Shown: piece after piece, positions 1 through 64,000 of the stretch | Layout: each line of letters starts with the position of its first letter | Numbering within the stretch: the first letter of the stretch is position 1 | Source of the DNA: Leptotrichia massiliensis | Lineage (GTDB): Bacteria > Fusobacteriota > Fusobacteriia > Fusobacteriales > Leptotrichiaceae | Reading direction: 5' to 3' | DNA: 64,000 nt | NCBI RefSeq assembly: GCF_900104625.1 | Contig: NZ_FNVZ01000005.1 | Location: 1,116,001-1,180,000, forward strand | The notes under the pieces: generated by a model | Told to the model about the DNA's origin: nothing | Database searches by the model: none | Seen by the model: the letters and a program-made list of their open reading frames with translations, nothing else | Program-made: the position numbers and the translations under genes

Positions 1-102
1 TGGCAATTTGATAAAACTAACGACAGCAAAATGGCTAAAAACAGAAATTTATTTATTTTTTTCACACCAAACTTCCTTTACAAAAAATTAAAATTATTTA
101 AG

Positions 103-213
103 TTATACTCGAACCCATTTAAAATTAAACTATTAAAAATTAAACAAACTTAGGGTTTGAGTAAATAGTCATAGCCTTTGAGTTCTGTTTTAAAACAGTT
201 TTACTATGCAAAG
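103..213. repeat. Dispersed intergenic repeat, copy A
   Basis: About 110 bp that aligns along its whole length with 42006-42117 in the same orientation. Both copies begin TTATACTC, carry an AAACTAT block and a TTTAGGGTTT or CTTAGGGTTT block, and end in GTTTTAAAACAGTTTTACTAT. Within this copy ACTCGAACCC (106-115) is nearly the reverse complement of GGGTTTGAGT, and CTGTTTTAAAACAG is a perfect 14-bp palindrome. It lies just beyond the purL terminator. It could be a MITE-like element, an insertion-sequence end remnant or a 3'-end RNA repeat; no transposase is nearby. Confidence 0.7.
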
Positions 214-243
214 ATAGAATCAATATTAATTAAAGATCCTATC
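213..243 (-). terminator. Probable terminator of purL
   Basis: On the minus strand, 18-50 bases after the purL stop, GATAGGATC pairs with GATTCTATC to give a 9-bp stem with one G-U pair and a 13-base loop. The following tract is only weakly T-rich, so efficiency is uncertain. Confidence 0.5.
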
Positions 244-261
244 TCCATAACATAATTTTTT

Positions 262-3200
262 CTATTTAAAAAATCTTATTCCATTTCTAAAGATATTCTG
301 CTCTTTATTCCCATAAATATTTTTGTAAACATTCTTGCCTTTTCTTTCAGAATGTCCCATTTTCCCAAAAATTCTTCCATTGTGAGCAAGCATTCCTTCA
401 ATTGCATAATATGAGCCATTTGGATTAAATTGCGAATCCATTGTTGAATTTCCGTCTAAACCAACGTACTTTGTTGCAATTTGATTATTTTCAAATAATT
501 TTTTATATTGTTCTTCTGTAATAATTACTCTTCCTTCACCGTGAGAAATTGCGACAGAGTGAATATCTCCCTCATTCATATCAGAAAGCCAAGGCGAATT
601 ATTTGTAATAATTTTTGTCTGTACAATTTTTGACATATGCTTATCAATCGCATTAAAAGTCAATGTTGGAGAAGTTTCATTTAATTCACGGATTTCTCCA
701 TAAGGAAGCAATCCTGATTTTATAAGTGCTTGAAAACCATTACAAATTCCTAAGATTAGTCCATCTCTCTTTAGTAAATTTTCCACAGCTTCTTTAATTT
801 TTTTATTTTTTAGAACAGCAACCATGAATTTAGCAGAACCGTCTGGCTCATCTCCTGCACTAAATCCTCCTGGGAGCATTAAAATCTGTGAATTATTAAT
901 TTCTTTAACAAAATTATCAATTGAATTTAAAATATTATTATGCGACAAGTTGTTAAATACTCCTATTTTAGCAAATCCTCCCTCACGGTTAAATGCTCTT
1001 TCCAAGTCATATTCTGAATTTGTTCCTGGAAATACTGGGATAAATACTCTCGGTTTTGCATAAGTATTTGAAATGTTGCTAATTATATTTTCATGTTCAA
1101 TTTTTTTCAATTTTTCATATTTTAAGCCTTCACAATGTGCAATTTCATGCTCTTTTGCCACTTCTTTTCTTGTTGGGAAGATTTTTTCAAGTTTGCTTTC
1201 CCAATTTTCAATTAACTCATCTAATTCAAAAGTTATTCCATTTATACTAATTTTGGCTTCATCAGTAACTTTTCCAAGCAACATCGCATTTTTATGCTCA
1301 ATATTTTCAGCAGTTTCCACAACAAATGCTCCGTAATTTACTTTAAACCAGTCATTTTCATCAAGTTGTGCCGTAACATCCACACCAAGCTTATTTCCAA
1401 ATGTCATTTTTGCAATGCTTTCTGCAATTCCACCATTTTTCACAGCCATAGCAGATACAATTTTTTTATTCCTTATATTTTCAGTTATAAAATCAAAGTT
1501 TGCTTTTAATTCATCAAGTTTTGACAAATCATTTTCATCATTTGGCGTTGCAATCAAGTACACATTGTTTCCAGCATTTTTAAATTCGCTAGAAATTACA
1601 TTTTCAGCATCTGTAACGCTTACTGCAAATGATACCAATGTTGGCGGTACAGAAATTTCATTAAATGTTCCGCTCATTGAGTCCTTTCCACCAATTGACG
1701 GCAACCCAAAGGCTTTTTGAATGTGCAATGCTCCTAATAATGCTGATAATGGTTTACCCCATTTTTTGGAATCCTGCCCCAGTCTTTCAAAATATTCCTG
1801 GAATGTAAATCTGATGTTTTTGTAGTTTCCTCCACCAGCGACAACTTTTGCCATTGACTCAATCACAGCGTAAGCACCACCGTGGAATGTGCTTTGTTTT
1901 GCAACATAAGGATTGTATCCATACCCAACCATTGAAGCGACATCAGTTTCTGCATTAATTACCGACACTTTCTGTACCGAAACTTCCGCAGGTGTCAACT
2001 GATATTTCCCACCAAACGGCATTAATACAGTAGTTGCCCCGATTGTTGCGTCAAAAGTTTCAACCAACCCTCTTTGTGAAGCGACATTCAAGTCTTTCAG
2101 GTTATTTATAAATTTGCTTCTAAAGTCATTTCCTTCAATTTCTCTGTTCAAGTTTAGTTTTGGCGTATTTTCAATTGTAATATTGATATTTGAGGCTGCT
2201 CCGTTTGTATTTAGGAAATCTCTTGAAATATCAACAATTGCTTTTCCATTGTATTTCATAACAAGCCTATTTGAATCGTTAATTTCAGCCACTTGATACG
2301 CTTCCAGATTTTCCTCGTTTGCAAATTCTATAAATTTATCCAAGTTTTGTTTTTCAATAACAACCGCCATTCTCTCCTGCGATTCTGAAATAGCAAGTTC
2401 TGTACCATTTAATCCGATATATTTCACTCTTACCTTATTCAAGTCAATTTCAAGCCCGTCAGCAAGCTCTCCGATTGCGACTGAAACTCCTCCAGCTCCA
2501 AAGTCATTACATTTCTTAATTAATTTTGTAACATTTCTGTTTCTGAAAAGTCTTTGAATTTTTCTTTCAACAATCGCATTTCCTTTTTGTACTTCAGCAC
2601 TTGATTTTTCTGAAGATTCTGTTGTATGCTCCTTAGACGATCCAGTCGCTCCTCCAATTCCATCTCTTCCAGTTCTTCCACCAAGTAAAATTACAATATC
2701 CCCATTTTCAGGCTTTTCACGAATAATATTTTCAGCAGGTGCCGCTCCCACGACAAGTCCCAGTTCCATCCTTTTAGCCTTATATCCTTCATCGTAAATT
2801 TCATTCACGTGAGTTGTCGCAAGCCCAATTTGATTTCCATAAGAAGAAAATCCGTGCGCAGCTACTTGCGTAATAACTTTTTGCGGCAATTTTCCAGCCA
2901 TTGTATCCTCAATTTTTTCAGTCGGATCAGCAGAACCGCTAATTCTCACAGCCTGATAAACATAAGTTCTTCCAGATAACGGATCACGGATTGCTCCACC
3001 AATACAAGTAGAAGCCCCTCCAAACGGCTCAATTTCTGTCGGATGATTATGAGTTTCATTTTTAAACTGCAAAATCCATTTTTCAGTAACTGTATTCTTT
3101 TTCCCATTTTCATCAATTCTTTCAATTGGCACATCAATATAGATCGAACACGCATTTATTTCATCCGAAACTTCCAAATCTGGCAAGTTCCCATTTTTTC

Positions 3201-4068
3201 TCTGCTCTTTTCCAAAAATTGTAGCAAGATCCATAAGAGTCATAGGCTTTTTAGAAATTCTGTCAGCATGAACGTACTCCCTGCTTTCCAAGTACTCATT
3301 AATAGCCTTTTCTATAATATTTTTGTAAGTTTCATTTTCAATTTTTATATCATCAATAATTGTTTCAAAAGTTGTGTGTCGGCAGTGATCACTCCAGTAA
3401 GTATCAAGAACACGAATCTCAGTTTCCGTAGGATTTCTTTTTTCCTCATTTTTAAAATATTCCTGAATAAACAACAAGTCGTTCACAGTCATCGCCAGTT
3501 CCAATTCATTTTTAAGACTTTCAATTTCCTCTTTTGTTTTTTCAGTAAATCCTTCATAAACAATAACATCATCCGTATTTTCAATTTCGACATTTTCACT
3601 TAGAACATTTAAATCTTTTTCTCTTGCCTCAACCTCATTTATATAATATTTTTTTATTCTCGCAAGTTCATCAGGAGAAATTTTTCCGTATAAAATTATC
3701 AATTTCCCGCTTTTTACGTTAATATTATTATCTTCGTCAATCAATAAATTTATACATTGAATTGCAGAATCCGCCCTCTGATCATATTGCCCCGGCAAAA
3801 ACTCCATTGAAAAATACACATTTTCTGAATCTTTTTCCTTAAACACTTCATCGAATGATCTAAAAACATTGTCAACATTTATTTCTGAAAATACAGTTTT
3901 TTCCAATTTTTCCAAATCATTTTCACCCAAGTTAAACACATCATAAATATTCAAGACTCTTACATCAACAAGCCCATCTATCCCGATGTTCTCCTTCAAG
4001 TCACTAAACAAATTCTGTGCTTCCACTCTAAAATCTTCTTTTTTTTCCACAAAGATTCTATAATTCAT
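262..4068 (-). CDS. purL: Phosphoribosylformylglycinamidine synthase, single-chain
   Basis: This enzyme converts FGAR, ATP and glutamine to FGAM in de novo purine synthesis. At 1268 residues it is the large single-chain form, with synthetase and glutaminase in one polypeptide, rather than the PurS/PurL/PurQ complex. The N-terminal linker and AIRS-like halves contain 'YWSDHCRHTTFET' (about residues 225-240), 'ETHNHPTEIEPFGGA' and 'GGKDSMSGT'. The C-terminal class I glutaminase has 'MLPGGFSAGDE', the nucleophile Cys in 'GICNGFQ' (about residue 1107) and a late 'GHSER'. A GAAGGAGAG ribosome-binding site precedes the ATG. No other pur gene is adjacent. The upstream 400 bases hold dyads but I found no purine riboswitch. 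Confidence 0.97.
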   Translation of the reverse strand: MNYRIFVEKKEDFRVEAQNLFSDLKENIGIDGLVDVRVLNIYDVFNLGENDLEKLEKTVFSEINVDNVFRSFDEVFKEKDSENVYFSMEFLPGQYDQRADSAIQCINLLIDEDNNINVKSGKLIILYGKISPDELARIKKYYINEVEAREKDLNVLSENVEIENTDDVIVYEGFTEKTKEEIESLKNELELAMTVNDLLFIQEYFKNEEKRNPTETEIRVLDTYWSDHCRHTTFETIIDDIKIENETYKNIIEKAINEYLESREYVHADRISKKPMTLMDLATIFGKEQRKNGNLPDLEVSDEINACSIYIDVPIERIDENGKKNTVTEKWILQFKNETHNHPTEIEPFGGASTCIGGAIRDPLSGRTYVYQAVRISGSADPTEKIEDTMAGKLPQKVITQVAAHGFSSYGNQIGLATTHVNEIYDEGYKAKRMELGLVVGAAPAENIIREKPENGDIVILLGGRTGRDGIGGATGSSKEHTTESSEKSSAEVQKGNAIVERKIQRLFRNRNVTKLIKKCNDFGAGGVSVAIGELADGLEIDLNKVRVKYIGLNGTELAISESQERMAVVIEKQNLDKFIEFANEENLEAYQVAEINDSNRLVMKYNGKAIVDISRDFLNTNGAASNINITIENTPKLNLNREIEGNDFRSKFINNLKDLNVASQRGLVETFDATIGATTVLMPFGGKYQLTPAEVSVQKVSVINAETDVASMVGYGYNPYVAKQSTFHGGAYAVIESMAKVVAGGGNYKNIRFTFQEYFERLGQDSKKWGKPLSALLGALHIQKAFGLPSIGGKDSMSGTFNEISVPPTLVSFAVSVTDAENVISSEFKNAGNNVYLIATPNDENDLSKLDELKANFDFITENIRNKKIVSAMAVKNGGIAESIAKMTFGNKLGVDVTAQLDENDWFKVNYGAFVVETAENIEHKNAMLLGKVTDEAKISINGITFELDELIENWESKLEKIFPTRKEVAKEHEIAHCEGLKYEKLKKIEHENIISNISNTYAKPRVFIPVFPGTNSEYDLERAFNREGGFAKIGVFNNLSHNNILNSIDNFVKEINNSQILMLPGGFSAGDEPDGSAKFMVAVLKNKKIKEAVENLLKRDGLILGICNGFQALIKSGLLPYGEIRELNETSPTLTFNAIDKHMSKIVQTKIITNNSPWLSDMNEGDIHSVAISHGEGRVIITEEQYKKLFENNQIATKYVGLDGNSTMDSQFNPNGSYYAIEGMLAHNGRIFGKMGHSERKGKNVYKNIYGNKEQNIFRNGIRFFK

Positions 4069-4494
4069 TTTTTTCTCTCCTTCTTTCTGCTATATTTTTT
4101 ATTTATATTAATTAATTAATTGAAACCCATATTATTTTTTATTAAGTAATTATTTTTATAAAACAATCCTAAACAGTTGCCATCTCCTTTAAAAATTAGA
4201 CTTGTCTAAGTATTTTTTGACATTTAATCATAATAGTTTATTTGACTAAAATAAATACCAAGCAACATTTCGTTAGAAGAAAAAGAATTGTTTGAGCTTT
4301 TCCAAAATTTTAAAAAAATCTATTTTTTGATATTAAAATAATTTATTCTCAAAAGCGAGTTTTCTTTTTCTTTTATAAGAAAGTTTTGTGTAAAGCGGGA
4401 GTGCAGAGATATGGCGTATGATATTATCTCTGTCTAAAAAAGATTGTTAAAAATAATAAATAAAACAACTGTTATTAATCAAAGCAATATAAAA
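4069..4494. other. Long purL leader/intergenic region with two dyads
   Basis: About 425 bases between purL and the upstream terminator contain no gene I can support. On inspection two inverted repeats stand out: TTAGACTTGTCTAA (4196-4209, two-base centre), placed like an operator about 130 bases before purL, and CAGAGATA/TATCTCTG (4404-4411 with 4425-4432). A purine aptamer core was looked for and not recognised. Confidence 0.4.
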
Positions 4495-4533
4495 AAACAA
4501 AAAAAATCTAAGTAAACAAAATTCACCTAGATT
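4495..4533 (-). terminator. Intrinsic terminator upstream of purL
   Basis: On the minus strand AATCTAGGTGA (4533-4523) pairs with TTACTTAGATT (4515-4505) over 11 bp including G-U pairs, with a 7-base loop and then a run of T residues. It ends transcription coming from the glycosylase gene or the small ORF before purL. The stop codon of the small ORF lies inside the stem. Confidence 0.75.
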
Positions 4534-4654
4534 TCTGACATAAATTTATATATTTATTTTTTTTACATTTTATACATAACAAAGCAGACAATTTTACAAT
4601 TTGTCTTGTGAAAAATATCCTCATTGCTCTCGTGACAAAAAAAATTTTTTTCAT
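4523..4654 (-). CDS. Possible 43-residue small protein
   Basis: A short open frame starts at an ATG preceded by TGTGGAGGAAAG, a strong Shine-Dalgarno sequence with about 4-5 bases spacing. The predicted peptide begins MKKIFFVTRAMRIFFTRQ, is strongly basic and has three cysteines. Its TGA stop is embedded in the terminator stem at 4505-4533, which couples the end of translation to that hairpin. It could be a real small protein, a leader peptide or chance. No homolog is recognised. It lies 131 bases downstream of the glycosylase gene on the same strand and 450 bases upstream of purL. Confidence 0.35.
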   Translation of the reverse strand: MKKIFFVTRAMRIFFTRQIVKLSALLCIKCKKNKYINLCQKSR

Positions 4655-4785
4655 CTTTCCTCCACAATAAATTTAACTTTACATCCTAATAACAAAAATA
4701 ATCTACTAAAAAATTTCATATTTGTAAAATTTCTCACCTAGTAAAAGTATAACAAAATTTTACTATTTTTTCAATACCTAAAAAA

Positions 4786-5454
4786 TTATTTCCAGCAATT
4801 ATCATTAAATTCAGATTTTTTCATTCTTGAAACATATTTATTCCCTGCCACAAAATATCGTAATTGCTTTTCTGTCCAAACTCCTTTATTTGGAATTCCT
4901 ATTCTTGCCGAAATTTCAATTTTCTTTGGAATTTTACTATTTTCAAAATCAACATAAAGTAGATTTTCCTTCATATTTTCACTATTATAAATCAATTCTT
5001 GCGTTATTTTATGAAAATTTTTAGTAATTTCAAAAATATTACTCTTATTAAATTTGTCACTAATTCCCATAGCCTTTGTCAATTTTCCCGGACCATTGCT
5101 AACTAGAATCCCAGATTTTCCTCTATTTTCAACCATTCTTTCAACATTAATCACTGGCTCAATTCCCCTAATCAGTACTGCCTGCGGATTTCCTTCTTCA
5201 CAGCTGACAATATTAAGCATTTTATGCGTATGCATTGTATAAATATAAACTGTGCCAGCTTTTCCGAATAAAGCCTCAACCTTTGGAGTTCTTTTGCCTT
5301 CAAATCCGTGACAAGCCCTATCAACTGCTCCCAAATAAGCCTCTGTTTCCACAATATATCCCCCTAATATTTCATCATCCTTTTTCACAAGTATCAATTT
5401 CCCAAGTAAATTTTTCGCAAGCGAAATTGTATCCTGCTTAAAAAACTTTATCAT
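4786..5454 (-). CDS. 3-methyladenine DNA glycosylase (AAG/MPG family)
   Basis: Base-excision repair glycosylase that removes alkylated purines such as 3-methyladenine and hypoxanthine. The 222 residues match the AAG/MPG family in length. Diagnostic stretches are 'YIVETEAYLG' (33-42, holding the catalytic glutamate), 'RACHGFEGKRTPK' (46-58), 'YIYTMHTHKMLNIV' and 'NGPGKLTKAMGI'. An AAGGTG ribosome-binding site precedes the ATG, and a TTGAAA-17-TATAAT promoter lies at 5502-5530. It appears to be a stand-alone gene. Confidence 0.95.
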   Translation of the reverse strand: MIKFFKQDTISLAKNLLGKLILVKKDDEILGGYIVETEAYLGAVDRACHGFEGKRTPKVEALFGKAGTVYIYTMHTHKMLNIVSCEEGNPQAVLIRGIEPVINVERMVENRGKSGILVSNGPGKLTKAMGISDKFNKSNIFEITKNFHKITQELIYNSENMKENLLYVDFENSKIPKKIEISARIGIPNKGVWTEKQLRYFVAGNKYVSRMKKSEFNDNCWK

Positions 5455-5501
5455 TTTTTCACCTTATATTTCCATTTTATAAATCAATAATTTACAACAT
5501 T

Positions 5502-5530
5502 ATTATATACAATTTATTGAATAATTTCAA
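5502..5530 (-). promoter_or_regulatory. Sigma-70-type promoter for the DNA glycosylase
   Basis: On the minus strand TTGAAA (5530-5525), a 17-base spacer and a perfect TATAAT (5507-5502) lie about 50 bases before the start codon. The divergent hpf promoter is at 5739; the roughly 200 bases between them show only an AT-rich imperfect hairpin near 5570-5602. Confidence 0.6.
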
Positions 5531-5738
5531 ATTCAATAAACACTAATTTAAATTTTTATATTATATACTTTAATCTTTTTTAATATTAAAATATAGATTA
5601 AAAGATTTGAAGTTACATACCATTGTAATTACTTTATAAATCTTATTATATGCCATTTTATCTCACAGAATTTAATAAATAACAGATGTTTTTTTAATCA
5701 TTTATTATAAAGAATTTTTAATTATTTTATTTCAGCTA

Positions 5739-5766
5739 TTGACATTTAGGATTTTCAAGGTACAAT
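5739..5766 (+). promoter_or_regulatory. Sigma-70-type promoter for hpf
   Basis: A perfect TTGACA (5739-5744), a 16-base spacer and TACAAT (5761-5766). The start codon is 33 bases beyond the -10 box, leaving a short leader. Confidence 0.65.
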
Positions 5767-5799
5767 ATTATTGACATAGATGAAAGGATGTGATGATTT

Positions 5800-6120
5800 A
5801 TGAAAATCATTATTAGCGGAAAACAACTTAAAATTACAGATGCAATTAAAAATTATACTGAAGAAAAAGTAAGCAAAATTTCTAAGTATTCAGATGCTAT
5901 CACAGAAATCGATGTTGTTCTAACAGTCGAAGATACCAAGTCTGAAGGTCCTGTTCACAAAGCTGATGGATTAGTTTATGCAAGTGGTACAAAAATAAAA
6001 ATAGAAGCTGAAAATAAAGACTTATACGCAGCGATTGACGACTTATCTGACAGACTGGAAAGACAAGTTAGAAAATATAAAGAAAAACAAAAAGATTATA
6101 ATAAAAAAGGTTCTCGTTAA
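5800..6120 (+). CDS. hpf: Short ribosome hibernation-promoting factor
   Basis: HPF/YfiA (RaiA) family protein that binds the 30S decoding region and stabilises inactive ribosomes in stationary phase. The opening 'MKIIISGKQLKITDAIKNY' and the later 'TKIKIEAENKDLYAAIDDL' are typical of the S30AE domain. At 106 residues it is the short form, lacking the C-terminal dimerisation domain of long HPF, so 100S formation would need a partner or another mechanism. The ribosome-binding site is GAAAGGATG with the ATG about 10 bases later. It is monocistronic, with its own promoter and a bidirectional terminator shared with the HepT gene. Confidence 0.93.
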   Translation: MKIIISGKQLKITDAIKNYTEEKVSKISKYSDAITEIDVVLTVEDTKSEGPVHKADGLVYASGTKIKIEAENKDLYAAIDDLSDRLERQVRKYKEKQKDYNKKGSR

Positions 6121-6165
6121 TTATAATTTTTAAAAAATATTTTAAAAGTAAAAAAGTGTGATATA

Positions 6166-6216
6166 TAAAAAAAGACTATTTTAGAACTTATTACGTTTTA
6201 GAATTAGTCTTTTTTA
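6166..6216. terminator. Bidirectional terminator between hpf and the HepT gene
   Basis: A-run plus AGACTA (6173-6178) pairs with TAGTCT plus T-run (6205-6216), giving about 11 bp and T-rich ends in both directions. It lies between two converging genes. Confidence 0.7.
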
Positions 6217-6222
6217 TGTTTT

Positions 6223-6597
6223 TTAGTTAGTATTAATTACATTGTTTCTTACTTGTTTTATATATTCTAATAACTCTTCCAATTCATATAAAGAAACTTC
6301 ATAAACCATTTCAATACTTGTTCCCCAATACTCATGAATCAATCTATTTCTCATTCCCTTTATATTTTCCCAATAGCTAATTTCATTATAACTTTGTAAC
6401 AAAATATTTTTATCTAACTTTTGTATTTGAGTTATCGCTTCTCCTATTTTTTCAAGTTGCCGTTCAACATAACCAATCAATTTTTTATCAGCAGCAAATT
6501 CAACATATTCTATCCCATTTACTTCTTCTATTACTTCATTTATACATTCTTCTATATCATAAGTAAATTGAATAATATTTCTATTTTTCTTATACAT
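6223..6597 (-). CDS. HepT-like toxin/RNase of a HepT-MntA module
   Basis: DUF86/HEPN-family protein of 124 residues. It carries the R-x4-H-x-Y motif characteristic of HepT toxins as 'RNRLIHEY' (R83, H88, Y90). In characterised pairs the HEPN protein is an RNase toxin whose motif tyrosine is AMPylated by the MntA partner. It overlaps the upstream nucleotidyltransferase gene by 8 bases, so translation is probably coupled. The tract after the conserved motif ('WGTSIEMVYE', then a helical end) is typical for the family. Its activity has not been shown here; the assignment rests on motif and partner. Confidence 0.85.
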   Translation of the reverse strand: MYKKNRNIIQFTYDIEECINEVIEEVNGIEYVEFAADKKLIGYVERQLEKIGEAITQIQKLDKNILLQSYNEISYWENIKGMRNRLIHEYWGTSIEMVYEVSLYELEELLEYIKQVRNNVINTN

Positions 6598-6910
6598 ATA
6601 TTACACTTTCTAGAATCTCTTCTCTTATTTTTTCTTTATATTCTCTAACATTTTTTGTTTTAAATTTATAATCAAATACACTTTTTTCTATCAAATCTAC
6701 TTTTTTATGAAATATTTCTTCCAATTCTTTTTGTAAATTACAAAAATTTTGATACATTCCTTTTTTAAATTCCATTTTTACCAATACATCTATATCGCTA
6801 TTTTCATTTTCTACATTTTTAGCATAACTTCCAAATAAGCCTAATTCAGATATACTGTATTTATTCTTGTCTATTTTTGACAACTTTTCTAAAATGTATT
6901 TTTTATCCAT
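6590..6910 (-). CDS. MntA-like nucleotidyltransferase antitoxin
   Basis: Minimal nucleotidyltransferase of 106 residues with the GS-x-DxD signature: 'GLFGSYAKNVENENSDIDVLV' region (GSYA at 27-30, D39 and D41) and a third acidic residue at about D72 ('KKVDLIE'). It belongs to the MNT/KNTase-like proteins that pair with HepT and neutralise it by transferring AMP groups to its tyrosine. It is the first gene of the two-gene unit and overlaps the toxin by 8 bases. The antitoxin-first order is common in this family. Confidence 0.85.
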   Translation of the reverse strand: MDKKYILEKLSKIDKNKYSISELGLFGSYAKNVENENSDIDVLVKMEFKKGMYQNFCNLQKELEEIFHKKVDLIEKSVFDYKFKTKNVREYKEKIREEILESVIYV

Positions 6911-6947
6911 TTTCCACTCCTACAATTTAATATCTATTGTTTACAAC

Positions 6948-7598
6948 TTAATCAAAAATCACTTTCCAATTATCTCTATTTTCATTAGCTTTAAAACACA
7001 TCTGTATCTGCTCAGCAGTAGTTTTATTAGTTGCAAGCTCTGGCAATTCATCAATCCCAAAATATCGGCTGTCAATGGTTTCTATATTTTTCTCAAATTT
7101 TCCGCTAACATATTTACATAACACAAAAATTTTTGTTATGCCATAAGGCATTGCTTTTCCTTGATTTTTTGTTACATCCAGTAAGGCTACAATCATTTCT
7201 GCACTTGCTTCAATTCCAGCTTCCTCCTTAACTTCCTTTAGCACATTTTCCTTAACTGAAAGATGAACATCTGCCCATCCGCCTGGCAATGCCCATTTTC
7301 CATTACTCTCCTGAATTAGTAAAATCTTATTATTTTCAAAAATCGCAGCTCTAGCATCAATTTTAGGTGTCTGATATCCAACTTCATTACAAAACAGATT
7401 TTTTACTTTTTCTACCGAAATATCAGTCTTATGAGCTACCATCTCAGCTGAAATCTCTCTAATTCTCTCAAATCGCTCAATATCAAACTTATCCTTTCCA
7501 TACGCAAGTCCTGCCTGAGCCAGACTTTGTAACTCAATCGCCCAATTCAGCCACTTTTCTTCTTCCTGATCCCTATCTTTTGTCTCTCCATCTTTCAT
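6948..7598 (-). CDS. Nudix hydrolase with N-terminal accessory domain
   Basis: A 216-residue Nudix enzyme. The first 70 residues are helical and resemble the N-terminal domain found on a group of Nudix hydrolases of X-linked nucleoside diphosphates. The Nudix box runs from G107 to I129: 'WADVHLS' then 'KEVKEEAGI', retaining the metal-binding glutamates (E122, E125, E126). Two positions depart from the consensus G-x5-E-x7-RE: leucine where the first glutamate is usual, and lysine for arginine. The likely substrate is a nucleoside diphosphate linked to another group such as ADP-ribose, but it cannot be fixed from sequence. It shows no clear operon with its neighbours. Confidence 0.85.
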   Translation of the reverse strand: MKDGETKDRDQEEEKWLNWAIELQSLAQAGLAYGKDKFDIERFERIREISAEMVAHKTDISVEKVKNLFCNEVGYQTPKIDARAAIFENNKILLIQESNGKWALPGGWADVHLSVKENVLKEVKEEAGIEASAEMIVALLDVTKNQGKAMPYGITKIFVLCKYVSGKFEKNIETIDSRYFGIDELPELATNKTTAEQIQMCFKANENRDNWKVIFD

Positions 7599-7631
7599 AA
7601 ATCATCATCCTCTGCTAAAATTTCTTGCTGT

Positions 7632-8033
7632 CTACTCTTCAACATCCACTTTTATTACTTCCCTCATAAACATCAAATACAAAAACAAAATTAAAAAAAT
7701 AACACTAAAAATTGTTCTCAAAAGTGAAAGTTTCGGAAAAACAAAATTATTTATTATTAATTGCAGTATTACCATCATTATCGGTAAACTGACATCTATC
7801 CTTACAGAAACCTTCGCATCTTTCCCCGCTACCTTAATTTTCTTCACAACCTTTTTAAGTCCAGTCCTAAATATTGTAACTTCATGCTCTCCTTTTGGAA
7901 CCTGAACTTCCAAATATTTTTTTCTAAATTCTATTGGATTTCCACCATCTATTTTTACTCTGTAACCAGTTGTTCCATTTTTATCAGCATTTTTTTCTTT
8001 TATATTTAGGTTGTTTATTATTAATTTTGGCAT
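7632..8033 (-). CDS. Hypothetical two-helix membrane protein
   Basis: No family recognised. The 133-residue protein has a soluble N-terminal half rich in beta-type sequence, including 'VQVPKGEHEVTIF' (43-55), which resembles PEGA-like surface repeats. Two hydrophobic helices follow (about 83-99 and 104-123) and a short acidic tail. It overlaps the end of the upstream 167-residue gene by 13 bases, so the two are probably co-transcribed and translationally coupled. No signal peptide is visible. Confidence 0.65.
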   Translation of the reverse strand: MPKLIINNLNIKEKNADKNGTTGYRVKIDGGNPIEFRKKYLEVQVPKGEHEVTIFRTGLKKVVKKIKVAGKDAKVSVRIDVSLPIMMVILQLIINNFVFPKLSLLRTIFSVIFLILFLYLMFMREVIKVDVEE

Positions 8034-8524
8034 TTATTTACCCTTTCTTTTAAATTTATCGCATAATCAACTGCAAGCCATGTTTGAACTTCATTTTCTA
8101 AATTTACATTTTCTAGAAAAGAAACTCCAAAACTAAAAATTTGATTCCTTGTTTTTTCAAAAATTACAATTTCAATTCCATTTTCCAAATACTCAATATC
8201 AAAATCATTATTATTCCCATCAGATTCTGCCATAGACAATCCAGAAGTTGTCCCTATTGTCAATTTACCATTTTTAATTTCAAAAGAAATCGCTTCCAAT
8301 CTCTCTCCACTCTCAACGTAACTTTCACATCCAAAATCTGTTTCTAAAATACATTTTAAAAAATGTTTGTTTATTTTATCTACTTTTTCCTTTTTAAATT
8401 CATACTTCAATAAATATGTTTCAGTTTTCAAAAAAGATTTAGAATTTTGAATTTTAGAAAAATTAAACTCAACTTCTTTTTTATCCATAAACATTCGTAT
8501 ATTTCCAAAAGGTGTTTTCAGCAT
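8021..8524 (-). CDS. Hypothetical cytosolic protein
   Basis: Unrecognised 167-residue protein without signal peptide or membrane helix. An AGAGAGAG ribosome-binding site precedes the ATG. It shares 13 bases with the following membrane-protein gene and lies 55 bases after deoB on the same strand, so it may be read through from the deoB promoter. Alternating charged and hydrophobic residues suggest a compact beta-rich fold. No function is assigned. Confidence 0.6.
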   Translation of the reverse strand: MLKTPFGNIRMFMDKKEVEFNFSKIQNSKSFLKTETYLLKYEFKKEKVDKINKHFLKCILETDFGCESYVESGERLEAISFEIKNGKLTIGTTSGLSMAESDGNNNDFDIEYLENGIEIVIFEKTRNQIFSFGVSFLENVNLENEVQTWLAVDYAINLKERVNKCQN

Positions 8525-8579
8525 AACTCTCTCTCTTCATCTAATTTTCAACCTCAATTAACCCATATTTATCTATTTT

Positions 8580-9761
8580 TTAGTCTTCCAAAATTTCTTT
8601 TGCAAAACTTCCCTCTTTCTCTGTCCCCAGCAAAATTTCCTCAACAGTTGCCGTAATATCAGCAAAAGTTTTTCTAGTTCCAATATTTACATTCTTCTTA
8701 ACATTTTTACCACAAATCATTATAGGTATATACTCTCTTGTGTGGTCTGTTCCTTTGAATGTAGGGTCATTTCCGTGATCGGCAGTGATAATCAAGATTT
8801 CATCATCTTTCAAGTTTTTCTCAATTTCAGGCAGCCAATTATCAAATTCGATTAGAGCCTTTACATACCCTTCAACATTTCTTCTATGCCCGTAAACAGC
8901 ATCAAAATCAACTAAGTTAGTGAAAATCAATCCTTTTGTATCTTCCTTCAATGCGGCTATTGTTTTCTTAATTCCATCTAAGTTATCCTGATTAGCTTTT
9001 CTATTATCTGTAATCCCTTTTCCATTAAACAAGTCGCTCGTTTTCCCGATTCCAACTACATCAAGTCCAGCTTTTTCCAATCTTTCAAGCATGCTTTCTT
9101 TTGGAGGATCAATCGAGAAGTCGTGTCTATTCGCAGTTCTTTTAAATTCTCCAACTTTTTTACCAACATAAGGCCTTGCAATTACCCTTGCCACAGGCGA
9201 TTTTTCATTACAAATTTCAAGTGCAATTTCACACGCTTTGTAAAGTTCTTCCAATGGTATAATTTCTTCATTCGCAGCAATCTGAAACACAGGGTCCGCT
9301 GAACCGTAAACTATCCAATTTCCAGTTTTAATTTGTTCTTCTCCATATTGGTCAATCGCTACAGTCCCTGAAATTGGCTTATTCAACATAGCTTTTCTTC
9401 CTGTTTTCTCTTCAAATTCCTTTATAACCTCATCTGAAAATCCATTTTGGTAATTTGGAAATGGTCTTTCTAGCGGCACACCAGCAATTTCCCAATGCCC
9501 AGTCGTAGAATCTTTCCCATGTGACACCTCAATCGCTCTTCCATAGGCCCCTTCAGCATTTTCTACAGCTGGAGTCCCTTCAATCTCAGTAATATTTCCA
9601 AGTCCTAATTTACCCATATTAGGTAAGCTCATTCCCCCATAAGCTTTAGCCATATTTCCTAAGGTATTTGACCCACAGTCATCAAATAAATTTGCATCAG
9701 GCAATTCTCCTGCTCCAACACTGTCTAGTACAATTAATGTAATTCTTTCTATTTTTTTCAT
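8580..9761 (-). CDS. deoB: Phosphopentomutase
   Basis: Interconverts (deoxy)ribose 1-phosphate and 5-phosphate in nucleoside salvage, supplying deoxyribose 5-phosphate to DeoC, whose gene is at 15378. The 393 residues match the family. Alkaline-phosphatase-superfamily landmarks are 'LDSVGAGELPDA' (12-23, metal Asp), 'GKDSTTGHWEIAG' (82-94, with the phosphorylated threonine), and C-terminal 'TADHGNDPTFKGTDHTRE' metal ligands. A GGGAGAG ribosome-binding site and a TTGCCT-17-TATAAT promoter lie upstream. Unlike many genomes, it is not adjacent to deoC here. Confidence 0.96.
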   Translation of the reverse strand: MKKIERITLIVLDSVGAGELPDANLFDDCGSNTLGNMAKAYGGMSLPNMGKLGLGNITEIEGTPAVENAEGAYGRAIEVSHGKDSTTGHWEIAGVPLERPFPNYQNGFSDEVIKEFEEKTGRKAMLNKPISGTVAIDQYGEEQIKTGNWIVYGSADPVFQIAANEEIIPLEELYKACEIALEICNEKSPVARVIARPYVGKKVGEFKRTANRHDFSIDPPKESMLERLEKAGLDVVGIGKTSDLFNGKGITDNRKANQDNLDGIKKTIAALKEDTKGLIFTNLVDFDAVYGHRRNVEGYVKALIEFDNWLPEIEKNLKDDEILIITADHGNDPTFKGTDHTREYIPIMICGKNVKKNVNIGTRKTFADITATVEEILLGTEKEGSFAKEILED

Positions 9762-9794
9762 TTCTATCTCTCCCTTTCTTTTTTATTTACTGAT

Positions 9795-9823
9795 ATTATA
9801 CCTTTTATGTTTTTTAAAGGCAA
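9795..9823 (-). promoter_or_regulatory. Promoter for deoB
   Basis: On the minus strand TTGCCT (9823-9818), a 17-base spacer and TATAAT (9800-9795), about 34 bases before the deoB start codon. Confidence 0.55.
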
Positions 9824-9903
9824 ATAAATTACCTGTTTTTTATTATTTTTAGTAATTAGAACCAAATATAAACAGAGCTATATGTGATTTGTATTCAATA
9901 ATT

Positions 9904-10791
9904 TTAATTATCATATTTTTTATAATTTTTAGGCATAACATTATTTTGAAAATAATAAAAATTAAATTTTACGCTATTAAAATTTGTATTTTCATAATTA
10001 ATTATTACTTTTTTATCTGTTTCAAAAAAATAATCCATAATATAAATTTCTTTTTTCTTTTCAGAAATTGATATACTATAATTATTGTATCTTTTCATAA
10101 TATAATTTTTTTTAAAAAATCTTATTACAGTTACTACCAGTAATAATATTATTATTGTAAATAATTTAATCATTAAATTTAAATATCCCCAAGCAATTCC
10201 AACTGAAAAAATTGTCATTAAATTAAATATTGCAAAACACATCATAAAATTCTTTTCAAAAATTGAATATTTCACATATAATTTTTCTCCATTCACTTTT
10301 TCACGAATTTCTTTTTTGGGATAACCTATTTTCTCCAATAAACATTCCAAAATTTCATCTTTATTTTTTATGTCACAAAAAATATAACTTTTTTTATGAT
10401 TACTTTCTATTGAAACATCCATTATTAAATTACAGAAATACTTATAAATATTCATTGAGCTGTCAAAGTTTAAAAAAATATCATACGAACCTAATATATT
10501 TTTTCTCACTGTCAAAGTTTTTATATCATTATATTCAATCGTTTTCTCAAAAAATAGACCTTTTATTTTCACTTCATAATCAGAAAAATCAAATTTCATC
10601 TTATTTTTAATAATCATTACCAAAAGAAATCTATATATAAAATAACTTATTCCAATAGCTAAAAAAAATATCCCGTCCTTTTCTTTCTCATTAAATAAAA
10701 TATCAATTCCTCCTAATAAATATCCTAAAAACAGTATTAGAAAAAATATATCCCACATATTAATTTCAAATTTTGAATATTTTATTTTCAT
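9904..10791 (-). CDS. Hypothetical multi-pass membrane protein
   Basis: No family recognised. The 295 residues include two N-terminal hydrophobic helices (about 13-32 and 40-61) and a hydrophobic cluster near 181-227 that would form two more. Soluble stretches between and after them resemble PH-like membrane-associated domains in spacing, which is only an impression. The codon and base use is extremely AT-rich. It follows the 228-residue orphan at 10884 on the same strand with a 92-base gap, so they may be co-expressed. Confidence 0.6.
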   Translation of the reverse strand: MKIKYSKFEINMWDIFFLILFLGYLLGGIDILFNEKEKDGIFFLAIGISYFIYRFLLVMIIKNKMKFDFSDYEVKIKGLFFEKTIEYNDIKTLTVRKNILGSYDIFLNFDSSMNIYKYFCNLIMDVSIESNHKKSYIFCDIKNKDEILECLLEKIGYPKKEIREKVNGEKLYVKYSIFEKNFMMCFAIFNLMTIFSVGIAWGYLNLMIKLFTIIILLLVVTVIRFFKKNYIMKRYNNYSISISEKKKEIYIMDYFFETDKKVIINYENTNFNSVKFNFYYFQNNVMPKNYKKYDN

Positions 10792-10883
10792 TCAATTTAT
10801 CTCCATATTTTAGCATTTTTTCCTATACTTTCTGCCTTTTTTTACTTAATTATATCTTTTATCTGTTTTAAAAGCAATTGATT

Positions 10884-11570
10884 TTAAAATTTTTTATAAT
10901 ACTTCTCTGCAATATCTGTTATATCTATGCTTACATCCAGTCCTGTATTCAAATATATTTTATCATCCTTTTTCAAAAATGCTTTCCAAATTTTTCCCGT
11001 ATTCAAATAAGCCGTGACAATTTCAAAATCATTTCTTAAAATTGTTACTATTTCTCTATTTTTTAATTCCGATATTTCTTTAAAAAAATTTTCAATATTA
11101 TCATCTAATTTATCTATATCAACAAAATATATATCATAAAATAATTGTTTTTTATATTCTTCAAATGTATCAAAATATCCTTTAAAATTACTCAATCCTA
11201 ACCACTGTAACAAAATATCTGAACAAGAAATTTTGTTTATTAAACTTATTTCTTCTTTAGACATCAACCTTAATAAATGATGTTCAGTAAATTTTAAAGG
11301 TAAATATTTGTAATTGTGTTGATAAATTTTTTCACGATACGGAACCATCAAAAAATTATTCTCAAATTTTACTATACCTGTATCACATTTATTTTTTATA
11401 TCCCCATAATTAAATTCAAACATAAACTTATATCGTGCTTCTTCATTACAAGAAATTAATTCATACCAATATCCATAATAAACAATTTCATTATTTTTCA
11501 TAATTTGAAGATAATCCTCGTAACAACTATCATAATAATTTTCATCCCAAGTAATTATACTTACATCCAT
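10884..11570 (-). CDS. Hypothetical cytosolic protein, aromatic-rich
   Basis: Unrecognised 228-residue protein without signal peptide. It is rich in tyrosine and acidic residues, especially near the N-terminus ('ITWDENYYDSCYEDYLQ'). This composition is often seen in immunity or nuclease-binding proteins, but no such role can be shown. The ribosome-binding site is a modest GGATGAG. It lies between the Fic gene and a membrane-protein gene, all on the minus strand. Confidence 0.55.
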   Translation of the reverse strand: MDVSIITWDENYYDSCYEDYLQIMKNNEIVYYGYWYELISCNEEARYKFMFEFNYGDIKNKCDTGIVKFENNFLMVPYREKIYQHNYKYLPLKFTEHHLLRLMSKEEISLINKISCSDILLQWLGLSNFKGYFDTFEEYKKQLFYDIYFVDIDKLDDNIENFFKEISELKNREIVTILRNDFEIVTAYLNTGKIWKAFLKKDDKIYLNTGLDVSIDITDIAEKYYKKF

Positions 11571-11650
11571 TTTATCTCATCCTGTTTATATTAATTTATT
11601 TTTGAATTACCGTAATTTTTTATGATTTTTAAATATTTAAAAATTCAAAA

Positions 11651-12652
11651 TTATTTCTTCCGATACTTTCTCCCTTTTTTCTCTCCAAATGCCTCCAAAA
11701 TTCCATTTTTCAAAAGTTTATTCAAAAATCTTCTCGCCGTAGAATCCGAAACATTCAAAATCTTTTGAACTTCACTATTATCAATATAATTATTTTTCTC
11801 AAAATACTCTTCCAGTATTTTCAGCCTTTGAAGCTCTTTATCAGTCATTTTATCAGTCAAAATATCAGTCATTTTTAAGTCATTTTTTTGCAATTCTTCC
11901 AGAGTTTCTTTTATAATTTCAAGAATAAATGTAATAAATGGCGTAGATTCTCCAGCAGTATTTGATAAATTTATAGCTTCATAATACTTCTGCTGTTTTT
12001 TCTGAATCAAAGTTTCAATTGGAAGCCAAGCAAAAAACTCTTTCCATTTTGATAGGATTAATGTATGCCAAAGCCGCCCTAACCTTCCATTTCCATCTTG
12101 AAAAGGATGTATAAATTCAAATTCATAATGAAATACACAAGCCTTTATTAGTGGGTGAACTTTACTCTTTTTTAACCACGAAAAAAGTTGTTCTATTAAT
12201 TCAGGAATATATTGAGGTGGTGTCCCTGCATGAATCAGCTGACTTCCCTGATAAACTCCTGCTCCTTTTGTACGAAATCTTCCATTTTCATTTATTAAAT
12301 CAGCAGTCAAGATTTTATGTGCCTTGAGTAAATCTTTAATCGAATATGGATTTAATAAAGTTAATTTTTCATAGATTTCATAAGCATTCTTAACTTCTTT
12401 TATATCCTTTGGCGGAGCTAAAATTCTTTTCCCATTAATCACGTCCGTCACTTGTTCAAATGTTAGTGTATTTTGCTCTATCGCAAGTGATGAATAAATT
12501 GTTTTTATTCTATTTTCCCTTCTCAAAACTGAATTTGAAGATAGTTTTTCTGAAACTATAATCATTCCTGTTAATTCGTTAATTTGAGCAACAAGTTCGA
12601 TTATCTCATTTGTAATTTCAAATGGTGGATTATAATCACATTCTTTTCCCAT
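11651..12652 (-). CDS. Fic-domain protein with C-terminal winged helix
   Basis: Fic proteins usually transfer AMP from ATP to target hydroxyls. The active-site loop is intact: HPFQDGNGRLGR at 182-193, catalytic H182. An upstream 'SSLAIEQN' (54-61) sits where class II Fic proteins carry the inhibitory S/T-x3-E-(G/N) helix; the glutamate (E59) is present but Gln follows it. Residues 265-333 form a winged-helix DNA-binding domain ('SEVQKILNVSDSTARRFL'). The 333-residue architecture resembles self-regulated Fic/HTH proteins thought to act as transcriptional or stress regulators. No antitoxin gene is adjacent. Confidence 0.9.
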   Translation of the reverse strand: MGKECDYNPPFEITNEIIELVAQINELTGMIIVSEKLSSNSVLRRENRIKTIYSSLAIEQNTLTFEQVTDVINGKRILAPPKDIKEVKNAYEIYEKLTLLNPYSIKDLLKAHKILTADLINENGRFRTKGAGVYQGSQLIHAGTPPQYIPELIEQLFSWLKKSKVHPLIKACVFHYEFEFIHPFQDGNGRLGRLWHTLILSKWKEFFAWLPIETLIQKKQQKYYEAINLSNTAGESTPFITFILEIIKETLEELQKNDLKMTDILTDKMTDKELQRLKILEEYFEKNNYIDNSEVQKILNVSDSTARRFLNKLLKNGILEAFGEKKGRKYRKK

Positions 12653-12686
12653 ATTTTAAATTATCCTTTATTTTTTATATTTTTTC

Positions 12687-13412
12687 TCACTCTATCTCCA
12701 ACACCGCCATATACGGCAAATGATCCGACAGCTTTGTCCATTCCTGCGAATCATCATTTATAAAAAAACTTTGCTTAGTTCTGTAATTTGCATATTTTTT
12801 TGCCATTATATAATCAATTCTCTGTGTTTCAAGATTTCTGTTTTCAAGATTTGATTTATTTTCCAAGTCTTTACCTTCAAAATAAGTGTCATTCCAGTTT
12901 TTACAAATTTCCCAATAATGCTCTGTTGTTGACAAAAGGTTAAAATCACCGCATAAAAATTTTATATCTCCCTTAAAATAATCTATAACTGTCATCAAAT
13001 CGTCAATTTGGGTACTTTTTACTGCAGGTTCATAATCTAAATGAGTATTTATAACCAAAATATGTTTTTTATATTTTGAACTGTTAATTTGTGCTGCCAA
13101 AACCTGTCTTTTTTCATTTCCAGCAGATGGTAGCTCGTGAACATATATATTTTTCACATCATATTTTGAAACAAACGCAATTCCAAATTCTCCCTTATCA
13201 AAGTCCATTGCCTTTTGAAAATAATAATAATTATACCCAAGTTCAAGTGCAAAATCCTGGGTTACGTCACGAAAATTACTTCTTTTTGTATTTTTATCAA
13301 CTTCCTGCAATGCAACAAAATCAGGCTTATATTTTTTTATGCTTTTTGCCAATTTTTTCCCATCCGCAAGCCTTGCTCCATAAATATTGTAAGTCATTAT
13401 TCTAAATTCCAT
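12687..13412 (-). CDS. Endonuclease/exonuclease/phosphatase-family protein
   Basis: EEP-fold metal-dependent hydrolase of 241 residues. Conserved stations are present in order: N-terminal 'MTYNIYGA', 'ALQEVDKNTKRS' (catalytic Glu), 'INTHLDYEP', 'CGDFNLL' and C-terminal 'LSDHLPY' (general-base His). Without a signal peptide it would act in the cytosol. The family includes DNA repair endonucleases, sphingomyelinase-like and nucleotide phosphodiesterases, and this sequence does not decide among them. It ends 34 bases before the Fic gene on the same strand, so the two may share a transcript. Confidence 0.85.
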   Translation of the reverse strand: MEFRIMTYNIYGARLADGKKLAKSIKKYKPDFVALQEVDKNTKRSNFRDVTQDFALELGYNYYYFQKAMDFDKGEFGIAFVSKYDVKNIYVHELPSAGNEKRQVLAAQINSSKYKKHILVINTHLDYEPAVKSTQIDDLMTVIDYFKGDIKFLCGDFNLLSTTEHYWEICKNWNDTYFEGKDLENKSNLENRNLETQRIDYIMAKKYANYRTKQSFFINDDSQEWTKLSDHLPYMAVLEIE

Positions 13413-13467
13413 TTTTTATTTCCTACCCTTTTTATTTTATCTGTATAAGTAATTAGTTTCCTGTTGA

Positions 13468-14217
13468 TTAAAACCATTTCAACTCGTCTTTAGTCAAATC
13501 TTCATAACTTCGATTTTTATCTTTTCCATCTCCATTTGGAAGTACTTCAAATGTATTATAATCTACACCTTCTAAAATTTTCCCCTCAAAATAAATATTT
13601 TTATCATCTTTTATAAACCAGTCATTCAAAACTTTTACTTTATCTTTATTAATTCCTTCTACTTTAAACCCTATCCAAGTATATGTACCAAAACAACTTA
13701 AAAATATCCTATTTACATAATAAACATTATATTTATCTTTTCCATAAAATGAATCAGTATTTATAGTATCTGATAAAAATTCAAATGTTTCAGGATTTTC
13801 AATTTTATCAAGTTTCCAAAGTCCTATATTGCTATTTCCTATATACACATTATTTTTATCTTTCGCAGAATATTCATTCAAAACTTTAAAACTCATAATA
13901 TCAGCATTTTCTATTTTTTTATCCCGATAATAAATTTTATTCTCATTTTTCCAATAATTTTGACCTAATTTTTCAAAATTTTTAATTTTTATATCTTTTA
14001 TTTTTTCACCCATGTAATAAACATTCTTATCATCTTTTAAAAGAGAAAATCCTATCAACTCAGCAGTTTTCGGATTTGCTCCTTCCAAAATTTTATTTTT
14101 GTAATAAACCTTTCCTTTATCTATCGAATAATAATCTCCTAAATTTTTAGCAATATCTCCAAATCCCACATTTACAAAAATCAAAAATATCACTATTTTC
14201 AACAAAATTTTTTTCAC
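13468..14217 (-). CDS. Secreted DKNYY-repeat protein
   Basis: A 249-residue exported protein: residues 1-20 form a signal peptide ('ILLKIVIFLIFVNVGFG'). The rest consists of repeated 'KDxxxVYY/IYY' units such as 'LKDDKNVYYMGEKI', 'NENKIYYRDKKI', 'DKYNVYYVN' and 'IKDDKNIYFEGKIL', the signature of the DKNYY family. These are predicted cell-surface or periplasmic beta-repeat proteins of unknown function. It lies 58 bases after the SH3-domain protein gene on the same strand, so they may be co-transcribed. Confidence 0.8.
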   Translation of the reverse strand: MKKILLKIVIFLIFVNVGFGDIAKNLGDYYSIDKGKVYYKNKILEGANPKTAELIGFSLLKDDKNVYYMGEKIKDIKIKNFEKLGQNYWKNENKIYYRDKKIENADIMSFKVLNEYSAKDKNNVYIGNSNIGLWKLDKIENPETFEFLSDTINTDSFYGKDKYNVYYVNRIFLSCFGTYTWIGFKVEGINKDKVKVLNDWFIKDDKNIYFEGKILEGVDYNTFEVLPNGDGKDKNRSYEDLTKDELKWF

Positions 14218-14275
14218 AAGTTATCCTTTCTTTGTAATCAAAAGCATAAATTTTTCAATTTTATTACATAAATAT

Positions 14276-15115
14276 CTAATCAACATATTTTTTCAACTGG
14301 CTCTTATGGATAAATCCCCTATATTCTTTAACTTTCCACTCTTTCTCAAGGTCAGAAGGATAGTCAGCAAAGTAAACATAATACCAGTCACCATATTTTG
14401 TAATATATCTTACAATCGTTTCATTATCTAAGTTTGAAATAACTTTTGAATCTTTAGTCGGTTTTTCACGCATATTTGCATATCCATCCTTTGAGTTTAC
14501 CCTGTATTCTCGAAGGTAACCCGCTTCATCTAAATGCGGTTCATCAAAATCATCTGATTCATCCAACTTTTTCACTTTAAGTTTTGTAATTTTGGGTTTC
14601 GCTCCTTCAATTTTCTTTAATTTAATAACTTGTGCATAAACTGTTGTAAAATCACATTCTGTATATGGAGTTACTTTTTTTATTTTAACTCTTACTGGAG
14701 ACTGTAATTCCCCTTTTTGAATTTTTTCCATTTTTTCAAATTCTTCTGGAAAAGTTTTTTTTAATATTTCAACTTTAGCCTTTTCCATATCAGCAAATTC
14801 CTTTTCAGCATTTCTGGTTTCATCCCAGTTATGATAATCAAAATCCCTAGGCTTCAAAACTATAGCTTTTTCATTCACAATGTCCTTATTATCAGGATAA
14901 AACAGCATTTCTCCATATTCTATTGCAGAACATGGTACATCTGGATCACTTTTATCCCAATTAATTTTAAAAGTCCCTTTCAAATTCAAAATTACACCGT
15001 CATCTGTCAAAATAATTTCATCAGATTTCTTATTTTGTCCAAAAGAAAGTATAGAAACTAGCAGAAGAAAGCAACAAAAGAAAATATTTCTAAATTTAAA
15101 ATTTTTAAGTTTCAT
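14276..15115 (-). CDS. Exported protein with C-terminal SH3-like domain
   Basis: A 279-residue protein with an N-terminal signal peptide (hydrophobic 'IFFCCFLLLVSILSFG'). The middle is charged and unrecognised. The C-terminus (about 205-279) is an SH3_3-like domain: 'DGYANMREKPTKDSKVI', then 'YGDWYYVYF' and 'GFIHKSQLKKY'. Such bacterial SH3 domains bind peptidoglycan peptides or surface ligands. The same terminal 'IHKSQL' ending occurs in the LRR lipoprotein at 50742, suggesting domain sharing. An AAAGGAGAAGTGAG ribosome-binding site precedes the ATG. Confidence 0.7.
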   Translation of the reverse strand: MKLKNFKFRNIFFCCFLLLVSILSFGQNKKSDEIILTDDGVILNLKGTFKINWDKSDPDVPCSAIEYGEMLFYPDNKDIVNEKAIVLKPRDFDYHNWDETRNAEKEFADMEKAKVEILKKTFPEEFEKMEKIQKGELQSPVRVKIKKVTPYTECDFTTVYAQVIKLKKIEGAKPKITKLKVKKLDESDDFDEPHLDEAGYLREYRVNSKDGYANMREKPTKDSKVISNLDNETIVRYITKYGDWYYVYFADYPSDLEKEWKVKEYRGFIHKSQLKKYVD

Positions 15116-15272
15116 AAATACTCACTTCTCCTTTACATTTTACTGACAGCTATTTGCAAAAATTTATATACCTAATTAATATACTATTTTCAATTTTAAA
15201 CTTCTTCTCTTTCTGATAAAAGTTCTTAATTTCTTGCTGCATAAATATCTGTTATCCAATTTTTTACTTTAA

Positions 15273-15292
15273 CAAGGGGTACTAACCCCTTG
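15273..15292. other. GC-rich hairpin between deoC and upstream genes
   Basis: CAAGGGG and CCCCTTG form a perfect 7-bp stem around TACTAA in otherwise very AT-rich DNA, 86-105 bases after the deoC stop. On the plus strand it is followed by CTTTATAATCCTTCTTTT; on the minus strand it lacks a T run. It may be a weak terminator or a processed 3' hairpin of deoC mRNA. Confidence 0.35.
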
Positions 15293-15377
15293 CTTTATAA
15301 TCCTTCTTTTATTAAATTCTAAAAATATATAGTTTCTGAAGAAGTCTATTATTATGTTCCTCTTTATTGACTAAAAT

Positions 15378-16052
15378 TTAATAGCCAGCCTTTTCACTTT
15401 CCAGTCCTGTTACAATAGCGATTCCTGAACTTGTTCCCAGTCTTGTTGCTCCTAATTCAATATATTTTTTTGCAGTTTCAAGGTCTTTCACTCCACCACT
15501 TGCCTTTACTTCTGCTTTATCTCCAACTGTTTTTTTCATAAGTTCTACATCTTCAAATGTTGCTCCTCCTGTTCCAAATCCTGTCGAAGTTTTTACAAAA
15601 TCTGCCTTTGCATTAACTGCTAATTCGCATGCCTTTACTTTTTCCTCATCAGTCAAATAGCAAGTTTCGATTATAACTTTCAGAACATTGCTTCCAATTG
15701 CCTCTTTTATTTTTCTAATTTCGTTTTCCACTAAACCATAGTCCTTATCCTTCAATGCTCCAATATTAATAACCATGTCAATTTCCGAAGCACCGTCTTC
15801 AATAGCCTTTTTCGCTTCAAACACCTTCACATCCGTCGCCATCGCTCCCAAAGGAAATCCAACTACCGCCGCAACTTTCACATCGCTGTCCTTAACTTGA
15901 CTAAAAGCATATTCAACATTCGCCCCATTTACACAAACTGAATAAAATCCATATTCTTTCGCTTCATCGCATAATTTTTTTACATCTTCCTTTGTAGCTG
16001 TTGCTTTCAAAATTGTATGATCAATAAATTTGTTTATTTTCATCATTACCAT
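15378..16052 (-). CDS. deoC: Deoxyribose-phosphate aldolase
   Basis: Splits 2-deoxyribose 5-phosphate into acetaldehyde and glyceraldehyde 3-phosphate, the last step of deoxynucleoside breakdown after DeoB. The 224-residue class I aldolase shows '[19 protein letters not shown]', '[10 protein letters not shown]', the lysine region 'KVIIETCYL', the Schiff-base lysine in '[14 protein letters not shown]', and 'KASGGVKD'. The start is uncertain: AAGGAAGGG precedes ATG GTA ATG ATG, so translation may begin at 16052, 16046 or 16043. Its own promoter and an 11-bp palindrome lie between it and the GntR gene. Confidence 0.95.
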
Positions 16053-16088
16053 TCCCTTCCTTAATTTGCTGTTTATTAGTTTTTATTC

Positions 16089-16124
16089 TACTATTAGTAT
16101 ACCGAGTTTTTTCCCTTTTAGCAA
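16089..16124 (-). promoter_or_regulatory. deoC promoter overlapped by a palindrome
   Basis: On the minus strand TTGCTA (16124-16119), a 17-base spacer and TATACT (16101-16096). TACTATTAGTA (16089-16099), a perfect 11-bp palindrome with a central base, overlaps the -10 box, a position where a repressor would block transcription. The -35 box abuts the stop codon of the GntR gene. Confidence 0.5.
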
Positions 16125-16832
16125 CTATCTTTTAGCAATTGCCGTAAAAGTAAATTTATCAGGATGATAAGTTATTGTTTCATATTGGAAAAGATTTCCG
16201 TTGGATAAATAGGCGTAAGTTTCAATAACTACAACTCTGTCAATATTTTCAAGATTTATATGCCTTCTTTCCTCATCTGTTGCGCTTCTGAACTTTATTT
16301 CCCGTCTTGAATACGATATTTTTAAATTTAGTTCATTTTCCAAATATTCATAAATAGACTTGCTGGCTATTTCATCATTCAGATAAGTGACTATTTTTCT
16401 ATCAAAATAAGAAATAGCATACTGCACAGTTTCGCCATCCAAGGAATAAGTACGGACAACCTTGTAAAAATCAGCCGTTTTAGAAACATTAAATTTTTCC
16501 ATCAGTTCCTCGAGACCTTGTACTATATATAGACTAACTAAATTTGCCTTGACATCTATATTTTTTATCTTATTTAGTTCCTGAAATGTCTGTATTGAAG
16601 TAAGCGAAATATTTTTCAAATCTCCTTTTTCAAGCACAACTGACCTTTTACCTTTTATTTTTTGAATATATCCTTCCGATTCCAGTAAAGCAAGGGCTTT
16701 TCTCACAGTAAGCACAGAGCAGGAATATTCTTTGGCAAAATCCGCTTCCTTTTTTAAATAATCTTTTGGTTTTAATTTTCCATCTTTAATTTGTTTTTTT
16801 ATATTGTTATACACTTCTTTATATTTACTCAT
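16125..16832 (-). CDS. GntR/HutC-family transcriptional regulator
   Basis: A 235-residue regulator. Residues 1-65 are a winged helix of the GntR type ('LKKEADFAKEYSCSVLTVRKAL', 'LESEGYIQKIKGKRSVV'). Residues about 90-235 are a UTRA ligand-binding domain ('YKVVRTYSLDGETVQYAIS', 'EIKFRSATDEER', 'NLFQYETITYHPD'). Such proteins usually repress sugar or nucleoside genes and are released by a phosphorylated sugar. It lies directly before deoC, making deoxynucleoside catabolism a plausible target; the palindrome at the deoC -10 box is the natural candidate site. The ligand is not known. Confidence 0.88.
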   Translation of the reverse strand: MSKYKEVYNNIKKQIKDGKLKPKDYLKKEADFAKEYSCSVLTVRKALALLESEGYIQKIKGKRSVVLEKGDLKNISLTSIQTFQELNKIKNIDVKANLVSLYIVQGLEELMEKFNVSKTADFYKVVRTYSLDGETVQYAISYFDRKIVTYLNDEIASKSIYEYLENELNLKISYSRREIKFRSATDEERRHINLENIDRVVVIETYAYLSNGNLFQYETITYHPDKFTFTAIAKR

Positions 16833-17094
16833 TTTTTACCTTTCCCAAATTATAGTCAATCCTTTTAAAATTTGAAATAAGAATACGTAGAAAGTTATAG
16901 TTTGCCTAAGTTCCCGTTTCAAATTAGAATGCTATAATCTATTTTACATCGTATTTCTAAAATTAAATATTTTTAAAGTTTAAATGAAATAACTACAACT
17001 TTTAAAGTTAATTTATTATAATTATACTTTAAAATATTAAAAATAACAACTACAATATATCATTTATTTTTTATAATAGATATATATAGACCTA
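16833..17094. other. Divergent intergenic region, GntR gene and SDR gene
   Basis: About 330 bases between divergent genes; on inspection there is no open frame I would support. AACTTTTAAAGTT (16997-17009) is a perfect 13-bp palindrome with a central base, and the words AACTACAA occur twice (16991 and about 17048). They could be operators for the adjacent GntR regulator. No riboswitch-like fold was recognised. Confidence 0.35.
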
Positions 17095-17122
17095 TTGACT
17101 TTTTAAAAAGATATGATATAAT
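17095..17122 (+). promoter_or_regulatory. Promoter for the SDR gene
   Basis: TTGACT (17095-17100), a 16-base spacer and a perfect TATAAT (17117-17122), 41 bases before the start codon. Confidence 0.6.
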
Positions 17123-17163
17123 TTGATTGTATAAAAATTAATTATTTAAAGGAGATGATTAAA

Positions 17164-17907
17164 ATGGCTGTTAAAAACAAAGTCGTTATTGTTACAGGAG
17201 CTTCTTCAGGAATTGGAAGGGCTACTGCGAAATTATTAGGAGAAAGCGGGGCAAAAGTTGTACTTGCCGCAAGAAATGAAGACAAATTACAGGAAGCTGT
17301 TGCTGAGATAAAGGAAAAAGGAGGGGAAGCCGCTTACAAAGTGACAGATGTATCAAAAAGAGAGGAAGTAAAAGCATTGGTTGATTTTGCAATTTCTGAA
17401 TATGGAAAAATAGATGTTATTTTCAATAATGCGGGATTAATGCCAAATGCACCATTGTCAGAATTAAAAAACAGTGAATGGGACGAAATGATTGATGTAA
17501 ACTTAAAAGGTGTCCTAAACGGCATAGAAGCTGTACTTCCACATTTTATCAAGCAAAAATCTGGACACGTTATCAGCACATCTTCTGTTGCTGGACTGAA
17601 CACATATCTTGGAGCAGGAGTTTACTGTGCTACAAAACATGGTGTAAAAGCACTAATGGAAGTACTTAGAAAAGAAAGTGCCAACGAAAAAATGAATGTC
17701 CGTACAACAACTCTATATCTAGGGGCATTCCGAACTGAACTTGCAACACGTATCACAAATAAAGCGATTAAGGAAAGAATCGAATTTCTTTACGACACAA
17801 TTGGAGCAGATCCAATGATAGTTGCCGAAGCTGTGAAATTTGCGATTGATTTGCCAGAAGAAGTTAGCATGAACGAAATCACGCTTTATCCTACTGCACA
17901 GTTATAA
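17164..17907 (+). CDS. Short-chain dehydrogenase/reductase
   Basis: Classical SDR of 247 residues from the chosen start. The NAD(P) motif is 'TGASSGIGRA' near residue 11; 'NNAG' follows, and the catalytic Ser-Tyr-Lys triad is in 'STSSVAGLNTYLG' and 'YCATK'. The AAAGGAG ribosome-binding site overlaps an earlier in-frame ATG at 17155; the ATG at 17164 has normal 8-base spacing and gives the usual N-terminus (MAVKNKVVIVTG). The substrate is unknown; this YdfG-like group includes serine/3-hydroxy acid dehydrogenases. It is followed by fabV 175 bases later, which has its own promoter. Confidence 0.88.
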   Translation: MAVKNKVVIVTGASSGIGRATAKLLGESGAKVVLAARNEDKLQEAVAEIKEKGGEAAYKVTDVSKREEVKALVDFAISEYGKIDVIFNNAGLMPNAPLSELKNSEWDEMIDVNLKGVLNGIEAVLPHFIKQKSGHVISTSSVAGLNTYLGAGVYCATKHGVKALMEVLRKESANEKMNVRTTTLYLGAFRTELATRITNKAIKERIEFLYDTIGADPMIVAEAVKFAIDLPEEVSMNEITLYPTAQL

Positions 17908-17982
17908 TATTACAAAAACTTTTCTCCAAAGAATTATTTTGATTGTCAAAATTATTTATTTCTATTTAAATTAAAATATTTC

Positions 17983-18011
17983 TTGAAAATACATCATAAA
18001 ATATGTTATCA
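17983..18011 (+). promoter_or_regulatory. Possible promoter for fabV
   Basis: TTGAAA (17983-17988), 17 bases, TTATCA (18006-18011). The -10 box is imperfect. No FapR-like or FabT-like operator was recognised. Confidence 0.35.
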
Positions 18012-18082
18012 TTTTAAATGTATGATTTTTTTAAAATTGAAAAATAATTATAATAAATAATTTTTTAGGAGGAAAAGAAAAA

Positions 18083-19276
18083 ATGGTTATAAAACCTAGA
18101 TTAAAAGGTGGTTTAGCACTTACAAACCATCCAATTGGAGCAAAAGAATTTGTAAAAAGGCAAATTGACTATGTAAAATCACAAGATAAATATGAAGGTC
18201 CAAAAAAAGTTCTAATTATCGGTTCTTCATCTGGATACGGACTTGCCACAAGAATCTCCCTTGCCTTCGGTGCCGGAGCTGAAACTATTGGAGTAGCATT
18301 TGAAAAAGGGGTAGAAGGGAAAAGAGCAGGTTCTGCTGGTTGGTGGAATACAATTGCCTTTAACGAAGCTGCTGAAAAAGAAGGTTTAGTTTCTAAAAAC
18401 TTTATTGGTGATGCTTTCTCAATGGAAATGAAAGATGATGTAATAAAGTTCATTAAAGAAGAATTTGGTGGAAAAATCGACTTGTTAATTTATAGCTTAG
18501 CAAGTGCAGTTAGAACTGATCCAATTGATGGCGTAACTTACCGTTCAGCATTAAAATCTACAACAAAGGACATTACAGGTCCAACTATCAACTTTGAAAA
18601 AGAAGTTATGGAAGAAACAACAATGGGTGTCGCAACTCCAGATGAAATCAAAAGCACTGTAAAAGTTATGGGTGGAGAAGACTGGAAATTATGGATTGAA
18701 GAGCTTGATAAAGGTGGCGTTCTTTCTGAAGGCTTCAAAACAGTAGCTTACTCATATTTAGGACCAAAAGTAACTTACGGAATCTATAAGGAAGGTACAA
18801 TTGGAGCTGCAAAAAGAGATTTGGAACATACTTCTGATGTTTTAAATGACTTTTTAAAAGAAAAATACAATGGAGAAGCCTACGTTTCATTAAGTAAGGC
18901 ATTAATGACAAAAGCAAGTGCGGTTATCCCTATTTTCCCATTATACGCAGCATTGCTTTACAAAGTAATGAAGGAAAAAGGTATCCACGAAGGAACAATC
19001 GAACAAAAACACAGACTTTTGACTCAAATGGTTTATGGAAACAATCCTGTTATTGACGAAGAAAGAAGATTACGTCCAGATAACTGGGAAATGCGTGAAG
19101 ACGTTCAAGCTGAAGTAGAAGCTCTTTGGGATAAAGTTACTCCAGAAAACTTTAAGGAAATAAGCGATTACGCTGGTGCAAGAGAAGAATTTATGCAATT
19201 AAATGGATTTGACTTTGATAATGTGGATTATGACGCTGATGTTGATTTAGATGAATTAGCTAAATTAAAACCTTAA
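18083..19276 (+). CDS. fabV: Trans-2-enoyl-ACP/CoA reductase, FabV type
   Basis: NADH-dependent enoyl reductase that completes each fatty-acid elongation cycle; FabV is an alternative to FabI that is generally insensitive to triclosan. The 397 residues match the family. It opens 'MVIKPRLKGGLALTNHP', has a displaced nucleotide motif 'IIGSSSGYGLATRI', 'GRAGSAGWWNT'-type 'KRAGSAGWWNTIAF', and the Y-x8-K active site in 'YSYLGPKVTYGIYKEGTIG'. The ATG follows a perfect TTAGGAGG site. A strong terminator ends the gene. It is not next to other fab genes. Confidence 0.95.
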   Translation: MVIKPRLKGGLALTNHPIGAKEFVKRQIDYVKSQDKYEGPKKVLIIGSSSGYGLATRISLAFGAGAETIGVAFEKGVEGKRAGSAGWWNTIAFNEAAEKEGLVSKNFIGDAFSMEMKDDVIKFIKEEFGGKIDLLIYSLASAVRTDPIDGVTYRSALKSTTKDITGPTINFEKEVMEETTMGVATPDEIKSTVKVMGGEDWKLWIEELDKGGVLSEGFKTVAYSYLGPKVTYGIYKEGTIGAAKRDLEHTSDVLNDFLKEKYNGEAYVSLSKALMTKASAVIPIFPLYAALLYKVMKEKGIHEGTIEQKHRLLTQMVYGNNPVIDEERRLRPDNWEMREDVQAEVEALWDKVTPENFKEISDYAGAREEFMQLNGFDFDNVDYDADVDLDELAKLKP

Positions 19277-19311
19277 TTTTAAAAATTTACAAAAATAAAC
19301 AACAAAAAATT

Positions 19312-19353
19312 AGACTATCTTTTAGAAAAAGTATTCTTTAAGATAGTCTTTTA
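19312..19353 (+). terminator. Terminator after fabV
   Basis: AGACTATCTT (19312-19321) pairs perfectly with AAGATAGTCT (19340-19349) and is followed by TTTATTAT. It may also serve the converging corA gene. Confidence 0.75.
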
Positions 19354-19422
19354 TTATATTGTATAATAAATTTACTTTAAAATTAAAGTTGTATTTATAT
19401 TACTTTATTTTGATTTTTTATA

Positions 19423-20328
19423 TTACAAAACTTTCTTTTTTAAATATTTCCATAAAATTACCATCAATACCGCCATTATTAGAAAAATTGTTCCCAATGC
19501 AAAAAATCCTGCTTCTTGAAATGGTAATTTCACATTCATTCCATAAAATCCAAAAATCATATTTGGAACAGTAATCAATATGGTTACCGCTGCCAGAAGC
19601 TTCATTGTGATATTCATATTATTTCCAATATACGATGAATATGTTTCTCTCGTGGTCTTACAAATTTCACAGTATGAAGATGATAAATCAAGTGTAAAAT
19701 TTATCTCTTGCAAAATTCTTGTCATATATTCTTCATATTGTTCAAACTGCTCATCTTCTTTCAAATTCTCAACAACATAATCCAAATTTCTCAATGCAAT
19801 ATTATAAACATAAAATCCTTGTTCTACTTCCGAAAGAGAAATTAATTTCTCATTACTTTGCTGCTCCCTCAAAACAGTTTCTATCTTGTCGTGTTCTCCA
19901 ATCAAAATTCTCACATATTTATACAAACTTTGAGAGATTTTATGAAGCATATTTAGAAAAAAACGATTTTCTTCAAGAACGTCATTTCTTAACTTGGCAT
20001 ATTCCTCAACAAATTGATAGAAATCGTTGTAATAATCATCATCTAAAATAACAATTTTATCTTCTTTAAAAAAAATTACAATTGGATTAATTTCATAAGA
20101 TGTAAATTCTTTATCTTTCGTAGATTTTTTAACAGTTGGATAATATAGTTTATAAATTTCCCAGTCCGATTTTGAAATTCTTGGAGTAAAAATTTCCTCA
20201 TCAATAACATTTTTTATTTTATCTTCTTCAATTTCTAATCTTTCCGATAAAATCTTATAATCTTCATCTTTCAAATTGTAAACATAAGAAATTATTTTAC
20301 CACTTTTCGTATCTATTCTTTTTATCAT
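19423..20328 (-). CDS. CorA-family divalent-metal transporter
   Basis: Inner-membrane Mg2+/Co2+ (or Zn2+) channel of 301 residues. The cytosolic alpha/beta N-domain and long helices are followed by two C-terminal transmembrane segments, with the diagnostic GMN ion-filter triplet in 'GFYGMNVKLPF' near residue 270. The final basic 'LWKYLKKKVL' is typical. No Mg-responsive leader was recognised upstream. It stands alone, converging on fabV. Confidence 0.92.
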   Translation of the reverse strand: MIKRIDTKSGKIISYVYNLKDEDYKILSERLEIEEDKIKNVIDEEIFTPRISKSDWEIYKLYYPTVKKSTKDKEFTSYEINPIVIFFKEDKIVILDDDYYNDFYQFVEEYAKLRNDVLEENRFFLNMLHKISQSLYKYVRILIGEHDKIETVLREQQSNEKLISLSEVEQGFYVYNIALRNLDYVVENLKEDEQFEQYEEYMTRILQEINFTLDLSSSYCEICKTTRETYSSYIGNNMNITMKLLAAVTILITVPNMIFGFYGMNVKLPFQEAGFFALGTIFLIMAVLMVILWKYLKKKVL

Positions 20329-20516
20329 AATTACCTTTCTAAGTCTCTACTTTTGCCTATTTATATTAACTATACTCCATTTAAAAAATAGGAATAAATT
20401 TTTATAATAGGAGTATTTGATAGCTAATGCATAATCATTCAACTAAATTATTTTTTATTATTTTTCACATATTTTGTTTAATAAATATTTTTTCATATTA
20501 CTGTATTTTTTATTTA

Positions 20517-20954
20517 TTAAATCTCCACTGCAACTTCACTTTTTAAATCAACTTCCATTTCCAAAAACTTTTTCCAGCCCTCAAAGATCTTTCTATATTC
20601 TTCAAACTTACATTCCCACAGTGGATATTCCTCACAAATCCCAAACATTGTATTCTCAAATTCAACTTTTTCCTTATTAATCTTATGCTGAAAAGCCTGT
20701 CCATCCCAAAGAGTTTCCTGCACTTTTCCAGTTTCAACTTTTTCTAGCTGTGGCAAAAAAATATTAATTATTTCCACATCTGGAAAATCTTCCATTATTC
20801 CAGTTATTAGATATTTTGTATACTCTTCTTTCTTTTTTTCTAAATGTTCACTTCTTTTATTTTTTGTTATTTTTTTTTCAGAAAATGTTATTTCTGGAAA
20901 TGCAGTCAATCCAAAATCTTCATCGTAATAATAACTAAATTTTATAATCATCAT
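20517..20954 (-). CDS. Acidic protein, candidate immunity partner of the EndoU-like nuclease
   Basis: Unrecognised 145-residue protein without signal peptide. It has about 31 acidic and 21 basic residues, the acidic bias expected of a protein that binds a basic nuclease. It starts 26 bases after the EndoU-like gene on the same strand, the usual place for an immunity gene. Function is inferred only from position and charge. A GGATGA ribosome-binding site precedes two adjacent ATG codons. If real, it would protect the cell's own RNA in the cytosol. Confidence 0.55.
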   Translation of the reverse strand: MMIIKFSYYYDEDFGLTAFPEITFSEKKITKNKRSEHLEKKKEEYTKYLITGIMEDFPDVEIINIFLPQLEKVETGKVQETLWDGQAFQHKINKEKVEFENTMFGICEEYPLWECKFEEYRKIFEGWKKFLEMEVDLKSEVAVEI

Positions 20955-20980
20955 TTCATCCTTTCTAAAAATTTCAGTTT

Positions 20981-21601
20981 CTAACGATTTTCATAAACTG
21001 GATAAGCCGTTATTCTAGGACTTTTGTAACCACGAATTACAACTCCGCTTTTGCTGATTCCTTGCCACATGTTATTATCTCTGCCTTTGACATCTTTTCT
21101 ATTTTCCCATGCTGAGTTTATTTCGTCAATAATTCTCGCTTCATCCCAGTTTTCTGGAAACATCGTATTTACTCCACCATTAGAAGTTTTTGCCTGCCAA
21201 GTTCCATCTTTTTTCTTAACTTCAATGCTCGCTCTGTACACTCCATTTTTAGCTGGATTACCAATTTTTTTCACAATTCTCACATCTCCACGCAAAAGAG
21301 AATGTCCGCCAGTAACCTTGCCTTGCGAATTTTCATCTCCACCAATTACATGATCATAATCAATTTGATATTTTCTATTTCCTTGGTTTGAAGTATTTTG
21401 AGTCCGTTTTCCATTTTTATTTTCTATATTTTTCTGTTTAACAGCATTTTTTTTGCCATTTTTCTTATTTTGTGCAATAAATTCTTTTGAAAAATTTTCT
21501 TTTGCATTTATACTGTTATTTCTGCTTAGATAAATTTTTCCAAGTCCAAATAAGATAATAGCAAATAACAGTAATATTTTTAATATTTTATTTTTACCCA
21601 T
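20981..21601 (-). CDS. EndoU-family nuclease with N-terminal membrane anchor
   Basis: A 206-residue protein with a hydrophobic helix (about 7-25), a basic low-complexity linker, and a C-terminal domain (80-206) matching bacterial EndoU, an RNase fold used as a contact-dependent or secreted toxin. The catalytic set can be placed: H84 in 'DYDHVIGG', H100 in 'GGHSLLRG', K138 in 'WQAKTSNGG', and Thr-x-Tyr (T198, Y200) in 'ITAYPVY'; 'MFPENWDEARI' is also typical. The N-terminus may be a signal anchor for export. The downstream acidic gene is a candidate immunity gene. Housekeeping RNA processing is an alternative. Confidence 0.8.
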   Translation of the reverse strand: MGKNKILKILLLFAIILFGLGKIYLSRNNSINAKENFSKEFIAQNKKNGKKNAVKQKNIENKNGKRTQNTSNQGNRKYQIDYDHVIGGDENSQGKVTGGHSLLRGDVRIVKKIGNPAKNGVYRASIEVKKKDGTWQAKTSNGGVNTMFPENWDEARIIDEINSAWENRKDVKGRDNNMWQGISKSGVVIRGYKSPRITAYPVYENR

Positions 21602-21703
21602 TTATAGATTTCCTCCTTTTTTATATGCTTATTAATTATATCAAACTTATATTTTAAAATCAATATTGTAAATTTTTCTAAATTTAATAATTATGATAAA
21701 ATG

Positions 21704-21712
21704 TGGTATAAT
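21704..21712 (+). promoter_or_regulatory. Extended -10 promoter for the phosphatase gene
   Basis: TGGTATAAT within TGTGGTATAAT: an extended TGn motif directly before a perfect -10 box. No good -35 hexamer is visible. The same word occurs before cspA and the gene at 59004. Confidence 0.45.
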
Positions 21713-21775
21713 AATGTTAAAAATAATTAGCAGCTAAATAGAATATTTATAAAAATAGGAAGGACTGATATAGTT

Positions 21776-22366
21776 ATGAAAAAGACTTTGTTTTTAATGC
21801 GGCATGGACAGACTTTATTCAATTTACGTGAAAAAATTCAAGGAAGCTGTGATTCTCCGCTGACTGATGAGGGAATTAGACAGGCTAAAGTGGCTGGAAA
21901 ATATTTTCAGGATAAGGGAATCGCTTTTGATGCAGCTTACTCCTCTACTCAGGAAAGAGCTTGTGATACACTTGAAATTGTGACTGACAATAAGATGAAA
22001 TATGAAAGATTAAAAGGATTAAAGGAATGGAATTTTGGATTGTTTGAAGGAGAAAGTGAGGATCTGAATCCAAAACATCCGAATGAAAGAACTTATGGGG
22101 ACTTTTTTGTAAATTTTGGCGGAGAAAGCAATAAAGATGTTGAGAAAAGAATGCACGAAACTTTGACTCAGATTATGGAAAAGGACGGAAATAACACTGT
22201 TCTTGCCGTGAGCCACGGTGGTGCCTGCTACACTTTCTTTTTAAAGCATGCTCCAGATGTTCCATTTACAGGCCTTCCAAACTGTGCCATTTTCAAATAT
22301 GAGTATGAAAATGGTAAATTTACATTCATCGAACTTATTAAGCATGATTTTACAAAAGAAATATAA
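21776..22366 (+). CDS. Histidine phosphatase (phosphoglycerate-mutase-like)
   Basis: A 196-residue protein of the histidine phosphatase superfamily. 'LMRHGQTLFN' (7-16) holds the phosphorylated histidine, 'SPLTDEGIRQAK' and 'SSTQERACDT' follow, and the second catalytic histidine is in 'AVSHGGAC'. These small cytosolic enzymes dephosphorylate sugars or nucleotides, or act as cofactor-dependent phosphoglycerate mutases; the specific substrate cannot be inferred. A GGAAGGACTG ribosome-binding site precedes the ATG. It is a single gene ended by a hairpin at 22374. Confidence 0.88.
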   Translation: MKKTLFLMRHGQTLFNLREKIQGSCDSPLTDEGIRQAKVAGKYFQDKGIAFDAAYSSTQERACDTLEIVTDNKMKYERLKGLKEWNFGLFEGESEDLNPKHPNERTYGDFFVNFGGESNKDVEKRMHETLTQIMEKDGNNTVLAVSHGGACYTFFLKHAPDVPFTGLPNCAIFKYEYENGKFTFIELIKHDFTKEI

Positions 22367-22373
22367 CTAAAAA

Positions 22374-22438
22374 ATGCCTTAAATAAACTTTTACTCTACA
22401 TAATTTTGTAAAAATTTTATTTTAAGGCTTTTTATTTT
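22374..22438. terminator. Bidirectional terminator
   Basis: A-rich GCCTTAAATAAA (from 22377) pairs with TTTATTTTAAGGC (to about 22428) around a long loop and is followed by TTTTTATTTTT. It lies between converging genes. Confidence 0.6.
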
Positions 22439-22467
22439 TAGCATTTTTCAATGAACTAATAGTCCTT

Positions 22468-22737
22468 TTATGCTTTTAAATCATCATATTCTCCACTTTC
22501 AAACTTTTTCACAATATAGCTGCAAATTGGGACAATTTTATACCCATTTTCTCTTGCATATTTCACACCAGCATTGAATAATTTTCCTGCAATCCCTTGC
22601 CCTCGCAATTCAGAAGATACGACTGTCGATTCAAAATACAATTTTTCCCCTTCTTTTCTGTAAGTCAATTTTGCAAGTTCATCTCCATTTTTTCCAAATA
22701 TAAAAAATCCTTCATTTACTACATGTCTTATTTCCAT
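22468..22737 (-). CDS. Small GNAT-like acetyltransferase (YjdJ/COG2388 type)
   Basis: An 89-residue minimal GNAT protein. It keeps the acetyl-CoA loop 'SSELRGQGIAGKLFNAG' (about 40-56) and the end 'NGYKIVPICSYIVKKFE' typical of the short YjdJ-like group. Family members acetylate unknown amines or proteins. It is a single gene in the cytosol with no evident operon partner. Length fits the family, so it is not truncated. Confidence 0.85.
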   Translation of the reverse strand: MEIRHVVNEGFFIFGKNGDELAKLTYRKEGEKLYFESTVVSSELRGQGIAGKLFNAGVKYARENGYKIVPICSYIVKKFESGEYDDLKA

Positions 22738-22806
22738 TTTTCAAACTTCCTTTCAATATTTTATCTTATTATATAGTAAAATCGTTTTAAAATCAAATAA
22801 AAAAAT

Positions 22807-23565
22807 TTACAAATATTTTAATATCTCACGCTTGTATTCAATAAATTTTTCAGACATTATAATTTCTTCATTATTATAGCCCTTGTTCTGACTATTTTTC
22901 AAGTCAACATTTATTTGTGCAGCAATTTTACCTGGACTTCCTGCCAAAATATAAATTCTGTCGGAAAGCAGTATCGCCTCATCAATATCATGGGTAATAA
23001 ACAGAGTTGACATTTTAATTTTGTTCATTATGTTCAGATACCAGCTATGAATTTTATGCTTTGTAATGGCGTCCAATGCGCTGAAAGGCTCGTCAAGAAG
23101 AGCAACTTCGCTGGAAAATAAATATGTTCTAAGCAGTGCCGCCCTTTGCTTCATTCCCCCTGATAGTTTACTTGGATACAAATTTTCCGTACCTTCCAAT
23201 CCAAAATCTTTAAAATACGGTTTTGCAATTTCCCGTGCCTTATTTTTATTTTCACCCCTTATCACAAGTGGAAGCGCCACATTGTCAATAATTTTTTTAT
23301 GAGGTAAAAGCAAGTCTTTTTGCATCATGTAACTTATTTTTCCAGATTTTCCAGTTATATCTTCTCCATTCATTTTCACATTTCCACAATCAGGCTTTAA
23401 AAGTCCTGCAATAATGTTAAATAATGTTGTTTTCCCAGCACCGCTCACTCCTAAAATGCAAACCAGCTCATTTTCATACAAATCAATCGAAACATTTTCC
23501 AAAACTTTTTTATTTTCAAAAGAAATGGAAATATCTTTTATTTCAAGCTTTTTGTCTTTCTTCAC
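22807..23565 (-). CDS. ABC transporter ATPase of a thiamine-precursor importer (ThiZ-like)
   Basis: A 252-residue ATP-binding subunit of the nitrate/taurine/pyrimidine importer type. Walker A is 'LGVSGAGKTTLF' (about 36-47), the signature 'LSGGMKQRAALLR', Walker B 'VALLDEPFSALD', and the switch histidine is in 'LFITHDID'. It starts with GTG, preceded by AAAGGAG. It is the last gene of the TPP-riboswitch operon: MTH1187-type protein, permease, substrate-binding protein, ATPase. By that context it powers uptake of HMP or another thiamine precursor. Confidence 0.88.
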   Translation of the reverse strand: MKKDKKLEIKDISISFENKKVLENVSIDLYENELVCILGVSGAGKTTLFNIIAGLLKPDCGNVKMNGEDITGKSGKISYMMQKDLLLPHKKIIDNVALPLVIRGENKNKAREIAKPYFKDFGLEGTENLYPSKLSGGMKQRAALLRTYLFSSEVALLDEPFSALDAITKHKIHSWYLNIMNKIKMSTLFITHDIDEAILLSDRIYILAGSPGKIAAQINVDLKNSQNKGYNNEEIIMSEKFIEYKREILKYL

Positions 23566-23592
23566 TTAATATTTCTCCTTTTGATAAATTTT

Positions 23593-24567
23593 CTATTTCA
23601 GATACTCGTTACTATATCCAAAATCCTTTGGTATTTCACGCTCTACAGCCTTATTTTTGTAAAGCCATTCATAAAATCTGTTCCAACGGTTTCCATCGAT
23701 TATTCCCCATTCTTTTGCATCAGACTGGTATTCTTTAGAAATCCACTTTTGGCTGGCTGTTACTAAATTTATGTCAAGCTCTGGAGAATTTTTTACCAGA
23801 ATTTTTGCTGATTCCTCTGGATTTTTCATTGCGTATTCATACCCTTTTTTTATTGCCTTCAAAACTTTTTTTGCAATTTCAGGATTTTTTTTCAGAAAGT
23901 CATTATTTGCGATAATTACAGGGCTGTAATAGTCAAGTTCTTCTCCATAGTCACGAATTTTTAGAAAATTTGTCTGAAGCCCTGCCCTTTCTGTAGCAAT
24001 TCCATCCCACGCATAATAAACCCAGACAGCATCAACATCAGTCTTTAAGCCAGTTACAACATCTGTTATAGTATAAGGAATTAATTTTACTTTAGAAAAA
24101 TCACCTTTATCATCTGTTACTAATTTTTTCAAAATAGCCTGCTCAATATTATCTTCCCAAGTGGCATATTTTTTACCTTCCAGTTTTTTTGGCGAGTCTA
24201 TTCCTTTTTCCTTCAATGAAATAATTCCAGATGTATTATGCTGAAGAATTGCAGCGACAGCTGTTACTGGTACAGGATTCTCCTTTGCAAATGATTTTGC
24301 CAATGTATCCTGAAAACTTATTCCAAATTCTGCTCCTCCAGCTCCAATAAGTGCCGTTGTGCTCCCTTCAGGCGGCTGCACAATTTCCACATCCAGTCCT
24401 TCTTCCTTAAAATATCCCAAGTCTTTTGCCACATAAAGCCCTGTATGATTAGTGTTTGGCACCCAGTCCAGTACGATTTTTATTTTCTGATTATTTTTAG
24501 ATTTTCCACACGAAACAGCCAAAACCAAGATTAAACATAAAATTAAAATTTTTGAAATTTTTTTCAT
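23593..24567 (-). CDS. Substrate-binding lipoprotein of a thiamine-precursor importer (ThiY-like)
   Basis: A 324-residue lipoprotein: residues 1-20 end in the lipobox 'LAVSCGK'. The mature part is an NMT1/THI5-like periplasmic fold, beginning 'IVLDWVPNTNHTGLYVA' and containing 'GAEFGISFQDTLA' and 'DAVWVYYAWDG'. Members bind formylaminopyrimidine, HMP or other thiamine precursors. It lies between permease and ATPase genes in the operon headed by a TPP riboswitch, consistent with ThiXYZ. The exact ligand is not fixed by sequence. Confidence 0.88.
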   Translation of the reverse strand: MKKISKILILCLILVLAVSCGKSKNNQKIKIVLDWVPNTNHTGLYVAKDLGYFKEEGLDVEIVQPPEGSTTALIGAGGAEFGISFQDTLAKSFAKENPVPVTAVAAILQHNTSGIISLKEKGIDSPKKLEGKKYATWEDNIEQAILKKLVTDDKGDFSKVKLIPYTITDVVTGLKTDVDAVWVYYAWDGIATERAGLQTNFLKIRDYGEELDYYSPVIIANNDFLKKNPEIAKKVLKAIKKGYEYAMKNPEESAKILVKNSPELDINLVTASQKWISKEYQSDAKEWGIIDGNRWNRFYEWLYKNKAVEREIPKDFGYSNEYLK

Positions 24568-24616
24568 TTTTTATACCTCTCTTTACTTTTTATTTTAAAT
24601 TTTTTTATTTAAAAAT

Positions 24617-25372
24617 TTACTTTTCCCAAACCATGCACCATTTCTGTATTTTTTTTACAAGATACATAAGCAGCAAGCTTATTGCAGAAATAAGAAAAAT
24701 TACCGCAAACATCTTATCAAATGAATACGATTTTCTGACTCTTGTCATATAAACTCCAAGTCCGCTAAATCCACCGAGCCATTCAGCTACAACTGCTCCA
24801 ATTATCGAATATGAAACTGAAATTCTAAGCCCTGCGAAAAAATATCCTAATGAACCTGGCAATTTGATATGAATAAAGTTCTGAAATGGCTTTGCTCCCA
24901 TCGTTTTTAACAAATTCAACATATCCTTGTCAGCCGAACGAAATCCATCTAGAAGCCCAATAGTTATAGGGAAAAACGAAGTCATAACAATAAGCGTAAT
25001 CTTTGGCAATATTCCATATCCCAACCAAAGTACCAAAAGCGGTGCAATCGCAACTGTAGGTATTGTCTGAGTAATAACCAACACAGGATAAATCATTTTG
25101 AACGCATACTCAAACCTGTCCATAACAACCGCCACGGCAAAGCCCATGATTATTCCCAGACCAAGCCCCAAAAATGCTTCAAGCAAAGTAATTTTTGTAT
25201 GCTCCATAAGCAATGGAAAATCATAAACAAACGCTTTTACAACTTCAAATGGCGACGGCAGCATAAATTTTGGAATAATATTCACCATTGACAAAATTTG
25301 CCAAATTATCAATAATACAGTAATAATAATACTTGGTGCAATTTTATCTGTTATATTTTGAAATTTTTTCAT
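24617..25372 (-). CDS. ABC permease of a thiamine-precursor importer (ThiX-like)
   Basis: An inner-membrane permease of 251 residues with about six helices; the coupling-loop EAA motif is near 'LLKTMGAKPFQNFIHIKLPGS'. It belongs to the SsuC/TauC/ThiX permease group. The ATG at 25372 is chosen over an upstream TTG, and it overlaps the preceding MTH1187-type gene by 29 bases, so translation is likely coupled. With the binding protein and ATPase downstream it forms one importer under TPP control. Confidence 0.88.
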   Translation of the reverse strand: MKKFQNITDKIAPSIIITVLLIIWQILSMVNIIPKFMLPSPFEVVKAFVYDFPLLMEHTKITLLEAFLGLGLGIIMGFAVAVVMDRFEYAFKMIYPVLVITQTIPTVAIAPLLVLWLGYGILPKITLIVMTSFFPITIGLLDGFRSADKDMLNLLKTMGAKPFQNFIHIKLPGSLGYFFAGLRISVSYSIIGAVVAEWLGGFSGLGVYMTRVRKSYSFDKMFAVIFLISAISLLLMYLVKKIQKWCMVWEK

Positions 25373-25655
25373 CAATCTTTAAAATATCTCCTTTCGGTTT
25401 ATAATTTATTTTTACATACGACATTACACCCTCAGCCCCCGCCTTCACAGCCACAACTTGACATTCCTTCACAATTTCCATAAGCTCGTCAAAATCTCCT
25501 TCTACCGTTGTTTCAAATGGAGCAACATTCATTTTTAACCCTTTGCTTTTAATAAATTCAATAACTTCATCAACAACTCTTACAATTTCCTCATTTCCCA
25601 CAACATTTGGCAATACCTGAATTGCAATACTCGCATTAATTTCTTTTTTTTCCAT
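25344..25655 (-). CDS. Thiamine-binding MTH1187/YkoF-type protein
   Basis: A 103-residue ferredoxin-like protein of the PF01910 (MTH1187) family, several of whose members bind thiamine. 'ASIAIQVLPNVVGNEEIVRVV' region at the start and 'VAPFETTVEGDFDELMEIV' are characteristic. It is the first gene after the TPP riboswitch and overlaps the permease start. It may bind the imported pyrimidine or thiamine in the cytosol, as YkoF does in the YkoEDCF system; this is inference. Confidence 0.85.
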   Translation of the reverse strand: MEKKEINASIAIQVLPNVVGNEEIVRVVDEVIEFIKSKGLKMNVAPFETTVEGDFDELMEIVKECQVVAVKAGAEGVMSYVKINYKPKGDILKIDEKISKYNR

Positions 25656-25706
25656 AATTCATCATCCCTTTCCTTAAAACTGTTTTTTTATTTAAAATTT
25701 CTTTGT

Positions 25707-25738
25707 ATAAAAAAATCCCCTTATCACAAGGAGATTCT
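25707..25738 (-). terminator. Riboswitch-controlled terminator
   Basis: On the minus strand AATCTCCTT (25736-25728) pairs with AAGGGGATT (25722-25714) with one U-G pair and is followed by seven T residues. It lies between the TPP aptamer and the first operon gene, the position of the expression platform. Confidence 0.8.
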
Positions 25739-25814
25739 ATATTTCTATAAATTTTCTAAAATAATTTAAAAAGATATGCAAAATAACTTTAAAATTATTC
25801 CTTATTTTATATAA

Positions 25815-25890
25815 AATACTCCCTCCGACAGCATTACCTGTACAGGTTATATGGGTTTAATTCTCAGCAAAATTGCTCCCCAGTATTTTT
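25815..25890 (-). ncRNA. TPP riboswitch (THI element)
   Basis: The minus strand carries the conserved thiamine-pyrophosphate aptamer: CTGGGGAGC, then GCTGAGA, AAACCC, ACCTGTACAGGTAATGC and CGGAGGGAG, in the right order and spacing. When TPP binds, the terminator at 25707-25738 should form and switch off the importer operon. It is preceded on the same strand by an unrelated lipoprotein gene. Confidence 0.93.
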
Positions 25891-25924
25891 TGTTAAATTG
25901 TCTAAATTTTTTTAAAACTTTTAA

Positions 25925-26560
25925 TTAGTCTACTTTTACTTCTGCTAAATCGGGATACACGCCTTTGATAAAAAATATAAAATCTTTATCAAAATTAATA
26001 ATATACCATTTATTTTCATCTTCAAATGCCATTGATTTACCTTTTGTTTCTATTGCCTGTCCATTAACTTCCATTGCAACTGTTGTAGGAATAATAGCAT
26101 AACTTCTTCCTGTTTCAGTTCTTCCAACTTTTACATTTTCAAAATCATAGCTATTTTGGGTAATTTTTACTCCTTTTGTAAAATTATCAAACATTTTCTT
26201 TGACATTTCTTTTAATTGCTCCACTGATATTGAAGCTTTGTCAGCTTGGTACTTGAAATATTTTTCTGGAACTTCACTCATTCCTGCCATAAAATCTCCA
26301 GCTTCCATTGCTTTAGCAATTCTATCGAGTCTTGTCTTAATTTCAGGTTTTACCTTATTCCAAGCCTCTAATGCCAATTCATTCTGTGCTTGTTCAACAT
26401 TTTTACAAATCTTTTCATCATGTTTTTCCTTACATTTCAAAACTGTTTCCTTCAACAATTTATCATCTTTTTTTAAATTCTCAACACTGTACTTATTTCC
26501 ACAAGCTGTGAAAATTATCATTGATATTACAATTAGAAATAATAATTTTATCTTTTGCAT
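25925..26560 (-). CDS. Lipoprotein with EexN-like N-terminal region
   Basis: A 211-residue lipoprotein: signal peptide with lipobox 'IIFTACGNK'. After Cys, 'YSVENLKKDDKLLKETVLKC' to 'CKNVEQAQNE' resembles the EexN (entry-exclusion) family, seen in many lipoproteins unrelated to plasmids. The second half is a beta-rich domain ('YAIIPTTVAMEVNG', 'NKWYIINFDKDFIFF') resembling NTF2-like folds. No clear function. It sits upstream of the TPP-controlled operon but appears to be transcribed separately. Confidence 0.65.
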   Translation of the reverse strand: MQKIKLLFLIVISMIIFTACGNKYSVENLKKDDKLLKETVLKCKEKHDEKICKNVEQAQNELALEAWNKVKPEIKTRLDRIAKAMEAGDFMAGMSEVPEKYFKYQADKASISVEQLKEMSKKMFDNFTKGVKITQNSYDFENVKVGRTETGRSYAIIPTTVAMEVNGQAIETKGKSMAFEDENKWYIINFDKDFIFFIKGVYPDLAEVKVD

Positions 26561-26650
26561 ACATCCTCCAACATCATTTATTTGAGTTAATTATACCTTA
26601 TTTTTTCAAATTTTCAAAATTTTTATTTTTGATTGTTTTTCTAACCAAAT

Positions 26651-26681
26651 AAAAACCCCTGAAAACCAGTGTTTCCAAGGG
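26651..26681 (-). terminator. Terminator of the rplM-rpsI operon
   Basis: On the minus strand CCCTTGGAAA pairs with TTTTCAGGGG (10 bp, two G-U pairs) around CACTGG, followed by TTTTTATT, 18 bases after the rpsI stop. Confidence 0.75.
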
Positions 26682-26698
26682 CGTATAAAATAATACAA

Positions 26699-27097
26699 TT
26701 ATCTTTTTGAAAATTGTGGGCTTCTTCTTGCTTTCTTTTTCCCGTATTTTTTTCTTTCAACCATTCTTGAATCTCTTGTTAAGAATCCTGCTTCTTTTAA
26801 AGCTCCTCTTAATTCAGCGTCAGCTACTAATAAAGCTCTTGAAACACCATGTCTAATTGCTCCTGCTTGTCCAGTGTTTCCTCCACCAATTACATTAACT
26901 TTTACTCCGTATTTGTTTAAAGTTTCTGTTAATTCTAATGGTTGTTCTACTATTTTAGCCAAGATTTCTCTTCCACCAAAATATTCTCTCATATCTTTTC
27001 CATTTATTGTTACTCCAGTTTCACCTGGTACTAATCTTACTCTTGCTACTGAAGTTTTTCTTCTTCCAGTTCCTAAATATTGAATTTTTTCTGCCAC
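26699..27097 (-). CDS. rpsI: 30S ribosomal protein S9
   Basis: Universal small-subunit protein whose C-terminal tail contacts tRNA in the P site. '[16 protein letters not shown]' and '[19 protein letters not shown]' are invariant, and the C-terminus is the expected basic '[13 protein letters not shown]'. It starts with GTG, with AGGAGG nine bases upstream; that Shine-Dalgarno overlaps the rplM stop (TTATAGGAGG), so translation is likely coupled to rplM. The 132-residue length is normal. Confidence 0.97.
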
Positions 27098-27110
27098 GAA
27101 AATTTACCTC

Positions 27111-27545
27111 CTATAACTCTATTCTTTCTGGTTTTTGTGCTGTATGTGTATGTTCTGTTCCTGTGAATAATCTCAATCTGTTAATCATTTGGCTTCCTAA
27201 TTTGTTTTTAGGTAACATTCTTTCTACAGCTTTTCTGATTACTTCAGTAGGTTGTTTTTGTAACATTTCTTCTAAACTTCTTACTTTCAATCCACCTGGA
27301 TATCCACTATGTCTGTAATATTTTTTGTCTAATAATTTGTTCCCTGTTACAGCAATTTTATCAGCGTTCAATACGATAACAAAATCTCCTCCATCAACGT
27401 GTGGTGTGTAGCTTGGCTTATGTTTACCCATTAATCTAACTGCGATTTCAGTAGCTAATTTTCCAAGTACTTTTCCTTCTGCGTCTATCTCATACCAGTT
27501 TCTTACAACTTCTTCTTTTTTTTGCATTACAGTGTATTTACTCAC
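27111..27545 (-). CDS. rplM: 50S ribosomal protein L13
   Basis: Early-assembling large-subunit protein, cotranscribed with rpsI as in most bacteria. 'WYEIDAEGKVLGKLATEIA', 'GDFVIVLNADKIAVTG' and 'GGLKVRSLEEML' are conserved; 144 residues. It starts with GTG (27545), set by AGGAGG seven bases upstream; the first ATG is internal at codon 7. A consensus promoter at 27618-27646 gives a short leader with a CCTTT/AAAGG hairpin. Confidence 0.97.
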   Translation of the reverse strand: MSKYTVMQKKEEVVRNWYEIDAEGKVLGKLATEIAVRLMGKHKPSYTPHVDGGDFVIVLNADKIAVTGNKLLDKKYYRHSGYPGGLKVRSLEEMLQKQPTEVIRKAVERMLPKNKLGSQMINRLRLFTGTEHTHTAQKPERIEL

Positions 27546-27589
27546 TTTGTTTCCTCCTGTTTTTATTCTCTATTTTATAGAATAACGGT

Positions 27590-27604
27590 CCTTTGTGGGA
27601 AAGG
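27590..27604 (-). promoter_or_regulatory. Hairpin in the rplM leader
   Basis: CCTTTCCCACAAAGG on the minus strand forms a 5-bp stem close to the predicted transcript start. Ribosomal operons headed by L13 in Firmicutes carry autoregulatory leaders, but I do not recognise that consensus here. Confidence 0.3.
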
Positions 27605-27617
27605 CTCATATTAGTTA

Positions 27618-27646
27618 ATTATATATTATTTCTTTTTACTTGTCAA
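27618..27646 (-). promoter_or_regulatory. Consensus promoter for rplM-rpsI
   Basis: On the minus strand a perfect TTGACA (27646-27641), a 17-base spacer and a perfect TATAAT (27623-27618), about 73 bases before the GTG start. Confidence 0.75.
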
Positions 27647-27740
27647 GTGAATTTCCTTGATATTTTTCCATTTGAAGAAATTTAAAAGATTTTATTCATA
27701 AAAAATACCCTTTTTACTTTTAATCCTTATAAAAATCTAC

Positions 27741-28076
27741 TCATTCCATTTTCTCAAGATTTTTACTCATCTCTTTTTTTATTTGTTTTCTAAATTCATC
27801 TGATAACAAAAACTCATATCCATGTTTCTTAATAAGTTTCATCTCTTTTTCTGTTATTTCCTCTGGAGTTTTTGAACTGGCAATTTTATATGCTAACGAA
27901 TCTTCCATACGACATTTTTTAATAAGTTTCATTTCTTTTTTTGTTATGTCTTCCAGTTCTTTTGAACGAATAATTTTATCAGCCATTATACTCTCAATCA
28001 TACTATTACCAAAACAAGCAAATACATTTGTACTAATTCCTAAAGCCATTATAGCTAACACTAATATTTTTTTCAT
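27741..28076 (-). CDS. Small secreted protein with an internal duplication
   Basis: A 111-residue protein from the start MKKILVLA, chosen because GGAAGG lies about 10 bases before it. Two upstream in-frame ATGs (to 28094) exist. The signal peptide ends near 'STNVFA'. The mature part contains two roughly 32-residue repeats, 'ITKKEMKLIKK' and 'ITEKEMKLIKK', each preceded by KI-x-S-K/S and followed by a short hydrophobic patch. No function is recognised. It is isolated between rplM and the PTS operon. Confidence 0.6.
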   Translation of the reverse strand: MKKILVLAIMALGISTNVFACFGNSMIESIMADKIIRSKELEDITKKEMKLIKKCRMEDSLAYKIASSKTPEEITEKEMKLIKKHGYEFLLSDEFRKQIKKEMSKNLEKME

Positions 28077-28220
28077 ATTTATCATTCCTTCCATTTATTT
28101 TTACTGAAAATGTAATTCTTGACATTTTACCTATTTGATTAAAGCAATATTCAAATCCAAAATATCCTTTTAACACAACATTATTATACTACATTTTATC
28201 TATAATGTCAATTTTTAAAG

Positions 28221-28313
28221 TAACGTTTTTTCTGCAATTTTAAGCAAACTAAAAAAAAATAAAGAAATAATAAATTTATGCAGATGGTAACATTTTTTCA
28301 AATATATTTGAAA
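28221..28313 (+). promoter_or_regulatory. Operator-like sequences before the PTS regulator
   Basis: TTTCAAATATATTTGAAA (28296-28313) is a perfect 18-bp palindrome about 60 bases before the regulator start. GTAACGTTTTTTC (about 28224) and GTAACATTTTTTC (28287) form a direct repeat with one mismatch. The pair looks like a binding site for the operon's own control; no clear -35/-10 pair was identified here. Confidence 0.5.
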
Positions 28314-28373
28314 TGGAATTTAGATTGATTATTTAAATTTTCGAGGTATCCTTATTATAGAAAGGTGAATAAT

Positions 28374-30431
28374 ATGTTAAATTATAGGGAAACTGAAATA
28401 TTAAATAACCTTATTAAAGGGGAAAAATATAATTTCAAATTAATATCTGAAAAATATAGCGTTTCAGACAGGGCCGCTAGATATTATATTAATAATATTG
28501 ACAGTATTTTACGGTTACTTGACTATAAGATTACTAAAAAAGTTAAAAACAGTATTTATCTTGATACTAATCAGGATTTTAAAAATCTATTTGAGATTTT
28601 GGAAAAAATTAACAAACTATCTATAGAAGATAGAATAAATATTTTGAAGTTAGTATTATTTTTTGACGAAAAAGGACTTAATATTACAAAAATATGTGAA
28701 GAACTTGAAATTTCCAGAACAACAATAAAAAAAGATTTGAAACTGATGTCAGAAGAATTCAAAATACAAGGAATCGAGCTAGTTTATAAAAATGCTAACG
28801 GTTATCGCCTTAATGGTAATTTTCGAGAAATTCTCATAAAAAAAATTGAACTTCTGGAGCAAATATTTGATTCCCTTAATAATAAAAATTTTTCAAAAGT
28901 AATCAAAACACAAGTTTTTCGTTATTTTTTCAAATATATTAAGCAAAAAAATATTGAAAATGCAAAAAAATTTATTGTAGAAATTGAAAAGGTCATGTTT
29001 TTAAATATAAATGAAGAAAGCTATAATAAAATATTTTCTTATGTCCTGCTACTTCTAAATTTTGAAAAAGCTCATGAAAATCAAAAAGATTTGATTGCAA
29101 AAAAATTTTTAATTCACACAGAAGAATATCAAAAAATCGAAAAGATTTTACAAAAAATTCTGAATAAAAATAAAATAAAATCTGAAATGTTAATTGAAAT
29201 AACTGACTTGATAATGGGAATAAATATAAACAGTCTAAAAAATAATTCATTTAAAGGCTGGATAAATGAAGAACTGATTATAAAAAAAATGATTTCTAAA
29301 GTGAGCAAAATTGTAAAAACTGACTTGACACGTGATGAAATATTATACAATGGACTTTTATACCATATAAAGCCTGCTATGTATAGAATAAAAAATAATA
29401 TTCAAATTACAAATTCAGTTTTTCAAGAACTTATTTTAGAAAAAGATCCTATTTTGGAAGTAGTAAATAAAGCTGTAGAGGAAATTGAAGGCCTTTTTGA
29501 AGTAAAGTTTCCAGAAGATGAAATTGCTCTTATGGGCTTTCATATAAAGGCTTCCATTGAAAGAAACACTTCTGAAAAAACCAAAAAAGTAATTTTAATT
29601 TGTGGACTAGGTTATGGCAGTTCAAAAGTACTTGAACAAAGTTTAAAGGAAAATTATGATTTGGATATTGTAGATGTTCTGCCATACTACTTGATAAAGA
29701 CTTCAATGCCCAATTATGCAAATATTGATTTAATTTTATCTACTATCGATTTAGAAGAAAACTATGATATTCCTGTTATAAAAATAAATCCATTGCTTAA
29801 AGAGCAAGATTTTATCCTCTTATCAAAATATGGAATAAGAAAAAATATAACAAAAATTTCTTTAAAGCAAATAATGGACATAATAAAAAATAATACAACC
29901 ATAACAGATGAAAATAAACTTATAAATGAATTGAAAAATAAACTTGAAAATAAAGTTATTGATGATTTGTCAGAAGTAGGAATTATTTTAAAGAAAATGC
30001 TTAGTAAAAATAATGTCCAATTTGTCGATAAAGTTAAAGATTGGAAGGAAGCAATAATTAAAGCTGGAGAGATACTTGAAAGAAACGGATTTATCAAGAA
30101 AGATTATATAGTAGAAATGATAAAATTAATTGAAAAACATGGAGCTTATATTATTATTGAGGAAGGAATGGCAATTCCACATGCACCAATTTCAAAAAAT
30201 GTATTAAAAACGGGGATTTCATTATTAATTGTAAAAGAAAAAGTTCTATTTCCAAATGGAAAAGGTGCAAACATATTTTTAAGTTTTGCAACTACCAGCA
30301 AAACAGAGCATCTAGGAATTTTAAACGATTTATTTGAATTAATTACAAAATATAATTTTATTGAAAAAATCTCAAAAATAACTGAATATGAAGAATTAAA
30401 AGAATTCTTCAGAAAGGAACTTATATGTTAG
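28374..30431 (+). CDS. PRD-containing PTS-responsive transcriptional activator (MtlR/BglG type)
   Basis: A 685-residue regulator. Domains in order: N-terminal helix-turn-helix pair (to about 150, 'ICEELEISRTTIKKDL'), two PTS-regulatory domains (about 180-400, with 'GLLYHIKPAMYR' and 'ALMGFHIKASIER'), an EIIB-like domain from about 405 ('ILICGLGYGSSKVLEQ'), and a C-terminal EIIA-like domain with the phosphorylatable His in 'GMAIPHAPISK'. It should switch the downstream PTS genes according to phosphorylation state. ATG at 28374 is chosen over GTG 28365 because AAAGGTG is then correctly spaced. It overlaps the EIIA gene by 7 bases. Confidence 0.9.
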   Translation: MLNYRETEILNNLIKGEKYNFKLISEKYSVSDRAARYYINNIDSILRLLDYKITKKVKNSIYLDTNQDFKNLFEILEKINKLSIEDRINILKLVLFFDEKGLNITKICEELEISRTTIKKDLKLMSEEFKIQGIELVYKNANGYRLNGNFREILIKKIELLEQIFDSLNNKNFSKVIKTQVFRYFFKYIKQKNIENAKKFIVEIEKVMFLNINEESYNKIFSYVLLLLNFEKAHENQKDLIAKKFLIHTEEYQKIEKILQKILNKNKIKSEMLIEITDLIMGININSLKNNSFKGWINEELIIKKMISKVSKIVKTDLTRDEILYNGLLYHIKPAMYRIKNNIQITNSVFQELILEKDPILEVVNKAVEEIEGLFEVKFPEDEIALMGFHIKASIERNTSEKTKKVILICGLGYGSSKVLEQSLKENYDLDIVDVLPYYLIKTSMPNYANIDLILSTIDLEENYDIPVIKINPLLKEQDFILLSKYGIRKNITKISLKQIMDIIKNNTTITDENKLINELKNKLENKVIDDLSEVGIILKKMLSKNNVQFVDKVKDWKEAIIKAGEILERNGFIKKDYIVEMIKLIEKHGAYIIIEEGMAIPHAPISKNVLKTGISLLIVKEKVLFPNGKGANIFLSFATTSKTEHLGILNDLFELITKYNFIEKISKITEYEELKEFFRKELIC

Positions 30432-30856
30432 AAAAAATACTTGATGGTAACATTCAAATAATAGATTCTGCAATCAACTGGAAAGAAAGTATCAAAATCG
30501 CAGGAAAACCTCTATTAGAAAAAAATATAATAACGGAAAATTATATCAACGCTATGATAGAAAGCATCGAAAAACTAGGTTTTTATGTTATTTTAAGAGA
30601 TAATTTGGCAATGCCGCATGCAAGACCTGAAGACGGTACATTAGGCACTGGAGTGAGCCTTTTAAAACTTAACAATCCAGTATATTATGGCGATTCCAAA
30701 GTACAGCTGGTATTTGTACTGGCAACTAAAGATTCCAACAGCCATTTGGAAACTCTTATGCAGTTAATGGAGTTGTTTCAGGATGATGAAAGCATTGAAA
30801 AACTTATAAATTCAAAAGATTATAATGAAATATTAGAAGTTATAAAAAAATATTGA
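30425..30856 (+). CDS. PTS EIIA component, mannitol/fructose fold (ascorbate-family system)
   Basis: A 143-residue cytosolic phosphocarrier of the EIIA-2 fold. It accepts phosphate from HPr on the histidine in 'NLAMPHARPEDG' and passes it to the EIIB encoded next. It overlaps the regulator gene, which ends in a similar EIIA domain, so both carry the same module. The separate EIIA, EIIB and EIIC match the UlaCBA (SgaABT) arrangement. Substrate is not defined. Confidence 0.88.
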   Translation: MLEKILDGNIQIIDSAINWKESIKIAGKPLLEKNIITENYINAMIESIEKLGFYVILRDNLAMPHARPEDGTLGTGVSLLKLNNPVYYGDSKVQLVFVLATKDSNSHLETLMQLMELFQDDESIEKLINSKDYNEILEVIKKY

Positions 30857-30902
30857 TTTAAAAAATAAAAATAATTTATAAAAAAATTAGGAGGAGATTA
30901 TT

Positions 30903-31172
30903 ATGAAAATTATGGCAGTTTGTGGATCAGGATTAGGGAGCAGCTTTATGGTGGAAATGAACATTAAAAAGGTTCTTAAAAAAATTGGTGTAGAAGCAGA
31001 AGTTGAACATTCTGACTTGGCATCAGCACTTCCAGGAGCAGCAGATGTATTTGTAATGGGAAAGGACATTGCAGAAAGTGCAACAGTTCCAGCTGACAAG
31101 TTAATTGTTTTGGACAGCATTATCAGTATGCCTGAACTGGAAGAAAAATTAACAGATTATTTCAAAAAATAA
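30903..31172 (+). CDS. PTS EIIB component, ascorbate-family (UlaB-like)
   Basis: An 89-residue EIIB with the phosphocysteine loop 'MAVCGSGLGSSFMVEMNI' (4-21). The size and P-loop match UlaB/SgaB proteins rather than glucose or mannitol EIIB domains. A GGAGGAGATT ribosome-binding site precedes the ATG. It works between the EIIA upstream and the EIIC downstream. Confidence 0.88.
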   Translation: MKIMAVCGSGLGSSFMVEMNIKKVLKKIGVEAEVEHSDLASALPGAADVFVMGKDIAESATVPADKLIVLDSIISMPELEEKLTDYFKK

Positions 31173-31195
31173 AATATAAAATTTAGGAGGTAAAA

Positions 31196-32545
31196 ATGAA
31201 AAGCTTATTAACTCTTATTGTAGACATTTTAAAAGTTCCATCAATTTTAGTTGGATTAATAGCTATGATTGGTTTACTAGTTCAGAAAAAACCAGCTACA
31301 GATATAGTAAAAGGTACAATTAAGACGATTTTAGGATTTTTAGTGCTAGGTGGAGGAGCAGGACTTGTTGTAAACTCGCTGGCACCTATGGGAAGCATGT
31401 TTGAACAAGGATTTCATGTTCAAGGAATAGTGCCTAATAATGAAGCAATTGTTTCATTGGCATTAAAAGAATACGGAACAATAACAGCGTTAATAATGGC
31501 GCTTGGAATGTTCTGGAATATATTTATCGCAAGATTTACAAAGTTAAAATATATTTTCCTGACAGGACATCACACTTTATATATGGCATGTATGATTGGA
31601 ATAATATTAAAAGTTGGCGGATTTGAAGGGCCTTTATTAGTAATCATTGGTTCATTGACATTAGGACTTGTAATGGCAATATTTCCTGCATTGGCACAAC
31701 CTTACGTTAGAAAAATTACTGGAAGTGACGATGTTGGATTTGGGCATTTCAGCACAATAGGGTATGTTTTATCAGGATTTGTCGGATCTTTAGTTGGAAA
31801 AGGTTCAAAATCAACTGAAGAAATGAAATTGCCTAAAAATTTAAGTTTTTTAAGAGACAGCTCAATTTCAATTTCATTGACTATGATGATAATTTACTTA
31901 ATTTTGGCATTAGTTGCAGGAAAAAGCTATGTTGAAACTGAATTAAGTAGTGGAGATAACTACTTAGTATTTGCAATTATTCAAGCTATAACATTTGCAG
32001 CAGGAGTTTATATTATTTTATCAGGTGTTAGACTTGTTCTTGCAGAAATAGTTCCAGCCTTTGTAGGATTTTCTGAAAAGCTTGTACCAAATGCAAAACC
32101 TGCGTTAGATTGCCCAATCGTATTCCCTTATGCGCCAAATGCTGTATTAATTGGATTTTTATGCAGCTTTTTAGGAGGAATTGTTGGATTATTTATGCTT
32201 GGTATGTTAAAATGGACTCTTATCTTGCCAGGAGTAGTTCCTCATTTCTTCTGTGGAGCGACAGCAGGTGTATTTGGAAACGCTACTGGTGGTAGAAGAG
32301 GTGCTTCAATTGGAGCCTTTGCAAATGGACTATTATTAACATTCCTGCCTGTAATTTTATTACCAGTGCTAGGAAATTTAGGATTTGCAAACACTACATT
32401 CTCTGATGCAGATTTTGTAACAGTTGGAATTGTATTGGGAAATATGGCAAAACATATATCTCCAGCAGTAATTTCTGGAATAATCGTTGGAATAACTGCT
32501 ATTTTAGTAGCCTTTGGATTTGTACCTTCAAAAAAATCAAAATAA
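31196..32545 (+). CDS. PTS EIIC permease, ascorbate family (UlaA/SgaT-like)
   Basis: A 449-residue membrane protein of the UlaA/SgaT EIIC family with about 11 hydrophobic helices. Family landmarks include 'LVVNSLAPMGSMFEQGFHV', 'FWNIFIARFTKLKYIFLTG', 'DDVGFGHFSTIGYVLSG' and 'DCPIVFPYAPNAVLIGF'. It follows the EIIB gene after a GGAGG site. UlaA itself imports L-ascorbate, but the operon lacks the ascorbate-specific catabolic genes, so another acidic or pentose-like substrate is possible. Confidence 0.9.
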   Translation: MKSLLTLIVDILKVPSILVGLIAMIGLLVQKKPATDIVKGTIKTILGFLVLGGGAGLVVNSLAPMGSMFEQGFHVQGIVPNNEAIVSLALKEYGTITALIMALGMFWNIFIARFTKLKYIFLTGHHTLYMACMIGIILKVGGFEGPLLVIIGSLTLGLVMAIFPALAQPYVRKITGSDDVGFGHFSTIGYVLSGFVGSLVGKGSKSTEEMKLPKNLSFLRDSSISISLTMMIIYLILALVAGKSYVETELSSGDNYLVFAIIQAITFAAGVYIILSGVRLVLAEIVPAFVGFSEKLVPNAKPALDCPIVFPYAPNAVLIGFLCSFLGGIVGLFMLGMLKWTLILPGVVPHFFCGATAGVFGNATGGRRGASIGAFANGLLLTFLPVILLPVLGNLGFANTTFSDADFVTVGIVLGNMAKHISPAVISGIIVGITAILVAFGFVPSKKSK

Positions 32546-32586
32546 ATTATTGTTAAAAATTGACTATCATTTGGAAGGAGCCAAAA

Positions 32587-33435
32587 ATGAATAGTGATTA
32601 TAATGAAAAAGTGAAAGAAATGAAAAAATTAGCCGCCAATATTAGGATAAATACACTAAAATCCCTTACTAATCTAGGTTTTGGGCATTACGGCGGGAGT
32701 TTATCAATCGTTGAAATATTAGCAGTACTGTATGGTGGCATTATGAATGTTGATGCTAAAAATCCACATTGGGAAGGCAGAGATTATTTTGTGCTGTCAA
32801 AAGGGCATGCAGGTCCTGCACTGTACACAACTTTAGCTTTAAAAGGATTTTTCCCGCTTGAAGAAATTTACACATTAAATCAAAATGGAACAAATTTGCC
32901 AAGCCATCCGGATAGACTCAAAACAAAAGGAATTGATGCAACAACAGGTTCTCTAGGGCAAGGAATCTCAATTGCCACAGGAATTGCAAAAGCTCTGCAA
33001 ATAGACAAAAAAAATAATAGAGTTTTCTGTATTATTGGAGATGGAGAAATAAATGAAGGGCAGTGCTGGGAGGCATTTCAGTTTATTGCTCACCATAACT
33101 TAAATAATTTAACGGTATTCCTCGATTACAACAAAAAACAGCTGGACGGTGCTTTGGATGAAATAATAAAGCCATTCTCTTTTGAGGAAAAAATGAAATC
33201 ATTCGGCTTTGATGCTGTTACTGTAAAAGGAAATGATATTGAAAAAATGTATGATATTTTGAAAGTGCCTCGTAAAAACAATGAAAAACCACTATTTGTA
33301 ATACTTGACACTATAAAAGGGCAAGGTGTCGAATACATTGAAAAATTGAAAAATTCACATCATCTAAGATTGACTGATGAACTAAAGCGGGAAATCGAAA
33401 AAGCGATAAAGGATTTGGAAAGCGAGGTGGAATAA
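32587..33435 (+). CDS. Transketolase N-terminal (TPP-binding) subunit
   Basis: One half of a split transketolase; the pyrimidine half is encoded next. The 282 residues from ATG 32587 contain 'SKGHAGPALYT' and 'LPSHPDRLKTKGID', and the thiamine-diphosphate site 'IIGDGEINEGQCWEA' with a following asparagine. GGAAGGAG sits seven bases before the chosen start; an upstream TTG at 32560 is less likely. Split transketolases are usual for this PTS type and link the imported sugar phosphate to the pentose pathway. Confidence 0.92.
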   Translation: MNSDYNEKVKEMKKLAANIRINTLKSLTNLGFGHYGGSLSIVEILAVLYGGIMNVDAKNPHWEGRDYFVLSKGHAGPALYTTLALKGFFPLEEIYTLNQNGTNLPSHPDRLKTKGIDATTGSLGQGISIATGIAKALQIDKKNNRVFCIIGDGEINEGQCWEAFQFIAHHNLNNLTVFLDYNKKQLDGALDEIIKPFSFEEKMKSFGFDAVTVKGNDIEKMYDILKVPRKNNEKPLFVILDTIKGQGVEYIEKLKNSHHLRLTDELKREIEKAIKDLESEVE

Positions 33436-34398
33436 ATGATAAAAATTTATAATGGAACTCCAAAAAAAGATGAAATAGAAATGAGAAAAGTTTATTCTTC
33501 CAAACTTTGTGAATTACTGGAAAAACATAATAAAGTTGTAGCTCTTGAAGCTGACTTAATGAACGCAATTACAACTGACAAGATACAGGGCAAATACCCT
33601 GATAGAGTTATAAACTGCGGTATAATGGAAGCTAATATGATAGGTGTCGCAGCTGGAATGTCCATTGCTGGAAAATACCCCTTCGCACATACTTTTACAG
33701 CTTTCGCAAGCCGAAGATGCTTTGATCAGTTATTTATGTCGGGGGCATATCAGAAAAATAATATTAAAATAATTGCTTCTGATGCTGGCGTAACTGCCGC
33801 CCATAACGGAGGAACCCACATGTCCTTTGAAGATATGGGAATAATGAGAGGTCTCGCTAATACAGTCGTACTAGAAGTGACAGATGCCACAATGTTTGAA
33901 AATATTCTCGAACAAGTTGCCACAAAAGATGGCTTCTACTGGGTTAGAACAATTAGAAAAAATGCAACAACAATTTATGAAAAAGGCTCAACATTTGAAA
34001 TTGGAAAAGGAAACTTATTAAAAGATGGTTCAGATATTACTTTAATAGCAAACGGAATTATGGTGGCAGAAGCCTTAAAAACAGCAGAAAAATTGGAAAA
34101 CGAAGGAATAAATGCCGCGGTAATTGATATGTTCACTTTAAATCCAATAGACAAAGAGTTAATTGAAACGTATGCACAAAAAACAGGAAAAATAGTAACT
34201 TGTGAAAATCATAGCATTCATAACGGTTTAGGAAGTGCAGTTGCTGAAGTAATTGCGGAAACTGGAAATGCAAAACTACATAGAATTGGAATAAAAGAAA
34301 GATTTGGGCAAGTTGGAACTTTGAATTTTTTGATGAATGAATATAAATTAACTGCAGAACATATTTATGAAGCTGCAATGAAATTGCTAAAATATTAA
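33436..34398 (+). CDS. Transketolase C-terminal subunit
   Basis: The 320-residue pyrimidine-binding and C-terminal half of transketolase. 'CGIMEANMIGVAAGMSIAG' contains the catalytic glutamate region, 'PFAHTFTAFASRRCFDQL' and 'VTAAHNGGTHMSFEDMG' follow, and 'VTCENHSIHNGLGSAVAE' belongs to the C-terminal domain. It starts one base after the N-subunit stop, with GAGGTGGA as ribosome-binding site, so the two are coupled. It requires the N-subunit to form the active enzyme. A strong hairpin ends the operon. Confidence 0.92.
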   Translation: MIKIYNGTPKKDEIEMRKVYSSKLCELLEKHNKVVALEADLMNAITTDKIQGKYPDRVINCGIMEANMIGVAAGMSIAGKYPFAHTFTAFASRRCFDQLFMSGAYQKNNIKIIASDAGVTAAHNGGTHMSFEDMGIMRGLANTVVLEVTDATMFENILEQVATKDGFYWVRTIRKNATTIYEKGSTFEIGKGNLLKDGSDITLIANGIMVAEALKTAEKLENEGINAAVIDMFTLNPIDKELIETYAQKTGKIVTCENHSIHNGLGSAVAEVIAETGNAKLHRIGIKERFGQVGTLNFLMNEYKLTAEHIYEAAMKLLKY

Positions 34399-34419
34399 AA
34401 TCCATTTTAATTAAAATGA

Positions 34420-34470
34420 AAAATATCGATTTATTAAGTTAGAGTTTATTAATAAGTCGATATTTTATTT
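34420..34470 (+). terminator. Terminator of the PTS-transketolase operon
   Basis: AAAATATCGA (34420-34429) pairs perfectly with TCGATATTTT (34457-34466); further TTATTAA/TTAATAA pairing extends the stem. T-rich sequence follows. The following 150 bases up to the next promoter show nothing I can assign. Confidence 0.75.
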
Positions 34471-34627
34471 TCTACATTAAACCTCATTAGATTAACAGAA
34501 TAAAATGTTTTATTACATAATTAAACTGTTAAAAATTAGAAAAGTATGCAAAATAAGAAAAAATAGAATAAGATAAAAACACTTAGAAAAAAAATAGAAA
34601 AACATTAAAAAAATTTGTTTTTTAATA

Positions 34628-34655
34628 TTGACATCTAATAAAAATAAGATATAAT
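34628..34655 (+). promoter_or_regulatory. Consensus promoter for the EIICB gene
   Basis: A perfect TTGACA (34628-34633), a 16-base spacer and a perfect TATAAT (34650-34655), 71 bases before the start codon. No antiterminator-type hairpin was recognised in the leader. Confidence 0.7.
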
Positions 34656-34726
34656 AATAAGGTAAAAAGTTTATATTTATAAATAAAAAAATATAAACAA
34701 AAAAGTAGAAAGAGAGTTGGTTAAAA

Positions 34727-36160
34727 ATGATGAAGTATTTACAGAAAATTGGTAAATCACTTATGCTACCGGTTGCAGTATTACCAGCTGCAGCAATACT
34801 TTTAGGAATAGGTTACAGACTTGATCCTGTTGGTTGGGGTGCAAATAGTCCTGCAGCAGCTTTCCTAATAAAATCAGGAGCTTCTATACTGGACAATATT
34901 CCTATATTGTTTGCAGTAGGAATAGCTGTTGGAACATCTAAAGAGAAAGATGGTTCTGCGGCATTAGCAGGGTTAGTAGGTTTTTTAGTAATAACTACGT
35001 TATTATCTAAAGATGCTGTTGCAGTTTTGACAAAAGTGGAAGTAGATAAAGTTCCTTTAGCTTTTGGAAAAATAAATAATGCATTTATAGGAATATTATC
35101 AGGAATAATAGCAGCTGAAATTTTTAATAGATTTCACAAGACACAGTTGCCAATGGCTTTTGCATTCTTCAGTGGTAAAAGACTAGTTCCAATATTAACA
35201 TCAGCTGTAATGCTTATATTATCTCCTGTATTATTCTTTGTATGGCCTATAATATTTGGAGCTTTAGTGACTTTGGGAGAAACATTCTTAAAACTAGGAC
35301 CTTTAGGAGCTGGAATATTTGGATTCTTTAACAGATTGTTAATTCCTTTGGGATTACATCACGCATTAAATGCGGTTTTCTGGTTTGATGTAGCAGGAAT
35401 AAACGATATTGGAAACTTCCTTGGAGGAACAGGAGTAAAAGGTATTACAGGAATGTATCAAGCAGGATTTTTCCCTATCATGATGTTTGGACTGCCAGCA
35501 GCTGCATTTGCAATGTATCAAGAAGCTAAACCTGAGAGAAAGAAACAGATTGCATCGTTAATGTTAGCAGCAGGGGTCACTTCATTTGTAACAGGTGTGA
35601 CAGAACCTCTTGAATTTGCATTTATGTTTGTGGCACCTTTATTGTACGGAGTTCATGCTGTTTTAACAGGATTAAGCTTATTTATAGCATCTATGTTCCA
35701 CTGGACAGCAGGATTTGGATTTAGTGCGGGACTTATTGACTTTTCACTTACTTCAGGGATGCCAATGGCTAATAATCCGTTTATGTTGTTAGTTCTAGGA
35801 GTTGCGTTTGGAGTAGTTTATTATCTGTTATTTAAAATATTGATAAATAAGTTTAATTTAAAAACGCCTGGAAGAGAAGACGAGGATAATGATGAAGAAG
35901 AATTAAAAATAGAAGCTTCAAATAGTAATCACGCAGAAGTTGCTGCAATTATATACGAAGCATTAGGTGGAAAAGATAATGTAGTTTCTATAGATAACTG
36001 TGCTACAAGATTAAGACTGGAAGTAAAAGATTCAACTATAATTGACGACAAAAAAATAAAAAAGGTTGCAGCAGGAATAATAAAACCTTCTAAAACAGAT
36101 GTTCAGGTAATTATTGGTCCATTAGTGGAATTTGTTGCAAATGAAATGAAAAGATTATAA
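34727..36160 (+). CDS. PTS EIICB, GlcNAc/glucose family
   Basis: A 477-residue transporter joining an EIIC membrane domain (1-380, about eight to ten helices) and a C-terminal EIIB domain. It starts 'MMKYLQKIGKSLMLPVAVL'; 'GVTEPLEFAFMFVAPLLYG' is the conserved EIIC loop. The EIIB site cysteine is in 'SIDNCATRLRLEV' near residue 425. No EIIA is attached, so a separate Crr-like EIIA must serve it. The length and sequence resemble NagE, making N-acetylglucosamine the best guess, with glucose or maltose alternatives. Either of two adjacent ATGs may be the start. Confidence 0.88.
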   Translation: MMKYLQKIGKSLMLPVAVLPAAAILLGIGYRLDPVGWGANSPAAAFLIKSGASILDNIPILFAVGIAVGTSKEKDGSAALAGLVGFLVITTLLSKDAVAVLTKVEVDKVPLAFGKINNAFIGILSGIIAAEIFNRFHKTQLPMAFAFFSGKRLVPILTSAVMLILSPVLFFVWPIIFGALVTLGETFLKLGPLGAGIFGFFNRLLIPLGLHHALNAVFWFDVAGINDIGNFLGGTGVKGITGMYQAGFFPIMMFGLPAAAFAMYQEAKPERKKQIASLMLAAGVTSFVTGVTEPLEFAFMFVAPLLYGVHAVLTGLSLFIASMFHWTAGFGFSAGLIDFSLTSGMPMANNPFMLLVLGVAFGVVYYLLFKILINKFNLKTPGREDEDNDEEELKIEASNSNHAEVAAIIYEALGGKDNVVSIDNCATRLRLEVKDSTIIDDKKIKKVAAGIIKPSKTDVQVIIGPLVEFVANEMKRL

Positions 36161-36181
36161 AAGTATATTACTATAAAAATA

Positions 36182-36232
36182 AAAACTGCACTTAAACTTT
36201 AAATACAGGATTGAAAGTGCAGTTTTAAAATA
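36182..36232. terminator. Bidirectional terminator
   Basis: AAAACTGCACTT (36182-36193) pairs perfectly with AAGTGCAGTTTT (36215-36226), with T-rich and A-rich flanks on the two sides. It lies between converging genes. Confidence 0.8.
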
Positions 36233-36262
36233 TTTTTATTTTTTTATCTAATTTTGCTATGC

Positions 36263-37702
36263 TTATGAATGCTCAATTTTGGATTTCTCTAGCAAGCAAA
36301 CAACTTCCAAATGCGGTGTTTGCGGGAACATATCCACCACCGAACACCTAACCAGCCTGTAACCAAATTCCTCAAACTTCATCAAATCTGTCATCAAAGT
36401 TTTTGGATTGCAAGACACATAAATAATATTTTTGGTATTGTATTTTACCAATTTTGTAATAGTTTTTTCACCTGCTCCAGCACGTGGCGGATCCAAAATT
36501 AAAATATCTGGCTTGATTCCATCATTATCAAATTCATCTAATTTTGCAAAAACATCTCCTGCGATAAAATGTGCATTCCGAATATTATTTAATTTTGCAT
36601 TCTCATTAGCCTTTTCTACGGCTTCTGGCACTAATTCGATTCCATAAACCTGCTTTGCCTTTTTTGAAACAATTTGCCCAATTGTACCAGTACCGCTAAA
36701 TAAGTCAAAAACTGTTGCTTCGTGAATTTTTATATTTTCAATTTCTTCAAGGTACATTAAGACTTTTCCATATAATTTTTCGACTGTCTGGGAATTTGTC
36801 TGAAAAAAACTGTATGGACTGATTTTAAATTTTAATCCAAAAATCTCCTCTGTCAAATCACGTTCTCCATACAAAATCGTTTCACTTTCGGAAATAACCA
36901 TATCCGAAAAATTATCATTAAATGTGTGTAAAATTCCAGTAATTTTAAAATTATCATCCAAATTTAAGGCTAATAATCCTTCTTTAAACTCTTTTTGAAA
37001 TTTTTCCTTTTCTATCTCACTAATTTGCGTCGTTGTTACAATATTTACCAAAATCTGTTTGGTGAATTCTGCTTTTCTAATTACAAGATTTCTAAAAAAA
37101 CCTATATGATCTAGCCTATGATAAAAATCAAAACCTGTCTTTTTACAAAATTCATTACAAAAAACATAAATTTTATTAAAATTATCATCCATTAATTTTA
37201 ACCCATCAACTTCTACAATGTCGTGAAAGCTATTTTGCTTATGAAGCCCTAAAATTATAGGCCCTCCTTTTGCAGCATTTCCAAAGCTAAATTCCATCTT
37301 GTTTCTATATTTATCAGACTTTACACTTCTGACAGGCTCTTCAAAAATATAATCATACTTAATAATCCTGTCTAATTCTTTTTTTATATGCCCCGCCTTT
37401 ATTTCAAGCTGCTCATCATACGTATAATACTGGTAGTTACAGCCTCCATTTTGTCTTTCAATATCATCATAAATCACATTTTGTCTCCCAGCAAAGTCAA
37501 TAATTTTACAATGTATCAGCTCATACTTTCTCCGTCTTTTTACAAAAATTCCCTCAACAACTTGATTTTTTGCCGCATTAATATTCACATAAATTTTATT
37601 TTCATCAAAAAATCCGTAGGCTCTGCCCTTAGTATCAAGATTCGCAATTTTTAACTGTAGCAAGTCCCCTTTTTTCAAACTTTTCTTTTCCATTTTTTCC
37701 AT
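36263..37702 (-). CDS. 23S rRNA (uracil-5)-methyltransferase, RumA/RlmD type
   Basis: SAM-dependent methyltransferase for uracil-5 of rRNA or tRNA. An N-terminal TRAM-like beta domain ('KGDLLQLKIANLDTKGRAYGF') precedes a central domain and a Rossmann fold with 'DLFSGTGTIGQIV', 'LDPPRAGAGEKT' and the catalytic cysteine in 'YVSCNPKTL'. RumA proteins usually bind an Fe-S cluster through a C-G-G-C arrangement; here 'NGGCNYQ' keeps only one Cys, so the cluster is probably absent. The start is uncertain: GGAG precedes the in-frame ATG at 37702, while the ATG at 37714 overlaps that site. Confidence 0.88.
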   Translation of the reverse strand: MEKMEKKSLKKGDLLQLKIANLDTKGRAYGFFDENKIYVNINAAKNQVVEGIFVKRRRKYELIHCKIIDFAGRQNVIYDDIERQNGGCNYQYYTYDEQLEIKAGHIKKELDRIIKYDYIFEEPVRSVKSDKYRNKMEFSFGNAAKGGPIILGLHKQNSFHDIVEVDGLKLMDDNFNKIYVFCNEFCKKTGFDFYHRLDHIGFFRNLVIRKAEFTKQILVNIVTTTQISEIEKEKFQKEFKEGLLALNLDDNFKITGILHTFNDNFSDMVISESETILYGERDLTEEIFGLKFKISPYSFFQTNSQTVEKLYGKVLMYLEEIENIKIHEATVFDLFSGTGTIGQIVSKKAKQVYGIELVPEAVEKANENAKLNNIRNAHFIAGDVFAKLDEFDNDGIKPDILILDPPRAGAGEKTITKLVKYNTKNIIYVSCNPKTLMTDLMKFEEFGYRLVRCSVVDMFPQTPHLEVVCLLEKSKIEHS

Positions 37703-37732
37703 CAATTTCTCCATTTTTTTAAATTATCATTT

Positions 37733-38881
37733 CTACTTTTCTTTTATATATTTTCCCAATCTTGCAATCGCCTCTTCCAATACAGGAATATCATGCACAA
37801 TTGAAAATCTTACGTATCCCTCCACTTGAAATGTAATTCCAGGCACAATCGCAAGTTCTGTTTTTTCCAGTAAATCAAGCACAAAATCAAATGATTTCAT
37901 ATTTTTAAATTTTTCAATATTCTTATAAGTTGCAAAAACATAAAATGCCCCTTTAGGTTTTAAACATTCAAAACCTAATTTTTCTATCCCATTTACAAAA
38001 TATTCCACTCTTTTTTTATAAATTTCAGAAATTTTCGTTGTATCGGAACATTTATCAAGGGCTGCAATCGCTCCATATTGTGACAATGTTGATGCACTTG
38101 TCACATTATACTGACTGACTTTCTTCACTTGGTTCTGTAATTTTTCATCGGCAATAATATAGCCTAGTCTGTAACCTGTCATTGAATGTGATTTTGAAAA
38201 TCCATTAATTATAATGAGCTGCTCCTTCAATTCATCAGAAAATTTTGCAAAGGAAGTAAATTTCTCAAAAGTAATCGCTGCATAAATTTCATCACTTATC
38301 AAATAAATATTTTTATCTTTCAAAAATTTCACAATTTTAACCATTTCTTCTTCTGCAAGCGTAATTCCAGATGGATTATTTGGATATGTCAAAATTATTA
38401 ATTTAGTCTTATCAGAAATATTTTTTTCTAAAATTTCTTTTGTCAACACAAAATTATTTTCTTCCAAGTCAACAAATTTAGTTTTCGCCTCAGAAATAGT
38501 AATTAATGGCTCATATCCCACATACGCAGGTGTCGGAATAATCACTTCATCATCTTTTGCCAAAATCGTTTTCAAAACCGAAGCAAGCCCTTCTGTAGAC
38601 CCAACCGTTACCAAAACATTTTGAGCATTATAATTTCCCAAAAACTGCTCATTATAATACTTGGCAATTTTTTCTCTTAATTCAGGCATCCCTCCTACAG
38701 GAGAATATTTTATTCTGCTATTTAAGGCATGATACGCCACAGACTCTTTAATTTCCTGTGGAACATCAATATCAGGCTCCCCAATTGTCATATTTATCAC
38801 ATTTTTATAATTTACTAATCTTTCATGAATTTTTCTTATATCAGAAATTTCAATTCCTTCAATAATTGGATTTACATACAT
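37733..38881 (-). CDS. Class I/II PLP-dependent aminotransferase
   Basis: A 382-residue fold-type I aminotransferase. 'INMTIGEPDIDVPQEI' starts the catalytic domain, 'TYPNNPSGITL' and 'ISDEIYAAITFEKF' hold the PLP-ring residues, and the Schiff-base lysine is in 'NGFSKSHSMTGYRLGY'. 'GYVRFSIVHD' contains the carboxylate-binding Arg. It resembles aromatic/aspartate and N-acetyl-diaminopimelate (PatA-type) transaminases; substrate cannot be separated from sequence alone. It is a single gene with a divergent extended -10 promoter. Confidence 0.88.
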   Translation of the reverse strand: MYVNPIIEGIEISDIRKIHERLVNYKNVINMTIGEPDIDVPQEIKESVAYHALNSRIKYSPVGGMPELREKIAKYYNEQFLGNYNAQNVLVTVGSTEGLASVLKTILAKDDEVIIPTPAYVGYEPLITISEAKTKFVDLEENNFVLTKEILEKNISDKTKLIILTYPNNPSGITLAEEEMVKIVKFLKDKNIYLISDEIYAAITFEKFTSFAKFSDELKEQLIIINGFSKSHSMTGYRLGYIIADEKLQNQVKKVSQYNVTSASTLSQYGAIAALDKCSDTTKISEIYKKRVEYFVNGIEKLGFECLKPKGAFYVFATYKNIEKFKNMKSFDFVLDLLEKTELAIVPGITFQVEGYVRFSIVHDIPVLEEAIARLGKYIKEK

Positions 38882-38925
38882 TTAAAAACCTTCTTTCTTA
38901 ATTTATATTTTCAGATTTATAACCA

Positions 38926-38934
38926 ATTATATCA
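38926..38934 (-). promoter_or_regulatory. Extended -10 promoter for the aminotransferase gene
   Basis: On the minus strand TGATATAAT (TGn then a perfect -10 box), about 45 bases before the start codon; no good -35 box. Confidence 0.4.
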
Positions 38935-39034
38935 TATTTTCAGTTTATTTTATAATTTTTATTAAATTTTCCATTGTCATTTTACACTTTTTTTGATAGA
39001 ATTAAGATATAAATTTAATTCGAAAGGAAATAAA

Positions 39035-39787
39035 ATGGATAATAAAAATCAACAAATAATTGATGCAAATATGATAATTAAGATTATTTATAAAAATAAA
39101 ACTTTAATTGCTTTAACTGCAATAATAGTCGTAATACTTTCTACAGCTTTTGTCTTTGTAAATAAATCTTTTAAATCAGATATTACCCTTTATGGTAATG
39201 ATAAAGTTCTTACTGAAATTGGAGAAAATTCACAATTTTCACTAAACTCTTTTGATTTCTACTCTTACTTGAAAAAAAATTCAAAAACTTTGAGAAATAT
39301 AAATTTGCCAGAGGATAAGTTTTTTAAAGAAATGTCAACAAGATTAACAGCACAGTCTGAAAATAACGATCCCACAGTAAAGGTAAAATTTACTACAAAT
39401 AACAAAGCAGAAGGTGAAAATTTCGCAAAAGAATATCCATCACTTGCTCAAGGCTATTTGCTTGAAAGAAAAAATAACTTTCTTAATACACAAATAAAAT
39501 TATTAGAACAACAATATAACTTTTTAACACAAAACATTGATGTGCGAACTACAAAAGATTCGTTAACAGACACATTAATATCAAGACTTGCATATTATCG
39601 TTTATTAAAAAACGATTCAAACCCAGTTGTTAAATATGTAAATTCAACAACAAAACCTGCATTGAATAAAAAGTTAGTTATAGCTGGTTCATTATTCTTA
39701 GGATTATTTTTAGGAATTTTGATTGCCTTTATAAAAGAATTTTCTACTACATTAGATTGGGAAGATATTAAAAAAAGACGAAATTAA
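39035..39787 (+). CDS. Wzz-like polysaccharide chain-length regulator
   Basis: A 250-residue inner-membrane protein with the Wzz architecture: N-terminal helix ('LIALTAIIVVILSTAFVFV', about 38-57), a periplasmic coiled-coil-rich domain, and a C-terminal helix ('LVIAGSLFLGLFLGILIAFI') close to a short cytosolic tail. Residues before the first helix ('DANMIIKIIYKNK') match the cytosolic Wzz segment. The family sets O-antigen or capsule chain length, but no polysaccharide cluster is adjacent here. Start ATG 39035 follows GAAAGGA with normal spacing; the upstream TTG is not used. Confidence 0.78.
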   Translation: MDNKNQQIIDANMIIKIIYKNKTLIALTAIIVVILSTAFVFVNKSFKSDITLYGNDKVLTEIGENSQFSLNSFDFYSYLKKNSKTLRNINLPEDKFFKEMSTRLTAQSENNDPTVKVKFTTNNKAEGENFAKEYPSLAQGYLLERKNNFLNTQIKLLEQQYNFLTQNIDVRTTKDSLTDTLISRLAYYRLLKNDSNPVVKYVNSTTKPALNKKLVIAGSLFLGLFLGILIAFIKEFSTTLDWEDIKKRRN

Positions 39788-39796
39788 CAAAACTAA

Positions 39797-39838
39797 AGGG
39801 ATTATCTCATACTTTGAGGCAATCCCTATTTTTATTTT
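39797..39838 (+). terminator. Terminator after the Wzz-like gene
   Basis: AGGGATT (39797-39803) pairs with AATCCCT (39821-39827), extended by CTCA/TGAG, and followed by ATTTTTATTTTTT. Confidence 0.75.
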
Positions 39839-39863
39839 TTACTAATTTCAATTACTAAAATTG

Positions 39864-40721
39864 TTAACCTATTTCAACCATCTTTCTCTTTCTTTTATCA
39901 AAAGTTACCATTTCAGTAATTCCAAATTTCTTTGCATATTCACCAGCTTCTTTTATTTTCATTCCAACATGTTCAGAATAATGGGAATCACTTGACAAAA
40001 TCACAGGAATATTATATTTTTTCACATACTCCATAAAATCTCTATACGGTGTGATTTCCTTAATCGGATACCGATAAAACGTTCCCGTATTTATATCCAC
40101 AACCATATTATTTTTTTTCAAGCATTTAGCCGTACTTTCAAGTAAATTATCAACATCTTTTTTTTCTGGAATATTTTTAAATAATCTCAAGTTAAACGGA
40201 TGCCCTAAAATATCATACATTCCTGTATTTGCCACATCCTCAATCTCTTTTGCATAATCTTTCCAAATCTGCACCAAATTCTCATCTGTAAATTTATGCT
40301 TCAAAGCACTAAAATCAAATCCCCAGCCCTTAATAAAATGTATTGAAACAATCAGATAGTCAAAATCATATTTAGACAATATTTCCTTAACTTTCTCCTG
40401 ATTTTTAAAATTACACACTTCAATCCCAAACTTTACTGAATATCCCTTTGATTTCAATTTATCTATAAAATCTCTGTATTCATCCAATGTATGTACGAAT
40501 TTTGTTTTCTGCTCAAGCCATTTTTTCTGGAAATTCCCAGTTTCACTCTCATCCAAAATCAGCTCCTCATAATACAAATCCTTAAATTCCTTAAATCCGT
40601 GAGTATGTTCCGTTATTCCAATTTCTGAAAGCCCCATTTCCTTTGCCTTTTCAAAAAACGGATTCACATAATCCTCATCATAACTCCCGTATTCAAAATG
40701 CATGTGATAATCCACTAACAT
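39864..40721 (-). CDS. PHP-domain phosphatase (histidinol-phosphatase-like, HisK/HisJ type)
   Basis: A 285-residue PHP metallohydrolase. Metal ligands appear in 'VDYHMHFEYGSYDEDY' (start), 'EIGITEHTHGF', 'IVSIHFIKGW', 'ILGHPFNL' and 'SSDSHYSEHVG'. The bacterial members convert histidinol phosphate to histidinol or hydrolyse related phosphate esters. No histidine-biosynthetic gene is adjacent, so the physiological role is uncertain. The ATG at 40721 follows AGAGAGGGA with proper spacing; an in-frame ATG at 40745 is less likely. Confidence 0.87.
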   Translation of the reverse strand: MLVDYHMHFEYGSYDEDYVNPFFEKAKEMGLSEIGITEHTHGFKEFKDLYYEELILDESETGNFQKKWLEQKTKFVHTLDEYRDFIDKLKSKGYSVKFGIEVCNFKNQEKVKEILSKYDFDYLIVSIHFIKGWGFDFSALKHKFTDENLVQIWKDYAKEIEDVANTGMYDILGHPFNLRLFKNIPEKKDVDNLLESTAKCLKKNNMVVDINTGTFYRYPIKEITPYRDFMEYVKKYNIPVILSSDSHYSEHVGMKIKEAGEYAKKFGITEMVTFDKRKRKMVEIG

Positions 40722-40857
40722 AATATTCCCTCTCTTTCTATACAATTAATTTCTTTAATTTTGAACTTATACAGTTAAGTTTAATTAACTAATTATAAAT
40801 TTTAAGTCCATATTTAAAGAGTTTTATTATATTTTAAAATAAAATCACATATAAAGG

Positions 40858-40898
40858 AAAAAGCCATTCCAAAATTTATCATTTTGAAACAGCCTTTC
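40858..40898 (-). terminator. Terminator of cspA
   Basis: On the minus strand AAAGGCTGTTTCAAAA pairs with TTTTGGAATGGCTTT with few mismatches and is followed by TTCC and T-rich sequence. Confidence 0.6.
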
Positions 40899-40923
40899 TT
40901 TAAACAAAAAATTAATTAATCGA

Positions 40924-41121
40924 TTATTGAGAAATTACATTTGTTGCTTGAGGTCCTTTTGGTCCTTCTTCTACATCAAAGCTTACTTCTTCACCTTCGT
41001 TAACTGTTTTGAATCCTTCTTTATTGATTTTTGAGAAATGCAAGAAATAATCATTTCCATCTTCTCCTGAAATAAATCCGAATCCTTTTTTGTCGTTAAA
41101 CCATTTTACTTTACCTAACAA
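40924..41121 (-). CDS. cspA: Cold-shock protein with TTG start
   Basis: A 65-residue OB-fold RNA chaperone. '[15 protein letters not shown]' and 'YFLHFSKI' carry the RNP1/RNP2 aromatic residues, and '[10 protein letters not shown]' ends the protein. The start is TTG at 41121: AGGAGG lies seven bases before it, the predicted N-terminus (MLGKVKW) is standard, and no ATG is available in frame. An extended -10 box at 41217 gives about a 90-base leader, within which cold-responsive folding is possible but not visible. Confidence 0.94.
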
Positions 41122-41216
41122 AGTATTACCTCCTAAAATTTTATACCTCAAACAACTGTTACTGTTACAAATATATATTTTTTGTTACACTTACTTGCTT
41201 TTGGTTATCTGCAATT

Positions 41217-41225
41217 ATTATACCA
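41217..41225 (-). promoter_or_regulatory. Extended -10 promoter for cspA
   Basis: On the minus strand TGGTATAAT in GTGTGGTATAAT, an extended -10 motif, about 95 bases before the TTG start. Confidence 0.45.
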
Positions 41226-41403
41226 CACTTTTTCAAAAAATCATAGCCCTTTTTTTCAAAATTTTAATTTGTTTTAAGCAAATATTATAAAATATTTGTT
41301 AAGTATAATTTTTAACAAATATTTATCATTACAACCCTTGTAATTTATCCAAAAACAATATAAAATATATATTAAGAATTAACTGAAAAGGACGTGGTAA
41401 TTT

Positions 41404-41916
41404 ATGAATTTAAAAAAACAAATATTAATCAGTTCATTTGCAATATTGACAATAATGAGCTGTGGAAAAAAAGAAGCGGTTCAAAATGAAGATCAGGATG
41501 AAATTCAAATTGAACAGCAAAGTGCTGATGCTACAACTAATAATACTCAGTCTAACCCAAAGGAAGCACAGCCAGTTGTAGAATCTTCTGAAGCTATTGA
41601 GGAAAACGCTAATAATCAGCCTCCTTCTCAAGTAAAACCTGAAGAAGTAAAAACTAGCCATACTTTACAGCATGTAGACAAACTTATTGGTAAGGAAATC
41701 CCAATGGAAGATAGAATTCTAGTCTTTTCTAAAGAAAATAACCAATATAAAATAACTTACAAAGGTGAATCTGAAAATGGAATGCAAGTAGATACCAAAA
41801 ATCTGACTTTTAATGAAAAGAACGACAGTTTAACAGATGGAACATATACATTTAAGCTAAACAAGAATAAATTAGGTTTATATTCTGGAAATCAATTTAT
41901 ATTCACAGTCGATTAA
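41404..41916 (+). CDS. Acidic lipoprotein of unknown function
   Basis: A 170-residue lipoprotein with lipobox 'ILTIMSCGK' (Cys about 20). After Cys it has a long low-complexity linker rich in Asp, Glu, Gln and Asn (about 25-85), then a compact beta-rich domain ('LVFSKENNQYKITYKGESE'). The linker is typical of surface-tethered proteins. No family recognised. It ends in a good terminator and is followed by a copy of the dispersed repeat. Confidence 0.65.
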   Translation: MNLKKQILISSFAILTIMSCGKKEAVQNEDQDEIQIEQQSADATTNNTQSNPKEAQPVVESSEAIEENANNQPPSQVKPEEVKTSHTLQHVDKLIGKEIPMEDRILVFSKENNQYKITYKGESENGMQVDTKNLTFNEKNDSLTDGTYTFKLNKNKLGLYSGNQFIFTVD

Positions 41917-41942
41917 TTCCATTAAAATTAATTTTTAGAAAT

Positions 41943-41990
41943 ACACTCAAGCAGGTAAATTATATATTTAACTGTCTGAGTGTTTTTTAT
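41943..41990 (+). terminator. Terminator after the lipoprotein gene
   Basis: ACACTCAAGCAG pairs with CTGTCTGAGTGT except for a small internal loop, followed by TTTTTTAT. Confidence 0.8.
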
Positions 41991-42005
41991 ATTCATTTTT
42001 TAAAA

Positions 42006-42117
42006 TTATACTCAAACCTATTTAAAATTAAACTATAAAAATTATATAAATTTAGGGTTTTAGTAAAATAATCATAACTTCTAAGTTAAGTTTTAAAACA
42101 GTTTTACTATAGAAAAG
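42006..42117. repeat. Dispersed intergenic repeat, copy B
   Basis: This copy matches 103-213 in the same orientation, with about 20-25 substitutions or small gaps by eye. It sits between two converging genes, after the terminator of the lipoprotein. The central GTTTTAAAAC palindrome is kept, but the flanking CT is AA here and the outer inverted repeat is degraded. Confidence 0.7.
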
Positions 42118-42208
42118 TATTGTAAACTTTTTTATAAGCTTTAGTGTTTCATTTAGTTATCTAACTACATCTTTTGAAATTAAAGTTACACTTGTAAAAT
42201 TTAACTTT

Positions 42209-43090
42209 TTATTCAATGGTAATTTTCCTTGGAACAACTCTCTTTTTCTGAATAATTTCCCTATCTTTTCCCAAATTATCCAAAATTTTAACTAGATATT
42301 GGTAAAGCTCTTCATTACTATAATTTTTCTGTTCCATCTCCAATTTTAAATTAATATAGGCAATTATAATATCTCTTTCCACACTTTCATTTAAACAATT
42401 TACATAAAAATTTACATCATAAATATCTAAATTTGTTTTTTTGGAAGCCTCTTTACCAAATAATTCCAAAATTTTAGGATGAAGTGTCCCTAATTCATGT
42501 TTTGAAGAATATTTTGTATTTATCAGTTCCAGCAAGTTAAAATCACGCCTTAAATCTTTAAAGCTATTGTAATCATTTCTAAGTTCTGCTCCAACTCTTG
42601 TAATAAATCTCGTTATTTCAATTTCTCCGATTTTTTTTCTCCCAGTATTTTCAACATTTTCATAATTTATTTCTAATTGATTGTATAAATCAAATCCCGT
42701 TTCAACATCATCTTCATTTTTTATTTCAACATTTTCTCCATTATTTAAAATTTCTAATGAAAAATCTGCACTTCTAACATAAAATTTTCTTTTCTGAAAA
42801 TCTGAAAATAGATTTAATTTCAAAATATATCTATTCTCAATCTCAGGCATATCAAATTTATAATCTTCATTCATCCAAAAAATTTTACCGCCATATTTCA
42901 CAATTCCTTTTGTTACTGTCACTTGTTTGCTTTCTGCATCTGTAAAAAGATTAAATCCCGAAATTATCCCGTCTTTTCTATCCAGATATAATAGTTCTGT
43001 CAATTCTACGGGATTATCCCTCAATAAATCAAGTGCCTGCTTACTTATCACCTGCCCATGCCCAAATATTGGATACTTATTCTCAATCAT
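42209..43090 (-). CDS. Possible baseplate/fibre-like protein
   Basis: A 293-residue cytosolic protein of unrecognised family. The N-terminal half has a beta-rich stretch ('GIISGFNLFTD', 'VTVTKGIVKYGGKI', then 'RYILKLNL') like the N-terminal head of phage tail fibre, TssK-like or other receptor-binding adaptors. The C-terminal half is helical. It starts 24 bases after the 721-residue gene on the same strand, so the two form an operon with a promoter at 45427-45455. The structural comparison is only suggestive. Confidence 0.4.
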   Translation of the reverse strand: MIENKYPIFGHGQVISKQALDLLRDNPVELTELLYLDRKDGIISGFNLFTDAESKQVTVTKGIVKYGGKIFWMNEDYKFDMPEIENRYILKLNLFSDFQKRKFYVRSADFSLEILNNGENVEIKNEDDVETGFDLYNQLEINYENVENTGRKKIGEIEITRFITRVGAELRNDYNSFKDLRRDFNLLELINTKYSSKHELGTLHPKILELFGKEASKKTNLDIYDVNFYVNCLNESVERDIIIAYINLKLEMEQKNYSNEELYQYLVKILDNLGKDREIIQKKRVVPRKITIE

Positions 43091-43113
43091 CTTTCCCCCA
43101 TTTTTTTATCTTA

Positions 43114-45279
43114 CTAATTTTTATTAATTTCAACTTGTAAATTTTTCAAATTTCCTGCAAAAGTTATATTTAACTGGCAAATACCATTATCCACATCAAT
43201 TATATGGGATAAGTCATCCCCTTTTTGCATAATTCCATTTACAAATTTTGTATCTTTTAACCAGACTGATTTTTGACTTTCAGGATTTGTACTGAAAAAC
43301 ATATTTAACTTATCTTCCTTAAAGTCTGTCGTTGTAAATCTTAACGTTCTTTCAATATACGTCGTTGTAAGCGTCTTATAAAGCGGTTCATAGCCTCCAT
43401 CCAGATTTTTTAACAAAGTTCTTGCTTTATACACAACTATATTCCGTATTTTTTCACGTGCTACATTTGCATTATCTGATGAAAATACAAATCCATAGTT
43501 AAATTGATTTATTCTATCCTTTATTGTATTTGTAAATCCTGATATTTCCTTAGACATTGTTGTTTTTGTATGATAAGAATTGTCTTTTTCCTCAATATCA
43601 AAACGTACTCCCGGATATTGCGGAGATACGTTTGCAAACCTTTCCTTTAGGTAATTTGGACATTGTGTGGCACCAATTATCCCAGCCGCCACATAAGCCG
43701 CATCAACATACACACCTTCTATCCAGAATTTTAACAAATCTTCCTGTTCTTTTGAAAGTGATACCCCTGCTTCTTCTTCAAATTTCATTTTATAATCCAG
43801 CATAACACCTGATTTATCCTTTGGAATTATAGTAAAATTAGGAATTACTGGTATTAAATATTCAGAATATTTTTGATTTTCCAACATTTGAGTCTTTTCA
43901 ATATATTTATCCACACCCATTGTAGCAAGATTGTCAAACGAAGTTTCAGGCTTCCCTTCAAAATTAAAAAATACTTGAACTCTATATTCTGCCAGCACAG
44001 TCATTAAATTTGTCAAAACTTCAACTGTATTTTTCTCAGTTTTCTCATCTTTTTTACTCCCCATAAATCTTTCACGAACTTTTTTCTCAGATTTTTTCAT
44101 CTCCAAATCAACATTTGGATAAATTCCAAACCATACTGTATTGTCAAAGTCGTTCTTTTCATTAGTTGTGTTCAAAAATGCTCTCAATTTCTCTTTATTT
44201 CCAGCCTTTACAATCATTTCAGGCTTTACATTTGTAATCAAAAGTGTTGGTTTCATAAGCCCCATTCTCACATCATACTGCTCAAAAAACATTTTCACAC
44301 CCAATATTTTCTCTATCAGAGGTTTCGCAATTTTTATAAAATCCTCCTGTGCCGATTTATAAAACGCCAAATAATTGTTATAATTTTCAACTTCCTGCTC
44401 AGGATCAACATCCACAAATGTCTTTGCAAGCGGCACAAATGTTCTGACAACTAAATCGCTAATATATTTATTCGGATCATCTGTCACATTTTCATAATCA
44501 TCCCTAAAAGCCTCAACTAGAGCCGTCGTATTTTTCTCTTCAATCATTGCAAGAGCCGTCTGATTTTCCTGCTTATACTCAATTACTTCAAGCTCCCCTT
44601 TTTCTCCCACTTGAAGCATTCCAAGCTTTATTTTCTCTGACTTAAAATTATTCGTATTACTTCCGATTAAAAGCCGAGTTTTTATGTCTTCAATCGCGAG
44701 TGGCAACATTCCAAGCACATTACTGTAATTTTCTGAAGCCTCCTCAAATTTTGAGTTAAGTTTATCTCCTAATTCCAGTTTTTTAGGATTCTCATCATCC
44801 AATTCTTCATATTTCTGATAAATATACGCAATCTCTTTTCTCGTCTGCTTAATATCCTCGATAACCTTTTTTGGTGATATTAACTCCAAAATATTTTCAA
44901 ACTTAAAATCCACATTCCTGTTACCTTGTGACTTTCTAGCCTCAATCAAAGTACTAAGCATCTTAAAAAACGTATTCCCATTATTAATCTTAATTTCAGT
45001 CACAAGATCCTCAGGCACTCCCTCCGGCTTTTTCAAAATATACTTAATACTCTGACTCTCTGCATCAAAATAACTGTACACCTTTGGATCAAATTTTTCC
45101 AGAAACTCCTCAAAGCTTCCAACCAAAAGATGCCTGTTAATCTCAATAACATTCTCATCATCCAACGAATCCATATCCCTCGCATCATTAATAAGGGTCA
45201 ATATATCCATTTTCTCTGGATTAATTTCCTCAAATAAAATCGTTCGATTAGTCTGATTTATAACATTCTTATTCCCCAT
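43114..45279 (-). CDS. Possible contractile sheath-like protein (721 residues)
   Basis: Large soluble protein without signal peptide. The N-terminal 200 residues are helical; the middle ('YRVQVFFNFEGKPETSFDNL') and later 'LLKFWIEGVYVDAAYVAAGI' plus 'NYGFVFSSDNANVAREKIRN' recall the organisation of phage tail sheath/TssC proteins, where a C-terminal strand ('LNITFAGNLKNLQVEIN') extends to a neighbour. No convincing family motif is seen, so this is a hypothesis. A consensus promoter and AAAGGA ribosome-binding site precede it, and the baseplate-like gene follows. If correct, it would be the sheath subunit of a non-canonical injection system. Confidence 0.35.
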   Translation of the reverse strand: MGNKNVINQTNRTILFEEINPEKMDILTLINDARDMDSLDDENVIEINRHLLVGSFEEFLEKFDPKVYSYFDAESQSIKYILKKPEGVPEDLVTEIKINNGNTFFKMLSTLIEARKSQGNRNVDFKFENILELISPKKVIEDIKQTRKEIAYIYQKYEELDDENPKKLELGDKLNSKFEEASENYSNVLGMLPLAIEDIKTRLLIGSNTNNFKSEKIKLGMLQVGEKGELEVIEYKQENQTALAMIEEKNTTALVEAFRDDYENVTDDPNKYISDLVVRTFVPLAKTFVDVDPEQEVENYNNYLAFYKSAQEDFIKIAKPLIEKILGVKMFFEQYDVRMGLMKPTLLITNVKPEMIVKAGNKEKLRAFLNTTNEKNDFDNTVWFGIYPNVDLEMKKSEKKVRERFMGSKKDEKTEKNTVEVLTNLMTVLAEYRVQVFFNFEGKPETSFDNLATMGVDKYIEKTQMLENQKYSEYLIPVIPNFTIIPKDKSGVMLDYKMKFEEEAGVSLSKEQEDLLKFWIEGVYVDAAYVAAGIIGATQCPNYLKERFANVSPQYPGVRFDIEEKDNSYHTKTTMSKEISGFTNTIKDRINQFNYGFVFSSDNANVAREKIRNIVVYKARTLLKNLDGGYEPLYKTLTTTYIERTLRFTTTDFKEDKLNMFFSTNPESQKSVWLKDTKFVNGIMQKGDDLSHIIDVDNGICQLNITFAGNLKNLQVEINKN

Positions 45280-45426
45280 TTTTCCTTTAAAGTTATTCTT
45301 AGAATTATATAAAATTAATTACTGGCTATCAACTTTTTGCAATTCATTTAAACTACTTTTATACAATATTCCAAATAACTTTATTTTCCCCCTTCTTTTA
45401 TTTTTAATTTATTTTTAATTATTATA

Positions 45427-45455
45427 ATAATACACTATAATTAAATTTTTGTCAA
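45427..45455 (-). promoter_or_regulatory. Consensus promoter for the sheath-like operon
   Basis: On the minus strand TTGACA (45455-45450), a 17-base spacer and TATTAT (45432-45427), about 148 bases before the start codon, giving a long AT-rich leader with no recognised motif. Confidence 0.65.
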
Positions 45456-45559
45456 TATTATTGTGACTGATATTATTAATTTTGTAGAATTATTCTCACC
45501 CTATTATCTTATACTTTACATTTGAATTTGAAATAGAATTCTAGAATTCTTCACATCAC

Positions 45560-46513
45560 TCAAAAGACATTTCTACTTTCGACAACTTTTACATTTTCAA
45601 AATTTTTCCCACTATATTCAAATATCTTCCCAGCATCATAAATATAAATAATATTTTTATAGAGTATAAGACTCACATTTTTATAATCCGTTATTTTAAT
45701 TTCTTTTATTACTTTTTTATTGCTATATTCATCTACTATCATAATTTTATTATTTTTTAGAATATATGCTGGACTACAAAAACTATCTTCGATTTGACTG
45801 TCAAAAAATTTTTCTGCTCCTCTATTTTCATTTTCTATCCATTCTTCAGATGTTATAGGTTCAATTTTTTCTAGTTTCTCTATAACTTCATCTATCTTTT
45901 TCAATCCGTATCTTCCATCTATATAATAGTTACCATGTTCAACTTCAATAGTTATAGTTTCCAATATTTTTTCTATTTCCTCTTTTGAATAATTTTTTTC
46001 TAAAAATTCAAAAAAACTTTTTTTATAAAAACTCTTTTTACCTGCATCTGTATTTGAATTTGGTAACCCATTATTATATTCTGATATTTCTGCAACTAAA
46101 TATTCCATTATTTCTAGCTTATTAATAACCCAATCTAAGTTATGCTCTTCTTCTTTTTTTAATAATTCCAACATTATTTCTATGATTTTTTTTATTCTTT
46201 CTTCTTTTGGTAAATTTTCAAAAATTTGAGAACTGTCTCTTAATTTTATTAAATTTTTTTCTTTATTTTTTATATATTTTTTTAAAATATTATTACTTGA
46301 AACATTAATGCAATTATATCGATCATTTGAAAAAACATAATCTAAATAATAGTATTTTTTAAAAAAATCTTCTAAACTTGACGTTTCTTTTTTATTTTGA
46401 TTTTGAATTTTCACTTTTTTCATATCCTCCTTGTTTTTTAAAGTCGTATTTTCTTTATTTTTAGCACCACAGGAAATTGTTAATAAAACTAGTGGAATTA
46501 TTAATTTTTTCAT
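45560..46513 (-). CDS. Lipoprotein of unknown function, candidate partner of the large effector
   Basis: A 317-residue lipoprotein with lipobox 'LLTISCGAK' (Cys about 15). The rest is mainly helical and highly charged, ending in a beta-rich part ('LILYKNIIYIYDAGKIFEYS'). Start ATG 46513 is chosen because AAAGGG precedes it with usual spacing; an in-frame ATG lies at 46531. It begins 66 bases downstream of the 1347-residue PAAR-like gene on the same strand. A cell-envelope lipoprotein beside a peptidoglycan-directed effector would suit an immunity function, but no homology supports this. Confidence 0.6.
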   Translation of the reverse strand: MKKLIIPLVLLTISCGAKNKENTTLKNKEDMKKVKIQNQNKKETSSLEDFFKKYYYLDYVFSNDRYNCINVSSNNILKKYIKNKEKNLIKLRDSSQIFENLPKEERIKKIIEIMLELLKKEEEHNLDWVINKLEIMEYLVAEISEYNNGLPNSNTDAGKKSFYKKSFFEFLEKNYSKEEIEKILETITIEVEHGNYYIDGRYGLKKIDEVIEKLEKIEPITSEEWIENENRGAEKFFDSQIEDSFCSPAYILKNNKIMIVDEYSNKKVIKEIKITDYKNVSLILYKNIIYIYDAGKIFEYSGKNFENVKVVESRNVF

Positions 46514-46578
46514 TTTATACCCTTTCTTCATATAAAAATTTATAATTATCTAAAATGAAATCTCAATAAAATATATAC

Positions 46579-49500
46579 CTATTTGCTTATTTTATTAGAT
46601 ACTCTCAATCTAAATTTTATAAGTTCATTATGATTTACAACTTTTTTTTCATCTATTTTTTTAATAAATTTTATTATTTCATTAAATAAATCTTGAGACC
46701 CTTGTGTAACGTATCTATCCCCATTTGTTTTATAATTTCTTGCAGGTGCCAAACATCCTTCTAAACCAGAACTTACTCCAACTGGATGAATTAAAACAAA
46801 TCTATTTTCATGAATTAAAACTTTTTTCTTCAATCTTTTATGTTCTAAACCTTGAGGATTTTCAGTATGATTAAAAATACCTACTGCTAAATACCCTTTC
46901 CGTATTATTTTTCCATTTTTTATTTTATCAGGTCTTTGATGCCATCTCAATTGATGCATACCTTGTACAATTCTCTTTTTTCTACCAGAAACGATCGTAT
47001 CAGGACCTTCTCTCTCAACTACATATCCATTAAATCCAGAAACTTCCCTACCACTAGGATCTAATATACGAAATGTAGATAATGTACCTAATGAACGCTC
47101 TTCTATTCTCACAACATCTAAAATATATTTCCCTTGTACTCCAGTATGCGGACATGTTTTACAACTTGTAACTGTTTGGGAATTTTTAGTATTATTTTGA
47201 CTCTTAGCATTGCTTTCGACTTTTGTATTCTTAGCGACAGATTTTGCAATACTAGATTTTGAATTCAGAACATTTGACTGATATTTAGCTGTATCCTCTT
47301 TTATTTCCATTTTAGGAGTATTCTCAGTTTTTTTCTGTGCAGTATTATTAGATTTTGATGAATTATGAGTATCATCCCACTCTCCTTGACTGAACGGACA
47401 TACTGCCACACTTCTCCCATTTTTTCTTATTCCATTTAAAATATCATTTGCAGTTGGAGCGTGTTTTATAGATGTATAAAGCATTTTCCCAATTCCAATC
47501 CAATTTGCTACATCTGATGATTTTATTCTTTGTTTTGGAATTGTTTTTGTCTGTCTTACATTGCTTTGTATTTTATAGTTCTGCAATTTTATCTGTCCCG
47601 TATTTGTGGTATTTATATCGTTATTTAATTCTGATTCGATTAATCTTTTGGAATTTTCTGTTATAGTTAGATTTCCAGCTCGCATTAAATATCCATAAGT
47701 TATTACTGGAAGCATTTTTGCAGAATAAAAATTTTTCCTTTCATAATCACATAGACTTAATCCATGATTTCTTATTACTCCTTTTGTGTCAAATTTAGGT
47801 CCTGATTTTTGTTTTACACTTTTATAGGCTTCTTTGAATACGGCATAGATTTTTTTTCTTAGATATTTTTCTTTTTCTGGGGTAACTTCTTGATTTGCAA
47901 TTTGCATTTTTGCTTTGTTTACCTTTATAAAATTTTCTTTATTTTTCTTTTCAGACTCACTTAATTTTCTCATTCCAAGCATATTTTTTACATCTTTTGC
48001 AAAGTAAGAACGCATATCGTCCATTACCCCAGCTTTATATTTTTTCCATTTAGCATATTTCTGTGCCTCTTTTTTCAGCTGTGTCTGCATAAAATTATTA
48101 TTTATATCGCTACAAATATTTATTAACAGCTTATATTGACAATCTGCATCTCTCTTAGCTTCCTTAACTTCTTCTGTTTTGGTAGTTGCCGTTCCCACTT
48201 CTTTTTGTCCAGCATCATCAATACTTATTATTCCACCATGCATACATTGTATAGTCGAAATATCCAGCAATGCAGTCTTGTCTCTTACTTTCACATCTGT
48301 ATTTTTCTCCCATGTCCCTATTAATGCTGGCTGACAAATCCCGATAGCACTACATGATTTAAAAGGCTGAATATTTGTATCATTTATATTTGCCTGCTTT
48401 GCTCCTCTAAGCATAACTCTATCTTCATTTATTATTAACCTGCTTATATCCTTTCCAAGAGTACACTTTAACATACAGTTAGTATTTACAAACAATTCTC
48501 CAGTAGGATTTATAATATTCTGCAAATCATAAAATGATTTATAAAACGAATACAAGTCCATTGAATCAATATTTGATGCATAATCTCGCAATTCTTTGCT
48601 ATCTTTAAATAATCCCAAAACAATGCCTTTATCCTTTTCAAAGTCCAAATTATCCCTATAATTTTCGTAAACTTCATCTATCAAATTACTTATTTGCCTA
48701 ATATTCGGTACTTTTATTGCTGATTTTGAAGTTATCCAGTCATTAAGAACAGTTGTCACTCTTATATCTTTTCCAATTTTTTCAAGTCTGTCAAATAGAC
48801 CCATTTCGCTTTTTGAAGGCAAATCTATTCCCTTCTGTTTTTTTATATACCATAACAAGTAATTTCTAACTATGTTACTATCTCTGTATTTGTGGTTATC
48901 AAAATACTTAATTTCATTTTCTTCCTTAAATCCAGTCTGAACCTTCAAAAATTCAATTATTATATTATCAATCAGCCTTCTTGACAAAGGAAATTGCCTA
49001 ACTCCGTTTTCATCCATCAAATAACTTTTTTCGTATTCCAACTCATTTTCTCCAAGTTCTCGTATCAAATTTTCACATCTTGTCTTTTGCAATTCTGATG
49101 GTTGTTTTTTATTAACTTTTATAACAATTTCATCAATATCCTTTATTCCTTGCATGTATTTATCATATTTTTCAGGTAATTGATTTTTTTCAATCTTAAC
49201 TTCCTCATCTTTCACATGTATCTGAATCACACCCTGTATTTTATCCACATAATCATTTTGCTTCTTAAATTTATTTACAGGCTTTTTATCAGGAAACTTA
49301 ACATATTTTGCTGAATATTGACTAAGCACGTATTCCAGCGACTCTATGCTAGTTTTATTTGGAATAGAGTACGAATAAATATAATAAACTATATCCTGTA
49401 TCCGTAAAACTTCATTATTCTCCTCTCTTCCCCTCAAAACATCAAACCCATGCTGTCTTATTACATTCCCAATGTTTTCGTTGTCTTTTGTTGCCTCATC

Positions 49501-50622
49501 ATACATTTTCAAAATAATATTTATATCTTCCTTATTTTCTTCCAGCACCTTTTTTCCAGTCTTAGTTTCCAAATATTTTACATAATCCTGATTATAAAGA
49601 TTTTCATCTTGAAATTTAGCCTGCAGTCTCTTTAGAATAGACTCTTCAGGATTTACAAAGGCTAATTCAGGAGCTTTTCCATTTTCAGATCTGTCTCTTT
49701 TATACTCTTCGCTATCCCAAACTTCCTCAAATTTTTGTCCATTAAATGTGAATACTCCCACTTTGCTGGTATTTTCAACATTTTCTATTTTTGTATTATT
49801 TGAAGTTGAAATGGGTTTTTGCATTTGTACTGGTTTTGATTGAGAATTATTTGAAACATTATTTTTAGGTTTCTGCTGAACTGCAGCCTGTTTATTTATG
49901 TTTTTGTTATCAGTCTGAGTATGATTTTTCTCCACAACTTTATACCCAACTTCGCAATTATCCTTGAATCCAATAATTACTGATAAATCATGTCCTGTTA
50001 AATTTTCAGCATAAAGCAGAGAAGGCATAGAATTTCCATCTACTGGTATTCCCCATACTCCTTTAAAGTTATTTTCTAAAGCATTAGACATTGCACCTTG
50101 TCCACATAAATGTGAGGCAGCAAGCATTCCAGATGATGTAAGCAAAAAACTTTTCCCTCTTAAGTCTTCTGCTTTATATCCCTGATTTCTTTTTTTCATT
50201 ATTATTGTTTTTACTTTTGTTTCAGAAGCAGTTACTTTTCCTGGTGCTTTGTAAACTGCATTTTTAGGAACTGCTATATTTTTACAAATTTTATCCTTAT
50301 GTTTTTTCAAAGTTGCCCATCTCATTTTTACAGAACGCATAATTACTTCATCTTGTGCTGCTGGAGTATTCAAAAAACTTTGTTTTCCTGTTAACTTCCA
50401 TTTTGTGGCACCTTCACCAATAAATCTGGCATTTGCCCAAGTTGATCCTTTTGGAAGCCATCCCATATCCATCAAAACATCTGTTCCTATTTGATATTTT
50501 CCAATATAGTATTTTTGGTCTGCTAAATCATATTTTCCTCCACTTTCCAGCTTAGCTAATTTTTCAAAAAATTCAACCGCACTATCCCCAATATCTACCC
50601 CATTAAATTTCCTGTTTACCAC
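46579..50622 (-). CDS. Large PAAR-like protein with lysozyme-like and DUF5675-like domains
   Basis: A 1347-residue multidomain protein. N-terminus (1-110): lysozyme/transglycosylase-like fold with 'KLESGGKYD' (candidate catalytic E26) and 'YIGKYQIG'. Residues about 250-690: helical, unrecognised. About 710-800: DUF4280/PAAR-like spike region with cysteines ('NCMLKCTLG', 'CSAIGICQPALIG', 'IQCMHGGIIS'). About 1155 has 'CKTCPHTG', and 1164-1310 is DUF5675-like ('VLIHENRFVLIH', 'GLEGCLAPAR'). There is no signal peptide, as for T6SS or eCIS cargo. GTG start, GGGGG ribosome-binding site nine bases away. It probably works as a spike-borne peptidoglycan-active effector, which is inference. Confidence 0.7.
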   Translation of the reverse strand: MVNRKFNGVDIGDSAVEFFEKLAKLESGGKYDLADQKYYIGKYQIGTDVLMDMGWLPKGSTWANARFIGEGATKWKLTGKQSFLNTPAAQDEVIMRSVKMRWATLKKHKDKICKNIAVPKNAVYKAPGKVTASETKVKTIIMKKRNQGYKAEDLRGKSFLLTSSGMLAASHLCGQGAMSNALENNFKGVWGIPVDGNSMPSLLYAENLTGHDLSVIIGFKDNCEVGYKVVEKNHTQTDNKNINKQAAVQQKPKNNVSNNSQSKPVQMQKPISTSNNTKIENVENTSKVGVFTFNGQKFEEVWDSEEYKRDRSENGKAPELAFVNPEESILKRLQAKFQDENLYNQDYVKYLETKTGKKVLEENKEDINIILKMYDEATKDNENIGNVIRQHGFDVLRGREENNEVLRIQDIVYYIYSYSIPNKTSIESLEYVLSQYSAKYVKFPDKKPVNKFKKQNDYVDKIQGVIQIHVKDEEVKIEKNQLPEKYDKYMQGIKDIDEIVIKVNKKQPSELQKTRCENLIRELGENELEYEKSYLMDENGVRQFPLSRRLIDNIIIEFLKVQTGFKEENEIKYFDNHKYRDSNIVRNYLLWYIKKQKGIDLPSKSEMGLFDRLEKIGKDIRVTTVLNDWITSKSAIKVPNIRQISNLIDEVYENYRDNLDFEKDKGIVLGLFKDSKELRDYASNIDSMDLYSFYKSFYDLQNIINPTGELFVNTNCMLKCTLGKDISRLIINEDRVMLRGAKQANINDTNIQPFKSCSAIGICQPALIGTWEKNTDVKVRDKTALLDISTIQCMHGGIISIDDAGQKEVGTATTKTEEVKEAKRDADCQYKLLINICSDINNNFMQTQLKKEAQKYAKWKKYKAGVMDDMRSYFAKDVKNMLGMRKLSESEKKNKENFIKVNKAKMQIANQEVTPEKEKYLRKKIYAVFKEAYKSVKQKSGPKFDTKGVIRNHGLSLCDYERKNFYSAKMLPVITYGYLMRAGNLTITENSKRLIESELNNDINTTNTGQIKLQNYKIQSNVRQTKTIPKQRIKSSDVANWIGIGKMLYTSIKHAPTANDILNGIRKNGRSVAVCPFSQGEWDDTHNSSKSNNTAQKKTENTPKMEIKEDTAKYQSNVLNSKSSIAKSVAKNTKVESNAKSQNNTKNSQTVTSCKTCPHTGVQGKYILDVVRIEERSLGTLSTFRILDPSGREVSGFNGYVVEREGPDTIVSGRKKRIVQGMHQLRWHQRPDKIKNGKIIRKGYLAVGIFNHTENPQGLEHKRLKKKVLIHENRFVLIHPVGVSSGLEGCLAPARNYKTNGDRYVTQGSQDLFNEIIKFIKKIDEKKVVNHNELIKFRLRVSNKISK

Positions 50623-50741
50623 AATTAATTTCCCCCTTTTAATTCTATAATTTTCCTAAAATTAACTTTATCAATTCAAATGAAACTATCACATCCTCTC
50701 TTTTATCTTAAAACTTCTTATTTATAATTAATTTTTATAAA

Positions 50742-52049
50742 CTATTTTAACTGGCTCTTATGTATATACCCCTTCATATAATATCCTCCATCTTTATTAT
50801 AAAAATAAACATATTTCCATCCTTCTTCATTTGAAATTTCCTCAACTGCTACATTATTTGCTAATTTATGAATTATTGAACTGTCTGTACCATAACTTTC
50901 CCTTACATTAACAACATTTTCCTTTGAAGCCGTAATAAAAGTTTTACCTGTTCTCTTAGATGATATTACTCCAAAATCCCTAAATTCTTCCCTCCACATC
51001 TGCTCACTTTTCATATCTGTTATTGCATAATTTACCGCACCACTTGCCGCAACTATTGATAAAAATAGATTATCTCCGTCAATACTTTCTAATTGTGAAC
51101 TTAGATATGCCGTATCACCTGCAATTTCTTTTCCATTTTTCATAAAAACTATTTTACTATTTGACTTTCCAGCATAAGCATACGGCAATGAAATAACATA
51201 TATTTCATATTGTTTATTTTTAAAACCTTCCACCGTTTTTATTTTATGCTCTTCTTCGTCAATCATCTTATTATAATCTTTTATTGTTTCTTGAATTTGT
51301 TTTGGAACTTTATCTATTGAAATTTCTTTTACAGAAAGACTATTTACAATTTTAACAGTTTCAAAACTATTTATTTTACTTTCAAATTCTGAAAAATTAG
51401 GATATTTTGCTATATTTTCTCTCTTTGCAGTAAGTTCTGGATACCTTTGCTCAATAAATATTTTTTCAGGAATCATAAAATTACTATAATTTTCATAGAC
51501 ATAATCCACTACTTCTTTTGGAACTTCACGTAATTCCAACCTTTTTAAGTTTTTTAATCGAGAAATTTCCTCAACTCCATTTTTTAACGGATTAAAACTT
51601 ACATCTAAATGTTCCAGCTTTGTTAATTTTCCAATTCCCCGAATATCGCTTATTTTATTGTTATGTATCCATAGTTCCTTTAAATTTGGTAAATTTAATA
51701 ACGGTTTTATATCTTCTATCTGATTAAAATTTATTTTCAATACTTCTAGCTTCTTTAGATTTTCCAGTAATTTTACATCTTTTATTTTATTCCAACGTAA
51801 ATCAAGAATTTTTAAATTTTTGTAATTTGTAATGCAGATTATCTCTTCCAATCCTCTATTTCTCAATTCTATTTTTTCAACATTAATATTATACTTCCCT
51901 AGTTCTGTACAGCTTTTTTCACTTTTAAACCCTGTCTGAATTTGTGCCATTTCTTCCTTTATGTTCTTACTTTCTTTCAATTCTTCACTATTACTGTTAC
52001 TACACGCCATAAATACCATGAAGATTAGCATTCCAATTGTTTTTTTCAT
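50742..52049 (-). CDS. Leucine-rich-repeat lipoprotein with C-terminal SH3-like domain
   Basis: A 435-residue lipoprotein from ATG 52049, chosen because AGGAGG lies five bases upstream; an earlier in-frame ATG at 52124 lacks one. The lipobox is 'FMVFMACSN'. Residues about 60-190 are SDS22/internalin-like 22-residue LRR units ('LKILDLRWNKIKDVKLL', 'LEVLKINFNQIEDIKPLL', 'LKELWIHNNKISDI'). The middle is unrecognised. The end ('NVVNVRESYGTDSSII', 'GYIHKSQLK') is an SH3_3-like domain. It stands upstream of the PAAR-like effector gene, and could be a surface-binding or immunity protein. A consensus promoter precedes it. Confidence 0.75.
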   Translation of the reverse strand: MKKTIGMLIFMVFMACSNSNSEELKESKNIKEEMAQIQTGFKSEKSCTELGKYNINVEKIELRNRGLEEIICITNYKNLKILDLRWNKIKDVKLLENLKKLEVLKINFNQIEDIKPLLNLPNLKELWIHNNKISDIRGIGKLTKLEHLDVSFNPLKNGVEEISRLKNLKRLELREVPKEVVDYVYENYSNFMIPEKIFIEQRYPELTAKRENIAKYPNFSEFESKINSFETVKIVNSLSVKEISIDKVPKQIQETIKDYNKMIDEEEHKIKTVEGFKNKQYEIYVISLPYAYAGKSNSKIVFMKNGKEIAGDTAYLSSQLESIDGDNLFLSIVAASGAVNYAITDMKSEQMWREEFRDFGVISSKRTGKTFITASKENVVNVRESYGTDSSIIHKLANNVAVEEISNEEGWKYVYFYNKDGGYYMKGYIHKSQLK

Positions 52050-52142
52050 TTTACCTCCTAAGTATATTATTGTTTTTTGATTAACAAAAGATTTATCTTT
52101 TTTAATTTTTTTATATTTATTCATTTTATTTTAATTTATATA

Positions 52143-52171
52143 ATAATAACTTATGTTTTTACTTTTGTCAA
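52143..52171 (-). promoter_or_regulatory. Promoter for the LRR lipoprotein and downstream effector genes
   Basis: On the minus strand TTGACA (52171-52166), a 17-base spacer and TATTAT (52148-52143), about 95 bases before the start. It is divergent from the riboflavin promoter 50 bases away. Confidence 0.65.
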
Positions 52172-52221
52172 TAAAAAAAATAATTTTTTAAAAAAAATTT
52201 TACATTCTTTTAAAAAAATGC

Positions 52222-52250
52222 TTGTAATTATAGTAAAAAAGTGATATTAT
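52222..52250 (+). promoter_or_regulatory. Promoter of the riboflavin operon
   Basis: TTGTAA (52222-52227), a 17-base spacer and TATTAT (52245-52250), about 20 bases before the FMN aptamer. Confidence 0.6.
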
Positions 52251-52271
52251 TAATTTAGAAATAAATTTAAA

Positions 52272-52402
52272 GCTTCAGGGCAGGGCGAAATTCCCGACCG
52301 GTGGTAAAGTCCACGAGTTGTTTTTATTTTAAATAAAATGAAAACGACATGAACTGGTGTGATTCCAGTACCGATAGTTATAGTCTAGATGGTAGAAGTG
52401 AA
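52272..52402 (+). ncRNA. FMN riboswitch (RFN element)
   Basis: The conserved aptamer is unmistakable: GCTTCAGGGCAGGGCGAAAT, CCCGACCGGTGGTAAAGTCCACGA with a variable arm, TGAACTGGTGTGATTCCAGTACCGATAG, TATAGTCTAGATGGTAGAAG. It precedes ribH, ribD, ribE and ribBA, and should lower their expression when FMN is plentiful. The expression platform contains a terminator at 52525-52562; CATCTACC (about 52507) can pair with GGTAGA at the aptamer's 3' end. Confidence 0.96.
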
Positions 52403-52524
52403 ATTGTTGGCTGTTTAAAATTAGTTTTTGATTTAATTGTGTTTTATATGCAATATTTTAAAATAATTTTGATACATTCAGCATTAATTAAATTATATTA
52501 TATATCATCTACCTTTTAAATATC

Positions 52525-52562
52525 AAAAAAAGCCTTGAATCATAACGTTCTTGGCTTTTTTG
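52525..52562 (+). terminator. Riboswitch-controlled terminator before ribH
   Basis: AAAAAAGCC (52526-52534) pairs with GGCTTTTTT (52553-52561), with a GAA/TTC extension after a UU/UU internal loop, followed by TTGTTTT. This is the expected intrinsic terminator of the riboswitch. Confidence 0.75.
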
Positions 52563-52609
52563 TTTTATTAGCAAATAATGTTTTTAAATTTTATTTTTTT
52601 ATTTAGTAT

Positions 52610-52660
52610 GTCAAACCTCTTTGAAACCAGACTCATAAGTTATGATTTTTGTTTTTAAAG
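52610..52660 (-). repeat. Possible diverged partial copy of the dispersed repeat
   Basis: On the minus strand AATCATAACTTATGAGT and GGTTTCAAAG resemble the right half of the repeat at 103-213 (TCATAGCCTTTGAGT then TTTTAAAAC). The match is short and the region AT-rich, so the relationship is uncertain. Confidence 0.25.
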
Positions 52661-52697
52661 AGAATTAAAATATAGATAACGAGAGGATGATTTGAAA

Positions 52698-53162
52698 ATG
52701 AGAACTTTTGAAGGAAAATTTGATGGAAGAGATGTAAGAATAGCGATTGTGGCTGGAAGATTTAACGAGTTTATTACTTCCAAATTAGTTGGCGGAGCTT
52801 TGGATGTATTGAAGAGAAATGATGTTTCTGAAGAAAATATTGATATTGCTTGGGTTCCAGGAGCTTTTGAAATACCATTAATTGCAAAAAAATTAGCAAA
52901 TACACAAAAATACGATGCAATAATTACTCTTGGAGCTGTTATAAAAGGTTCTACACCACACTTTGACTATGTTTGTGCAGAAGTCTCAAAAGGAGTTGCT
53001 CAAATTTCATTACAAAGTGAATTACCTGTAATTTTTGGAGTTTTAACTACAAACAACATTGAAGAAGCTATTGAAAGAGCCGGAACAAAAGCTGGAAATA
53101 AAGGTGCAGATGCTGCATTTTCTGCAATCGAAATGATTAATTTAATAAAAGAAATTGGATAA
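52698..53162 (+). CDS. ribH: 6,7-dimethyl-8-ribityllumazine synthase
   Basis: Condenses the ribityl-pyrimidine and dihydroxybutanone phosphate to lumazine, the penultimate riboflavin step, usually as a 60-subunit shell. '[20 protein letters not shown]', '[16 protein letters not shown]' and '[17 protein letters not shown]' contain the substrate and phosphate sites; 154 residues. ATG 52698 gives the standard N-terminus (MRTFEGKF), although its GAGAGG site is 11 bases away; TTG 52692 is an alternative. It is the first gene after the FMN riboswitch. Confidence 0.96.
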
Positions 53163-53254
53163 AAAATATTTTTGTAAAATTTTCAGAAAATATTGATAAA
53201 GATGAAATCATAAAATTAATTGACAACAGTTATGAATTAATAAAGGAAAAATAA
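53162..53254 (+). pseudogene. C-terminal remnant of an MmcQ/YjbR-like protein
   Basis: The 93 bases between ribH and ribD read in one frame as the end of a protein: 'VKFSENIDKDEIIKLIDNSYELIKEK' region, which resembles the C-terminus of MmcQ/YjbR (DUF419) proteins. There is no start or upstream part; the frame runs back only into ribH. The stop lies one base before the ribD ATG, so it still provides ribD's ribosome-binding site (AAGGAAAAA). It is best read as the tail of a deleted gene. Confidence 0.5.
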
Positions 53255-53255
53255 A

Positions 53256-54371
53256 ATGAATGAAAATATTGACGAAAAGTATATGAAAATGGCAATTGAA
53301 CTGGCAAAAAAAGGTGCTGGATTAGTAAATCCCAACCCAATGGTCGGAGCTGTTGTCGTTCAAGATGGAAAAGTTATTGGAACTGGCTATCACAAGTATT
53401 TTGGTGGACCTCACGCCGAAGTTTACGCTTTAGACGAAGCTTCAAAAAATTCTGAAGATTTATCAAATGCTACGATTTATGTTACATTGGAACCTTGCTC
53501 ACATTATGGAAAAACACCGCCTTGTGCAGAAAAAATTGTAAATTTAGGACTAAAAAGATGTGTTATTGGATCATCTGATCCAAATCCAAAAGTCGCTGGA
53601 AAAGGTATACAAATATTGAAAAATGCTGGAATTGAAGTTACTGAAAATGTTTTGAAAGAAGAATGCGACAAAATAAATCAAGTGTTTTTCAAATATATTC
53701 TGTCAAAATTACCATATTTATTCTTAAAATGTGCGATTACTCTAGATGGAAAAATTGCTACAAAAACAGGAAATTCCAAATGGATTACAAACGAAGCGGC
53801 ACGAGAAAAAGTACAATTTTACCGAAATAAATTTATGGGAATAATGGTTGGGATAAATACTGTCCTAGCCGATAATCCAAGCCTTACTGCAAGAATTGAA
53901 AATGGTGTAAATCCATATAGAATAATTATTGATCCACATTTAAAAACTGAAAAAGATTATACTGTCATTAAAGAAAATATTGATGAAAAAACGATAATTA
54001 TTACATCAGAAAAAAATAAAAATTCTGAAAAGCAGTTAGATTTTTCTGAAAATAATAAGGTTAAATTTGTATTTTTAAATGGTACAAAATTCACCTTTAA
54101 AGAAATTCTTGAAAAAATTGGAACGTTAGGAATTGACTCAATTTTACTGGAAGGTGGTCAATCACTTATTTCACAGGCATTTGAAGAAGATGTTATTGAT
54201 GCTGGGGAGATTTTTATTGCTAATAAAATTTTAGGCGATACTGAAGGAAAATCTTTTATTGCTGGATTTGATAAAAAAAATATGAATGAATCTATCGTTT
54301 TGAAAAACGTAAAATATAATGTTTATGGTGAAAATGTTGGAATGGAATTTTTACAAAAAAGTTATAGTTAG
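53256..54371 (+). CDS. ribD: Bifunctional riboflavin deaminase/reductase
   Basis: Catalyses two middle steps of riboflavin synthesis: deamination of the diaminopyrimidine and NADPH reduction of the ribosyl side chain. Residues 1-145: zinc deaminase with 'GGPHAEVYALDEA' and 'EPCSHYGKTPPCA'. Residues about 150-371: reductase of the DHFR-like type ('CAITLDGKIATKTGNSKWI', 'LLEGGQSLISQAF'). The 371-residue length is normal. It is coupled to the remnant upstream and followed by ribE, 94 bases later. Confidence 0.96.
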   Translation: MNENIDEKYMKMAIELAKKGAGLVNPNPMVGAVVVQDGKVIGTGYHKYFGGPHAEVYALDEASKNSEDLSNATIYVTLEPCSHYGKTPPCAEKIVNLGLKRCVIGSSDPNPKVAGKGIQILKNAGIEVTENVLKEECDKINQVFFKYILSKLPYLFLKCAITLDGKIATKTGNSKWITNEAAREKVQFYRNKFMGIMVGINTVLADNPSLTARIENGVNPYRIIIDPHLKTEKDYTVIKENIDEKTIIITSEKNKNSEKQLDFSENNKVKFVFLNGTKFTFKEILEKIGTLGIDSILLEGGQSLISQAFEEDVIDAGEIFIANKILGDTEGKSFIAGFDKKNMNESIVLKNVKYNVYGENVGMEFLQKSYS

Positions 54372-54465
54372 TAGATTGGTTATAGATATAATCTAACTTT
54401 ATACTATCATTTTAAACTAGAATTACTATAATTTAGAATAAAAAATTAAAAATCAGGAGAAAATT

Positions 54466-55143
54466 ATGTTTACTGGTTTAGTTGAAGAAACTGGAAAAAT
54501 CATTGATATTGCAAAAAAAACTGCAAGTATCGAAATTACAATAAGGGGGAAAAAAGTCACTGAAAAAGCACAGATTGGGGATAGTATCGCTGTAAATGGC
54601 GTATGTCTGACTGTTACAAAACTAAATGGAAATGACTTTACTGCCGATGTAATGTTTGAAACTATTGAAAGAAGCGGCTTAAAACGTGCTAAAGCTGGAG
54701 ATATTGTAAATCTTGAAAAGTCACTTACACTTATGACTTTTTTAGGCGGACATCTTGTAATGGGAGATGTTGACTGTGAGGCTAAAATTGTATCAATCAT
54801 AGATAAGGGGATTGCAAAAGTGTATGAATTCCAGCTGGATAAAAATTATAAAAATAATATGAAATACATTGTTGAAAAAGGACGTGTAACGATTGACGGA
54901 GCGAGCCTTACAGTAATTGATGTAGACGATAATGCTGGAATTTTCTCGGTTTCACTTATTCCACATACGATTGAAAATATTACCGTTGGAATGAAAAAAA
55001 CTGGGGATTTTGTAAATATTGAAACAGATTTGTTTGGAAAATATGTTGAAAAAATATTAAAGTTTGACAATTTTGAAAACACAGAAAATAAAGAGAAAAA
55101 ATCAAATTTAACAATGGAATTTTTACAAAAACATGGATTTTAA
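54466..55143 (+). CDS. ribE: Riboflavin synthase alpha chain
   Basis: Dismutates two lumazine molecules to riboflavin plus pyrimidine. The two lumazine-binding repeats are visible: 'MFTGLVEETGKI' and 'IAVNGVCLTV' in the first half, 'YEFQLDKNYKNN', 'VTIDGASLTVIDV' in the second. At 225 residues it is slightly longer than average because of the charged tail ('NKEKKSNLTME'). A TCAGGAGAAA ribosome-binding site precedes the ATG. It acts in the cytosol with RibH. Confidence 0.95.
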   Translation: MFTGLVEETGKIIDIAKKTASIEITIRGKKVTEKAQIGDSIAVNGVCLTVTKLNGNDFTADVMFETIERSGLKRAKAGDIVNLEKSLTLMTFLGGHLVMGDVDCEAKIVSIIDKGIAKVYEFQLDKNYKNNMKYIVEKGRVTIDGASLTVIDVDDNAGIFSVSLIPHTIENITVGMKKTGDFVNIETDLFGKYVEKILKFDNFENTENKEKKSNLTMEFLQKHGF

Positions 55144-55187
55144 ATTTAAATTAAAAATATAAAACAATAAGAAAGAAGTGATATTAA

Positions 55188-56408
55188 ATGTCAGAAAAAA
55201 AGATGAATTTTGACAGCATTGAAGCTGCAATTGAAGATTTAAAAAATGGTATTCCAGTAGTGGTTGTTGACGATGAAGACAGGGAAAATGAAGGGGATTT
55301 TGTAATTCCAGCTGACGCAGTAACTTATGAAACTTTAAATTTTATAATTAATGAGGCACGTGGTCTTATGTGTGTCCCAATGTCGAAAAAACGTGCAGAA
55401 GAGCTTGAACTAAACCCAATGGTTCAACACAATACTGATTATTACGGAACTGCTTTTACAGTGTCAGTTGACTCGCTGGAAGGTACAACTACTGGAATTT
55501 CTGCAGGCGATAGACTAAAAACAATAAAAGACTTGGCAAATCCTCTAAAAACTGCAAAAGACTTTAGAAAACCAGGGCATATATTCCCGCTAATCGCACG
55601 TGAAGGTGGCGTTCTTGAAAGAAAAGGGCATACTGAAGCTGCTGTTGAATTATCTAGGCTTGCTGGATTTTCTGATATAGGCGTAATTATGGAAATTTTA
55701 AGAGAAGATGGGGAAATGGCTCGTCGAAATGACTTATTTGAATTTTGTCAAAAACATAATTTAAAATTAATTACAATTGATGATTTGATTGTTTACATAA
55801 AAAAAAACGAAAAATTAGTTAAAAATGAAGCAATTGTTGATATTCCAACACAATTTGGAAATTTTACTTTTGCAGGTTATAGCGATGAAATCGAACATAA
55901 AGAATATATTGCAGTTATGAAAGGAGAAATAAGAAATAAAGAGAATGTTACTGTCAGACTTCACTCTGAATGCCTGACAGGTGATGTTTTTGGTTCAAGA
56001 CGGTGCGATTGTCAAGAGCAGCTTCATAGAGCCTTATATGAATTGGAAGAAAGTGGAGAAGGACTTATAATTTATCTACGTCAAGAAGGACGTGGAATTG
56101 GTATTTTGAACAAATTAAAGGCATATAAGCTTCAAGATGAAGGCTATGATACTGTTGAAGCAAATCATAAATTGGGATTTTCTGATGATTTAAGGGATTA
56201 CGCTGTGGCAGCGCAAATTATAAAAGATTTAGGAATAAAATCTATTATTTTAAAAACTAATAATCCAAAGAAAATTGAAGGACTTGAAAAATACGGAATT
56301 AAAATTACTGGACGTACAGAAATTGAAATTACTGCAAATAATGTTGATAAAAATTATTTAAAAGTAAAAAAAGAAAAAATGGGACATTTATTGAAACAAA
56401 ATTTTTAA
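55188..56408 (+). CDS. ribBA: Bifunctional DHBP synthase/GTP cyclohydrolase II
   Basis: Makes both riboflavin precursors: dihydroxybutanone phosphate from ribulose 5-phosphate (RibB half, residues 1-205; 'VVDDEDRENEGDFVIPA', 'GHIFPLIAREGGVLERKGH') and the pyrimidine from GTP (RibA half; zinc cysteines in 'HSECLTGDVFGSRRCDCQ', 'RQEGRGIG'). At 406 residues both halves look catalytically intact. It is the last gene of the riboflavin operon and completes the path from GTP and ribulose 5-phosphate. Confidence 0.96.
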   Translation: MSEKKMNFDSIEAAIEDLKNGIPVVVVDDEDRENEGDFVIPADAVTYETLNFIINEARGLMCVPMSKKRAEELELNPMVQHNTDYYGTAFTVSVDSLEGTTTGISAGDRLKTIKDLANPLKTAKDFRKPGHIFPLIAREGGVLERKGHTEAAVELSRLAGFSDIGVIMEILREDGEMARRNDLFEFCQKHNLKLITIDDLIVYIKKNEKLVKNEAIVDIPTQFGNFTFAGYSDEIEHKEYIAVMKGEIRNKENVTVRLHSECLTGDVFGSRRCDCQEQLHRALYELEESGEGLIIYLRQEGRGIGILNKLKAYKLQDEGYDTVEANHKLGFSDDLRDYAVAAQIIKDLGIKSIILKTNNPKKIEGLEKYGIKITGRTEIEITANNVDKNYLKVKKEKMGHLLKQNF

Positions 56409-56486
56409 CTTACAATTATTTTTATATAAAACAACACAATTTATATATAAAATTAATAATTTCTAATAACATTTTTTCCAAAGCTA

Positions 56487-56515
56487 TTGCATTTCTTTGT
56501 TTTTAAAGGTAAAAT
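56487..56515 (+). promoter_or_regulatory. Promoter for DUF969-DUF979-pcp
   Basis: TTGCAT (56487-56492), a 17-base spacer and TAAAAT (56510-56515), 42 bases before the first start codon. Confidence 0.45.
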
Positions 56516-56556
56516 TATAACAATACTTAGAAAATACAAAATTAGGAGGAATACTT

Positions 56557-57237
56557 ATGAACTTGTGGATACTTATAGGTATTGTTATTATCGTAGTAGG
56601 ATTCACTTTAAAACTTGATGTTCTGGCAGTTGTACTTGTTGCAGGAATTGGAACTGGATTTGCTGCCCATATGAGCTTTGGAGAAATTCTTGAAATTATT
56701 GGAAAGGCTTTTGTTGACAATAGACTTATGTCCATTTTTTTGATTAGTTTGCCTGTTATAGCTATTTTAGAAAGATATGGGTTAAGAGAACGAAGCGCAA
56801 CACTCATTGAAAATCTTAAAAATGCTACTGCTGGTAGAATTTTAGGACTTTATATGGTTATTCGTTCAATTGCGAGTGCTTTATCAATTAGAATTGGTGG
56901 ACATGTGCAGTTTATCCGTCCTCTTATTTTTCCAATGGCTGAAGCCGCAGCAAAATCTCACAAAAAAGAGGAATTGACTGAAAAGGAAAACGAAGATTTG
57001 AAGAGTTTAAGTGCCGCTATTGAAAATTATGGTAACTTTTTTGCACAAAACATATTTATCGGTGCATCTGGACTTTTATTAATTCAAACAACTTTAAAAG
57101 AAAATGGATATGATGTTACATTGGAAAAATTGGCTCTATTTTCTATTCCAATTGGAATTGTTGCTATAATATTTACATTTATTCAAGTGTATATATATGA
57201 CAAAAAAATAAAAGCAGGAAAGGATGGGGATAAATAA
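56557..57237 (+). CDS. DUF969-family membrane protein
   Basis: A 226-residue inner-membrane protein with at least five hydrophobic helices, of the DUF969 family. It starts with 'MNLWILIGIVIIVVGFTLK', with GGAGG upstream. The family almost always sits with DUF979 and Pcp, which suggests a two-protein carrier for pyroglutamate or pyroglutamyl peptides. Its stop overlaps the DUF979 start (TAATG), so translation is coupled. Confidence 0.88.
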   Translation: MNLWILIGIVIIVVGFTLKLDVLAVVLVAGIGTGFAAHMSFGEILEIIGKAFVDNRLMSIFLISLPVIAILERYGLRERSATLIENLKNATAGRILGLYMVIRSIASALSIRIGGHVQFIRPLIFPMAEAAAKSHKKEELTEKENEDLKSLSAAIENYGNFFAQNIFIGASGLLLIQTTLKENGYDVTLEKLALFSIPIGIVAIIFTFIQVYIYDKKIKAGKDGDK

Positions 57238-58178
57238 TGGCACTAAAAGAAACTTTAAGCAATATAGCAGAAATTATTTATATTCTTTGCGGACTTGTAA
57301 GTGTTGCCACTGCAATTAGAGGATTAAAAAATGAAAAAGCCAAAATTGGAACATTCTTATTCTGGTTTATTCTAGGAATTACATTTATTTTTGGAAAAAT
57401 TATTCCATATAAAGTTACTGGTGGATTACTTATCATTTTAGCTTTAATTACTATTACAAAACAATTACAAATAGGAAGTTTTGAAAATGTAACTGCTCAA
57501 TTTAAACTTGCACAAAGTGAAAGATTAAAAAACAAAATTTTTATTCCTGCAATATTAATAGGTACTGCTGCTTTTCTAATATTGCAATTTAAAATCGGAA
57601 AAACTGCAATTCCACCTGCAATCGGTATCGGTGGTGGATCTCTTGTAGCACTTTTAGTTGCAATGTTAATTATCAAACCAAAACTTAGTGAAACAACTGA
57701 CGATACGTCAAAATTACTTATGCAAATTGGAGCAACTGCTCTTTTACCACAACTTCTTGCCGCACTTGGTGTTGTCTTCACAAAAGCAGGAGTTGGAAAT
57801 GTTATTTCTCAAATTATATCATCAGTAGTTCCACAAGGTAACATATTTATCGGAATTGTTATCTATGCTATCGGAATGGCTGTATTTACTATGATTATGG
57901 GAAATGCTTTTGCTGCATTTTCAGTAATTACTGTTGGAATCGGTATTCCATTTATTTTAAAACATGGTGGAAATCCTGCTGTTATTGGTGCTCTAGGAAT
58001 GACTGCTGGTTACTGTGGAACTCTTATAACTCCAATGGCTGCAAACTTTAATATCGTTCCAGCTTCAATACTTGAAATAAAAAATAAAAATGGAATTATT
58101 AAGACGCAACTACCTATGGCTTTAGCATTATTCGTTGTTCATATTATTCTAATGCTACTTTTATTTGGAATAAAATAA
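57237..58178 (+). CDS. DUF979-family membrane protein
   Basis: A 313-residue membrane protein of about eight to nine hydrophobic helices, belonging to DUF979. 'GNAFAAFSVITVGIGIPF' and 'GYCGTLITPMAANFNIVPA' are its most conserved parts and look like transporter re-entrant segments. It shares one base with DUF969 upstream and is followed by pcp. Together they are likely a permease for oxoproline-containing substrates; transport has not been shown. Confidence 0.88.
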   Translation: MALKETLSNIAEIIYILCGLVSVATAIRGLKNEKAKIGTFLFWFILGITFIFGKIIPYKVTGGLLIILALITITKQLQIGSFENVTAQFKLAQSERLKNKIFIPAILIGTAAFLILQFKIGKTAIPPAIGIGGGSLVALLVAMLIIKPKLSETTDDTSKLLMQIGATALLPQLLAALGVVFTKAGVGNVISQIISSVVPQGNIFIGIVIYAIGMAVFTMIMGNAFAAFSVITVGIGIPFILKHGGNPAVIGALGMTAGYCGTLITPMAANFNIVPASILEIKNKNGIIKTQLPMALALFVVHIILMLLLFGIK

Positions 58179-58202
58179 TTGTCTGAAAGGAGAAAAAATA
58201 AA

Positions 58203-58844
58203 ATGAAAATTCTTGTCACAGGTTTTGATCCATTTGGAGGTGAACCAGTAAATCCTGCTATCGAATCAGTAAAAAAACTGCCTAATGAAATAGCAGGGGC
58301 ACAGATTATAAAACTTGAAATACCAACTGTAAGAAAAAAATCTATTGAAAAAATTGAAAAAGCTATCGAAGAACACAATCCAGATGTTATATTATCAATT
58401 GGACAAGCTGGTGGAAGATTTGACATATCTATTGAACGTATTGGAATAAATCTTGATGATTTTAGAATCCCAGACAATGAAGGAAATCAAACTATTGATG
58501 AACCAATTTATCCGGATGGAGAGAATGCTTATTTTGTAAATTTACCTGTTAAAGCTATGGTTAACAACATTCACAAATATAATATACCTGCCTCTGTTTC
58601 TTATACTGCTGGTACTTTTGTATGTAACCATGTTTTATACGGTATCCTTTATCTTGTAAACAAAAAATACAACAATAAAAGAGCAGGATTTATTCACATT
58701 CCATACCTTCCTGAACAAGTTGTAGACAAAAAAAATATGCCATCAATGGACTCAAATACTGTTGTTAAGGGATTAACTGCCGCTATTGAGGCTATTGTTG
58801 AAAATAATGAAGACATAAAAAAAGTAGGCGGAGCTTTACATTAA
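58203..58844 (+). CDS. pcp: Pyrrolidone-carboxylate peptidase
   Basis: Cytosolic cysteine peptidase that removes N-terminal pyroglutamate from peptides. The 213 residues match the family. '[15 protein letters not shown]' is at the start, the glutamate is near '[12 protein letters not shown]', the cysteine is in '[11 protein letters not shown]' and the histidine in '[11 protein letters not shown]'. ATG 58203 has AAAGGAG eight to ten bases upstream; an upstream TTG is not used. It is the third gene of the DUF969-DUF979-pcp operon, so a role after uptake fits. Confidence 0.95.
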
Positions 58845-58853
58845 GGTAAATTA

Positions 58854-58893
58854 AAATATGGACTATTTAATTAACTTAGTCCGTATTTTTTTA
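58854..58893 (+). terminator. Terminator of the pcp operon
   Basis: ATATGGACTA pairs with TAGTCCGTAT (10 bp, one U-G pair), followed by TTTTTTTATAC. Confidence 0.75.
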
Positions 58894-58928
58894 TACTTTT
58901 TAAATCTAAAAAATAATAAGGCAATATA

Positions 58929-58965
58929 AAAATCTGCCTTAATAAAATAAACTTAAAGCAGATTT
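58929..58965 (-). terminator. Terminator of the secreted protein gene at 59004
   Basis: On the minus strand AAATCTGCTTTAA pairs with TTAAGGCAGATTT over 13 bp (one U-G), followed by TTATATT. Confidence 0.75.
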
Positions 58966-59003
58966 ATAACTTTTTTATTTTAAATATCACAAAAATTACT
59001 TTT

Positions 59004-59432
59004 TTAATCTTCTATAGCTTTATGAGTTTCAAAAATTCTCTCCATTGTTTTTTTGAATGTTGGAGAACCTACTAAATCATATTGTTTTTGTGTAGGTCTT
59101 TTACATACTGCCGCATAGTAAAACTCATGAATTCTATCTTTTCCACCATTAATATCACGAAGTCCAGATTCACCTAACATTTCATTAAATTGTTTAATTC
59201 CTTGCTGAACTTCTGCCAAAGTATGTGTCATTTTCTTACCATCTTTTATGTAGCTTTCTTCCATAATCATAGATCCAATTGGCACACAAGCGGCTACTTC
59301 CTGACCATCTTTGTTATAAAATTCTGTCCATTCTTCTTCACTCATAAACAGCACACCTCTTTCATCCCTAGAAGGTTCTGCTACTCCAAAAACTGAAAAT
59401 GCCAATAATCCCAATAAAATAAGTTTTTTCAT
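59004..59432 (-). CDS. Secreted protein of unknown function
   Basis: A 142-residue protein with a clear signal peptide ('LILLGLLAFSVFGVAEP', cleavage near residue 18). The mature part is acidic with two cysteines (in 'VAACVPIG' and 'YAAVCKRP') that may form a disulphide. 'SEEEWTEFYNKDGQEVAAC' and 'VGSPTFKKTMERIFETH' have no recognised family. GGAGAG precedes the ATG. It is a single gene with its own promoter and terminator. Confidence 0.65.
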   Translation of the reverse strand: MKKLILLGLLAFSVFGVAEPSRDERGVLFMSEEEWTEFYNKDGQEVAACVPIGSMIMEESYIKDGKKMTHTLAEVQQGIKQFNEMLGESGLRDINGGKDRIHEFYYAAVCKRPTQKQYDLVGSPTFKKTMERIFETHKAIED

Positions 59433-59495
59433 TTTAAATCTCTCCTTTTTATAATTTTTTAGTAATTTTAAATAATTTTATGTTCTTCTAAGGTA

Positions 59496-59504
59496 ATTAT
59501 ACCA
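59496..59504 (-). promoter_or_regulatory. Extended -10 promoter for the gene at 59004
   Basis: On the minus strand TGGTATAAT in ATGTGGTATAAT; no convincing -35. Same word as before cspA and at 21704. Confidence 0.45.
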
Positions 59505-59556
59505 CATGTTTTACAAATTTCCAAATCTTAAAACTTATACTTTAATAATGATTTTT

Positions 59557-60834
59557 CTATTTCCAGTAAGAATTAATCAATTCCAAAACAGGATCATCCC
59601 TATCTTCATTATAAACTATGTAATCAATAAATATCTGCTCTAATTCCGTATTATTCTTCATATTAACTAAAAAATTATATATTACTAATTTCAACTTATT
59701 AGAAATTTCTTGTTTTAAACTCGCTTTAGCATATCGGACTGCAAAATCTTTTGCTTTTTCCATATCCAAAAATTCTAAATTCCGAAAAATTTTCCTTGCT
59801 TTCACTTGACTATCCATATCAAAATTTATTAAGCAATAATTAATCAATTCATCACTTATTTCAATGTTTTCATAAATCAAATCATCTACTTTAGTTGCGT
59901 ATTCTATAAGACTAGGATATTTTTTTACTGAATTTATATATTTATCTTCCCATTGCCTTTTATTTACAGTTCCTTCATTTATAATCATTGATCCCCAATT
60001 TTTCTCTTTTTCCTTTAAAAATGGCTGATATTTTATTGGAATATCTTCTTTTCTTATATTTGAACTTAAAAAGTTTAAAAAAATTTGATTATCTTCGCCA
60101 TAATTTTGAGAATATTCACCCTTTATAATCAACAGGCACTTCAAAGGTTTTCCAAGCAAAGCCGCCGCACATGCCTTATGGTGTCCATCAATTACAAAAT
60201 TTATAAAACCGCCAAAATTATACACAATCGCTCTTGGCTCATTATTGAATTTATCAATATAATATTCTACTCTTTCTTCATTATAACAATCTGTTGTCTG
60301 TGTTGGATAAAGATAAACTGGCTGATTAAATACATAAGATGTGTCTGTATCACTGTCTTTTAAATATGCTAAACCTGTTGCTGGAGAATCTGTAAATTCA
60401 TTTGGAACATTCCAGAAAAAATTTCCATTTCCATCAGTTGGATAACATTCCGCCTCTGCTATCAAATAAAATCCTGTTTCAAAAAGTTTTAATAATGGCT
60501 CCATTGCTTTTATAGAATTTTCCAGTGAAATGAAATCAGCATTAATTTCTTTCTGTATTTCCATAAGTTCCTGACAGTTTGCATTTTCTATTCCATACCC
60601 AGTTGCAAGTAAAGAATTGCTAGTAGGACAATATGGAGAATTTATTCGAACAAGAGGAATACCATTAAGTCTTATTTTAGCTGGGTAATAGCCGTCCGAA
60701 AAAAAAGTTTTAAGTTTCCCTGCACCATTTATATAAACCACTTTTGAATCTTTAATATTAATCATTTCAGATGTGTCAGCTTTGACATCTACTAGTTCAA
60801 CTGACAATTTTTCTTTATTTTTCTTAAAAAACAT
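59557..60834 (-). CDS. Protein with ParB-like DGHHK motif, function unknown
   Basis: A 425-residue cytosolic protein. The N-terminal 60 residues are unrecognised. Near residue 220, 'FVIDGHHKACAAALLGKP' matches the ParB/sulfiredoxin-type DGHHR motif, often part of a nucleotide- or DNA-binding fold, with preceding beta strands ('PRAIVYNFGGFIN'). The C-terminal half is helical, with no DNA-binding domain recognised. The domain occurs in ParB partition proteins, stress nucleases and kinases, so function stays open. It is a single gene with no plasmid partition partner nearby. Confidence 0.55.
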   Translation of the reverse strand: MFFKKNKEKLSVELVDVKADTSEMINIKDSKVVYINGAGKLKTFFSDGYYPAKIRLNGIPLVRINSPYCPTSNSLLATGYGIENANCQELMEIQKEINADFISLENSIKAMEPLLKLFETGFYLIAEAECYPTDGNGNFFWNVPNEFTDSPATGLAYLKDSDTDTSYVFNQPVYLYPTQTTDCYNEERVEYYIDKFNNEPRAIVYNFGGFINFVIDGHHKACAAALLGKPLKCLLIIKGEYSQNYGEDNQIFLNFLSSNIRKEDIPIKYQPFLKEKEKNWGSMIINEGTVNKRQWEDKYINSVKKYPSLIEYATKVDDLIYENIEISDELINYCLINFDMDSQVKARKIFRNLEFLDMEKAKDFAVRYAKASLKQEISNKLKLVIYNFLVNMKNNTELEQIFIDYIVYNEDRDDPVLELINSYWK

Positions 60835-60903
60835 AATTTATCACCTTTTTATTTCATTCTTGATTTATTATACCCCAAAATAGTTTAAATTCCAAAATCT
60901 ACC

Positions 60904-60932
60904 TTTACATTCTTTTTAAATAAAGCTATAAT
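60904..60932 (+). promoter_or_regulatory. Promoter for the secreted protein at 60966
   Basis: TTTACA (60904-60909), a 17-base spacer and a perfect TATAAT (60927-60932), 34 bases before the start codon. Confidence 0.6.
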
Positions 60933-60965
60933 AATAAAATGATATTAAATTATGGAGGATTTTAA

Positions 60966-61748
60966 ATGAAAAAAAAGATTTTTTTAATTTTACAATTTTT
61001 GTTATTTTCAGTTATTTTAAGTGCTGACAATGCTCAAACTTACAATAATTTTGAAAAATTTAATGTACGAATGTCAACTGCAACTTTACCCTTTACAACT
61101 GTTGTTAATGCTTCTAAAGACAAAGAAGCATACTTTGCACAGTTAAATGCTGGAAACTATTTAGCTTTTATTCCAACACGACTTGCTATTATTAATTACT
61201 ATGAATTTTTTTCTGATGTGTTAAAAAAGGATTTTAAAGTTTATGAAACAAATAAAAAAGGGAAAATAAAATATTCAAGCGATGTAATTCGTTATGATGA
61301 AAATGATTTTTACTCCAATTATAAAAAAAATGTAAAATCTGACAGAGCTGAATCAAAAAATAATTTAAACATAGTAGGAGGCGATACTAAACTAATAAGT
61401 CCAGATACTTACAAAATAACAAATTATGCAACAGATAGAGGATTTTTAGTAGTTATTCCAATGAATATGGCATTTTATGTAAAACAAATAAATGATAATA
61501 AATTTATCTGGTCGCTTACCAATGATTTCAAAAAAATAGAATACACTTTTACTCTTGAAAACAATAAATTAATAGTAAGAAATAATAAAAACCAGATTAC
61601 TTTTACAATTTACAAAAAGGACAATTCATTATTTTTAGAAGAACCTAAAAATATATGGGAATACAGAGTTAATAAAGATTTATCTCAATTTGAATATTAT
61701 AAAAATTCAAAACTTACTAGTACAGAAAAATATCAAATTACCAATTAA
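60966..61748 (+). CDS. Secreted protein of unknown function
   Basis: A 260-residue protein with an N-terminal signal peptide ('IFLILQFLLFSVILSADNA', cleavage near residue 20). The mature part is beta-rich and Asn/Lys-rich; 'ATLPFTTVVNASKDKEAYF' and 'ATDRGFLVVIPMNMAFYV' are its longest hydrophobic stretches. No family recognised. A TGGAGG ribosome-binding site is seven bases upstream. It lies between a promoter and the proS promoter, so it is probably monocistronic. Confidence 0.65.
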   Translation: MKKKIFLILQFLLFSVILSADNAQTYNNFEKFNVRMSTATLPFTTVVNASKDKEAYFAQLNAGNYLAFIPTRLAIINYYEFFSDVLKKDFKVYETNKKGKIKYSSDVIRYDENDFYSNYKKNVKSDRAESKNNLNIVGGDTKLISPDTYKITNYATDRGFLVVIPMNMAFYVKQINDNKFIWSLTNDFKKIEYTFTLENNKLIVRNNKNQITFTIYKKDNSLFLEEPKNIWEYRVNKDLSQFEYYKNSKLTSTEKYQITN

Positions 61749-61798
61749 TTTTTTTATAATAAATATTTGATATTTACACAAAGATATTCAAAAAACTA

Positions 61799-61827
61799 TT
61801 GCTAAAAATTCAAAAAAAATATACAAT
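61799..61827 (+). promoter_or_regulatory. Possible promoter for proS
   Basis: TTGCTA (61799-61804), a 17-base spacer and TACAAT (61822-61827), 45 bases before the start. A TATAAT lies slightly further downstream without a -35. No T-box leader was seen in the 124 bases upstream. Confidence 0.4.
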
Positions 61828-61872
61828 ATAAGCATTATAATACAATAAAAATTAAATATAGAAGGAGAAAAT

Positions 61873-63585
61873 ATGAGATTATCAAGAGCATTTTTAAAAA
61901 CATATAAGGAAGCACCAAAAGAGGCTCAAATTGTGAGCCATCAGCTTATGCTTAGATCATTTATGATTAAGCAGCTTACGAGAGGGGTTTATACTTATTT
62001 ACCATTTGGGTATAGAGTTCTTAAAAAGATAGAAAATATTACAAGAGAAGAAATGGATAGAGCAGGGGCTCAGGAACTTCTTATGCCTGTACTTCAGCCT
62101 GCTTCACTTTGGGAAGAATCTGGACGTTGGTTTGCCTACGGGCCTGAACTTATGAGATTAAAAGATAGAAACGAAAGGGAATTTTCGCTTGGGCCTACTC
62201 ACGAGGAAGTTATTACGGATGTTGTAAGAGATTCAATTTCATCGTACAAGGAACTGCCTTTTAACGTTTATCAGATTCAGACAAAATTTAGGGATGAAAT
62301 GCGTCCAAGATTTGGACTTATGCGTGGAAGGGAATTTGTGATGAAGGATGCTTACAGTTTCCATTTGACACAGGAGTCGCTTGACGAAGAATATTTGAAC
62401 ATGAAAGACACTTATTCAAGAATTTTTGAAAGAATGGGACTTAATTACAGGGCAGTTGAGGCTGATACAGGTTCTATTGGAGGAGATGCTTCACACGAAT
62501 TTATGGTGCTTGCAGAAAGTGGAGAAGATGATATTTTATACAGCGACTCTTCAGATTATGCGGCAAACGTTGAAAAAGCAACAAGCATTATTGAATTAAA
62601 GGAAAGCGATGAAGAAAAACTTTCAAAAGAATTAGTTGGAACTCCAAATGCAAAAACAATTGAAGAGCTGGCTAATTTCTTGAATATCCCTAAAGAAAAA
62701 ACTGTAAAGGCAGTAATGCTGAAGGAAATTCTTGAAGATGGGGAAAAATTTGTGCTAGCCCTAATTCGTGGAGATTTGGATGTAAATCCTATAAAATTAA
62801 AAAATGTAATTGGAGCTTCTACAGAACTTGAAATGATGAGCGAGGAAGAATGCGAAAAATTCGGGCTGGTTGCTGGATATGCAGGCTCTTATGAAAAAAA
62901 AGAAGGCTTATACGTTGTAATTGATGAAACCGTAAAATATGTAAGAAACTTTGCTTTAGGTGCTAATAAAGCTGATTATCACTATATGAATGTAAATCTT
63001 GAAGACTTGGCATACGACTTAGTTGCAGATATTAGAACTGCGAGAGCTGGAGATCTTTCTCCTGATGGAAAAGGGGTCTTAAAAATTGCACGTGGAATAG
63101 AAGTTGGACATATTTTCAAACTTGGAGAAAAATATTCAAAAGCCCTAAATGCTACCGTTCTTGATGAAAATGGAAAACAGGCAGTTATGAAAATGGGATG
63201 TTACGGAATGGGAATGTCAAGAATCATTTCAGCCGCAATTGAACAGAACCACGATGAATACGGTATAATCTGGCCAAAAGCAATAGCCCCTTACCATGTT
63301 GATGTAATAATCGCCAATATGAAAGATGAAACACAGGTAAATGTAGGTGAACAATTGTATAATGAATTAAATCAAAATAAAATTGAAACTGTATTAGATG
63401 ACAGAAATGAAAGAGCAGGATTCAAATTTAAAGATGCCGACTTAATAGGTTTCCCACTAAAAATAGTTGTTGGAAAAGGTGCAGCTGATGGAATTGTGGA
63501 AGTGAAAGATAGAAAAACTGGGGAAAGTACGGATGTAAAAATTGAGGAAGTTTTGAATTTTGTGAATAATTTTATGGCTGAGTAA
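61873..63585 (+). CDS. proS: Prolyl-tRNA synthetase, bacterial type
   Basis: Class II synthetase attaching proline to tRNA(Pro). The 570-residue bacterial form includes the YbaK-like editing insertion (about residues 230-390, 'EKTVKAVMLKEI', 'VRNFALGANKADYHYMN'). Class II motif 2 is 'TKFRDEMRPRFGLMRGREF'; motif 3 is 'GCYGMGMSRIISAAIEQ'. The C-terminal anticodon-binding domain ends at 'NFVNNFMAE'. A GAAGGAG site precedes the ATG. It probably starts its own transcript. Confidence 0.97.
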   Translation: MRLSRAFLKTYKEAPKEAQIVSHQLMLRSFMIKQLTRGVYTYLPFGYRVLKKIENITREEMDRAGAQELLMPVLQPASLWEESGRWFAYGPELMRLKDRNEREFSLGPTHEEVITDVVRDSISSYKELPFNVYQIQTKFRDEMRPRFGLMRGREFVMKDAYSFHLTQESLDEEYLNMKDTYSRIFERMGLNYRAVEADTGSIGGDASHEFMVLAESGEDDILYSDSSDYAANVEKATSIIELKESDEEKLSKELVGTPNAKTIEELANFLNIPKEKTVKAVMLKEILEDGEKFVLALIRGDLDVNPIKLKNVIGASTELEMMSEEECEKFGLVAGYAGSYEKKEGLYVVIDETVKYVRNFALGANKADYHYMNVNLEDLAYDLVADIRTARAGDLSPDGKGVLKIARGIEVGHIFKLGEKYSKALNATVLDENGKQAVMKMGCYGMGMSRIISAAIEQNHDEYGIIWPKAIAPYHVDVIIANMKDETQVNVGEQLYNELNQNKIETVLDDRNERAGFKFKDADLIGFPLKIVVGKGAADGIVEVKDRKTGESTDVKIEEVLNFVNNFMAE

Positions 63586-63586
63586 A

Positions 63587-63748
63587 ATTTTTGACATTGC
63601 TGATTGCAGAATTAATGGTGAAGAATATCCGCAAGCTGAGAAATATTTAAAAAATTATACAAAAACTTGGAAAAAGTGTGATATTATGAAGTTTAGGAAA
63701 CAATATGTAATTATTAGAAACGTTGAAAATAGAGAAATTATTAATTAA
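63587..63748 (+). pseudogene. Possible C-terminal protein remnant after proS
   Basis: A 53-codon open stretch begins two bases after the proS stop and ends at TAA 63748. It has no start codon with a ribosome-binding site. The predicted sequence looks protein-like ('NGEEYPQAEKYLKNYTKTW') but no family was recognised. It could be the tail of a deleted gene or noncoding DNA. Confidence 0.3.
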
Positions 63749-63780
63749 GAGATAGACAAGTAGTCGGAGGTGCAAACAAA

Positions 63781-64000
63781 ATGGAAAATATAAATTCTAA
63801 AAAAATAAAAAATATAGTATTTGATTTAGGAAATGTTTTAATAAAATTTGATAAAGACACATATTTAGAAGAAAAATTACCTAAAGAAAAAAGAGAGGCA
63901 TTTCATGAAAATGTAATTAATACAAAAGAATGGTTAATGCTTGACAGGGGAACTTTGACTTATCCTGAAGCTAAGAAAATTTTTAAGGAAAGAAGTCCAC
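63781..64000 (+). CDS. HAD-superfamily hydrolase, cut by the window end
   Basis: The first 73 codons of a haloacid-dehalogenase-like hydrolase. Motif I is 'IVFDLGNVLIKFD' (12-24, nucleophile Asp and acid/base position occupied by Gly-Asn in this subclass). 'LMLDRGTLTYPEAKK' belongs to the cap region. GGAGGTG lies nine bases before the ATG. Members of this YihX/subfamily IA group are sugar-phosphate phosphatases; the substrate cannot be determined from this fragment. Confidence 0.85.
   Translation, partial: MENINSKKIKNIVFDLGNVLIKFDKDTYLEEKLPKEKREAFHENVINTKEWLMLDRGTLTYPEAKKIFKERSP

Follow-up and report, generated by a model that had tools for sequence, protein, structure and literature searches.

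Barnase and barstar are a small exported RNase and its acidic cytosolic inhibitor. Barnase shares the BECR fold with EndoU nucleases (PMC3482391, excerpt), some of which act as bacterial toxins with dedicated immunity proteins. For example, the CdiA-CT/CdiI pair of E. coli STEC_O31 (PDB 5HKQ) consists of an EndoU nuclease and its cognate immunity protein, where the nuclease is carried at the end of a very large CdiA exported by two-partner secretion, relies on a His-His-Lys triad and cuts tRNA-Glu (PMC9086364, excerpt). Similarly, MafB of Neisseria is a secreted EndoU toxin and uridylate-preferring RNase that is blocked by MafI, the product of a specific immunity gene immediately downstream (PMC4287609, excerpt), and is built from a signal peptide, an N-terminal MafB domain and a variable C-terminus (PMC3482391, excerpt). 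Polymorphic toxins carry diverse, recombining C-terminal domains, and in the excerpt of Zhang et al. that covers them EndoU is accompanied by Imm-SuFu, Imm28 and SUKH partners, with DUF5376 not seen among these (PMC3482391). Few EndoU toxins have been tested in bacteria (BC_0920, MafB, CdiA-CT STECO31 and CdiA-CT GN05224; PMC9990079, excerpt), and those tested are antibacterial or confer a competitive advantage (PMC9990079 and PMC4287609, excerpts). Literature searches on Leptotrichia combined with EndoU, contact-dependent or polymorphic toxins returned nothing on the pair described here among the papers listed, and one on DUF5376 returned no paper, most subscription journals lying outside the coverage of both.

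The window analysed here, a 64,000-nucleotide stretch of the Leptotrichia massiliensis genome, contains two adjacent genes (Table 1) that resemble barnase and barstar in organisation, although the nuclease and inhibitor families differ; neither the PF00545 nuclease nor the PF01337 inhibitor was found in the window proteins or in the 21 genomes searched. As in STEC_O31, an EndoU nuclease is paired with a putative cognate immunity protein, but the nuclease is a 206-aa anchored protein rather than the tip of a CdiA, and as in Neisseria the candidate immunity gene lies immediately downstream, whereas an anchor, a linker and a fixed nuclease stand in place of the MafB domain and variable C-terminus. 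With respect to the hallmarks of polymorphic toxins, N-terminal trafficking domains and repeats are absent and Pfam finds only EndoU in the 206 residues; the C-terminal toxin domain is not variable, being at least 72% identical across all pairs of 19 orthologs; and a probable cognate immunity gene, judged by homology and context, is located directly downstream. The EndoU-tipped toxins of Leptotrichiaceae (loci L092, L093 and L095) likewise have a related immunity gene within about 40 bases, but are large proteins whose EndoU domain is 31-36% identical to that of the window. As far as our searches show, the short, anchored, fixed and vertically inherited format and its link to DUF5376 are undescribed.

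Table 1 Features of the EndoU gene and its downstream neighbour, in positions of the 64,000-nucleotide window
Feature	Position	Strand	Basis
EndoU gene, 206 aa (anchor, basic linker and EndoU_bacteria domain)	20981..21601	-	ORF, Pfam, 19 orthologs
EndoU_bacteria domain	20996..21355	-	Pfam profile limits
Domain residues H84, H100, K138, T198, Y200	21350-21352, 21302-21304, 21188-21190, 21008-21010, 21002-21004	-	Invariant in 19/19
Hydrophobic segment at the N-terminus (residues 6-21), probably a signal anchor that is not cleaved	21539..21586	-	Hydropathy; cleavage and topology inferred
Variable Lys/Asn-rich linker, 58 residues, net +12	21365..21538	-	Charge count, orthologs; fast-evolving
Shine-Dalgarno GGAGG, 10 bases 5' of EndoU ATG	21612..21616	-	Read from sequence
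Putative immunity (inhibitor) gene, 145 aa, acidic, without signal or TM segment	20517..20954	-	ORF, orthologs, relatives beside EndoU, model

The 206-aa protein is, on strong sequence grounds, an EndoU-family nuclease, and would be expected to have RNase activity. The first-pass annotation had recognised an EndoU pattern in it and proposed a profile search, which matched PF14436 (EndoU_bacteria) at residues 83-202 (profile positions 6-128 of 129, 93.8 bits against a cut-off of 25.3, E 1.4e-26). The five residues it had named were correctly placed and are conserved without exception in the orthologs, and T198 and Y200 are ones that we take to be catalytic. H84, H100 and K138 are named catalytic after the His-His-Lys triad of the STECO31 toxin (PMC9086364, excerpt). 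A PF14436 search of the organism's own 2.54-Mb genome found this single EndoU. The structure model of the protein was poor (pLDDT 48.7) and unusable for fold search.

A membrane-anchored basic linker ahead of the domain had also been proposed, and both a hydrophobic segment (mean Kyte-Doolittle 2.72) and a basic linker are indeed present, with anchoring itself suggested by hydropathy. The Shine-Dalgarno motif, at a distance of 10 bases from the ATG, makes translation of the anchor very likely. The strongest 16-residue hydrophobicity (2.34-3.17) lies near the N-terminus in 19/19 orthologs, in which the linker spans 46-80 residues with a net charge of +1 to +13, and no conserved signal peptidase site was seen by eye in the 19-ortholog alignment. 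The charge of the N-terminal flank equals or exceeds that of the C-terminal flank in all 19 orthologs (strictly greater in 14), which points weakly to an outward-facing EndoU domain. A basic linker behind such a segment is not what an exported protein usually carries, and would speak mildly against easy export.

The neighbouring gene, 26 bases downstream, encodes an acidic 145-residue protein (net charge -10), as first described, in which a hydropathy scan found no hydrophobic segment. Translation may in fact begin at the second ATG (position 20951), since most orthologs start at M2. Thirty-one positions are invariant in an alignment of 19 sequences, five of them acidic (D13, E55, D56, D84 and E109). 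The initial impression that this protein lacks relatives was mistaken, as both orthologs and distant relatives were found by profile search. Pfam and NCBIfam gave no direct family match, and NCBIfam naming returned nothing above its cut-offs. A structure model built with five sequences is mixed alpha/beta (pLDDT 82), and a Foldseek search of it against the PDB returned nothing at E 0.001 (best E 0.21), while a sequence search of solved structures gave no credible match, including to any solved immunity protein. On VIA realignment of the model, 5hkq_I, the immunity protein of the STEC_O31 EndoU toxin, ranked 8 of 668 chains (Z 5.2, rmsd 4.6, 93 residues) and was tied with unrelated viral polymerase rows, which makes it a suggestive hint and not proof; the top of that list comprises the type VII chaperones LcpA/SIR_0168 (Z 6.8 and 6.6) and parts of viral polymerases, into which no meaning is read. 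No terminator-like site was found.

The distribution of the pair was examined in 100 genomes, including the organism's own (13 from its genus, 20 from the same family outside the genus and 67 others). Orthologous adjacent pairs were present in 19 genomes, comprising all 13 Leptotrichia and 6 of the 20 same-family genomes outside the genus (genera g6, g8, g10 and g11; absent from 14), with none in the remaining 67. A scan of a genome-contig collection also located the pair in L. hongkongensis JMUB5056, Leptotrichia oral taxon 879 and two Leptotrichiaceae MAGs. Throughout the 19 orthologous pairs, which span five genera, the EndoU gene comes first and the neighbour follows, separated by -4 to 45 bases in 18/18 relatives (overlapping in five); chance proximity is ruled out by this constant adjacency and order. 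In 12/12 genus relatives, one or more of the genes that flank the pair in the window remain close by, while the flanks differ at all six loci outside the genus, so that the two genes travel together over long range and are inherited vertically within Leptotrichia. Divergence of the EndoU protein correlates with that of its partner (Spearman 0.78 for 19 orthologs and 0.90 for 24 pairs), a correlation that shared ancestry alone would give. Carriage as mobile or phage cargo was considered and rejected, as no match was found in two viral contig scans or in searches of the EndoU protein against phages, the neighbour against plasmids and the DUF5376 protein of L095 against plasmids and phages. A known defence system was likewise rejected, with PADLOC silent for the four proteins tested.

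Sequence relationships indicate that the neighbour is very probably the inhibitor of the EndoU protein, because its distant relatives stand right behind EndoU domains, or what is left of them, that form the ends of haemagglutinin-type toxins, and because DUF5376, into which these relatives grade, itself follows EndoU at most of the places where it exceeds its cut-off. Searching with a profile built from nothing but the 19 orthologs recovers L080 (E 2e-16) and L081-L089 (7e-15 to 2e-10), with remoter matches at L092 (3.9e-6 and 1.8e-4) and L094 (1.3e-3). For example, the L092 gene (9504..9989) lies immediately behind a 2131-aa protein that has haemagglutinin repeats and ends in an EndoU domain, close to an ORF that carries a TPS domain of two-partner secretion, and the relative at L080 likewise follows directly after an EndoU domain. 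Across the 100 genomes, a PF14436 match lies within 200 bases upstream at 24 of the 36 immunity-family places, and a more sensitive six-frame scan recovered C-terminal EndoU remnants at five more (L081, L082, L084, L085 and L094), leaving seven with neither a domain nor a remnant upstream. Viewed from the nuclease, 28 of 35 EndoU rows are followed directly by a gene of the immunity family or of DUF5376; counted by domain the figure is 28 of 34, since two G045 rows are one domain. The six domains without such a partner all belong to genus g9, where another immunity family would take its place. In the six-frame scan, the imm3 and endo2 profiles include sequences from the scanned loci, and E-values for those loci were therefore taken from other searches; the A3 profile was built from 21 of the sequences that the A3 search then finds.

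Several of these loci have peculiarities of their own. L080 (13414-16247 on G017:C1) contains two tandem EndoU/immunity remnants with frame breaks, an apparent toxin-tip graveyard. A near-identical 71-aa ORF stands just before an orphan immunity gene at 5/5 loci, none with EndoU upstream (L083 9505-9720, L086 10194-10409, L087 10153-10368, L088 10006-10221 and L089 10280-10495), and is possibly another immunity gene or a toxin remnant. Among the g9 EndoU domains (L133, which is G027:C1:466000-481000, L096 and L134), three lie within 8.2 kb in one genome.

At L095, L093 and L090, the proteins that follow EndoU belong to the Pfam family DUF5376 (E 2.4e-42, 3.4e-39 and 1e-9, respectively). DUF5376 exceeds its cut-off at seven places in the 100 genomes, five of them at most 40 bases downstream of EndoU; the two others comprise one at a contig end (G029:C142) and an orphan in the organism's own genome. 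A DUF5376 profile recognises the relatives at L092 (4.4e-8) and L080 (5.2e-5), and the A3 immunity-family profile aligns with L093 with a probability of 90. The window neighbour itself gave no match to DUF5376 (PF17346) up to E 1 and no significant one when compared directly with L095 (probability 2), and the best values against DUF5376 for 2 of 21 immunity-family members, E 0.0014 and 0.0032, were below the cut-off. The neighbour's relatives appear to grade into DUF5376, to which the window protein would be linked transitively through L092. Searches for DUF5376 in other phyla (0/1 and 0/101) were uninformative, their controls being silent. The orphan DUF5376 gene, located outside the window on the forward strand (G000:C5:275738-276172, L131 9239-9673; E 2.1e-23), has no EndoU upstream and is trailed by small ORFs resembling immunity arrays.

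Selection on the pair was estimated as pairwise NG86 dN/dS against nine close relatives, with proteins below 80% of query length dropped; all comparisons share the window sequence and are therefore not independent. Values for the EndoU domain were 0.01-0.04 in 9/9 comparisons, against 0.14-0.71 for the anchor and linker and 0.21-0.57 for the neighbour. The flanking genes, each compared in the subset of relatives that keep it nearby, gave 0.02-0.06 (FabV), 0.07-0.10 (CorA), 0.05-0.08 (ABC ATPase) and 0.02-0.09 (substrate-binding protein), while the SDR rows of L070 and L064 (31-32% identity) represent a different gene. The nuclease domain is under purifying selection like a metabolic enzyme, and its partner drifts. 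Such low values, in a domain that is not polymorphic, make a role as an antagonistic toxin less certain than the pairing of enzyme and inhibitor.

The stand-alone, anchored EndoU nuclease and immunity pair proposed in the first-pass annotation is the best-supported reading of the locus, given the homology of the neighbour and the EndoU context of its relatives. We consider it likely, with good confidence, that the locus encodes an anchored EndoU nuclease with a DUF5376-related cytosolic inhibitor, as a barnase-barstar-like operon fixed in Leptotrichia and some sister genera, and in our reading it is an RNase-inhibitor pair that passes vertically and was assembled from polymorphic-toxin parts. 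In the mechanism we propose, the two-gene operon would produce a tethered EndoU endoribonuclease and an acidic cytosolic inhibitor. The former would insert through its uncleaved N-terminal anchor, which would probably leave the catalytic domain at the outer surface of the inner membrane, held off from the tether by the long basic linker. The inhibitor, a putative member of a DUF5376-related superfamily of EndoU immunity proteins, would bind the EndoU domain and block its RNA-binding active-site face until export, or whenever active EndoU is in the cytoplasm. The enzyme itself would serve either against other bacteria or as an RNase of the envelope or the extracellular space. Direct inhibition, export topology and the use of the enzyme are inferred here, and the inhibitor assignment is independent of how the nuclease is used.

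Two uses of the pair, antagonism and a resident envelope role, were weighed nearly equally. If the anchored EndoU domain is displayed or shed towards other species while its neighbour protects the producer, a use we rate somewhat short of even chances, the targets would have to be members of other genera, since nearly the same pair is present in every Leptotrichia genome searched. Kinship with the EndoU tips of two-partner-secreted haemagglutinin toxins and with their immunity genes fits such antagonism, as do the effects of the EndoU toxins tested so far (PMC9990079 and PMC4287609, excerpts), and orphan EndoU/immunity remnants show that warfare of this kind occurs in the same genus. However, the protein has no delivery module, and a non-polymorphic domain with such low dN/dS in 13/13 genus genomes implies that no killing within the genus is expected. 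A housekeeping RNase of the envelope or of secretions, serving RNA scavenging or biofilm RNA turnover with an inhibitor that only shields the cytosol, is a tentative alternative that would accord with purifying selection equal to that on metabolic neighbours, with the conserved flanking genes in all 12 genus relatives and with the single EndoU of the genome. Its weaknesses are that the partner's close relatives accompany toxins, that absence from 14 of the 20 same-family genomes of other genera marks the pair as not essential, and that position is its one link to anything nutritional.

An orientation towards the cytoplasm, as a membrane-anchored toxin-antitoxin or phage-defence module, is unlikely; the basic linker could keep the domain inside, and toxin and inhibitor are encoded together, but PADLOC found no match for the four proteins, the locus is a stable core one in the genus, and the viral and phage searches that were run gave no match. 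It is very improbable that the two genes are unrelated neighbours of which the smaller has another function. The lack of a direct family match for the small protein and its much faster evolution relative to the nuclease would be compatible with this, but the 19/19 adjacency over five genera, in unconserved flanks at the six loci outside the genus, and the recurrence of distant relatives beside EndoU speak against it. Building on the preferred RNase-inhibitor pair, a bolder proposal, which we regard as possible but doubtful, is that Leptotrichia has domesticated a toxin-immunity cassette into a core membrane-tethered RNase and inhibitor with a constitutive envelope function, a frozen nuclease and a drifting inhibitor, and that the whole DUF5376 superfamily is EndoU-specific immunity in this lineage. 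DUF5376, an uncharacterised Pfam family, and its divergent relatives gain from this work a testable function as EndoU immunity proteins, and a warfare cassette that now appears to be fixed throughout a genus of oral bacteria makes it possible to study how a polymorphic toxin turns into a resident enzyme.

Two riboswitches were observed elsewhere in the window. A TPP riboswitch (25803-25892, reverse strand, 65.4 bits) lies upstream of an ABC transporter/substrate-binding operon (22807-25655) that probably serves thiamine-precursor uptake, and an FMN riboswitch is located at 52267-52404 on the forward strand (100.7 bits).
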